36,904 nt of DNA from Treponema sp. UBA3813 (GTDB lineage: Bacteria; Spirochaetota; Spirochaetia; Treponematales; Treponemataceae), in the NCBI GenBank assembly GCA_002368605.1, contig DFEB01000039.1, positions 1 through 36,904 of the forward strand, in the 5' to 3' direction. Each line of letters opens with the position of its first letter. The stretch's first letter is position 1. Shown piece by piece: positions 1 through 36,904 of this stretch. The position numbers were made by a program, and so were the translations under genes. Under the pieces are notes generated by a model that worked only from the letters and a program-made list of their open reading frames with translations, had not been told where the DNA came from and searched no databases.

Positions 1-1757
1 CGGCCGCTTTCAATGCGGCTCATGTCAAGGATGTCATTTATTAGGCCAAGCAGATGCTCTGCCGATGAGCCGATTTTTTCCAGATAATCCCTGGTTTTGG
101 GAGAAAGGTCTTTTTCGTTAAGGGCAAGACTGTCAAGCCCGATGATTGCGTTCATAGGAGTGCGGATTTCGTGGCTCATGCTTGAAAGGAAGATGGTTTT
201 TGCCTTGTTTGCCTCTTCTGCGGTTTTTAGGGCATCGGAAAGGGCAGCATTTCTTGCAAGGGAATCCCGCATTTCCTCGTCGATGTCTGTAAAGCCCAGA
301 CCTACGATGTGAATTTTCTTGTCGCCTTCTTCGCCGTCATTTTTAACACCGGCCATTTTGAGCATCTCATAACTTTCTTTATCGTCTCGGTTCACTAAGT
401 AACGGATTGAGAAGGCCATGGATTTGTCAAGATTTGCACGGATATGTTCAGGCGTAATGAATGAAAGGAATTTTTCCTTGTAGTCAGCGGTGACATATTT
501 TTCGGCATAATCCGCAAATGTCTCAAAGAAAGGAATTTTCTCCCCGACATTAAAAGGCAGGGGAACAGCGTTTCCTTTTCGGTAACAGGTGGCGATTCCA
601 GTTTCAAGGTCAAGATAGTAAACGCTGCGGTAGTCGCTGGCAAGGGCCGTAATCATGCCTGCCTGCTCGTTGCGTTTTTTCTCCTGCCGCGCAATCTGCT
701 GCTGCAGGGCAAGCTGCTCTTCCAGTTCCTGCTGCTGGACACGGTTTTCTGCGTCGGCGATTTCTTTTTGAAGGGTAATGCTGGCCGTTTTTTTCATCTG
801 CCTGAACATCATCACGAAAAGCGCTATTAAGAAAGCCGCCACCAAAAGGGACATAAAAAGACTTCGGCTGATTATTCCTGTTGATATAGAAGAAATCTGC
901 TCGCTGATGACGCTTTCGCGGATAAGGTAGGTAAGCATCCAGTCCGTGTTCGGAATCGGAACATAATACATGGTGTCAAGGATGCCTTTGTAGGTAAATG
1001 AAACGAAACCTTCCTTTCGCTGAACAAAATTCTCGTGAAGTTTTTCAGCGGAAAAATCCCCCTCAAAGATTGCATTGCTCAAAGCCGGAAAGAGGTTGCT
1101 TTCTGTGGCACTGCCCCCAAGAACCTCATTCGTAAGGGGGAAACCTTCCTGAGTGTAGATATTACAGAAAGTCGTGACCCTGCCCCCTTGCCCGATTTGC
1201 AGAGAAAAGCCCTCCAGAAGACGGTTTATGTTGATTTCCATAAAGCAAACCACCAGCGTCTGTCCGTTGAATGGAAGGTGATCAACAGGACTTGCGATAA
1301 TTACCGTGCGGTTTTTGCTGTGGGAATTTTTAAGGGAAATTTCCGGCTCGGCAAGGTTCTTGTAGTCAAAATTGTAAAGGTCAATGTCGCTCCGCGTGCC
1401 ACGGGATGTATAAATAAGACCATTTGAATCTACAAAAGCGAATTTTTCAAGACCGTAAAGTTGCTTCATTCGGGCTTGGTATGCCTGTAATTTTGGCACG
1501 GAAGAAAGGTCGGATTTTTCAAGAAGCCCGATTGCCACATCCAAATCGCTTATATAGTCGGCAAGTTTTCCCGAAACGACTTGCTCACGGCGGGTTGCAA
1601 GCTCGTCAAGGTAAAGGAGACTGACATTTCGGACGGCTTTTTCAGTATCAACGCTGGCACTTTTTCCTGTCCATAGGGTTCCGAACACAAGAAAAAGAAG
1701 GGCGAGCACGCTGCCAGTTAATGTCACTCCCATAATACCGATTCGCTTTTTTTCCAT
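1..1757 (-). CDS. Sensor histidine kinase, C-terminal part outside the window
   Basis: This is a membrane sensor kinase cut by the left edge, with about 585 residues visible. The start ATG at 1757 is followed by a membrane helix (about residues 6-24), a roughly 270-residue extracytoplasmic region of the size of a Cache-type sensor, a second helix (about 298-322) and a glutamine-rich coiled coil (about 325-370). A PAS-like region follows, then the HisKA box SMSHEIRTPMNAIIG with the phospho-accepting histidine near residue 529. The ATPase domain, and any receiver domain, would lie to the left. It should autophosphorylate in response to an extracytoplasmic ligand; the ligand is unknown. AAGGAG lies 12 nt before the ATG, which is long spacing. 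It follows the ABC-F gene by 68 nt, so it may be the last gene of that operon or have its own promoter. Confidence 0.85.
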   Translation of the reverse strand, partial: MEKKRIGIMGVTLTGSVLALLFLVFGTLWTGKSASVDTEKAVRNVSLLYLDELATRREQVVSGKLADYISDLDVAIGLLEKSDLSSVPKLQAYQARMKQLYGLEKFAFVDSNGLIYTSRGTRSDIDLYNFDYKNLAEPEISLKNSHSKNRTVIIASPVDHLPFNGQTLVVCFMEININRLLEGFSLQIGQGGRVTTFCNIYTQEGFPLTNEVLGGSATESNLFPALSNAIFEGDFSAEKLHENFVQRKEGFVSFTYKGILDTMYYVPIPNTDWMLTYLIRESVISEQISSISTGIISRSLFMSLLVAAFLIALFVMMFRQMKKTASITLQKEIADAENRVQQQELEEQLALQQQIARQEKKRNEQAGMITALASDYRSVYYLDLETGIATCYRKGNAVPLPFNVGEKIPFFETFADYAEKYVTADYKEKFLSFITPEHIRANLDKSMAFSIRYLVNRDDKESYEMLKMAGVKNDGEEGDKKIHIVGLGFTDIDEEMRDSLARNAALSDALKTAEEANKAKTIFLSSMSHEIRTPMNAIIGLDSLALNEKDLSPKTRDYLEKIGSSAEHLLGLINDILDMSRIESG

Positions 1758-1781
1758 AAATCCGAAATTCTCCTTACGGAA

Positions 1782-1787
1782 AGTATA
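1782..1787 (-). promoter_or_regulatory. Possible -10 box for the histidine kinase
   Basis: TATACT lies on the minus strand in the 68-nt gap between the ABC-F gene and the kinase. No good -35 is present at 16-18 bp, so this is weak evidence for a separate promoter. Confidence 0.25.
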
Positions 1788-1825
1788 ACATGAATCGGAA
1801 TTATTTAATAGAAGAAATTACGGCG

Positions 1826-3820
1826 CTAAAATTCTTCCAGTGCCAGGGCCGCCTCTTCCCACTGGGCGTTGAGTTCGTCCAGTTTTTGAGAAAGCTGGGC
1901 GATTTTAGCTTGAACTGCCTTTGCCTTCTCGCCGTTTGAGTAAACTTCGGGATTTGCCATTTTGTTTTCCTCAGCGGATTTTTCTTCTTCGACTCTGGCG
2001 ATTTCCTCTTCGATTTGAGAAACCTTCTTTTCAGCCTTGCGCCGCTCTGCCTCAAGTTTCTTTTTCTCTTCGTAGGAGAGCCTCGAACTAGAAATCCCTC
2101 CGTGGATTTCTAGATTCGCACGAGAATTTGGCGACCGCTGTGCAGTCGTCAAATTCTCTCTTTTCTTTTTCTCTACATCCTGTAGAGCATCTTCAATTTC
2201 CCCATTCGCCTCACGCTCCAGCCGCTCCATATAGTAGCGGTAGTCGCCGGGGAAAGTGCGGAAATGGCCGGGCTTCAGCTCCAGAACACGGGTTGAAAGC
2301 TCTTCGATAAAACCTCGGTCGTGGCTGACGAAAATCACCGTGCCGCCGAAGTCTTTGAGGGCTTCAAGAAGGACATCCTTTGAGTGCATGTCCAGGTGGT
2401 TGGTGGGTTCGTCGAGGATAAGGAGATTGACCGGGCGCAAAAGGAGTTTGAGCAAGGCCACGCGCGACTTTTCGCCGCCGGAAAGGACATCAAGGCTCTT
2501 GAAAACGTCGTCGCCCCGGAAAAGGAAGGCTCCCAGCATGTCCCGAAGGCGGGGAATCAGCTCCAAAGGGGCGTCTTCCTCCACGGCCTCAAGGATTGTC
2601 TGGCTTCCCTTGAGAGTTTCGGCATTATCCTGAGAAAAGTAGCCGATTGAAACTCCCGCGCCCAGCTTTACGCTGCCTTCAAAATCGCTGTCAACGCCGG
2701 CAAGGATTCTGAGCAGGGTTGATTTTCCCGCTCCGTTGTGGCCTGCCACCACCAGACGGTCGCCGTTTTCAAGGAGAAGGTCAAGGTTGTCGAGGACTTT
2801 GTGCACACCGTCGTAAGACTTGGTGATTTTTTCGAGGGTTGCCACAAGCCTGCCTGAGTGGGGAGCGGGCGGAAACTTGAAGTGAATCTTCTTGAGGTTT
2901 TCAGGAATTACTATTTCGTGCTCAAGGATTTTGTCCAGCATTTTCTGCCGCTCCTGAGCCTGAGCCGCCTTCGTGGCCTTTGCCCCAAAGCGGTCTATGA
3001 ATTCCTGCAAGTGGCGGATTTCTTCCTGCTGTTTTTCGTATTCTTTTATGAGGGTTTCAAGCTCTGTTTCGCGCACCTTTTCGTAGTGAGAGAAATTCCC
3101 GGCGTATCGGTGAAGGTCGCCGTTGAAAAGCTCGTAGACTTCGTTAATCGTGTGGTCGAGGAAGTAGCGGTCGTGGCTTACGAGAAGGAAACCGCCGGAA
3201 TAATTATTGAGGAATTTTTCAAGCCATTCCCTGGCCTCAATGTCGAGGTAGTTGGTAGGTTCGTCCAAAAGAAGGATATCGGGATTTACCATGAGGGCCT
3301 TTCCAAGGGCGATTCTCATCTGCCAGCCGCCTGAAAATTCCTCGCATTTTTTTTCTAAGTCTTCGTGGGAAAAGCCCAGACCGGTGAGAATCTGCTCGGC
3401 CGTGGCACTTCGGCGGTTGAAGCCGGAATTTTCAAGTTCTGTGAGAATCTCATCGTGCCGCTCTAAAAGTGCCTTCTGGTTGCCTTTTCCTTCCTTTAAG
3501 TCGTCACCGATTTTGTCCAGCTCTTCCTGCAATTTGTAGCCGAATTCAAAGGCTTTGTCCGCCTCTTCCCGTAAAGTACAGCCGTGGTGGGTAAGTCCGC
3601 TCTGAGGAAGGTAGGCGATTCTGGCATCTTTTGAGACTGAGCGGCTTCCGTCATCGGGCTGGACAAGACCTGCCATTACCTTGATGAGAGTCGATTTTCC
3701 TGTTCCGTTTGCTCCGGTGAGAGCCGCCTTACTGCCCGCCTGTAGATTGACAGAAACACTTTTGAGAATATCACGGTCGCCAAAAGCCAGCGACACCTTG
3801 CTGAATTGTACAAATGCCAT
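1826..3820 (-). CDS. ABC-F family ATPase (YheS/Uup-like)
   Basis: A 664-residue soluble protein with two ABC ATPase domains and no membrane helices, as expected for the ABC-F family, which acts on ribosomes (translation factors or ribosome protection). Domain 1 has Walker A GANGTGKST (36-44), signature FSGGWQMR and Walker B LLLDEPTNYLD. A charged linker follows. Domain 2 has GHNGAGKST (about 360), LSGGEKSR and LLILDEPTNHLD. The C-terminus is a charged coiled coil, about residues 590-655. The start follows TAGGGAAAT, where the Shine-Dalgarno overlaps the upstream stop; the gap to the SH3 lipoprotein gene is 6 nt, so they are probably cotranscribed. Residues about 555-578 are encoded by two strong DNA hairpins that look inserted. 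Which ABC-F subgroup it belongs to cannot be told by eye. Confidence 0.93.
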   Translation of the reverse strand: MAFVQFSKVSLAFGDRDILKSVSVNLQAGSKAALTGANGTGKSTLIKVMAGLVQPDDGSRSVSKDARIAYLPQSGLTHHGCTLREEADKAFEFGYKLQEELDKIGDDLKEGKGNQKALLERHDEILTELENSGFNRRSATAEQILTGLGFSHEDLEKKCEEFSGGWQMRIALGKALMVNPDILLLDEPTNYLDIEAREWLEKFLNNYSGGFLLVSHDRYFLDHTINEVYELFNGDLHRYAGNFSHYEKVRETELETLIKEYEKQQEEIRHLQEFIDRFGAKATKAAQAQERQKMLDKILEHEIVIPENLKKIHFKFPPAPHSGRLVATLEKITKSYDGVHKVLDNLDLLLENGDRLVVAGHNGAGKSTLLRILAGVDSDFEGSVKLGAGVSIGYFSQDNAETLKGSQTILEAVEEDAPLELIPRLRDMLGAFLFRGDDVFKSLDVLSGGEKSRVALLKLLLRPVNLLILDEPTNHLDMHSKDVLLEALKDFGGTVIFVSHDRGFIEELSTRVLELKPGHFRTFPGDYRYYMERLEREANGEIEDALQDVEKKKRENLTTAQRSPNSRANLEIHGGISSSRLSYEEKKKLEAERRKAEKKVSQIEEEIARVEEEKSAEENKMANPEVYSNGEKAKAVQAKIAQLSQKLDELNAQWEEAALALEEF
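2088..2158. repeat. Two consecutive hairpins inside the ABC-F coding region
   Basis: The first is a perfect 10-bp inverted repeat (CTAGAAATCC at 2088-2097, GGATTTCTAG at 2104-2113, 6-nt loop). The second has a 14-bp stem (2122-2135 with 2145-2158, one G:T pair, 9-nt loop). Both lie in frame in the linker between the second ATPase domain and the C-terminal coil. This looks like a palindromic element tolerated as protein-coding sequence. No second copy was seen in the window. Confidence 0.8.
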
Positions 3821-3826
3821 ATTTCC

Positions 3827-5194
3827 CTACTTTTTCTCAAAAAATAAAATCATGGGGCTTGAGCTGCGGGCGGTGACTACTCCGTCTTTGACCGGGGCTT
3901 TTGACGCGTCTTCCAGGCGCAAGCCTGTATCAGTGAGTTTGTAGAGGAAATTCACGCCATTTTCCATGCCGGTGAAGTGCATTGTGATTACGCCGTCGTA
4001 AGAAGATTTGAGGGAATTCGCGATGAAGTAATCCAGCGAGACTGTGACCGAGCCAAGAGCCTTGTTTGAGATGATAGCAGGCTGCAAGAGCTTGTAATTG
4101 CTCCAGGTTACAGAATTTTCATTGTTAAATTTAATCGTTCCGTAGTTTGAGCTTTTGAAGACAGGACCTGCGCTTGCGATTCGCTTGAGTTCGTTCTGCC
4201 GGCGAGTCAGTTCGTTTTCAATGACTTTTTCGATATCTTCGCTCAGGGCCACCAAAGTTTCCTGCCTTTGCTTGCCTTTTTCCATGTACTGCAAAATCAT
4301 GATGTCAGAAGCAGCCCCGCGGATGGACATTTTAAGGTTGCTGCCGGTGAATTCATATTCTTTTTCGGCCTTTTTTGTGATGTCTGTGTAAGTCCATGAG
4401 CCGCCAGCATTTTCTGTGTTAAGGACGGCCGTTCCTGCAAAAACTGACTCGGCATTTTCTTCAATGTTGATTCCGAATGAGAAGCCGTAGCTTGGGTTCA
4501 TGCGATTCACATCAATTCGACCGACTTTTATCATATTCTGGAAGGATTCGGGATACCATTCCTTTGCGATGAGATTCTGGATAATCGCCTTGTCGCCGCT
4601 CTTTGAGTCGCCTTTCAAATCATCCATCTTAATAGAAGAATCTTGCATTTGTGCCGAAACATCGAAAGATTCAGCCTGAAAAAGAGCGAGATTGTGAGAA
4701 AAACACCAGCCGTAAGTGCCAGTTTCGGTGAGGACTCTAAGCCACTCGCCTTCCATATTGCCCTTTCCGTTGGTTACGGCCGCACCTGTTCCGCGATAAA
4801 GACAGCGGATAATTTCGTCTTCCCGCAAGCGGTAGACTTGTTTTGAAGTGTTTACCGCATCAGAGCGGATTGGAAGGCCGTCAAGTTTGACCCTGGCGTA
4901 AGTGTGCTCGAATTCAGAAAAACGCTTCTGCTGTTTGAGTGCGCGGGATTTGCTTTCTGGCTCGGTGGCCTGCCAAAGAGGGATTTCGAAATTCTCTTTG
5001 GAGCCAGGAATTGAAACAACATAAACCTGAGAGATATTTGATTTGATGTGAACTTTTAAAAGCGTGCCGTCAGCAATTTCATGCTCTGGATTTGACCACA
5101 AAAGCACGCTGTAACCTAAAGTCTTTGAGCAAGAACAAAAAATCCCCGAAAGAAAAAGGGAAGTTAAAATCAAGATAGAAATTTTCTTCGACAT
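3827..5194 (-). CDS. SH3-domain lipoprotein
   Basis: A 455-residue predicted lipoprotein. The N-terminus MSKKISILILTSLFLSGIFC is a lipoprotein signal with Cys20 (or Cys22) as the lipidation site. Residues about 100-170 resemble a bacterial SH3-like domain (LPIRSDAV... ending in GEWLRVLTETGTYGWCF). The remainder is not recognised. The frame is open 20 codons further upstream (to 5254), but that extension is hydrophilic, would hide the signal peptide and runs into promoter and repeat sequence, so ATG 5194 is preferred. There is no Shine-Dalgarno; a TATAAT sits 10 nt before the ATG. It is first gene of a likely operon with the ABC-F ATPase and perhaps the histidine kinase, and divergent from the phase-variable lipoprotein gene. 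Confidence 0.75.
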   Translation of the reverse strand: MSKKISILILTSLFLSGIFCSCSKTLGYSVLLWSNPEHEIADGTLLKVHIKSNISQVYVVSIPGSKENFEIPLWQATEPESKSRALKQQKRFSEFEHTYARVKLDGLPIRSDAVNTSKQVYRLREDEIIRCLYRGTGAAVTNGKGNMEGEWLRVLTETGTYGWCFSHNLALFQAESFDVSAQMQDSSIKMDDLKGDSKSGDKAIIQNLIAKEWYPESFQNMIKVGRIDVNRMNPSYGFSFGINIEENAESVFAGTAVLNTENAGGSWTYTDITKKAEKEYEFTGSNLKMSIRGAASDIMILQYMEKGKQRQETLVALSEDIEKVIENELTRRQNELKRIASAGPVFKSSNYGTIKFNNENSVTWSNYKLLQPAIISNKALGSVTVSLDYFIANSLKSSYDGVITMHFTGMENGVNFLYKLTDTGLRLEDASKAPVKDGVVTARSSSPMILFFEKK

Positions 5195-5204
5195 AGTGGG
5201 AAAT

Positions 5205-5233
5205 ATTATAGTGAAAAAAGAATGGCAAGTCTC
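5205..5233 (-). promoter_or_regulatory. Promoter of the SH3 lipoprotein operon, near-leaderless
   Basis: TATAAT (minus strand, 5210-5205) lies 17 bp from GAGACT (5233-5228), which shares the GAC core of the -35 consensus. Transcription would start about 3 nt before the ATG at 5194. GAGACT is part of a fragment (AAGTCTCCCCCTT on the plus strand) of the palindromic repeat seen at 14074 and in uvrC. Confidence 0.5.
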
Positions 5234-5272
5234 CCCCTTTATCCATTTATGCACTTAAGTCCGGTGTAAAAG

Positions 5273-5301
5273 TTGACAAGCAAATATTTGTAAGCTATTC
5301 T
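5273..5301 (+). promoter_or_regulatory. Sigma-70-type promoter of the phase-variable lipoprotein/glycosyltransferase operon
   Basis: A perfect TTGACA (5273-5278), a 17-bp spacer and TATTCT (5296-5301). The leader is about 25 nt and contains the Shine-Dalgarno AGGGAG (5323-5328), 5 nt before ATG 5334. It is the strongest promoter match in the window. Confidence 0.75.
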
Positions 5302-5333
5302 TAGGAAGAAGTTCATAAAACTAGGGAGTTTAT

Positions 5334-7038
5334 ATGTTTAAAAAATTATTTCCAATTGCAATCCTTTTTTGTCTTTTTTTCCCTTCATGTTCATCTTTTA
5401 TAGATTCAAACGAAAGCGCAAGTATTAATCTTGAAATTACAGGTAAACTTATAGAAAAGCTTGCAGAATCTTCTACCCCCCCCCCCTTCAAGTGCACGTT
5501 CTATTAGCGGCCTTGAGGGTGTAAGCCAATACAAAATAAAAGCCGTGCTTACGGCAGACGGAAGTGAATATGTAGAGGAAGCTTTTATTCAAAAATCTTC
5601 TTCATCTTCTGTCACCATAACATTCCCGGCCGTTCGGGCAGGCTCAAGGGCAAAGATTATTGTACACATCCTTATTGGAAATTATGAATACGCCCGCGGA
5701 GAGAGTGATGAAATAACAGTTAAAGCAGGCTCTAATTTTCTTATCATAAAGATTGGGAAAAATGCCATTTTACCGATCATTCTTTATAATCAAATCAATT
5801 CTGAAAAAGTCTTTTCATTGTCGTCTAACCCAGATTCTGCTGGCGATTATAAAGTAGAGATAGACAACGACAACAGTGTTCCATTTACTCCCAAAGCAAA
5901 GTTATTTACTTTTATTAATGGAGGCGAATCTCCTGCCGATGGTGATTTAGATATTCCATATACACAATATACATCATATGGCACTACTATAACAACCTAT
6001 TATACGCCAACATACAGTTTTGGAGACAACTGTCTTTACTGGCTTTATCAAAATAAAGTATATGTTTACACAGCACCAGACTATAACCAAACCGATGAAC
6101 TTGACCTTATATCAAAATTTAAGGAAATAAATACAGACTTAGCGAGCGCTACCTTAACAATAAAAGGGCTGGCTTATTACGACGGAAACCTCTACTTTTT
6201 TATTAATTACAACTCTCAGTACTATTTTGCAGCCTATAACCTTGAAGACCAAAATCTTATTTTTGTTAGTTATAATTTTAATACCACACCATGCGACAGC
6301 CTTGCCGTAACAAAAATCGGAGAAAATTACATTCTCTGTTCAATAAATGCTTCCACCATCGCACTTTATATTCAGGAATTTACAATCACAAAAAATGAGA
6401 ACGATGTAAGCATTCTGACTCTAGATGAAACACCATCTAATATCGCTTTTCCTGTTACTGGCTCTGATTTTTATGGCAGCTATGGCCAATACTTTGGCGG
6501 CTTACAGATTTTAGGAAACACTCTCTATGTAACCTGTTATTTTTACAGGGCCACCAGCAATGATGTTCAAGCTTATTTCCTTAATCCCAATACAGATTCT
6601 ATTTTTCCTGTTATGAGTGCAGGAGGACTTGGAAAAATAGATTTGTCTTCTACAAGCTATGAGTTTGGTACGTGGAGCAATGGCGAAAAACTTTTGGGGC
6701 TTTATAAGAATTATTATTACTTAAAAAATGAAAACGACGAATCTTATATAAAATCATCAAATGCAGTAATAATGACTCCACCCGAAGACAAAGCCTCAAG
6801 TTATTTTTACGGTGCAAAGCGAATTATCGCAAAAAAACAAGATGAGATTGTAATTGCAGACGACGGTGCCTATGTAGAGATTAAAGGCGATCGGACGGAT
6901 CCTGATGCAATAAAAAAATGCGTAAACAAAAACCGCGTTGTTACTGTAAACTTAAAAAATGAGTCTATTTCTGCTGTAGATGTAAATGCCAGTTTTAGTT
7001 CAACCTTAGGTACTGGTACTTTCTATGGAATTGAATAA
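5334..7038 (+). CDS. Lipoprotein of unknown function, out of frame at a poly-C tract (phase OFF)
   Basis: From ATG 5334, behind a good Shine-Dalgarno, the frame encodes a lipoprotein signal (MFKKLFPIAILFCLFFPSC, Cys19) and then about 28 residues up to an 11-C run (5476-5486). As sequenced, this frame stops at TAG 5505-5507 after 57 residues. The long downstream frame, open to TAA 7036-7038, lacks any start of its own except a TTG at 5461 with no Shine-Dalgarno. Removing one C (10 C) joins them into a 567-residue lipoprotein whose junction reads TPPPSSARS. The body is rich in Tyr, Asn, Ser and Thr and probably beta-structured; I do not recognise a family. Either the gene is phase-variable or the homopolymer length is a sequencing error. 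Its stop overlaps the glycosyltransferase start. Confidence 0.75.
5476..5486 (+). repeat. Homopolymeric tract of 11 C
   Basis: This is the longest C/G run noticed in the window. It sits inside a coding region, 47 codons after the start, just beyond the signal peptide of the lipoprotein. With 11 C the reading frame is broken; 10 or 13 C would restore it. Position and length are typical of slipped-strand phase-variation tracts. Confidence 0.9.
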
Positions 7039-8072
7039 TGATAAAGTTAAAATCGCTTCCAAAAATTTCTGTATGCATTCCAGTTTTTAATTCGGAAGCG
7101 ACACTTTTTCGCACTCTTGAATCCCTGCCTCCGCAAACTTTTACAGAATGGGAATGTATAATCGTAAATGACGGAAGCAATGGAAAAGACCTTTATCAAA
7201 ATGATTGCAAAAAAATTGTAACCCGATTCAGAAAAAAGTATAAGTTTCCCAAAAATAAAATCTTATACATTGAGCACAGAAAAAATCTTGGTCTGCTTGA
7301 AGCCAGAAGGAGTGCGGTTTTTGCAGCTTCTGCTCAATACATCTGCATCTTAGACAGCGACGATGAGCTTTTGCCGGAGTCTCTTGAATTTTTATATAAA
7401 GCAGCCCAAAAAAGCGATGCGGATATTGTTCATGGTGCGTCAGAAATCCTTTATGATAAAAAAAACTGTAGCGAAGAAATTTTAATGCGGGCAAGTTCCA
7501 TTGAAAAAAAAGCGAATAATATTTACGAAGGCGAGTTGTTAAACCAGGGAATTTTTGACGGCTTTCTTGTAAAATCAAATCATTCAGGCTTTTTGTGGGG
7601 AAAACTTTTTCGCAGGGAACTTTACCTAAAGGCTCTTTCTTACATTCCTTTTTCTAACTGCGTTTTTGCGGAAGACTTTCTTCAGTATTTTTTTATTTCA
7701 CTTTTTGCAAAAAAATATACCGGTATAGAAAACAATGTTTACCGCTACTACATAGATTCCGGAATTTCTTCACTTGCAAAAATAGAAGATTTACAAAAAT
7801 GGCAGAAAATTTCTTCTACGGCAAATGTGTTTACAATCCTTTTTTCAGTCATAAAAGAATTTTCACCGGGCACCTTTAGTCAAAATCAAATGGAAGCCCT
7901 GCGCTCTTTCAGCAAATCCTATCTTGCAAATAATCTGAAGCAGCTGAACGAAGCGGTAGACGAAAAAATCAAAACAGAGGCTCGGCAAATGCTCTGCGAT
8001 TATTGGGGAGAAGACTTTGTGGAATATATCGAAGAAAATACTTACCTCAATCCCGCAAGAGAGCAGCAATGA
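7038..8072 (+). CDS. Family 2 glycosyltransferase (GT-A fold)
   Basis: A 344-residue cytoplasmic glycosyltransferase. The N-terminal GT2 domain begins at residue 9 with KISVCIPVFNSEATL. It has VNDGS (about 43-47) for nucleotide-sugar binding and the metal-binding DSDD at 106-109, followed by an acceptor-side domain with a conserved WGKLFRRELY-like segment (about 187). No membrane helix is visible. The acceptor and sugar are unknown. Its ATG overlaps the stop of the preceding lipoprotein by one base (TAATG), so its translation is probably coupled to that of the upstream lipoprotein. It is AT-rich compared with mnmG and the flanking genes, as is the lipoprotein, which suggests the two moved or evolved together. 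Confidence 0.9.
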   Translation: MIKLKSLPKISVCIPVFNSEATLFRTLESLPPQTFTEWECIIVNDGSNGKDLYQNDCKKIVTRFRKKYKFPKNKILYIEHRKNLGLLEARRSAVFAASAQYICILDSDDELLPESLEFLYKAAQKSDADIVHGASEILYDKKNCSEEILMRASSIEKKANNIYEGELLNQGIFDGFLVKSNHSGFLWGKLFRRELYLKALSYIPFSNCVFAEDFLQYFFISLFAKKYTGIENNVYRYYIDSGISSLAKIEDLQKWQKISSTANVFTILFSVIKEFSPGTFSQNQMEALRSFSKSYLANNLKQLNEAVDEKIKTEARQMLCDYWGEDFVEYIEENTYLNPAREQQ

Positions 8073-8093
8073 CCATTCTATCTGTCACCGCAC

Positions 8094-8122
8094 TTTCAAC
8101 AAGACTAATTTTTCACTATAAT
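8094..8122 (+). promoter_or_regulatory. mnmG promoter, near-leaderless
   Basis: TTTCAA (8094-8099), a 17-bp spacer and TATAAT (8117-8122). Only 10 nt separate the -10 from ATG 8133 and there is no Shine-Dalgarno, so the transcript would carry a leader of about 3 nt. The -35 TTTCAA and its context CTTTCAACA also occur at the murJ promoter. Confidence 0.55.
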
Positions 8123-8132
8123 CATTCTCATT

Positions 8133-10190
8133 ATGTCTGGATTTTATGATTTTTATGATGTAGCTGTCGTTGGCGGCGGTCACGCTGGCATTGAGGCGGC
8201 TTTGGCTTCTGCCCGCATGGGTCTTAAAACGCTTTTGATTACCCAAACCATCGATTCTATTTCCCGCATGAGCTGTAACCCTTCCATCGGCGGAATCGCA
8301 AAGGGCAACATTGTCCGGGAAATTGACGCTCTGGGCGGCGAAATGGGAAAACTCATCGACAAATCAATGATTCAGTTCCGTATGCTCAATAAAAGCCGGG
8401 GGCCGGCAGTTCAGGCTCCGCGAAGCCAGGCAGACAAAATCCTTTATTCAAGCATTGCCCGCCAGACCGTTGAGACCACGCCCAACCTTTACACTCTCAT
8501 GGACACGGTGGTGGATTTGCTCACCACGGAAAGCGAAACTCCCCTCCCCCCTTCATCAAGCTCTCAGTCAGGTCAGATTCCAGGGGAATTCACGGAGACT
8601 AAAATCCTTACACAAGCCGCAAAATCAGGGAAGCGGCAGAAAATCACGGCAGTCGTCACTGAGCGGGGCAGGCTGATTCCCGTGCGCTCTGTTGTCCTTA
8701 CGACGGGAACATTTTTGGGTGGCCGCATTTTTATCGGTGAGTACGATGCTCCTTGTGGTCGTATCGGCGAGCAGGCAGCTTTCGGGCTTACCCAGAGCCT
8801 CAACCGTCTGGGCTTTACCACAGGCCGCTTAAAGACAGGCACTCCCCCGCGAATCTTAAAGCACACTGTTGATTTTACCAATCTTGAGATTCAGGCAGGA
8901 GATGAAGTGATTGTTCCCTTCTCATTTGAAGACGAGGAAGTCACCAGACCGCAAGTTCCCTGCTACTTAGTCTACACCAACGAAAAAACTCACGAGATTA
9001 TCCGCTCGAACATTGGCCGCTCGCCACTCTATTCTGGCAAAATCCACGGAATCGGCCCCCGCTACTGTCCTTCCATCGAAGACAAGGTAATGCGCTTTGC
9101 CGAACGCGAACGGCACCAGCTTTTTGTGGAGCCAGAAAGTCTTGCCACCGATGAAATTTACCTGAACGGTCTTTCTTCAAGCCTTCCCGAAGAAGTGCAG
9201 GACGCATTTTTACGCACTTTGCCCGGTTTTGAGAACTGCCATGTTGCCCGACCGGGTTACGCCGTCGAATATGACTATGTTGAGCCGACCCAGCTTTATC
9301 CTTCTTTGGAGACAAAGCGGGTGGCAGGGCTTTTTAACGCAGGCCAGATTAACGGAACTTCGGGGTATGAGGAAGCCGCCGGTCAGGGGCTGGTCGCAGG
9401 AATCAACGCCGCACTTTATGCACGCGCCCACAAAGAACTTTGCGGGCCTTTGTGCCAGTCACACGCGGGAATGGGGCAAGTTCCGGCCAGCGCAGAACCA
9501 ACTGCATTTGCATTCAAACCGCACTTTACAACAGAAGAAATCAAGCATTTCGCAGAAATTTCTGAAAAAGAAACCCACGCGGTCAACTCTCTCCTTGAAG
9601 ATTTCCAAAAATCTTGCGGAAAGGAAAATTTCCACAAAATCCCGGAATACGAGCCTCTTATTCTGGGGCGGGACGAAGCCTACATCGGAGTTCTGATTGA
9701 CGATTTGGTCACACTGGGAACAAAAGAGCCTTACCGAATGTTCACGGCACGAGCCGAGTACCGTTTAAAGCTCCGCCACGACACAGCAGACCGCCGCCTG
9801 GCAGAAAAGGCTTTTAAAGTCGGAATCAAGAGCGAAAGTCAGTTCAATGCGACGAAACTCAAATACCAGCAGGTTGATGAAGCCACGGAACTTTTGCTTA
9901 AAGACGCGAATGCCGAAAATCCGGGATTCAGCCCAATCGTTTGGGAAATAGCACAGGAAGACGCAAAATACAAGTATTACATCGAAAAGCAGGACGCTCG
10001 CGTGGCAAAAATGCACAAAATGGAGCATTTTCACATTCCGGCAGATTTTGACTACTCAAAAATTCCAGCCCTGTCGGGAGAAAGCCGCCAGAAACTCGAA
10101 GCTGTTCGACCGCTCACACTTGGTCAGGCCAGTCGAATCTCTGGAATCCGCAACAGCGATATAATGTTACTGATGGTGTACTTGAAATAA
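8133..10190 (+). CDS. mnmG: tRNA uridine-5-carboxymethylaminomethyl modification enzyme MnmG (GidA)
   Basis: The FAD-binding subunit that, with the GTPase MnmE, modifies the wobble uridine (U34) of certain tRNAs. The N-terminal dinucleotide-binding motif is VVGGGHAGIEAALA (about 11-24). Conserved MnmG stretches follow: MSCNPSIGGIAKG, LNKSRGPAVQAPRSQAD, GTFLGGRIFIGE, RLKTGTPPRI, GRSPLYSGKIHGIGPRYCPSIEDK, NGTSGYEEAAGQGLVAGINAA and FTARAEYRLKLRHDTADRRL. The C-terminal helical domain ends in SRISGIRNSDIMLL. At 685 residues it is longer than the usual 620-630; the excess is a Pro/Ser-rich insert at about residues 131-166. It has its own promoter and is not in an operon with mnmE here. Confidence 0.98.
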   Translation: MSGFYDFYDVAVVGGGHAGIEAALASARMGLKTLLITQTIDSISRMSCNPSIGGIAKGNIVREIDALGGEMGKLIDKSMIQFRMLNKSRGPAVQAPRSQADKILYSSIARQTVETTPNLYTLMDTVVDLLTTESETPLPPSSSSQSGQIPGEFTETKILTQAAKSGKRQKITAVVTERGRLIPVRSVVLTTGTFLGGRIFIGEYDAPCGRIGEQAAFGLTQSLNRLGFTTGRLKTGTPPRILKHTVDFTNLEIQAGDEVIVPFSFEDEEVTRPQVPCYLVYTNEKTHEIIRSNIGRSPLYSGKIHGIGPRYCPSIEDKVMRFAERERHQLFVEPESLATDEIYLNGLSSSLPEEVQDAFLRTLPGFENCHVARPGYAVEYDYVEPTQLYPSLETKRVAGLFNAGQINGTSGYEEAAGQGLVAGINAALYARAHKELCGPLCQSHAGMGQVPASAEPTAFAFKPHFTTEEIKHFAEISEKETHAVNSLLEDFQKSCGKENFHKIPEYEPLILGRDEAYIGVLIDDLVTLGTKEPYRMFTARAEYRLKLRHDTADRRLAEKAFKVGIKSESQFNATKLKYQQVDEATELLLKDANAENPGFSPIVWEIAQEDAKYKYYIEKQDARVAKMHKMEHFHIPADFDYSKIPALSGESRQKLEAVRPLTLGQASRISGIRNSDIMLLMVYLK

Positions 10191-10220
10191 ACGAAAAGCC
10201 ACAAAATCATGCATTCAGCA

Positions 10221-11174
10221 TTAGGAATTTTGCATTATTTTAATAACTTCCTCTTTGCTGAACACGCCTGCATTGCACAAGTCAGTGGCAAATTCAGAAA
10301 GAGACTTATTCAAAAAGAGCAGGTCTTCGGTGCAAAGCGAGAATGGCAAATCGTTTTCGGCAAATTCGCGAATCGCCTGATTTTTTTCTTCGGCACAGAC
10401 GCCAGAAAGGAAAGGTGCAGGACTGAATTCTGTTTTTATGCCGGTATCTCTTAAAAAGGCCAATACTTCAGGAAGAATCTTACCGTTTTTAAACACAGCA
10501 AGTTTTTCTTTAGAAATCGCAATATTCGGGTTTAAGATGATAGTCGGCTGCAAATTCTGCAAGATTTCAAGAATTCCTTCTCGGTTTTCAAAATTTCTCA
10601 ATCCCAAACAAACAATTCTTGAATCAATATTCATTCGCCGGGCAGTGTTAAAAACAGAAAGGAAACGCTCTAGTTTTTCTGCGAAGCCACTACCATAAAG
10701 TTCAATTCCTGCAAATAATCCACTTTCAAGTAGCATATCTGCCATGTGTATGTTATTTTCGTTGTCACTGTCCAAACCGAGGAAAGGTCGAATTGTTACT
10801 TTATCACTGTATTTTTCACAAACTTCTTTAACGACATCAAGAAATTCAGTAGCGTTCTTGCATTTTGAACAAAAATCGACATTCATCGTTCCATTAAGAG
10901 AGATTACATTTTCGCTAAGACTCTCGGCGAGTGAATGACAGAACAAAAGAAAAATATCATGAGAGATACCGATTCGAGTCTGGGTGTAAAGGGAAATTTC
11001 TCTTCTCATGTTAATATCATTTGGACTTCCAGCCTTAATTACAGAAGAGGATTCGCTGAAATTCGGAATGACAAAACCCGCCCAATGCGTAAATGAAGGA
11101 TAGCGCATTCCCGAAGAGAGATGATTGCAAGAGTCATGCTTTGGAAGCTTAATAAAATCAGAAATATTTACCAC
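10221..11174 (-). CDS. Adenosine-deaminase-like protein with degenerate active site
   Basis: A 317-residue protein directly downstream of add (3-nt gap, same operon). By eye its framework follows the deaminase fold: LPKHDSCNHLSSGM near the N-terminus aligns with PKAELHIHIEAVM of add, SPAPFLSGVC with APTSNVFTKK, and FSLCTEDLLFLNKSLSEF with TIATDDPIFFGVELLDEY. The catalytic ligands are mostly gone: HxH is CxH (C16, H18), the HAGE motif appears as CLGL, the HG of ERIGHG appears as NPN, and DD is ED. It is therefore unlikely to be a zinc deaminase. It could be a pseudoenzyme partner of Add, a binding protein, or an enzyme with another chemistry. Identification as a deaminase relative is a motif-level inference. 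Confidence 0.65.
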   Translation of the reverse strand: MVNISDFIKLPKHDSCNHLSSGMRYPSFTHWAGFVIPNFSESSSVIKAGSPNDINMRREISLYTQTRIGISHDIFLLFCHSLAESLSENVISLNGTMNVDFCSKCKNATEFLDVVKEVCEKYSDKVTIRPFLGLDSDNENNIHMADMLLESGLFAGIELYGSGFAEKLERFLSVFNTARRMNIDSRIVCLGLRNFENREGILEILQNLQPTIILNPNIAISKEKLAVFKNGKILPEVLAFLRDTGIKTEFSPAPFLSGVCAEEKNQAIREFAENDLPFSLCTEDLLFLNKSLSEFATDLCNAGVFSKEEVIKIMQNS

Positions 11175-11177
11175 AAT

Positions 11178-12191
11178 TTACTTCCAGTTTGCTTCAACGA
11201 GATTTTTGAAGACAGTTTTTTCTTTGACAGGAAGGAAAGAATCTTCAAAACCATTAAGAATAATTTGTTTTAGCTCATTTTTAGAGAATTTAAGCTTGGT
11301 GTATAAATTCCAATATTCATCGAGCAATTCTACGCCAAAGAAAATCGGATCATCCGTTGCAATTGTAACTGAAAGACCTTTGTCAAACATTTCGCGGACG
11401 GGATGCTCTTCCATCTTTTTGACATATTTTTTTGTAAACACATTGCTGGTCGGTGCAACTTCAATTGGAATTTGTTTTTCAGCAAGATATTTGAGCAAAT
11501 CTGCGTCCTGCACGGAAGTGATTCCGTGACCAATTCGCTCTGCATTACATATTCTAAGCGCATCCCAAATTGATTCCGGTCCGACATCCTCACCGGCATG
11601 AGCAACCGCATGATATTTGTCGGCAAGTGCCTTTTTAAAGACAGGACCGAAATCTTTTGAAGGACCTTTTGCCTCAGCTCCCCCTAAACCAATTCCGATA
11701 AACCCTTCAAAGGGATTTTCTTTAAACATTTTGTAATTGCTTTCGGCATTCTCCAGGCCAAATGTGCGAGAAACATCACCCAAAAGCCATACTGTGATTC
11801 CAGTTTCCTTTTTGATTTTTTTGAGATTTTTCTCGAAATTTTTGGTCATTTCCGCATAACTGAAACCTTTTTTGATAAAGGCAGACGGAGCAAAGAAAGC
11901 CTCACAGTGAGCGACTCCGTTTCTAACCAGATAATTCTTCAAATCATCAAAAACCAAATCAAAATCAGAGACTTCTGTAAACAAATCCTGAACTTTGAGA
12001 AAAGCTGCAATAAATCCATTTAAATCAGAATAAGAAAAAAGTTCCTTAATTTCACTGTCAGAGAATTCTGCACCATTCTTTTTAAGATAGAGTTTCTTAA
12101 TTGTGTCGCGACTCATCACGGCTTCAATATGAATATGAAGTTCCGCTTTGGGAATTTTCTTAAAAAATTCGTAAAACTCAGACTTATTCAT
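11178..12191 (-). CDS. add: Adenosine deaminase
   Basis: Converts adenosine to inosine in purine salvage; cytoplasmic zinc enzyme. At 337 residues it matches the usual bacterial length. Metal and catalytic motifs are intact: PKAELHIHIEA (HxH near residues 17-19), AHAGED (about 200), ERIGHGIT (about 223), APTSNVFTKK and ATDDPIFFG (about 280). Start ATG 12191 is preceded by AAGAGGAG about 5 nt upstream. It lies downstream of pepF on the same strand (62 nt), has its own promoter, and is followed after 3 nt by a degenerate paralogue. Confidence 0.95.
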   Translation of the reverse strand: MNKSEFYEFFKKIPKAELHIHIEAVMSRDTIKKLYLKKNGAEFSDSEIKELFSYSDLNGFIAAFLKVQDLFTEVSDFDLVFDDLKNYLVRNGVAHCEAFFAPSAFIKKGFSYAEMTKNFEKNLKKIKKETGITVWLLGDVSRTFGLENAESNYKMFKENPFEGFIGIGLGGAEAKGPSKDFGPVFKKALADKYHAVAHAGEDVGPESIWDALRICNAERIGHGITSVQDADLLKYLAEKQIPIEVAPTSNVFTKKYVKKMEEHPVREMFDKGLSVTIATDDPIFFGVELLDEYWNLYTKLKFSKNELKQIILNGFEDSFLPVKEKTVFKNLVEANWK

Positions 12192-12209
12192 GCCTCTCCT
12201 CTTTCGATT

Positions 12210-12239
12210 CTTATACTATTCTAACTTAAATTTCGGCAA
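12210..12239 (-). promoter_or_regulatory. add promoter
   Basis: TTGCCG (12239-12234), an 18-bp spacer and TATAAG (12215-12210) on the minus strand. The leader would be about 12 nt and carries the GAGGAG Shine-Dalgarno, unlike the leaderless-type starts nearby. Confidence 0.5.
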
Positions 12240-12253
12240 AATTCAGAAAAAAG

Positions 12254-14050
12254 TTAAAGATTCTTTTCAAGTTCGCTTACTAAGTCTGCGAAAGTGTCCA
12301 GCGCGGCTTGAACAGGCTCGTTTGAACTCATATCAACGCCGGCAACTTTCAGGCTTTCAATCGGGTAACGGCTTCCTCCGCTCTTGAGGAACTTAAAGTA
12401 ATCTTCCCGCTCCTTTTCGCCGCCACCAGTGACCCGCTTTGCAAGGGCAAGGGCCGCCGAAATTCCAGTGGCATATTTGTAAACATAGAATGCGCTGTAA
12501 AAGTGAGGAATTCGCAAACCTTCCATATCGCTTTCTTCCTCGAAAACCATTTCACTGCCAAAATACTGCTCCAGAAGACCACGATAAGTCTTACGCAAAA
12601 CCTGTGCTGAAAGCGGAGTTCCGGATTCCACAAGATCGTGGGCCTTAAGCTCGAATTCGGCAAACATGGTCTGGCGATGAAGAGTGGCAAGGATATCGTC
12701 TGCCCGCATCGAAATAAGATAGGCCTTCATCTCCGGTGTTTTTGCCTCGCGCAAGAGATATTCAAAAACCAGCTCCTCATTGAAAGTGGAAGCAACCTCG
12801 GCCTCAAAAATCGTGTAGTTGTAGCACATGAAAGGATTGTTGGTCTTTGAGAAATAGGAATGCATTGAGTGACCGCCCTCGTGAGCCATTGTGAAAAGGT
12901 CGCGGATTGAGTCAGTCTTGTAATTCAAAAGAATGTATGGATAGCCTGTGTATGCACCGCTCGAAAATGCCCCGCTTCGCTTTCCTTTGTTTTCGTAGCG
13001 GTCAACCCAGCCGTTTTTGAGTCCGTTGCAGAGAATATCTGTGTATTCCTTTCCGAGAGGAGAAAGAGCTGCCCGGCAGATTTCCACGGCCTCATCGTAG
13101 CTGGTCTTACATTCAACATTTTTGACCAGAGGAACATAGACATCATAGTGACGGAGCTCTTCCACTCCAAGGATTTTTTTGCGGAGAGAGTAATACTTGT
13201 GCAAGGTGGGAAGATTTTTGTAAACCGTGTCGATTAAATTTCGGTAAACTGACTCAGGAACTTTGTTTCCGTAAAGAGCCGCTTCCAGAGAAGATTTGTA
13301 GCCCCTTGCGCGAGCCGTGAACACATCCTGATTTACGCTTCCGGCATAAAGGGATGCGATTGTGTTTTCGTGCTGAACAAAGCCCTTGTAGAAATTCTTG
13401 TAGGCCTGTTTTCGCACTTCCCGGTCAGGATTGTGAAGATAGACGGAATAGGTGCTCTGGGTGAGGGGCTTTTCTTCGCCGTTCACTCTGACACTTTCAA
13501 ATTGCAAGTCAACATTGGTGAGCATAGAGAATGCCTTGTAAGCCGTCTCCGAACTTTCGCTCTGAAGAGAGAGAATCCGCTCTTCCTTTTCGCTCAAAAT
13601 ATAGGGCTTGTGATGGAGTTCCTTTTCCAAAAAGATTTTATAGTCGGCGAATTCAGGAAGATTCTTCCATTCATTGATTTTTTCGTCAGGAATCGCCATA
13701 AGTTCAGGTGAAAAGAAAGAAGTTTCGCTGTCAGCATTGGAAGCGGCCATCATAGCCCGGCCTTCCCTGTCCTGAGCGGCGGCATCACTTTCGTCGGCTG
13801 TGTGCTGCAGACCTGCGTATTCATGGACAGTATCCACGACCTTTTCAAGATTTTCGATTGCCTTTAAGCAGCCCAGAAGAGAATCCGAGGAATCACCAAG
13901 CTTTCCCTTGAAAGCCACAACCTTTTCCGTGAGCATTTTAATAGAAGAAAGTGCATTTTCCCAGTCTTCGTCAGATTTATATAAAGTAGACAAGTCCCAT
14001 TTGTCGCTTGCGGGGACTTCGTTTCGTGTTGGAATAGTATTTTTAGCCAT
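12254..14050 (-). CDS. pepF: Oligoendopeptidase F (M3 family)
   Basis: A cytoplasmic zinc metallopeptidase that degrades short peptides; 598 residues, a normal length for PepF. The zinc motif is in MAHEGGHSMHSYFS (HEGGH near residue 388), and the third ligand glutamate lies in the downstream FEAEVASTFNEEL. GAYTGYPYILLNY and the C-terminal YKYATGISAALALAKR are typical of the family. The frame is open five codons further (to 14065), but that extension overlaps the -10 box; ATG 14050 (MAKNTIPTRNE) is preferred. A TATAAT sits 6 nt before this ATG with no Shine-Dalgarno, suggesting a leaderless message. Divergent from murJ. Confidence 0.93.
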   Translation of the reverse strand: MAKNTIPTRNEVPASDKWDLSTLYKSDEDWENALSSIKMLTEKVVAFKGKLGDSSDSLLGCLKAIENLEKVVDTVHEYAGLQHTADESDAAAQDREGRAMMAASNADSETSFFSPELMAIPDEKINEWKNLPEFADYKIFLEKELHHKPYILSEKEERILSLQSESSETAYKAFSMLTNVDLQFESVRVNGEEKPLTQSTYSVYLHNPDREVRKQAYKNFYKGFVQHENTIASLYAGSVNQDVFTARARGYKSSLEAALYGNKVPESVYRNLIDTVYKNLPTLHKYYSLRKKILGVEELRHYDVYVPLVKNVECKTSYDEAVEICRAALSPLGKEYTDILCNGLKNGWVDRYENKGKRSGAFSSGAYTGYPYILLNYKTDSIRDLFTMAHEGGHSMHSYFSKTNNPFMCYNYTIFEAEVASTFNEELVFEYLLREAKTPEMKAYLISMRADDILATLHRQTMFAEFELKAHDLVESGTPLSAQVLRKTYRGLLEQYFGSEMVFEEESDMEGLRIPHFYSAFYVYKYATGISAALALAKRVTGGGEKEREDYFKFLKSGGSRYPIESLKVAGVDMSSNEPVQAALDTFADLVSELEKNL

Positions 14051-14056
14051 GTAGGA

Positions 14057-14085
14057 ATTATACAACTTTTAAAGGGGGAAGTCTC
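14057..14085 (-). promoter_or_regulatory. pepF promoter, leaderless type
   Basis: TATAAT (14062-14057) lies 6 nt before ATG 14050. Exactly 17 bp upstream lies GAGACT (14085-14080), in the loop and stem of the palindromic repeat at 14074. The same GAGACT-17-TATAAT arrangement occurs before the SH3 lipoprotein gene. Confidence 0.5.
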
Positions 14086-14146
14086 CCCCTGCGCCTCATC
14101 TAAAGAATCGGCTACCCCTTCGTCGGGGCTTTCGCCCCAAGCCCCG
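14074..14146. repeat. GC-rich palindromic repeat between pepF and murJ
   Basis: It starts with a perfect hairpin GGGGGA-AGTC-TCCCCC (14074-14089), continues with CTGCGCCTC and GGCTACCCC, and ends with a second hairpin GGGGC-TTTC-GCCCC (14125-14138). The reverse complement of 29481-29556 inside uvrC has the same layout: AAGTCTCCCCCT, then CGC.TC, then GCTACCC, then a G/C-run hairpin. A short piece also occurs at 5228-5240. Confidence 0.75.
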
Positions 14147-14149
14147 TTC

Positions 14150-14178
14150 TTTCAACATCTTTCAAAAATCATTATACT
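14150..14178 (+). promoter_or_regulatory. murJ promoter, leaderless type
   Basis: TTTCAA (14150-14155), a 17-bp spacer and TATACT (14173-14178), only 6 nt before ATG 14185 and with no Shine-Dalgarno. The -35 is identical to that of mnmG. Confidence 0.55.
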
Positions 14179-14184
14179 AATTTT

Positions 14185-15813
14185 ATGTCAAAAACAAAAT
14201 CGCTCCTTTCGGCGGGGCTTTCACTTTCATTTTTTACCCTTTGCTCACGTATTTTAGGTCTCGTTCGCGAGATGACAAAAGCGGCCTTTTTAGGCACTTC
14301 AAAATATGCCGACGCTTTCGGAATCGCCTTCATGATTCCAAATCTTTTGCGCCGTCTTTTTGCAGAAAATTCGATTTCGGTGGCTTTTATCCCGACTTTC
14401 AAGGGCTATCTTGAAGATTCAGACTCGCTGGACGGCAAGGAGACTATCCGTGAATTTTTAAGCGCGACGATTACTCTGATTACTTTTCTGACGACCTGCG
14501 TTGTTCTGGCAGGAATTTTACTCACTCCGCTGATTGTCCGAATCTTTTTGGACAAGGATGACACTGCCCTTCTCGCCGAAACCACGCTTCTCACCCGAAT
14601 CATGTTCCCCTACCTCATCGTCATTTCAATCGCGGCCTTTTTTCAGGGAGTTTTGAACGGCGTTAAGATTTTCTCTCCTTCAGGCTTCACCCCTGTTCTT
14701 TTTAATTCTATCGTCATCGCCTCAACTTATATCCTCACCCCGATTCTTACGAATAATATAGAAGATTCTGAAATCAAATCCCAGATGGCGGCCCGTGCCA
14801 TGTCTATTGGTGTGATTTCAGGCGGCTGCGTGCAGGCTCTTTTCCAGCTTCCCTTCGTGATTAAGACCGGCTGGACTTTTCATTTTACGACCTTGCGCAA
14901 GGCCTTCTCAAATCCGGGAACAAGGCGGGTCATGCATCTTATCCTCCCGACGATTATCGGAATGGCGGCTTATCAGCTGAATGATGTGGTCTCCACGGCT
15001 CTGGCTGGCAAGGCGGGAACAGGAATCGTCTCTTCCCTGCAATATTCCCTCCGCTTACAGGAATTGATTTTGGGAATTTTCGCGGTATCTATCGGCACGG
15101 TGATTTTGCCGGATTTAAGCGGACTTGCAAAAAAGGAAATGTGGTCTGACTTCAACGCCATGCTGACTCAGGCTTCAAAAATCATGGCCTTGATTTCAAT
15201 TCCAGTCACATTTTTTTCGCTCGTCTGTGGAGAAGAAATCATTTCGCTTGTCTACAAGTCAAATCGCTTTTCTGATGAATCGGTGCATCTTACCCTTGTG
15301 GCATTCAGAATGCACATAGCAGGACTTTTCTTCATCGCCTTAAACAGAATCATTTCCCCGGCTTTTTACGCACAGGGAAACACAAAATCTCCCACGGCGG
15401 CAGGAATCATCGGTTTTGGGGTGAATATTTCCCTCGCCCTTGCGGTCGTCCTCTTAAGAAATGACGGAACCGGAGCGGGAATTGCCCTGGCCCTTTCAAT
15501 CGCAAGTTTCGCAAACTCAATCGCCCTTTTCATTTTCTTGAAGAAGAACAAAAATCTTGACGTTAAATCCGTTACGATGGGTACACTGCTCTACGCCTTA
15601 AAGCTGGTGATTTTCTCGATTGTCGCCGCAATTCCAACTTACTTTTTGCGAAATGCCCTTCTTCCGGCCTTTGAAAATCACGGCCGCCTGATTGGATTCG
15701 GACTCCCCCTCTTTGCCTGTGCCATTGCTTTCGCCCTTGTGGGAGTGCTTCTTTTAGTCATCACAAAAGACGAAATTGTCCGCGTGATTATAAGGAAAGT
15801 GCGAAGAAGATAA
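14185..15813 (+). CDS. murJ: Lipid II flippase MurJ (MviN)
   Basis: An inner-membrane protein of the MOP superfamily that moves lipid II to the outer face for peptidoglycan synthesis. It is 542 residues with about 14 hydrophobic helices. The N-terminus SLSFFTLCSRILGLVREM (about 14-31) and DAFGIAFMIPNLLRRLFAENSISVAFIPTF (in pieces, about 44-73) are strongly typical; conserved arginines and the helix-7/8 region LILPTIIGMAAYQLNDVVSTALA also fit. It is followed by the toxin-antitoxin modules on the same strand, 90 nt away and with their own promoter. Compared with the 511-residue E. coli protein it has a slightly longer C-terminus. Confidence 0.96.
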   Translation: MSKTKSLLSAGLSLSFFTLCSRILGLVREMTKAAFLGTSKYADAFGIAFMIPNLLRRLFAENSISVAFIPTFKGYLEDSDSLDGKETIREFLSATITLITFLTTCVVLAGILLTPLIVRIFLDKDDTALLAETTLLTRIMFPYLIVISIAAFFQGVLNGVKIFSPSGFTPVLFNSIVIASTYILTPILTNNIEDSEIKSQMAARAMSIGVISGGCVQALFQLPFVIKTGWTFHFTTLRKAFSNPGTRRVMHLILPTIIGMAAYQLNDVVSTALAGKAGTGIVSSLQYSLRLQELILGIFAVSIGTVILPDLSGLAKKEMWSDFNAMLTQASKIMALISIPVTFFSLVCGEEIISLVYKSNRFSDESVHLTLVAFRMHIAGLFFIALNRIISPAFYAQGNTKSPTAAGIIGFGVNISLALAVVLLRNDGTGAGIALALSIASFANSIALFIFLKKNKNLDVKSVTMGTLLYALKLVIFSIVAAIPTYFLRNALLPAFENHGRLIGFGLPLFACAIAFALVGVLLLVITKDEIVRVIIRKVRRR

Positions 15814-15832
15814 AAAAGCGGAAAATCCCTTA

Positions 15833-15890
15833 CTTGACAATCAAGCACAATGTGATATCCTAGTCAAGAAGACTAAGACCAACTTGACTA
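15833..15890 (+). promoter_or_regulatory. Promoter and operators of the first toxin-antitoxin module
   Basis: TTGACA (15834-15839) with TATCCT (15856-15861), a 16-bp spacer. The -35 lies inside the palindrome CTTGA-CAA-TCAAG (15833-15845). Immediately after the -10 is a perfect inverted repeat, TAGTCAAG (15861-15868) and CTTGACTA (15883-15890), with arm centres 22 bp apart, two helical turns. The shared half-site TCAAG suggests binding by the antitoxin dimer and autoregulation, as is usual for this class. Confidence 0.7.
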
Positions 15891-15903
15891 AGGAGCGTTT
15901 TTT

Positions 15904-16167
15904 ATGTGCAAGATGAATGTGCTTGAAGCCAAAACAAATTTCTCAAAAATTATCGCAATGCTGGAAAATCACGAGGAGGAAGAAGTCATCGTGGCCCGTG
16001 CCGGTAAGCCTGTCGTCCGCATCACGCTTTTCCCAAAGCAGAGTATTATTGATAAGCTGGGAATGTTCGCGGATGATCCCAAGAAACCAATCATTACAGA
16101 AGAAAATTGGGATCCCTGCGCCTGGAGTGATGAAGAGCTTAAAGAAGTATGGGGGGACTTGGTTTAA
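15904..16167 (+). CDS. Antitoxin, Phd/YefM-like
   Basis: An 87-residue antitoxin. The N-terminal MNVLEAKTNFSKII and the following EEEEVIVARAGKPVVRITLF match the Phd/YefM DNA-binding fold; the C-terminal tail, rich in Asp, Glu and Trp (ENWDPCAWSDEELKEVWGDL), should wrap and neutralise the toxin. The Shine-Dalgarno AGGAG (15891-15895) is 8 nt before ATG 15904. One base separates its stop from the PIN toxin ATG. It likely represses its own promoter through the TCAAG inverted repeats. Confidence 0.88.
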   Translation: MCKMNVLEAKTNFSKIIAMLENHEEEEVIVARAGKPVVRITLFPKQSIIDKLGMFADDPKKPIITEENWDPCAWSDEELKEVWGDLV

Positions 16168-16168
16168 T

Positions 16169-16573
16169 ATGGAATTCTTACTTGATACTCATATTATTAT
16201 GTGGACGGTGTTTTCACCAGAACGGGTGTCTGCTCAAACAAGAGAAATTCTTGCAAATCCAGACAATGACTTTTATTACAGCGTTGCCTCAATGTGGGAA
16301 GTTGCCATAAAACATCGTAAGCACCCAAAAGCAATGCAGCACACTGGCACGGAATTCATGCACTACTGCGAGGCCATGGGCTTCACAAAACTTCCCATTG
16401 ACGACCGGCATGTCTGCGCGCTGGAAACTCTACACGAAAAGGAAGGCTGTAAAGGTCACGATGACCCTTTTGACCGCATCCTGCTTGCCCAGGCAAAAGG
16501 CGACGGCATGACGCTGCTCACCCACGACAGCAAATTTTCTTACTATGACGAGCCTTATGTCTATCTGGTGTAG
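16169..16573 (+). CDS. PIN-domain toxin (VapC-type ribonuclease)
   Basis: A 134-residue PIN domain, a metal-dependent RNase that is inhibited by the preceding antitoxin. Acidic catalytic residues are visible: LLDTHIIMW (Asp near residue 6), ASMWEVAIK (Glu near 43), HDDPFDRILLAQA (Asp near 100) and LTHDSKF (Asp near 118). The same frame is open upstream through the antitoxin gene to 15917, but the domain begins exactly at ATG 16169 and that start is 1 nt after the antitoxin stop, so translation is coupled. The RNA target is unknown. Confidence 0.9.
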   Translation: MEFLLDTHIIMWTVFSPERVSAQTREILANPDNDFYYSVASMWEVAIKHRKHPKAMQHTGTEFMHYCEAMGFTKLPIDDRHVCALETLHEKEGCKGHDDPFDRILLAQAKGDGMTLLTHDSKFSYYDEPYVYLV

Positions 16574-16581
16574 GGGATTTG

Positions 16582-16590
16582 TGGTATGAT
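16582..16590 (+). promoter_or_regulatory. Extended -10 promoter of the second toxin-antitoxin module
   Basis: TGG followed by TATGAT (16585-16590), an extended -10 of the TGN type without a clear -35. It lies 30 nt before ATG 16620, which has a strong TTTGGAGGT Shine-Dalgarno (16605-16613). It overlaps the end of the first toxin, so read-through from the first module is also possible. Confidence 0.4.
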
Positions 16591-16619
16591 AAAAAAAGAC
16601 TGAGTTTGGAGGTAAAGCA

Positions 16620-16853
16620 ATGTCAGATTATGCAGTAAGTGATATTATGGCTCACATCAATGATTTTTCTTATGATGAGCGCAAGTCATTGTTTCAGGCC
16701 TTAAAAGCCTCTCTCAAACGAAAGCCCAAGCGAATCCGTCTCGCCCGCGGGAATGGGAAAGAGGCTGTTATTACAAAAAGTCTTACGGGGATTTTCAAAG
16801 ATACATCTGTCACACTTGAAGATGCAAAAGATGAGAGGTTGAGTCGCAAGTGA
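16620..16853 (+). CDS. Probable antitoxin of the second PIN module
   Basis: A 77-residue protein with a predicted helical N-terminus (SDYAVSDIMAHINDFSYDERKSLFQALKASL in two helices) and a basic middle (KRKPKRIRLARGNGK) followed by an acidic tail. I do not recognise the family. Its role is inferred from position: small, strong Shine-Dalgarno, and a 4-bp GTGA overlap with the PIN toxin gene. Confidence 0.7.
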   Translation: MSDYAVSDIMAHINDFSYDERKSLFQALKASLKRKPKRIRLARGNGKEAVITKSLTGIFKDTSVTLEDAKDERLSRK

Positions 16854-17263
16854 AAGTTCTAATTGACACAAATATAATTCTCGATGTTTGTTTTGAGAGA
16901 GCAGAATTTCAAGATTATTCAACTCAAATCTTTTCTCTGATTGAACAAAAAAAATTAGCAGGATGTATATCAGCAAGTTCAGTTACTGATATATACTACT
17001 TGGCACGAAAACAGTTCCGAGATAAGGAAAAAGCATTATGGACAATAAAACGCCTATCTCAATTATTCAAAATCCTCAAAGCCGATGAAAAATCTATCCG
17101 TCATGCAGTAGATTTGCATTGGTCAGACTTTGAAGACTCCGTGCAATATTCTGTGGCTAAGCGATCTCATGTAAAGGCTATTATTACGCGGAACACGAAA
17201 GATTACTCTCAATCACAAATTCCTGTATATACTCCGGCTGAATTCCTAAAATTGACTGCGTAA
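16850..17263 (+). CDS. PIN-domain toxin, second module
   Basis: A 137-residue PIN domain starting at GTG 16850, which overlaps the antitoxin stop (GTGA). Motifs: VLIDTNIILDVCF (Asp near residue 6), SASSVTDIYYLA (Asp near 47), DFEDSVQYSVAKR (Glu/Asp near 100) and ITRNTKDYSQS (Asp near 123). The NTKDY ending and the layout differ from the first toxin, so the two modules are not recent duplicates. Predicted ribonuclease; target unknown. More AT-rich than murJ. Confidence 0.88.
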   Translation: MKVLIDTNIILDVCFERAEFQDYSTQIFSLIEQKKLAGCISASSVTDIYYLARKQFRDKEKALWTIKRLSQLFKILKADEKSIRHAVDLHWSDFEDSVQYSVAKRSHVKAIITRNTKDYSQSQIPVYTPAEFLKLTA

Positions 17264-17264
17264 T

Positions 17265-17294
17265 AAACCTGCGGGACTTTGCCCGCGGTGGTTT
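17265..17294. terminator. Bidirectional terminator
   Basis: AAACC-T-GCGGG (17265-17275), loop ACTTTG, CCCGC (17282-17286) and GGTTT (17290-17294), followed by TATTT. It sits between the converging toxin and nuclease genes and has A/T-rich flanks on both sides. Confidence 0.7.
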
Positions 17295-18517
17295 TATTTC
17301 AGAGCTTGTGTGATTTTGTTTATTGTCTCTTCGATGGCTTTCTTGATTGCAGATGAATCTTTCAAAATGGAAACTATCATGTCATCATTAAAATTCTTGA
17401 AGCCTTCGATGGGAGTAAACCATGCCCAATTTAGTGAAGTATTCAGAACATTTTTCAATTTCGATTTTTGCTCTTCGTTCAGACTCTCAAAATACTGGTT
17501 CCCAATCATGGCGCAAAATCCTTGATAATTTCTGTAAAGAAATCCGAATGCAATTTTAAAACCATTGTCATTTACAAATTCACCGAAGTTGAATTCTTCT
17601 GATGCGGGGTCATTCCAAGCGTCGATTTCAAATTTAAATCCATCAATATGAACCTTTTCAAATACATTTTTAATCATCCAGTCCTTAAAGAAAGCCTTTT
17701 TTGCGTTTACAAGGTTTCCTGAAATTCTCAAAGCAACTTCGTAGTTGTTGCCTTCTAAAAGCATGTTTGTAATTTCGTCACTCATAGTTTTATCCATCTC
17801 CTGATTTGTCAATTTATTGATTAAATGTATATACTGCACGATTGATTCGCGTACTGACGGCAGCGAAACAGTGTGCTGAATGTTTTTCGTAAGCCAGTTT
17901 TTTATGTCTTCGCGATAGGAAATTAACAGCAAGAGGTTTTTATCAATACCATCGGCTGAGCCTTCTGACGGATTGTGACCGTCCAAAGTCAGGTACACAA
18001 GAAAATATTCGCATTTGTCGCCATGCAGTTGCTTTAGGCTTTTCTCGTATCGTGAAAGCTGGAAATTTTGGTCTCCTGCATAAATCTTGTTTTCGATAAC
18101 AATGTAAAATGGTTTGCCATCTTTGTTCAGATTGATAGTAATGTCAGCCCTGCCACCAGCCTGACCACGAGCTGTTTCATGAATGCCACCTAAATCTTCT
18201 TCAGTGCTAACAGTTGCATTATGAAAATCAAACTCGCTTGCAGAAAACAAGACTTTGTTTTCGTCAGAATTCGCTCTTTGTGTTTTTCCCAGCATGTCAA
18301 GGAATGATTTCAGAAAGACATCACCCGCACCGTGACTTCCGTTGGGATTCAGAAGTTCCGCAATAAAGGCAGAATGACGGATTTCCTTTGTTTCCGCACC
18401 AAGCACGGAGAAGATGTTGAAAAAATCACCGTGTCTTTTTCGCTCGTTCACGATTTGCGCGTCTTTGGCAATGATATTCTGTGCCTTTGACAGCAAATCC
18501 CTGCAGTTTTCAATCAT
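17294..18517 (-). CDS. PD-(D/E)XK superfamily nuclease
   Basis: A 407-residue protein. The core reads GGRADITI (catalytic Asp near residue 127) and YIVIENKIYAGDQNFQLSRYEKSL (ExK: Glu and Lys near 143-145, then the conserved Q and Y), typical of PD-(D/E)XK nuclease-like proteins of the PDDEXK_4 kind, often seen beside restriction, defence or mobile genes. The frame opens three codons further upstream at a GTG (18526), but AAGGTGG lies 5 nt before ATG 18517, so that start is preferred. It could be an anti-phage or repair nuclease; no methylase or helicase partner is present. It converges on the toxin-antitoxin pair. Confidence 0.82.
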   Translation of the reverse strand: MIENCRDLLSKAQNIIAKDAQIVNERKRHGDFFNIFSVLGAETKEIRHSAFIAELLNPNGSHGAGDVFLKSFLDMLGKTQRANSDENKVLFSASEFDFHNATVSTEEDLGGIHETARGQAGGRADITINLNKDGKPFYIVIENKIYAGDQNFQLSRYEKSLKQLHGDKCEYFLVYLTLDGHNPSEGSADGIDKNLLLLISYREDIKNWLTKNIQHTVSLPSVRESIVQYIHLINKLTNQEMDKTMSDEITNMLLEGNNYEVALRISGNLVNAKKAFFKDWMIKNVFEKVHIDGFKFEIDAWNDPASEEFNFGEFVNDNGFKIAFGFLYRNYQGFCAMIGNQYFESLNEEQKSKLKNVLNTSLNWAWFTPIEGFKNFNDDMIVSILKDSSAIKKAIEETINKITQALK

Positions 18518-18616
18518 AAAAACCACCTTTTTATCTTTATTTTTCCCGTGCCAAGCAGCAACGCTGTCTTTTGCGGCATGGGGGATTTACCAGTTTTTAG
18601 TGTGCGCGTGACACGG

Positions 18617-21496
18617 TTATTCTTTGTAGAATTTGAAGTTTTTGTGGGTATCTCTCAACAATGTAGCAGTTTTTGCTGTATCACTTTTATCTACAATGAA
18701 AGATGTTTGATTAATGGAATAGTACCAAGTTGAATCTGTGTCTTCAAAAGTGATTTGTGTAAGCCCTGAATCCGCAAATGCATACTTTTCGATTTGTGAA
18801 ACATTTTTAGGAATAGTGACTTCTGACAACGAAGTACATTTATAGAAAGTATATTCATTGATGGCTGTCACCCCCTCCGGAATATTGACTTCTTTAAGCG
18901 AAGTACACTTATAAAAAGCACGCTTCCCGATGCTGGTCACACTGTCTGAGATTTTGATTTCCGACAGCAAACTACAATTATAGAAAGCGTCCTCACCGAT
19001 GCTGGTCACGCCAGCTGGAATAGTGATTGCAGACAGCGAAGTGCAGTTGTAGAAAGCCCCGTCAGCGATGCTGGTCACACCCCCTGAAATTGTGATTTTT
19101 TCAAGCGAAGTACAGTTATAGAAAGCTTCCTCGCCGATGCTCGTCACGCCAGCTGGAATAGTGATCGCAGACAGTGAAGTGCAGTTATAGAAAGTATATT
19201 CATTGATGGCTGTCACCCCCTCCGGAATATTGACTTCTGAAAGCGAAGTGCAGTCAGAGAAAGCACAGTCACCGATGCTCGTCACGCTGTCTGGAATATG
19301 AATGGTTGTTACCGTTGAACACTTCCTGAATAAGCAGGAGCTAATAGCTGTTACCCCGTCTTGAAATGTTATATTTGTCAGAGAAGAACAGCCTGAAAAG
19401 ACATTTTGGCCCGTGGCAGAGCTGTAGTTGTTCGTGGAAGTGTTGCCACAAATTGTTACATGCCTTAGAGAAGTACAGTTATAGAAAGCTTGATTACCGA
19501 TGTCAGTCACGCTGGCTGGAATAGTGATTTCTGAAAGCGAAGTACAGCCATAGAAGGCATAGTTACCGATGTCCGTCACGCTGTCCGGGATTATAATTTC
19601 TGCGAGTGAAGTACAGCCATAGAAAACACCCCACTCGATGCTGGTCACGCTGTCTGGGATTGTGATTTCTGTAAGTGAAGTACAGCCCTTAAAAGCATAG
19701 TCACCGATGTCCGTCACGCTGTCTGGAATATAAATGGTTGTTACCGTTGAACACTCATTGAATAAGTAGGAGCTAATAGTTGTTACCCCGGCTTTAAACG
19801 TTATGTTTGTCAGAGAAGAACAGCCTGAAAAGACATGAGCATCATAGTCCGGGAAAATGTTGCCACAGATTGTTACATTCCTTAGAGAAGTACAGGCTGC
19901 GAAAGTTTGCTTACCGATGTCCGTCACGCTGGCTGGAATAGTGATTTCTGTCAGTTTGCTACAGCCAGAGAAAGCGTAATCACCGATGTCCGTCACGCTG
20001 TCCGGGATTATAATTTCTGCGAGCGAAGTGCATCCAGAGAAAGCGTGGGGCTCAATACGCCACACGCTGTCTGGGATAGTGATTTCTGACAGTTTGCTAC
20101 AGCCAGAGAAAGCATAGTCACCGATGAACCCCACGCTGTCTGGAATTGTGATTGCAGTCAGCGAACTACAGCCAGAGAAAACGTAATCACCGATGTATGG
20201 CACGCCTTCTGGAATTGTGATTGCAGACAGCGAAGTACAGCCATGGAAAGCCCAGTCACCAATGCTTGTCACGCCGTCTGGAATGGTGATTTTTACGAGC
20301 GAAGTACAGTCTTTGAAAGCAGAGTTGCCGATAGTTGTTACGCCCGTAATCTTGGACATATCAAGGGTAAGGGAACGCTCAGATGAAATTCCTGCGTCTT
20401 TCAGTTTTGAGCAAAAGTCAGAAAACTCCTCATTTGTCCATTCGCCTAGCAATCGGATTGTATAGGCATCTCCATATTCGGAACTCGCAAAATTTGCATT
20501 CTTGTAGGTACTTGCACTTACGGCACAGCCTTCATACCACTTTGCGTACAGAACGACATTTTCTGCCTGACTTCCTGAAATCTCTGTTACGGGCTGGCCA
20601 CTTCCGTCTGCGCTTGTGTACCAGCCTAAAAATGTGTAGCCGCTTTTTTTCATTTGGTCTGTGCTTGGAAGTTCGACTAGATTGTCATAGCGGGTGTAAA
20701 GTGTTTTTGGCGTGTAAGAGCTTTCGTATGTTCCTTCTTCATTTAAGGTGATTGTGTACACTTCGTTCACTCTTATGTCCCGCTCGGCTTCGCTTGTGGC
20801 GGAGTCTATAATTTTAACAAGTTCGCTGAATGTGCCTACAAGCAAAGTGCAGTTTTCGTCTGCGTAGAACCATGCCTTCAGGCGGTATGTACCTGAATCT
20901 GCCTCATAGTCATATACTGCTGTTGCTGTGTCTGATTCTTCTGAGGGGGTAATTGATAAGCTGCACCATGAGATTTCTTCATCAGTGTCCCTGGTGTACA
21001 AGCCGGCCTTTGCAGCTTTTACGGCGGTGGCGCTTGGAATCTTGAAAGTTACATTCACATATCCACTAGAACTAGATTTTTCTTCGAGAGAAAGCGTGAA
21101 GTGGAGCGTGTTTTTTCCCTGTACAATCTCTTTGTTTGAGATAGTGCCAACAAATTGAGTGTTTCCATTCGCCGCCGTAAGCTTAAACTCATACCATGTT
21201 CCTGTGGAAACAGCAAAATTTCCTTTTAGAAGGTCTTCGTATGTAGAAAAGGAGCCGCTACCGTCGCTGCTGCGAAACTCGGTTTCTTCATCGCTTTCTG
21301 TTTTCTTTCCGGAGAGTGCAAAATAAGTCATTTCTTCCAAAGTGAAGTTTGGCTGTATCGTTCTCTCGGCTCCTGCCTCAATGCAGATGTATGTGCCGGT
21401 ATTTGTATTTTCGTCTTCGCTGGAATCAATGTTTTTGCAGCCGCTTATTGTGAGGAGTGAAAGGATTCCTGCAATAAATAAGACATGTCGTTTCAT
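18617..21496 (-). CDS. BspA-type leucine-rich repeat surface lipoprotein
   Basis: A 959-residue predicted lipoprotein: signal MKRHVLFIAGILSLLTISGC with Cys20 as lipidation site. Residues about 30-240 are probably beta-rich and unrecognised; about 265-325 form one InlB-type repeat (GYTFLGWYTSADGSG, LYAKW). From about 380 to 935 there are some 22 leucine-rich repeats of 23 residues with consensus SLxxITIPxxVTxIGxxAFxxCT, the BspA or LRR_5 type linked in other bacteria to adhesion. The short C-terminal cap ends in TLLRDTHKNFKFYKE. The ATG overlaps the stop of the upstream lipoprotein gene (TAATG), so the two are coupled. Expression is probably set by the GGATAA operator region at 22374-22464. 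Confidence 0.93.
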   Translation of the reverse strand: MKRHVLFIAGILSLLTISGCKNIDSSEDENTNTGTYICIEAGAERTIQPNFTLEEMTYFALSGKKTESDEETEFRSSDGSGSFSTYEDLLKGNFAVSTGTWYEFKLTAANGNTQFVGTISNKEIVQGKNTLHFTLSLEEKSSSSGYVNVTFKIPSATAVKAAKAGLYTRDTDEEISWCSLSITPSEESDTATAVYDYEADSGTYRLKAWFYADENCTLLVGTFSELVKIIDSATSEAERDIRVNEVYTITLNEEGTYESSYTPKTLYTRYDNLVELPSTDQMKKSGYTFLGWYTSADGSGQPVTEISGSQAENVVLYAKWYEGCAVSASTYKNANFASSEYGDAYTIRLLGEWTNEEFSDFCSKLKDAGISSERSLTLDMSKITGVTTIGNSAFKDCTSLVKITIPDGVTSIGDWAFHGCTSLSAITIPEGVPYIGDYVFSGCSSLTAITIPDSVGFIGDYAFSGCSKLSEITIPDSVWRIEPHAFSGCTSLAEIIIPDSVTDIGDYAFSGCSKLTEITIPASVTDIGKQTFAACTSLRNVTICGNIFPDYDAHVFSGCSSLTNITFKAGVTTISSYLFNECSTVTTIYIPDSVTDIGDYAFKGCTSLTEITIPDSVTSIEWGVFYGCTSLAEIIIPDSVTDIGNYAFYGCTSLSEITIPASVTDIGNQAFYNCTSLRHVTICGNTSTNNYSSATGQNVFSGCSSLTNITFQDGVTAISSCLFRKCSTVTTIHIPDSVTSIGDCAFSDCTSLSEVNIPEGVTAINEYTFYNCTSLSAITIPAGVTSIGEEAFYNCTSLEKITISGGVTSIADGAFYNCTSLSAITIPAGVTSIGEDAFYNCSLLSEIKISDSVTSIGKRAFYKCTSLKEVNIPEGVTAINEYTFYKCTSLSEVTIPKNVSQIEKYAFADSGLTQITFEDTDSTWYYSINQTSFIVDKSDTAKTATLLRDTHKNFKFYKE
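18780..20345 (-). repeat. Tandem 69-bp coding repeats of the LRR protein
   Basis: About 22 in-frame units of 69 bp encode the 23-residue repeats. A higher-order duplication is visible: a block containing VTICGN, then SLTNITF..GVT.ISS.LF..CS, then TVTTI.IPDSVT.IGD.AF, is present twice (about 19280-19520 and 19720-19940). Another, EVNIPEGVTAINEYTFY, also occurs twice (about 18830-18890 and 19190-19250). Confidence 0.85.
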
Positions 21497-22353
21497 TAGT
21501 TACCCCCTGCTGTGATATAGACCCGTGCTGAATAAAAAGCTCCGTTTTTTTCGGCTTCCACGGTCACTTCGTAAAGTCCTTTAGCCCAAGTTGCGGTGTC
21601 GACTTCAAGACTGGCCTTTTCGGCATTTGTCTGAACTTCACCGTCAATTCGCCAGACATAGTTCGCAAAGCCTTCGTCTGCCGTGAGCGTCCAGAGACTG
21701 CCGTTTTTCTCTGCCGTGATGGAAATTTCTGTGTCGTCTTTAATAAGTTCAGCGGTAACTGAGGAAGTCTCTTTCCATTTTGCATAAAGCTGTATGTAGT
21801 TTGTCAGAGTGTAAGAACCCGCAAGAACTTTATGGTCATCATCGTACCAGCCGTCAAAAATGTAGCCGTCTTCTGTCGTGATTTCCGGCAAATGCACGCT
21901 TGTAAGGACTGTATTTTCTTTAAGCCAGATTTCATCGGGGGCGGTTCCGTGGGCTGTCTGATAGTTTACGCGATATGTTTTTGTCCACTTTGCCACAAGC
22001 TTCACATCTTTTGTCACTGTGTAGTTTCCAGCAATTGCCAGTGTGTCGCCGTCATACCAGCCGTCGAAAACATAACCTTCACCCAAAGAATCATATCTTA
22101 CTTCGGAAAGCACGGGCATCTCTTTTTCCGTGAGAACTGTGTTTTCCGTGACGGTGATTTTTTCTACGCTCCTCCAATCGCTTTCATAGGTGACTGTGTA
22201 TGTTTTGGAATTTTGGCTTGGCTGTTTGCTACCACCATTATTCTCTGTGTACTCCGTGTTTTCGCCGCCAGAAGTCGATGTGCTGCAGGCAATTAGCCCT
22301 GCGATGATAAAAATCCCGCAGAGAAAACGCGTCATTTTTTTTAAATGAATCAT
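21496..22353 (-). CDS. Lipoprotein with two InlB-type repeats
   Basis: A 285-residue lipoprotein: signal ending LIAC with Cys23, then a low-complexity linker rich in Ser, Asn and Gly. Two InlB/Listeria-Bacteroides repeats follow (about 55-125 with YVFDGWYDGD and LVAKW; about 128-192 with YIFDGWYDDD and LYAKW). The C-terminal domain (about 195-285) looks Ig-like (WTLTADEGFANYVWRIDG... GLYEVTVEAEK). Probably surface-exposed; partner unknown. The Shine-Dalgarno AAGGAG (22368-22363) lies 9 nt before ATG 22353. First gene of a two-gene operon with the LRR protein, which also carries an InlB-type repeat, so the two may act together at the cell surface. Confidence 0.88.
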   Translation of the reverse strand: MIHLKKMTRFLCGIFIIAGLIACSTSTSGGENTEYTENNGGSKQPSQNSKTYTVTYESDWRSVEKITVTENTVLTEKEMPVLSEVRYDSLGEGYVFDGWYDGDTLAIAGNYTVTKDVKLVAKWTKTYRVNYQTAHGTAPDEIWLKENTVLTSVHLPEITTEDGYIFDGWYDDDHKVLAGSYTLTNYIQLYAKWKETSSVTAELIKDDTEISITAEKNGSLWTLTADEGFANYVWRIDGEVQTNAEKASLEVDTATWAKGLYEVTVEAEKNGAFYSARVYITAGGN

Positions 22354-22373
22354 ACTCTTTCACTCCTTTTTAT

Positions 22374-22464
22374 GGATAATGTTTTATCCCTATATCATCT
22401 AATTATATAATGAATTATCCCATAAAACAACAGACGGATAATATTTTACTATTATATGGATAAT
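22374..22464. promoter_or_regulatory. Divergent promoter region with five GGATAA half-sites
   Basis: Half-sites: GGATAAT 22374-22380, TTATCC 22384-22389, ATTATCC 22414-22420, GGATAAT 22436-22442 and GGATAAT 22458-22464. The first two form a palindrome (GGATAA-TGTT-TTATCC), the middle two a wider inverted pair, and the last overlaps the regulator start codon. The sequence ATTATATAAT (22402-22411) supplies a -10 on both strands; TTGTTT (22430-22425) lies 17 bp from the minus-strand TATAAT. TATTAT (22450-22455) lies 7 nt before the regulator ATG. The HTH protein is the obvious candidate to bind here. Confidence 0.7.
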
Positions 22465-22771
22465 GAAATTTCATGAAAACTTGCGTTTCCTCATGGATGC
22501 AAGAGGAATACAGATAAAAGAACTTGCCGCAAAAACAGGAATCAGCGAAAACACAATCAAAACCTATCTGCGTTCAGCATCAGCAGAACCAAAACTTAGT
22601 AAGGCAATTGCCCTTGCAAAGGCATTGGAAACGACGGTTGAAAATTTGTGCGATGAAAATTCAAAAAACTCTTATGAAAATATTTATTTTGACTCTTTTT
22701 TTTCCGGGCTTTCGGCGAATGACAAAAAATCGGTTCTGGCACTTATGAAAGAAATGTCCAAACACTATTAG
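22463..22771 (+). CDS. HTH (Cro/CI-type) transcriptional regulator
   Basis: A 102-residue protein. Residues about 6-62 form an HTH_3 domain: FLMDARGIQIKELAAKTG, then ISENTIKTYL as the recognition part, then SKAIALAKALETTVENLCDE. The short C-terminal tail (FFSGLSANDKKSVLALMKEM) may be a dimerisation or ligand-free helix. No Shine-Dalgarno; a TATTAT lies 7 nt before the ATG and the start codon overlaps a GGATAAT half-site, suggesting a leaderless, self-repressed gene. It is divergent from the InlB/LRR lipoprotein operon and most likely controls it. Confidence 0.9.
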   Translation: MKFHENLRFLMDARGIQIKELAAKTGISENTIKTYLRSASAEPKLSKAIALAKALETTVENLCDENSKNSYENIYFDSFFSGLSANDKKSVLALMKEMSKHY

Positions 22772-22799
22772 TTGATTGCCGAAAAATATAACTATGTGC

Positions 22800-22805
22800 T
22801 AACAT
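22800..22805 (+). promoter_or_regulatory. Possible -10 of the M24 peptidase gene
   Basis: TAACAT lies 7 nt before ATG 22813, with TTGCCG (22776-22781) 18 bp upstream, the same -35 and spacing as the add promoter. There is no Shine-Dalgarno. Confidence 0.35.
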
Positions 22806-22812
22806 CTTACCT

Positions 22813-23961
22813 ATGAAAACTTACACACAAGACGAACTGAAAAAAATCTATACGGCTCGGAAAGAGAAATTACTTGCTTACATGGCTGAGCATGGCATTA
22901 CGGCGGCGGTCTTTGAGGACTGTGAGGAGCGGCGAAATCCGGCGGTGCGCTATTTTACAGGCCACCCTACGGACGCGCTTTTTATCATCGCTTCAAGCGG
23001 AAAGTGCGCCCTTGTTCCTTGGGATGAAAATCTTGCAAAGGAACGCTCGGTGGATGTTCAGATTCTTCCATACAATAAATATGAGCGGCGGAACACGAGG
23101 GCGGTCAAGGAAGTGCTCAAATCTTTTAAAATCAAGGGAAACCGTCTCAAGGTGGAGATTCCTCCCTGCACGCCTTACCCCCTTTTCCTTCAATATGTTG
23201 ACGCCCTTGACGGCTGGGATGTCCTTTGTCGTGAGCACTCAACCCATGATTTTGTCGTGGACATGCGCTCAACAAAGGATGAATACGAAATCGAATGTAC
23301 CCGCGAGGCTTGCCGTGTCGGTGACTGGATTATCTCTGAGATTGAGAGGGGAATCCGGGAAAACTGGCTCCAAAAAGAAAGTGATGTCGCTCTTTTAATC
23401 GAGTCAGAACTGCGGAAATGTGGCTGTGAGAGGACAGGCTTTGACACTCTGGCGGCAGGTCCTGGCCGAAGTTTTGCCATTCACGCTTTTCCCGGCTACA
23501 CCAACGCCCCATGGCCGTCACAAGGTCTTTCAATCCTTGACTTCGGCGTGGTTTACGAAGGCTACACCAGCGACACCACACTCACTGTAGCAAAAGGGCC
23601 TCTCTCGCCCAAGCAGGAAGAGCTTCTGGCTCTGGTGGAAAAGGCGGCTGAACAGGCTTTGCCTCTCTACAAGGCTGGCTCACCGATAAAAAAAGCCGCC
23701 GAAGCCGCTGATTTGGTATTTTCTAAGGCCAAGAGAGTCATGCCCCACACGCTGGGCCACGGAATCGGGCTTGAAATCCACGAATTCCCGCGGGTGTCGC
23801 CCAAACAGGCCGATGATGTGCTTTTTAAGGCCGGCATGATTGTCACCCTGGAACCAGGTCTCTACGACCCGGAACTGGGCGGTGTACGGTTGGAAAATGA
23901 TGTTCTTATTACAGAAGACGGAAACGAAGTCCTGACCCATTCAAAGATTATCAGGATATAA
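22813..23961 (+). CDS. M24 family Xaa-Pro peptidase
   Basis: A 382-residue cytoplasmic metallopeptidase of the aminopeptidase P/prolidase family. The N-terminal creatinase-like domain (1-160) is followed by the pita-bread catalytic domain. The five metal ligands are visible: Asp near 243 and 254 (ILDFGVVYEGYTSDTT), His near 316 (HTLGHGIGLEIHEFP), Glu near 347 (TLEPGLY) and Glu near 361 (GVRLENDVLI). It probably removes N-terminal residues before proline or splits Xaa-Pro dipeptides; which one cannot be decided by eye. Stands alone, converging on the TPR gene. Confidence 0.92.
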   Translation: MKTYTQDELKKIYTARKEKLLAYMAEHGITAAVFEDCEERRNPAVRYFTGHPTDALFIIASSGKCALVPWDENLAKERSVDVQILPYNKYERRNTRAVKEVLKSFKIKGNRLKVEIPPCTPYPLFLQYVDALDGWDVLCREHSTHDFVVDMRSTKDEYEIECTREACRVGDWIISEIERGIRENWLQKESDVALLIESELRKCGCERTGFDTLAAGPGRSFAIHAFPGYTNAPWPSQGLSILDFGVVYEGYTSDTTLTVAKGPLSPKQEELLALVEKAAEQALPLYKAGSPIKKAAEAADLVFSKAKRVMPHTLGHGIGLEIHEFPRVSPKQADDVLFKAGMIVTLEPGLYDPELGGVRLENDVLITEDGNEVLTHSKIIRI

Positions 23962-23995
23962 AAAAAACGCGGATTCACATTTTTGTAAATCCGCG
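23960..23995 (-). terminator. Intrinsic terminator of the TPR gene
   Basis: On the minus strand the stem CGCGGATT/AATCCGCG (23995-23988 with 23975-23968) is followed by a run of T (the A-run at 23960-23967 on the plus strand). It lies about 30 nt past the TPR stop. The hairpin is built from the repeat described at 23968-24026. Confidence 0.65.
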
Positions 23996-24026
23996 CCCAT
24001 CCGCGTTTATCTGCGTAAATCCGCGT
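23968..24026. repeat. 10-bp-periodic ATCCGCG repeat
   Basis: An inverted CGCGGATT copy is followed by ATCCGCG units, the last three in a 10-bp period (ATCCGCGTTT, ATCTGCGTAA, ATCCGCGTCT). The uvrC insert at 29441-29470 has the same periodic design on the opposite strand (AATCTGTG units). Not a CRISPR: no spacers. Confidence 0.7.
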
Positions 24027-26918
24027 CTAAATTATTTGCTCCAGACTGTCAGCTTCTTTGTTGAGCACTTCCCGCAAGGTATCGTCCTCAAGGCCTTCGC
24101 TCAATTTGCGCAAGTCTGCGAGGACTTCTTTGACAAGCTCAATGCCTTCTTTTTCGCTGGCCTTCTTTTCCGGGTTTTCGTGAATCAAGCCTGAGCGAAT
24201 CAAAGCCTTTGTGGTGGCGTAAAGGCCAGGTTTTCCAGAAAGTTTTGAAATCACATAATCCAAAAGCAGGCGATTGCGGCTGGTCATAAACTCTCGGCGT
24301 TGTTCAGTCGGTAAGTATTCCAGCATTTCGCGCAAGGTCTTGAACATTGAGAGGAATGAGCGGAAGCGGTAGAGTAAGCTTCTGTCTTCGATTGCCGCAA
24401 TGATTGAGGGAAGCATGTCGATGGCCCGGCGCAAAGTCAAATCATCAACCTGTGGTGTTTCAGTCTCTGTAGTTTCAACTTCTTCCATTGCGTCCTCCTC
24501 AGATTCAGTTTCCTGTAAATCTTCAACATTACTATTTTCCACTGTTTCTTCGGATTCCGCAAGGCTTTCTTCTTCAATTTCTGGCTCAGAAGCAACATCT
24601 TCTTCTTCAGCCAGATAATCAGGAATGTCCTCAAGGAAGTCATCATCTTCGCCTTCGGCCTCTGCAATATCGTCTTCGGTCAGAAGCTCTTCTGCGGCAA
24701 GCAAGTCTGAGTCAGCAAGTTCTTCTTCTGCGTTGAGCTCCTCTTCAGTCGGCACAGTTTCTTCGATTCTGTCATCCGTCTCTTCAGGAATTGATTCTTC
24801 TTCAATTTCTGGCTCTTCAACAATAATTTCTTTCTTTTGAACAGGCAGGATATCCGTAGCCTGAGCCGCATCTGCCACCTGAGCAGCCGCCTTCCATGCG
24901 CTTTCTGCGGCATAATTAGCTTTTTCTGCAAGTTCTGCGGCTCGTTTTATCTGTTCCTCAAGCAAATCAAGAGAATCATTTGAAATCTCCTTTTGTGCAG
25001 CCTGTTCCGTCTCCACTTCAGCATCAGAATTTTCAACTTCAATATAGTCGGAGCCATCAGGGATTTCCGTAAATGCAGGCTCTAACGCATCTTCTTCATC
25101 AAGCGGAGCGCCATCATCTATCAATTCGTCAAAGTCAAATTTGTCATCATTCCCAAGAGCATTTTCATTCGTTTCAAGCAAATTTGCGACAGAATCAACA
25201 TCCTCGACTCCAGACGGAGTATCAGCGAGTTTCTCCATTCCGAACTGCTCAAAATTAAAATCCTCTTTTTCTTCGTTTTCAGCAGGCATTTCCTCAACAA
25301 TTTCAACAGGATTTTCAAGTTCAGGATTCTCAATTTTTTCAGGGAAATCTGCGGAAAATTGAGAATCATCGTTGGCAAGGGAAATCTCACCAGAATCAGA
25401 AATGGCATCGAGTTTTGAATCAAGGCTTTCCTCAACGAAATCTGAAGAAATTTTCCCGCCTGAGAAGAGGGAGTCATAATCAACGCTATGACTTTCATTT
25501 TCTCCTGAAGAGAAATTTGCCAGACTTTCGTCATCTCCTAAAATTCGCGCTGTAGCATTTTTTGAGAGCTGATTAAACGAATCGGCACTACTAGCTTTTT
25601 TATAAAACTGCAATGCCTTTCCCATTTGATTCTGCTTTTCATACAATTCGCCCAAACGAAGCATGGCCTGCGCATCAGTCGGATTTTTTTGAATTGCAGC
25701 CTGCAAATAAGGCTCAGCTCTTTCTTCATCGCCTTTCTGAATAAATCGTTCCGCCCAATCCCTGTAAAGATCATTGTAATTCGGATCAATTTTCTTTATG
25801 TTTGCAAAACAATCTTCTGCTTTTTGAGCTTCATCAGAGACAATGTAATACTGGCCAAGCAAATTCATTGTCTGGACATCATTATCATCGATTTCCTGCA
25901 ACTTTGAGATTTTATCATAGGCATAATCAAGTTGCTTTGCAGAAATATGGATGCGAGCAGACTGTTTCATGATTTCAGTATCATTCGGATTTAACTGCTC
26001 GGCTTTTACGATTGTATCGACAGCCTCATCAAATTTTCCCTGATTTTCAAGGGAGTTTGCAAGACCTGTAAGTGCATTTTTGTAAGAATCATCGCCAGTA
26101 AGGGCTTTTTTGTATTCAAGTTCCGCATTTTCGTAAATGCTTTGTCGCGTAAAGACATTTCCTTTCGCCGTATGAATTTTCACATCATCCGGGCTGAGTT
26201 TGAGAGCCTGACTGACAACTTCGTCTGCTTCATCGACTTTATTCTCACCGAGGAGCAAATCTGCATAAGCCTCTATGGCATCTGTCCAGCCCGGTTTTGC
26301 ACGGAGAGCACCTTCATAAAAAGAGAGCGCTTTTTGGTTTTCGCCGATTTCCGCATAACTTTTTGCGATATTGAACTGTAAAATCGGGTGATTCGAATCG
26401 TATTTCAAACCACGCTGATAAGCCTCAATCGCCTTTGTATGATTTCCCTGAAGAGCGTAGATTGCACCCAAATGATTGTTTGCCAGGACATCTGACGGGT
26501 TTTCTTCAACAACTTCTTCAAAACAGTTGATTGCATCATCGTAGTTTCCCATCTGACGGTAAGTAAAGCCAAGATTATAAGAAATTTTAGCACGACTTTT
26601 TGGATTTGACTCACATACAACAAGTGCCTGTTCCAAAACGGCAACCGATTCATCATATTTTTTTTGGCGACGATAAATTCCAGAAATTGCGATAAGAGCA
26701 TCGAGATTTTCGGAATCGGCTTTTGCAATCTGATTGAAAATAGTTAAAGCCTGATCATCTTTACCAGCCTTAACATAAAGATTGCCAAGCTCCATCTTAT
26801 AGGAAATGTTGTCAGGTTCTTCAAGAATCAAATTCTTATAAATCTTTGACGCAAGGGTGTAGTCTCGCGCAAGCAATGCCGATTTTGCACGGCTCAACAT
26901 TGTATTTACATCAGACAT
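24027..26918 (-). CDS. Large tetratricopeptide-repeat protein with acidic region
   Basis: A 963-residue protein without signal peptide or membrane helix. Residues 1 to about 455 are about 12 TPR units (for example SYNLGFTYRQMGNYDDAINCFEEVVEENPSD in two helices; AMLRLGELYEKQNQMGKALQFYKKA). Residues about 470-860 are low-complexity and very rich in Glu, Asp, Ser and Ala, with an alanine-rich helix near 660-690. The C-terminal 100 residues form a helical domain (TLRRAIDMLPSIIAAIEDR... LLLDYVISKLSGKPGLY). It is probably a cytoplasmic scaffold; function not recognised. Start ATG 26918 has GGAG 10 nt upstream. It follows the LamG/FN3 gene by 18 nt, probably cotranscribed. Confidence 0.88.
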   Translation of the reverse strand: MSDVNTMLSRAKSALLARDYTLASKIYKNLILEEPDNISYKMELGNLYVKAGKDDQALTIFNQIAKADSENLDALIAISGIYRRQKKYDESVAVLEQALVVCESNPKSRAKISYNLGFTYRQMGNYDDAINCFEEVVEENPSDVLANNHLGAIYALQGNHTKAIEAYQRGLKYDSNHPILQFNIAKSYAEIGENQKALSFYEGALRAKPGWTDAIEAYADLLLGENKVDEADEVVSQALKLSPDDVKIHTAKGNVFTRQSIYENAELEYKKALTGDDSYKNALTGLANSLENQGKFDEAVDTIVKAEQLNPNDTEIMKQSARIHISAKQLDYAYDKISKLQEIDDNDVQTMNLLGQYYIVSDEAQKAEDCFANIKKIDPNYNDLYRDWAERFIQKGDEERAEPYLQAAIQKNPTDAQAMLRLGELYEKQNQMGKALQFYKKASSADSFNQLSKNATARILGDDESLANFSSGENESHSVDYDSLFSGGKISSDFVEESLDSKLDAISDSGEISLANDDSQFSADFPEKIENPELENPVEIVEEMPAENEEKEDFNFEQFGMEKLADTPSGVEDVDSVANLLETNENALGNDDKFDFDELIDDGAPLDEEDALEPAFTEIPDGSDYIEVENSDAEVETEQAAQKEISNDSLDLLEEQIKRAAELAEKANYAAESAWKAAAQVADAAQATDILPVQKKEIIVEEPEIEEESIPEETDDRIEETVPTEEELNAEEELADSDLLAAEELLTEDDIAEAEGEDDDFLEDIPDYLAEEEDVASEPEIEEESLAESEETVENSNVEDLQETESEEDAMEEVETTETETPQVDDLTLRRAIDMLPSIIAAIEDRSLLYRFRSFLSMFKTLREMLEYLPTEQRREFMTSRNRLLLDYVISKLSGKPGLYATTKALIRSGLIHENPEKKASEKEGIELVKEVLADLRKLSEGLEDDTLREVLNKEADSLEQII

Positions 26919-26936
26919 AATCTATTTTCTCCATGT

Positions 26937-28448
26937 CTATTTTTTTGATAATCTAGAACTTGGTCGTGCGAACACTTCTTTTGAAAGCGAACCATTAATT
27001 CTGCCGTCAACTTTTGAATAAGCGCTTACCGCAAAATAATAAATTCTTCCGTTTTCAAGACCAGTAAGAGTTACCGAAGTAGTGTTACCGACCCGAACAG
27101 GTGAAGCCCCTTCTATTGCAGTGCGTCCCAGGTATTCTCCAGATCGGTTTCCGTAGTAGACATAGTATCCGCCTGCGTTGTCATCGACAGAATAGCTCCA
27201 TGTGAGAGTAACTGTTCCATCTCCGGCCTGAGCCTCAATCGCAAAAGGTGGCAAAGGCTCATTTTGCTCATCATATTTGACGGCAATTTCTGAAAGTCTG
27301 GGGCTTCTTCGTCCTGCACCGTCAGGCAAAAATTCTGCTGAAAGCTGGAAGTACAAGCCTTTTACTCCAGAAGTCTGCTCGCCAGGCACAATTTCCTTCC
27401 ATTCTGGGTAAGAATCGTTCCAGCCATAACAGTTGTCTCCGCTCCGAATATAAAAACGAATGTCTGTCTGGGCAGGAACATTCATAAGAGTGTCGATTTG
27501 CTCGATGACTGCCGCCTGTGAGACTAATATCGGCTTCGTCATGAATTTTCCGCCATTGATTTTGTATTTTTCGTTTCCAGAGAGGAAAATATTTGACCTT
27601 TCCGCGCTTGCAGGGAGATGAGAAATCCGCATATTGTCGATTTTGCCCACATAATCCGGGCACAGTTCAATTCCTGCCTTTACACCGAGAACAGGGTAGC
27701 AGACGGTTCCATTTTCGTGACCATTTTTTGTAACAAATACGAGAGATTCAGTGCGTCCATCCACAAGATACTCTAAAAGTCCCGACTCTTCATCAAAAGT
27801 GACTGTGTGCCTTGCCCATTTTTTCGGAACGACCGTGTTAAAACCAGAAAGATGAATTTCTTTCGCACGATAGCCTACGAAAATGTTGTTAAAAGTCCAC
27901 TCTAAATGATTTTTGTAGAAAGATGCCGAAATCATCTGATATTCCGAACGGACATCATCGTTAAGGGAAGAGCGCCAAGAAAGAACCATCTCACCATTTT
28001 CGGCAAGGGATGGACAAAGCCAAAATTCAATCGTAAATGAGCCGACAAATCCCGATTTTCCGAAAAGAGCATTCTGATTTCCGCTCAGGAAAATGCCCTT
28101 TTTGTTTCCACGGCTCATAGCCGCGCCCTCGCCTTTTACGGAATCAGCGGAAAAAATCATGTTGTTGGCGGTGACAGAGTAATGCCCTGTCTCATCACGG
28201 AAATTTTCGTCATCAAAGGTAAGAAGCAAATCTGTTGCAGAATCAGAATTTGTCGTTTTTGTAGAAAGCTCAATGGCATCATAGCCAAACTGACCGTTTT
28301 TTTGCCCCACGACAACGCCCTTCAGCTCAGAAATCTCACTCCAGCCATTTTCTCCTCCGAGAATCAGTGTCTTCGGTGTAGCAAAAAGCGGTGCCGACAA
28401 TAGCAGAAAAGCGACTTTTTGTGATAAAATACCTTTTAGAAATCCCAT
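26937..28448 (-). CDS. Exported LamG/fibronectin type III protein
   Basis: A 503-residue protein with a signal peptide (MGFLKGILSQKVAFLLLSA... cleaved near PLFA-TPK). Residues about 80-285 resemble a LamG/concanavalin-A-like jelly roll (FTIEFWLCPS, WARHTVTFDEESG, GKIDNMRIS). A second beta region follows (about 310-395, IRSGDN... YFQLSAEF), and a fibronectin type III domain lies at about 400-490 (VTLTWSYSVDDNAGGYYVYYG, TLTGLENGRIYYFAVSAY). Probably periplasmic or surface. A TTG start five codons upstream (28463) is possible, but ATG 28448 fits the signal peptide. Its start codon is 1 bp from that of the divergent uvrC. Cotranscribed with the TPR gene, hence maybe a joint envelope function. Confidence 0.82.
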   Translation of the reverse strand: MGFLKGILSQKVAFLLLSAPLFATPKTLILGGENGWSEISELKGVVVGQKNGQFGYDAIELSTKTTNSDSATDLLLTFDDENFRDETGHYSVTANNMIFSADSVKGEGAAMSRGNKKGIFLSGNQNALFGKSGFVGSFTIEFWLCPSLAENGEMVLSWRSSLNDDVRSEYQMISASFYKNHLEWTFNNIFVGYRAKEIHLSGFNTVVPKKWARHTVTFDEESGLLEYLVDGRTESLVFVTKNGHENGTVCYPVLGVKAGIELCPDYVGKIDNMRISHLPASAERSNIFLSGNEKYKINGGKFMTKPILVSQAAVIEQIDTLMNVPAQTDIRFYIRSGDNCYGWNDSYPEWKEIVPGEQTSGVKGLYFQLSAEFLPDGAGRRSPRLSEIAVKYDEQNEPLPPFAIEAQAGDGTVTLTWSYSVDDNAGGYYVYYGNRSGEYLGRTAIEGASPVRVGNTTSVTLTGLENGRIYYFAVSAYSKVDGRINGSLSKEVFARPSSRLSKK

Positions 28449-28449
28449 T

Positions 28450-30480
28450 ATGCTTACGACCAATAACCCAAATTACGAGAAACTTCACGAAACTGCGTTA
28501 AAGGCGCCCTCCTCAAGCGGTGTATATTTGTGGCGGAATCACGAGGAAACCGTCATCTATGTTGGCAAAGCAAAGAACCTGAAAAACAGGCTCTCTTCTT
28601 ATTTTTCGGGCAACCGCGCCATCAAGACGGAATTGCTCGTTTCAAATGCGGCCTCAATCGAATACATCACGACTTCCAATGAGTACGAAGCCTTTCTTCT
28701 TGAAAACAACCTGATTAAGAAATACACGCCCCGCTACAACATTCAGCTCAAGGACGGAAAATCTTATCCTGTTCTCAAAATCACCAGCGAGGAATTTCCC
28801 CGCTTTTACAAGACCCGTCAGGTTCATCGCAATGACGGCGCCGCATATTTCGGTCCATTTCCTGATGCATCTGCTCTCGACACTTTTATCGACACGCTCT
28901 ACAAGGTTTACCCTGTGCGCCACTGTCGGACATTCAAAAAGCGCGAAGCTCCCTGCATGTATTATCACATCGGGCAATGTAAAGCCCCTTGCTGCAATAA
29001 AATCGACAAACAGACCTATACTGAATTTATCGAAGAAATAAAGTCTCTACTTGAGGGAAAAGGGGACGAAACGGTCACAAAAATCACCGCCAAAATGAAG
29101 GAAGCCGCCGCCGCCCTGAACTTTGAGAAGGCAGCCCGCCTCAGGGATGGACTCCGCGCCCTCACCATCATGCAAAACCAGAACATCGTGGAAGACTTTG
29201 CCAGCGAGGACAGGGATTACATAGCCCACTGGCGGGAAGGCGAGCTGGTCAGCTTTACCGTGCTTAAAATCCGGGACGGAAAGCTTTTAGGCCGTGACAA
29301 TTACCGGGTGGAAAGCATGAACGAGGACAACGAGCTGCTGGAAGAGTTCGCCCGCGCCTACTACGAGAACGAAAATTCCCTGCCGCCAAAGATTTTCATC
29401 GACGAAAACGACGACACGGAATTTTTGGAGCGTTTTTTATCCACAGATTTGCACAGATTTTCACAGATTAAAGATTCAGAGGGCGTTACGGGGGGCTCCC
29501 CCGTAGAGAGGGTAGCGGCCAACGAAGTGGACGCGAAGGGGGAGACTTTCCCCTCCAAATTTTCAATTTTGGAACGTGTGACAGAAAATTCTGCCCGCCG
29601 CGACATCGCGGCTTTGAACATGGCTCGTGAAAACGCAAAGGAAGACATTATCCGGCGGATTCGGGAGCGTGGAGACATGCCTGCCCTCAACGAGCTTAAA
29701 GATTTGCTTGGCTTGCCGCGCCTGCCAGAGCGAATCGAAGGCTTTGATATTGCCCATATCGGCGGAAAATTCCCCGTGGCTTCTCTCATTTCCTTCTGGA
29801 AGGGAAACCCCGACAAGAAAAATTACCGCTACTTCCGCCTCAAAACCACAAACGGTGTAATCGACGATTTTGCATCCATGAGGGAAGCCGCCACCCGCCG
29901 CTATTCCAGGCTTTCCAACGAAAAGGCCGAACTGCCTGATTTGATTTTAATCGACGGCGGCATAGGTCAGGTAAACGCCGTTGACGGAATATTAAAAATG
30001 CTGGGATTAGACATCCCGATTGCGGGACTTGCCAAGCGGGACGAGGAAATCTGGCGGCCCCATGCCTCAAAGCCAATCTGCCTGCCCCGCCGAAGCGATG
30101 CCCTCCGCCTTTTGCAGCGAGTACGAGACGAAACCCACCGCTTTGCCACCAGCCGAAACCAGAACCTCCGCACAAAAGAAAACACGGTCTCTGTTTTCGC
30201 TTCCCTTCCCCATGTGGGCGAAAAGCGGGAGAAAATCCTCATAAAAACATTCGTGACTCTGGAAGATTTGGCCGCCGCCCAGGAAGCCCAAATCGCCCAG
30301 GCGCTGAATGTGCGTTCTGACATCGCCACGGAAATCTTACTGGCTGCCAGAGCCGCCCTTGAAAAACGCAATGAAACGAAAAATGCAAAAAAAGCCATGT
30401 TTGCCGCCCAGGTTGGAAGCCCTTCCGGTAATGAAGAGTCCAGCTATGCCTCGGACTTGGCCGCCGCTGCCCTGGAGTGA
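28450..30480 (+). CDS. uvrC: UvrABC excinuclease subunit C
   Basis: The nuclease subunit of nucleotide excision repair that makes the 3' and 5' cuts. The GIY-YIG domain (about 22-100) shows SGVYLWRN and VIYVGKAKNLKNRLSSYF; a cysteine cluster is present at about 157-178; the UVR motif (about 205-235) reads AAALNFEKAARLRDGL. The RNase H-like domain (about 425-560) has EGFDIAHIGG, ILIDGGIGQVNAV and RDETHRFA; tandem helix-hairpin-helix follows (LPHVGEKREKILIKTF). At 676 residues it is longer than most (about 610). A stretch of about 45 residues (near 330-377) is encoded by repeat DNA inserted in frame between UVR and RNase H domains. A -10-like TAAAAT is at 28425-28430; no clear Shine-Dalgarno. 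Confidence 0.97.
   Translation: MLTTNNPNYEKLHETALKAPSSSGVYLWRNHEETVIYVGKAKNLKNRLSSYFSGNRAIKTELLVSNAASIEYITTSNEYEAFLLENNLIKKYTPRYNIQLKDGKSYPVLKITSEEFPRFYKTRQVHRNDGAAYFGPFPDASALDTFIDTLYKVYPVRHCRTFKKREAPCMYYHIGQCKAPCCNKIDKQTYTEFIEEIKSLLEGKGDETVTKITAKMKEAAAALNFEKAARLRDGLRALTIMQNQNIVEDFASEDRDYIAHWREGELVSFTVLKIRDGKLLGRDNYRVESMNEDNELLEEFARAYYENENSLPPKIFIDENDDTEFLERFLSTDLHRFSQIKDSEGVTGGSPVERVAANEVDAKGETFPSKFSILERVTENSARRDIAALNMARENAKEDIIRRIRERGDMPALNELKDLLGLPRLPERIEGFDIAHIGGKFPVASLISFWKGNPDKKNYRYFRLKTTNGVIDDFASMREAATRRYSRLSNEKAELPDLILIDGGIGQVNAVDGILKMLGLDIPIAGLAKRDEEIWRPHASKPICLPRRSDALRLLQRVRDETHRFATSRNQNLRTKENTVSVFASLPHVGEKREKILIKTFVTLEDLAAAQEAQIAQALNVRSDIATEILLAARAALEKRNETKNAKKAMFAAQVGSPSGNEESSYASDLAAAALE
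29441..29470. repeat. Three 10-bp CACAGATT repeats inside uvrC
   Basis: CACAGATTT at 29442-29450 and 29452-29460 and CACAGATTA at 29462-29470, an exact 10-bp period, read in frame as STDLHRFSQIK. The reverse complement (AATCTGTG units) matches the design of the intergenic repeat at 23968-24026. Confidence 0.75.
29481..29556. repeat. GC-rich palindromic repeat inside uvrC
   Basis: Hairpin ACGGGGG-GCT-CCCCCGT (29488-29504), then GGTAGCGG, and hairpin GGGGA-GACTT-TCCCC (29539-29553). In reverse complement it has the same order of elements as the intergenic copy at 14074-14146. It is translated in frame as part of UvrC (GSPVERVAANEVDAKGE). Confidence 0.78.
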
Positions 30481-30498
30481 GGGCAATTTTCACAGTTT

Positions 30499-30783
30499 TT
30501 AGTCTTCGGCCTTAACAAGAAAGAGCTTTATTCCCTCGCCTGCGAATTTTTCCTTGACGGCGGCGATAATCGCTTTCATCACGGGTACTTCTTTATCCTC
30601 AACATAGCTTATAAGGATAAAATTCGTTTCAGGCCAGGTAGCACTTCCCATTTTGTAGGAATTTTTGCCACGACCGACGACGGTGGGAATAATCGTATAA
30701 AGCACGCCTGGAATATGCTCTTCCATGAGAGAAATGATTTCATCCTGCACGGACTGATTAGCGATAATTTCACATCTTGTCAT
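30499..30783 (-). CDS. Small PII-like protein associated with the RND pump (PG0541-like)
   Basis: A 94-residue protein. The fold suggested by the sequence is ferredoxin-like/PII: short strand CEIIANQSVQDEI, then VLYTIIPTVVGRGKN, which resembles the T-loop-adjacent strand of PII proteins, ending in FAGEGIKLFLVKAED. It begins 1 nt after the RND pump stop, so it is the last gene of the efflux operon. Proteins of this type are known next to RND transporters and may regulate them by binding a ligand; that role is inferred here. Confidence 0.72.
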   Translation of the reverse strand: MTRCEIIANQSVQDEIISLMEEHIPGVLYTIIPTVVGRGKNSYKMGSATWPETNFILISYVEDKEVPVMKAIIAAVKEKFAGEGIKLFLVKAED

Positions 30784-30784
30784 A

Positions 30785-33700
30785 TTAATCCTCGGTCAAT
30801 AGAATTTGAATCTTGCTCTTATCGACTTTCTTTTCTTTCATAACCAGGGAATAGAGGACTGGAATGAAGAAGAGAGTTACGAAGGTTGAGGAAAGCAGGC
30901 CGCCTACTACGGCGACTCCAATAGGCTGAACCATGGCGGCACTTCCGCTGGTGGCAAAACACATTGGCAGCATACCCAAAACCGTGGTCAAAGTCGTCAT
31001 CAAAACAGGACGCAGACGGCTGGCTCCGGCTTCAAGGCAGGCTTCTTTCATTTTGTAGCCCCGGTCAATCAGAAGATTTGTGTAGTCAACCAAAATAATT
31101 CCGTTGTTGACGACGATTCCGACCAGCATAATCAATCCCACCGCACTGACCATTGAAATTGCCTGCCCCATAATCTTATAGATGGCCACAACGCCGATAA
31201 TCAGGAATGGAATAGTCATCAGGTTGATAAATGGTGCCTTAAAGCTCTCGTAAGTTCCCGCCATTACTCCAAAGACCAGCAGAATCGCCATCAAGATGAT
31301 TAAGCCGTAAGTCTTTCCCTGATCCTGCATGTTCTGCCATGCGCCGTCATACACGAGGGTCACATCATCAGGAACGATGAAAGTCTCGGCGATTCCCTCT
31401 TTGATTGCCTCTTCAACTTCGTAGGCATTCCTGTCTGTGAGGATATCGCAGGTAATTGTGACGATTCGCGATTGATTTTCCCGCTTAATGCTTACCGGCC
31501 CCAGGCCTTTTTTGACTTGAGCGAAATTTGCCACGCTGACTTTTCCGCCCGTACCGTTTACGAAAATCTGCTCCAAGTCTATGACCTGCTTGCGGTCTTC
31601 TTTCTGGTACATGAGGACAGTTGAATAATCTTTTCCGCCCTCTCGGTAAGTCGTTGAGGTCACGCCGTTCATGGCGTAATTGATTTCTTTTGCCACGGTG
31701 GTCACATCAACTCCGAATGCATAGGCTCGCTGGCGGTCGATTTCGATTTCAACCTCAGGAACGCCTTTTTCAATATCCACCGAAGACTCTCCCAAATCAG
31801 GAATCGTCTTCATCACTGCGGAAATCTGGTCTGCAACATTCAGGGCTTTTTCCAAATCATCGCAACGAATCTTAATCTTAATGTCGCTTCCCGTCATCTG
31901 GCCGCGCATTCCCGCACGGAAACCGAATTTCGCTCCCGCAAAATCGTTGAAATGAGCGCGGAGCTTGTTCTGAATCGTGCTTGCATTGTCAATCTGCTGG
32001 TCTGAATCCGGGAGTTTGATTTCAAGGGTTCCCCGATACGAAGAACTTGAGGCGCCGCTGGTTGAAATCAAGGTTTTGTAGCCCTTCACTTCTTCCCGGA
32101 CAATCTGCTCAAACTGATTCATTACAGTCATGGTCTCTTCAAGATTTGTTCCGATTGGCAATGTCACATTGAGAGTTACGCTGTCATCGTTTCCGTTAGG
32201 CATCATGTTCACATTGAGGGTAGTGGCCATAGCAAGGGCGATAATGAGGGCAGAAAAACAAATCACCACCGTTGCTTTTCTGTGACCCAAAGCAGATTTC
32301 AAAGCCCGCCTGTAAAGAGCCGTCAGTTTTTCCAAAGGAATGTCCAGCAGTTCATAGAATTTTTTGAGGGGCTTAAAAGTAACAGGCTTTTCATTTCTGT
32401 TGGTAAGGGGCAGGAATTTTCCCGCGAGAACAGGAACAAGGAAAATCGCCACGAAAAGGGAAGAGACGAGGGCGATAACCACCGTAAAGATGATTCCCTT
32501 GAACATCTGTCCCATCATGCCCAAATCCGACATAAAGAAGAGGAATGGAATGAAAACGCAGATTGTAGTCAGGTTTCCCGAAAGAACCGACATGACCATT
32601 TCGCTGGATCCAAGGACTGCCGCCACTTTGGGCTTTGCGCCGCGGCTTCTGTAGACATAAATATTCTCAATCATAACGATGGAAGCGTCTACAATCATAC
32701 CCACGCCAAGGATAAGCCCCGTCAAAGTCATCATGTTGAGGGTGATTCCCGCAAAATTCATACAGAGCATGGTGATGATAATCGAAAGGGGAATCGAAAT
32801 GGCAATGATAATCGTTGACTTGAAATTCTTCAAAAAGAGGAAAAGCACCAGAACCGCAAGGAGCAAGCCCTGATAGCAGCTTTCCAAAAGAGTGTTGATT
32901 GTGTCACGGATTGAATCAGTGGTGTCAGAGATGATTTCCATTGAAACATCCGTAGGCAAAAGTTCCTGAATCTCTTCGATTTTTTCGTAGACACGGTTTG
33001 CCACGGTGACTGAGTTTTTGCCCGACTGCTTGGTGACACTCACATAAATGCCCGGCTCTCCGTTGATGTAAACATCGTTGGTCTTGTCCTTGTAGCCCAT
33101 GTAAGCCCTGCCGATGTCAGAAAGTCGGACAACATAATCGCCTTTTGTCGCGATAATAGCGTCATTGATTTCGTCAATACTGGCAAATTCACCGATAGTT
33201 CGGATTGAGTAATCGGTCTTGCCCTCGGTGATTTTTCCGCCGCCCAATTCAAGGTTCTGCTTTGAGAGGGCAGAATTTACCGTTGAGAGGGTAAGTCCGT
33301 AGGCCGCAAGTCTGTTCTGGGAAATGTCAACCCGCACGATTTTTGTTCGTCCGCCAGAGACAGTGGCTTCCGCAACGCCGTCAGTCTGCTCCAGAAGGCT
33401 TACAATTGTGTCCTCGGCGAGAACTTTGAGCTCGTCACGGCTTCGGTTTCCCCGCACGGCAATCCGCATAATCGGCATGGAATCCGAGTCCATTTTCATA
33501 ATCGTCGGGCTGTCCGCATCATCCGGGAGCCTTTTTAACACGCGGTCGATTTTGTCACGCACATTATTGGTGGCGATGTCCAAATCAGTTCCGTAGTTGA
33601 ATTCAAGGGAAATGCGGGAAGAGCCTTCAGATGAAGTAGATGTAAGATTTTTAAGCCCCGAAACCGAAATCAGCTGGGCTTCAAGCACTTTCGTGACAGT

Positions 33701-33883
33701 TTTTTCAACAGATTCAGGCCCCGCATTGGTGTAGGTCGTCCGCACCGTAAGATAGGGATTGTCAATGTCCGGCATAAGGCTGATTGCCACATCTCTCATG
33801 GTAAAAAGGCCCATGATTCCAAGCAGAACAAAGACAATCAGGGTGAGCACCGGATGTTCAAGTGTATTTTTTGAAATATTCAT
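30785..33883 (-). CDS. RND efflux transporter permease
   Basis: A 1032-residue inner-membrane pump of the AcrB/MdtB (HAE) type. N-terminal helix after MNISKNTLEHPVLTLIVFVLLGIMG (in pieces), two large periplasmic loops, and two groups of membrane helices. The relay helix reads GVGMIVDASIVMIENIY with a single Asp near residue 398, where AcrB has two adjacent Asp. The C-terminal half repeats the pattern (VGLIMLVGIVVNNGIILVDY; RLRPVLMTTLTTVLGMLPM). It should drive export of small molecules with the proton gradient. It is 9 nt after the adaptor gene and 1 nt before the PII-like gene. Confidence 0.96.
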   Translation of the reverse strand: MNISKNTLEHPVLTLIVFVLLGIMGLFTMRDVAISLMPDIDNPYLTVRTTYTNAGPESVEKTVTKVLEAQLISVSGLKNLTSTSSEGSSRISLEFNYGTDLDIATNNVRDKIDRVLKRLPDDADSPTIMKMDSDSMPIMRIAVRGNRSRDELKVLAEDTIVSLLEQTDGVAEATVSGGRTKIVRVDISQNRLAAYGLTLSTVNSALSKQNLELGGGKITEGKTDYSIRTIGEFASIDEINDAIIATKGDYVVRLSDIGRAYMGYKDKTNDVYINGEPGIYVSVTKQSGKNSVTVANRVYEKIEEIQELLPTDVSMEIISDTTDSIRDTINTLLESCYQGLLLAVLVLFLFLKNFKSTIIIAISIPLSIIITMLCMNFAGITLNMMTLTGLILGVGMIVDASIVMIENIYVYRSRGAKPKVAAVLGSSEMVMSVLSGNLTTICVFIPFLFFMSDLGMMGQMFKGIIFTVVIALVSSLFVAIFLVPVLAGKFLPLTNRNEKPVTFKPLKKFYELLDIPLEKLTALYRRALKSALGHRKATVVICFSALIIALAMATTLNVNMMPNGNDDSVTLNVTLPIGTNLEETMTVMNQFEQIVREEVKGYKTLISTSGASSSSYRGTLEIKLPDSDQQIDNASTIQNKLRAHFNDFAGAKFGFRAGMRGQMTGSDIKIKIRCDDLEKALNVADQISAVMKTIPDLGESSVDIEKGVPEVEIEIDRQRAYAFGVDVTTVAKEINYAMNGVTSTTYREGGKDYSTVLMYQKEDRKQVIDLEQIFVNGTGGKVSVANFAQVKKGLGPVSIKRENQSRIVTITCDILTDRNAYEVEEAIKEGIAETFIVPDDVTLVYDGAWQNMQDQGKTYGLIILMAILLVFGVMAGTYESFKAPFINLMTIPFLIIGVVAIYKIMGQAISMVSAVGLIMLVGIVVNNGIILVDYTNLLIDRGYKMKEACLEAGASRLRPVLMTTLTTVLGMLPMCFATSGSAAMVQPIGVAVVGGLLSSTFVTLFFIPVLYSLVMKEKKVDKSKIQILLTED

Positions 33884-33892
33884 AAGTAAATC

Positions 33893-34819
33893 CTATTTCG
33901 TGATGTCGCGGATTTTTGAGCCGTCGTTCAGGGAAGTCTGGCCTTGGATTACGACTTTTTCGCCTTCTTTTACGCCTTCAAGAATCTGGATTCTGCCGTC
34001 TACCGTTTCGCCGGTCTTTACCTTGCGCCGCTCAACACTGTCCCCTCCCTCTTTTACCACATAGGCATAATATTCGTCGTTGAGGGAAACCAAAGCGTCC
34101 GCAGGCATGGTGACATAGCCCGCATAATCCACCGTGTACAATTTGATTTTCCCGAACATACCCGCATTAACCCGCTCGTCTCTCTGGTCAAAATGAAGAA
34201 TCACCTCTTTTGTACGGCTGGTCGTATCTACAACAGGGCTTACCCTCGTAACCGTGGCGTTAAAAACTACTCCGGGATATGCCTCAACAGAAACCTCTGC
34301 CTTTAATCCGTTCTTCAAGACTGCAACATATCGCTCAGGAATGTCCGCACTCACCTGCAAGTTTGAGATGTCGCCCACAATGGCAATTACCGTGCTGGTT
34401 GAAACCGTCGTTCCGTTTTTGAGGGGAGTTGAGATAATGCTTCCGTTAATTGGCGCATAGACCGGACTTTTTTTGTAATACTGGCCGGGAGAATTGGGGT
34501 CAACATAAGCGATTACATCTCCGCGACGCACGGAAGAGCCCAGCATTACATTTGTTTCCATGATTTTACCGCCCACATCAGGGAAAACATTCACCGAGTT
34601 CTGGCTTTCAATCTCGCCGTTGGCAATCACATAACCGTGAAGAGTTTCTTTTTTGACAGTCTCCGTTTTGACGGAAAAGACCGTGCTTCCGCCCCGCCCC
34701 CTGCCTTTTCCAGCAGAAGTCTTTCCACTCATCTTTTTTGAAATAGCAACGCCTGCAACTACAGCTACCATAAGGGCAGCCGCACCAATCATCACAATAT
34801 GTGACCGTCTCATATTCAT
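33893..34819 (-). CDS. RND efflux periplasmic adaptor (membrane fusion protein)
   Basis: A 308-residue adaptor. One N-terminal membrane helix (about 7-28), then the split lipoyl (barrel-sandwich) domain: NVFPDVGGKIMETNVMLGSS (about 76-95) and PVYAPINGSIISTPLKNG (about 118-135). Beta-barrel and membrane-proximal domains follow (PERYVAVLKNGLKAEVSV; MPADALVSLNDEYYAYVV; GVKEGEKVVIQGQ). Only about 20 residues join the two lipoyl halves, so the long alpha-hairpin that reaches TolC in AcrA-type adaptors is missing. It links the pump to the TolC-like protein encoded 3 nt upstream. Confidence 0.93.
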   Translation of the reverse strand: MNMRRSHIVMIGAAALMVAVVAGVAISKKMSGKTSAGKGRGRGGSTVFSVKTETVKKETLHGYVIANGEIESQNSVNVFPDVGGKIMETNVMLGSSVRRGDVIAYVDPNSPGQYYKKSPVYAPINGSIISTPLKNGTTVSTSTVIAIVGDISNLQVSADIPERYVAVLKNGLKAEVSVEAYPGVVFNATVTRVSPVVDTTSRTKEVILHFDQRDERVNAGMFGKIKLYTVDYAGYVTMPADALVSLNDEYYAYVVKEGGDSVERRKVKTGETVDGRIQILEGVKEGEKVVIQGQTSLNDGSKIRDITK

Positions 34820-34822
34820 CTC

Positions 34823-36106
34823 CTATTTTCCAAGCGTGCCGAAGGGAACGCCGATTGTATTTTCAAGATTCAAAATCGCCTTAATAAGCGTTAAGGTCTC
34901 GTTTTTAAGGGAAACCTGTGCGTTCAAGAGCGAAGTGTTTGCATTCTGCAAAGTGAGCAAATCCTTTGCGCCGCGATTGTAGGCTTCCTGCGTCATGTCG
35001 TAGGTTTTCTGCGCCAAAGTGACATTTGCCTGCTTGTATTTGATTGATTCCTGACTCTGCTTTATTGAACGGAGGCTTGAATCAATAGTCCGTTTTAGAT
35101 TTTTCTTTTCGTTTTCAAGCTGAAGCTCCAAATCCGCCGCCGAGTCCTTTGCACTGTCGATTGCGTCATTTCTGACCGACCATGGAAGGAGGCCGTCAAG
35201 GGGAATGGTCGCCGAGAGAGTAAGGCTTGTCGTTTTTGTAGGGTCAGGAGCCGTGCCCTCGTAGCCCATGTACCAGTATTGGTCGCGCCAGTTGAGGGAA
35301 GCGTTCAAACTGGGAGCAAAGGCCGAAAATCTTTTTTCGAGGACAGTATTTTTTGCCGCCGCAAGTTTGTATTCGAGCAATTTAATAGAAGAAGACTGCA
35401 CATTTTGTGAATCAAGGGAAATTTCGTTCAGGTTGATTAAATCATCAAGGGAACCTTCAAGCTCAATTTTTTCGTCTGTCGGTAAGCCCACTGCCTGCTT
35501 AAAAGAATCCAAATCGTTCAGATAAGTCGTGCGGGCGCTTTCTACCGTTGGAATCTTGCTCTTGTAGTTGACTTCCGCCGAAAGAACATCGATTTCGCTC
35601 AGCCGCCCCTGATTGTAGCGGGCCAAATTGCTCGTGTACTGGTTTTTGGCAATCTCAAGATTTTTTTCCTGCAAAACGATGTTTTCTTTTTCGTAAAGAA
35701 GACCGTAAAAAGCCTCCCTCACGCTCAACTCCACGGATTTCACCGCATCATCAAAAGTAAGTTTTCCTGATTCATAGTTGATTTTCGCGCTTTGCATTGA
35801 AGTGTAAAGATTTGTCGACAGAGAGAGTGAAAGGGTCGCTGAAAGAGCCATGTTCGCCGTATAATTTGACTCAGAATCGCTCAAAGCATCGATAGGAATC
35901 GAAGAAGTCGCCCCCACGCTGGCAGTCGGGCTTATGCTGTTCCAGGAATGATTTTTTGTTCTTTTTGCCGCATCAAGGGTAATCTGGGCGCGGGTCACAG
36001 AAACATTATTCTTTTTTGCAAGCTCCACCGCCTCGTCAACCGAAAGCGCGCCAGCTCCAAACAAAGCCGTCATAAAAATCGCCGATAAAATCACCGTTCG
36101 TTTCAT
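34823..36106 (-). CDS. TolC-family outer membrane efflux protein
   Basis: A 427-residue outer-membrane channel. Signal peptide MKRTVILSAIFMTALFGAGA is followed by LSVDEAVELAKKNN, the usual TolC start. Two internal halves with long helices are visible (LEIAKNQYTSNLARYNQGRLSEIDVLSAEVNY and LAQKTYDMTQEAYNRGAKDLLTLQNANTSL in pieces), each with the typical GR/GA turn. The frame is open nine codons further upstream, but that part overlaps the promoter, so ATG 36106 is preferred. No Shine-Dalgarno. First gene of the tolC-adaptor-pump-PII operon. Confidence 0.92.
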   Translation of the reverse strand: MKRTVILSAIFMTALFGAGALSVDEAVELAKKNNVSVTRAQITLDAAKRTKNHSWNSISPTASVGATSSIPIDALSDSESNYTANMALSATLSLSLSTNLYTSMQSAKINYESGKLTFDDAVKSVELSVREAFYGLLYEKENIVLQEKNLEIAKNQYTSNLARYNQGRLSEIDVLSAEVNYKSKIPTVESARTTYLNDLDSFKQAVGLPTDEKIELEGSLDDLINLNEISLDSQNVQSSSIKLLEYKLAAAKNTVLEKRFSAFAPSLNASLNWRDQYWYMGYEGTAPDPTKTTSLTLSATIPLDGLLPWSVRNDAIDSAKDSAADLELQLENEKKNLKRTIDSSLRSIKQSQESIKYKQANVTLAQKTYDMTQEAYNRGAKDLLTLQNANTSLLNAQVSLKNETLTLIKAILNLENTIGVPFGTLGK

Positions 36107-36112
36107 ACTATT

Positions 36113-36141
36113 ATAATATCGGTGATTTACCATAGTTTCAA
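36113..36141 (-). promoter_or_regulatory. Efflux operon promoter, leaderless type
   Basis: TTGAAA (36141-36136), a 17-bp spacer and TATTAT (36118-36113) on the minus strand; the -10 ends 6 nt before ATG 36106. An overlapping TATAAT (36115-36110) would be only 3 nt from the ATG. No regulator gene is adjacent within the window. Confidence 0.55.
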
Positions 36142-36180
36142 AAACAAAGTGTTATAAGGGAAGAAAAAACAAAATTTTAT

Positions 36181-36904
36181 TTACCATACATAGAGCATCA
36201 TGTTCTCAAAGTCAAACTGCACGCACTTGTCCTTGAAAAAGGGATAACCCAAACTATTATAGACAGAGAAGAACGCATAGTTTTGTGGTGCGGCATTCTC
36301 AAACAACCATTTTGTATACGGATAGAAGATTAGTTTTGCATTCAAATCTCCAATTTTCAAGTTTGCTGTTCGGCTTATTCCTGTAGATACAGCATCGTTT
36401 GAATTTGCAAAGGCTATTATTTTGTCCAATTCTTTTCCTTCATAAATTTTGCTTTCTTTCATGTTTTTCCGCACGATGTTGAACATGCCCAACACATTGA
36501 TTGTAAAAGGCTGTACAACGCCGTCTAGTTCTGCCTTTATATAGTAACAGTACACTCTTTCCGTACTGAGTTTGTACATTGGAATACCCTTTCCCTGATG
36601 AAACGGAGAATTCACCTCAAAGAATTTATTCTTATAGTCAATGGTGATACTTTTTGCCTCTTTAAATGCACCTATGGGAATTATTCCGTCCACATCGTCG
36701 CCCTTTGCCTGAGTGACAAAAAAGCTTGGTTTACCCACTTTTTGATCACCGACTGCTATTCCGCCTTCAAAAAGACTAAAACTGCCATCTTTTGTTTTCT
36801 GTAACTCTTCCTCAATCTCTTGTGTGGTCTTTTCGGGGTTGTTTTTAATCTGCTCCTGCATTTTCCAGTCATATATGTCTTTTCCCATGTATTCGGATAC
36901 TTTG
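36181..36904 (-). CDS. Aspartyl-protease-like protein, 5' part outside the window
   Basis: An ATG lies at 36888 but the frame stays open to the right edge (reading KVSEY before it), so the gene is probably cut. About 240 residues are visible. The first part ends with DGIIPIGAFKEAKSITIDYKNK and the second with NLKIGDLNAKLIFYP and then SLGYPFFKDKCVQFDFENMMLYV; both resemble the C-terminal part of a retropepsin-like lobe. This suggests a two-lobed aspartyl protease fold. In the second lobe the position of the catalytic D-T/S-G appears to be INVLG, so that Asp is Asn. The first catalytic motif would lie beyond the edge. Weakly supported; not in the efflux operon, but on the same strand just upstream of it. 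Confidence 0.55.
   Translation of the reverse strand, partial: KVSEYMGKDIYDWKMQEQIKNNPEKTTQEIEEELQKTKDGSFSLFEGGIAVGDQKVGKPSFFVTQAKGDDVDGIIPIGAFKEAKSITIDYKNKFFEVNSPFHQGKGIPMYKLSTERVYCYYIKAELDGVVQPFTINVLGMFNIVRKNMKESKIYEGKELDKIIAFANSNDAVSTGISRTANLKIGDLNAKLIFYPYTKWLFENAAPQNYAFFSVYNSLGYPFFKDKCVQFDFENMMLYVW

Follow-up and report, generated by a model that had tools for sequence, protein, structure and literature searches.

In the Neisseria haemoglobin receptor genes, an in-frame poly-G or poly-C run near the 5′ end reportedly sets expression ON or OFF according to its register, and the switching is said to have been measured.

In Treponema pallidum, promoter poly-G tracts of variable length alter transcription of the outer membrane protein genes tprL, tprE/G/J, and Tp0126, with 7 to 11 Gs in tprL within isolates (accessible portion of PMC7864442). 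A survey of tracts in treponemes, which counts G/C tracts of at least 7 and cites slippage in the syphilis treponemes, gives the fewest (9 G, 6 C) for the rumen commensal T. ruminis (accessible portion of PMC8049484); this speaks against a general claim for commensals. Whether multi-locus phase variation is restricted to pathogens is described as a major question (PMC11868660, in the part of the text available).

The gene considered here lies in a window of 36,904 bases (the whole stretch of DNA that was analysed), and is very probably a contingency (phase-variable) gene operating by homopolymer slippage.

Organization of the locus and its C tract

All features of the locus are on the + strand. 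A promoter-like TTGACA-17-TATTCT, with 10 of 12 consensus matches, occupies 5273–5301, and a Shine-Dalgarno (SD) sequence, AGGGAG, is found at 5323–5328, 5 nt before the ATG at 5334. The frame beginning there (the signal frame) runs from 5334 to 5507, with its TAG at 5505–5507. Read by eye, it has the signal peptide and lipobox cysteine of a bacterial lipoprotein: the signal peptide is MFKKLFPIAILFCLFFPSC, and the lipobox, FFPSC, has its Cys at residue 19. The Pro at position −2 is unusual, and the window signal is missed by both script patterns used, a strict one that missed most signals and the looser one adopted afterwards; lipoboxes in the family relatives described below are clearer. The C11 tract, the proposed switch, is at 5476–5486. 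The lipoprotein body is in another register, in a long frame at 5455–7038 (assigned from the frame listing and homology) that is free of stops from 5455 to 7035 (1,581 bases) and closed by TAA at 7036–7038; its earliest listed start, TTG at 5461, comes without a signal peptide. The earlier note on this DNA had described these same elements, including the lack of a credible start for the long frame, and its frame arithmetic is correct: deletion of one C would fuse signal and body into a 567-residue lipoprotein. Its strong promoter fares less well. The hexamers are present, but the 5150–8150 interval contains 9 promoter-like sites versus 9.6 in shuffles, so the site is credible as a promoter by position only.

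The gene at 7038–8072 encodes a GT2 glycosyltransferase (PF00535, E 2.3e-24). Its ATG shares one base with the lipoprotein stop, and the same switch may therefore also lower GT2, through lost translational coupling. Among family frames with at least 250 bases downstream, a GT2 homologue follows directly, or within the same frame, in 40 of the 73 outside a T. succinifaciens-like clade, and in none of the 17 inside it; identity is 61% and 58% for the T. bryantii versions. One 1131-residue frame (L007/L122, G035:C117) passes from lipoprotein into GT2 homologue via unknown residues, and could reflect either masking or a gap at the junction, or fusion of the pair.

Slipped-strand mispairing in C11 would change the tract length and thereby decide whether the lipoprotein body is in register with its signal peptide. 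At the assembled length, translation would yield just a short exported peptide that ends at 5507, and the lipoprotein, presumably located on the outer surface, would be OFF; it would be ON in different cells or lineages. GT2 might be lowered along with it where coupling is lost. Phages, host immunity, or attachment could be the driver.

Apart from C11, no C/G run in the window exceeds 6 bases, and a first-order Markov model leads one to expect 0.004 C runs of at least 11 there; across the whole 2,602,625-base genome, no other C/G run is as long. In that genome there are 153, 14, 4, 6, 2, and 1 C/G runs of exactly 6, 7, 8, 9, 10, and 11, respectively; the 13 observed of at least 8 compare with ~1.4 extrapolated from the drop between 6 and 7. 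The first-order Markov estimate at genome scale, using window frequencies, is less surprising (~27 runs of at least 8, ~0.3 of at least 11), so it is the shape of the distribution that points to an excess of long runs. As in other contingency loci, a repeat of hypermutable type, longer than chance would give, is found toward the 5′ end of the gene.

The source genome is a draft (83 contigs, 88.5% complete), which makes the exact length of C11 uncertain, and C/G homopolymers are error-prone. An assembly or sequencing error within the tract could thus be responsible for the frame break; the real gene would then be a single frame, and its long C run need not switch. We consider this unlikely, since out-of-register copies are found in several other genomes, including four of the seven family copies first found in G222 (putatively the finished T. 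succinifaciens chromosome), and both the tract and the family pattern would remain even if the length were wrong here.

Other long C/G tracts in the window's genome include three of 10, 9, and 9 within 5.5 kb (G000:C32 32144–32153, 34166–34174, and 37661–37669; L021, L024, and L026), in frames with Methyltransf_23, FkbM methyltransferase, and SIS domains; in L021, the ATG frame preceding the tract is in a different register from the long frame. A G9 (G000:C19 37715–37723, L019) follows a lipobox-like LDSC, with the signal frame out of register with a 243-codon frame, making this gene, which has no Pfam match, another candidate switch built like that of the window gene. A C8 is upstream of a CsgG-like lipoprotein gene (G000:C33 34192–34199, L029), a G9 is at the SD position ahead of an ATG (G000:C68 34117–34125, L039), and a G10 is within a GGDEF-EAL gene (G000:C68 17949–17958, L036). 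Elsewhere in the window, two adjacent − strand genes have lipoprotein-like starts and no C/G tract longer than 6; they encode a BspA-type leucine-rich-repeat protein with 69-base tandem repeats (18617–21496) and a List_Bact_rpt protein (21496–22353).

The family of the lipoprotein body

The body has no recognised family, as originally proposed: the long frame has no match at E ≤ 1 in Pfam or NCBIfam, and at that threshold no link through either to T. pallidum Tpr or other named treponemal outer membrane families. The signal frame has one sub-threshold Pfam match (E 0.16). A family profile found nothing among PDB chains at E ≤ 1, and a Pfam search with 18 relatives gave 13 families, each weakly matching one relative (best E 0.003).

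As a single query, the long frame matches 29 of 200 congeneric genomes, its own included (E ≤ 1e-6), and an 18-sequence profile matches 107 of the 200 (E ≤ 1e-5); copy numbers per genome are lower bounds, with at most seven candidates in each genome scored. Among 59 relatives from several families, the 13 genomes that match (again including its own) are all of the window's genus. The closest relatives of the window body are only ~30–40% identical to it, and no near or same-site orthologue of the gene was found among the 200 congeneric genomes.

This genus includes the gut commensals T. bryantii and, putatively, T. succinifaciens, and the named relatives that carry the family are gut or rumen organisms, not pathogens. 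A first scan of named genomes found no family relative. A second found 8 loci; among six frames inspected, a tract of at least 7 near the start was seen only in T. bryantii XBD1002 (L111). The T. bryantii NK4A124 member, about as close as XBD1002, has no C/G tract in its 5′ region. A further member (L073, ~2482–2616, in G028) has a clearer signal peptide in another frame without a C/G tract of at least 7, and its frame break may be a frameshift of another type, or an error.

No report of this family, or of phase variation of this kind in T. bryantii or T. succinifaciens, was found in the open-access literature (subscription papers were outside its scope), and the accessible portion of PMC8049484 has no description of the family.

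Tracts, registers, and selection at family 5′ ends

Tracts were counted in 80 stretches from congeneric genomes, around part of the profile-search loci. These contain 99 family frames (E ≤ 1e-5), 90 of them with the 5′ region, defined as −150 to +400 relative to the frame start, inside the stretch. A C/G run of at least 7 is present in 29 of the 90; removing 4 short signal frames of genes already counted leaves 25 of 86 with a tract and 61 without, the 86 including at least one fragment and near-identical copies common to G086 and G093.

The 5′ regions make up 12.5% of the bases (47,935) and hold 25 of the 33 tracts, while the remaining 334,458 bases hold 8 (binomial P 1.4e-16, ignoring kinship). 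Three related genomes, G021, G178, and G222 (the T. succinifaciens-like clade), account for 16 of the 25; with this clade left out, 9 of 70 genes have a tract versus 0.92 expected (Poisson P 6e-7), or 6 versus 0.92 if shared sites, as identified by judgement, are counted once (P 4e-4). Tract state is clustered on a quick tree of 88 rows, with 11 changes versus a shuffle mean of 23.8; this tree wrongly includes L179 and L187, which share only an N-terminal part with the family. Its starred branches force at least 4 changes of state.

The earlier note had proposed that orthologues without a homopolymer at this site would refute switching. Taken literally this is what is found, as every relative examined lacks a tract at the window's exact site; other relatives, however, have one at a different place in the 5′ region, an indication of repeated independent gain. 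The repeat characteristic of a contingency locus does therefore recur within the family, with lengths that differ between copies, though not at the window's site. A substantial share of the relatives have similar runs at starts or promoters, among them copies from a harmless pig-gut species.

By register, the 25 relatives with tracts comprise 11 with the tract in the coding frame and the frames out of register, 10 in register, and 4 with the tract upstream of the gene; counting the window's C11, there are 12 out-of-register coding tracts. The out-of-register relatives have G9 (G021a, d, e, G178d, and G222c, e, f), G7 (G021c and G222a), G8 (G178a), or G10 (G118). Those in register have G8 (G021b, G178b, c, and G222b, d, g) or G9 (G013, G150, and two of G112). 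Upstream tracts are found in two T. bryantii XBD1002 genes (a G9 in TTGACG-18-TATAAT and a G8 in TTGACG-17-TATAAT), in G035 (a C8 upstream of a promoter-like site), and in G024 (a C9 just before the frame). The adjacent paralogues G222d and G222e have identical 24-nt flanks on both sides of their tracts, with G8 in one and G9 in the other.

Signal and body out of register could also be the mark of a pseudogene, with a one-off frameshift in a gene being lost, and one T. succinifaciens copy (L228) does look decayed. The window body, however, is open over its whole 1,581 bases, and the frameshift is located in the longest homopolymer of the genome. Bodies of the out-of-register relatives are likewise open, at ~400–580 codons, and in seven pairs with both copies out of register, dN/dS downstream of the tract is 0.37–0.45 (for example, 0.40 for G021c/G222a and 0.37 for G021e/G178d; the pairs share copies and are not independent, and the values are without confidence limits). 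We therefore regard gene loss as very improbable. In the contingency-gene reading, the relatives' pairs suggest that the downstream frame has been kept functional while out of register. Higher values were obtained for G222d/e (0.87) and G222b/c (0.81), which may represent either diversification or relaxed constraint.

Tracts beyond the family, and comparison with known systems

The putative T. succinifaciens genome G222 has at least 52 C/G tracts of 8 or more, among the first 100 of 106 eight-base C/G windows. Promoter spacers were defined as 13–18 nt between a −35-like hexamer (at least 5 of 6 matches) and a −10-like hexamer (at least 4 of 6). They contain 16 of the 52 tracts examined in G222, versus 40 of 2000 random positions in the same stretches, and 4 of 8 in T. 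bryantii XBD1002; in the window's own genome they contain none of 12 (a 13th is at a contig end). Signal-like sequences are near 16 of 46 G222 tracts, a count made without a control comparison.

Long homopolymers can cause slippage of RNA polymerase or ribosomes in other bacteria. This could act alongside DNA slippage, and if some full-length product were made in this way the tract would set a level of expression, rather than turning it on and off. The promoter-spacer tracts, for which frameshifting is irrelevant, and the presence of coding copies in both registers make it a very unlikely account of the locus. Phase variation of the lipoprotein through its homopolymer, as first proposed from the window, is strongly supported, by the relatives rather than by the window sequence alone, because family 5′ ends are hot spots for tracts, both registers coexist, and promoter spacers of XBD1002 contain tracts. 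The interpretation in the note as a whole is supported in part, its surface-exposed variable antigen being still a conjecture.

In G222, two more genes, L179 (G9) and L187 (G10), have a signal, tract, and small N-terminal domain like those of the family, followed by a different body; the signal is out of register in both. This N-terminal module occurs with a tract of at least 7 in 9 genes of G222, these two included; 3 of the 9 are in register and 6 are out of it. The tenth copy, the decayed-looking L228, has a G6 run and a signal frame that stops before it, and L229, a weak eleventh match, is without a tract. The window's genome gave no hit to the module (in a search without a positive control), and the window gene is therefore not called a copy of it. 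Six other G222 loci (L177, L188, L207, L209, L214, and L218) have tracts of 9–10 between TTGACA-like and TATAAT-like hexamers, with spacers of 13–16, ahead of other lipoprotein-like genes.

A broader picture can be offered only tentatively, with slightly less than even confidence: commensal gut treponemes may have a multi-locus switchable surface, made up of many lipoprotein and glycan genes with tracts in frames and promoter spacers; in T. succinifaciens-like strains a portable N-terminal on/off module (signal peptide, tract, and small domain) would precede differing bodies, and in the window lineage the switch would possibly reach GT2. If so, large phase-variable repertoires are no mark of pathogens. 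Since, within one family, this type of switch is present at several sites and in two modes (frame and promoter spacing), selection can be compared across species, and its presence in T. bryantii, putative T. succinifaciens, and unnamed congeners makes the question of restriction to pathogens testable in a culturable type strain, for which pathogenicity is given as 'none' and the biosafety level as 1 (PMC3156407).

The mechanism is already known; what seems new is the family itself, the fact that tracts have captured it repeatedly, and the scale seen in a commensal. As in the Neisseria haemoglobin receptors, a homopolymer is in frame near the 5′ end, and register would set ON or OFF. The protein family and phylum are different, and switching here is inferred.

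In number of tracts, G222, with its 52 or more of at least 8, differs from T. ruminis, with 9 G and 6 C of at least 7 (accessible portion of PMC8049484). Compared with the T. pallidum poly-G genes, as described in the available part of PMC7864442, the T. bryantii promoter-spacer tracts look the same, and the organisms share a broad genus name. Unlike those genes, the window gene has a body that is an unrelated protein with no Pfam family, its tract is of C and within the coding frame, after the lipobox, and the relatives named here are gut organisms.
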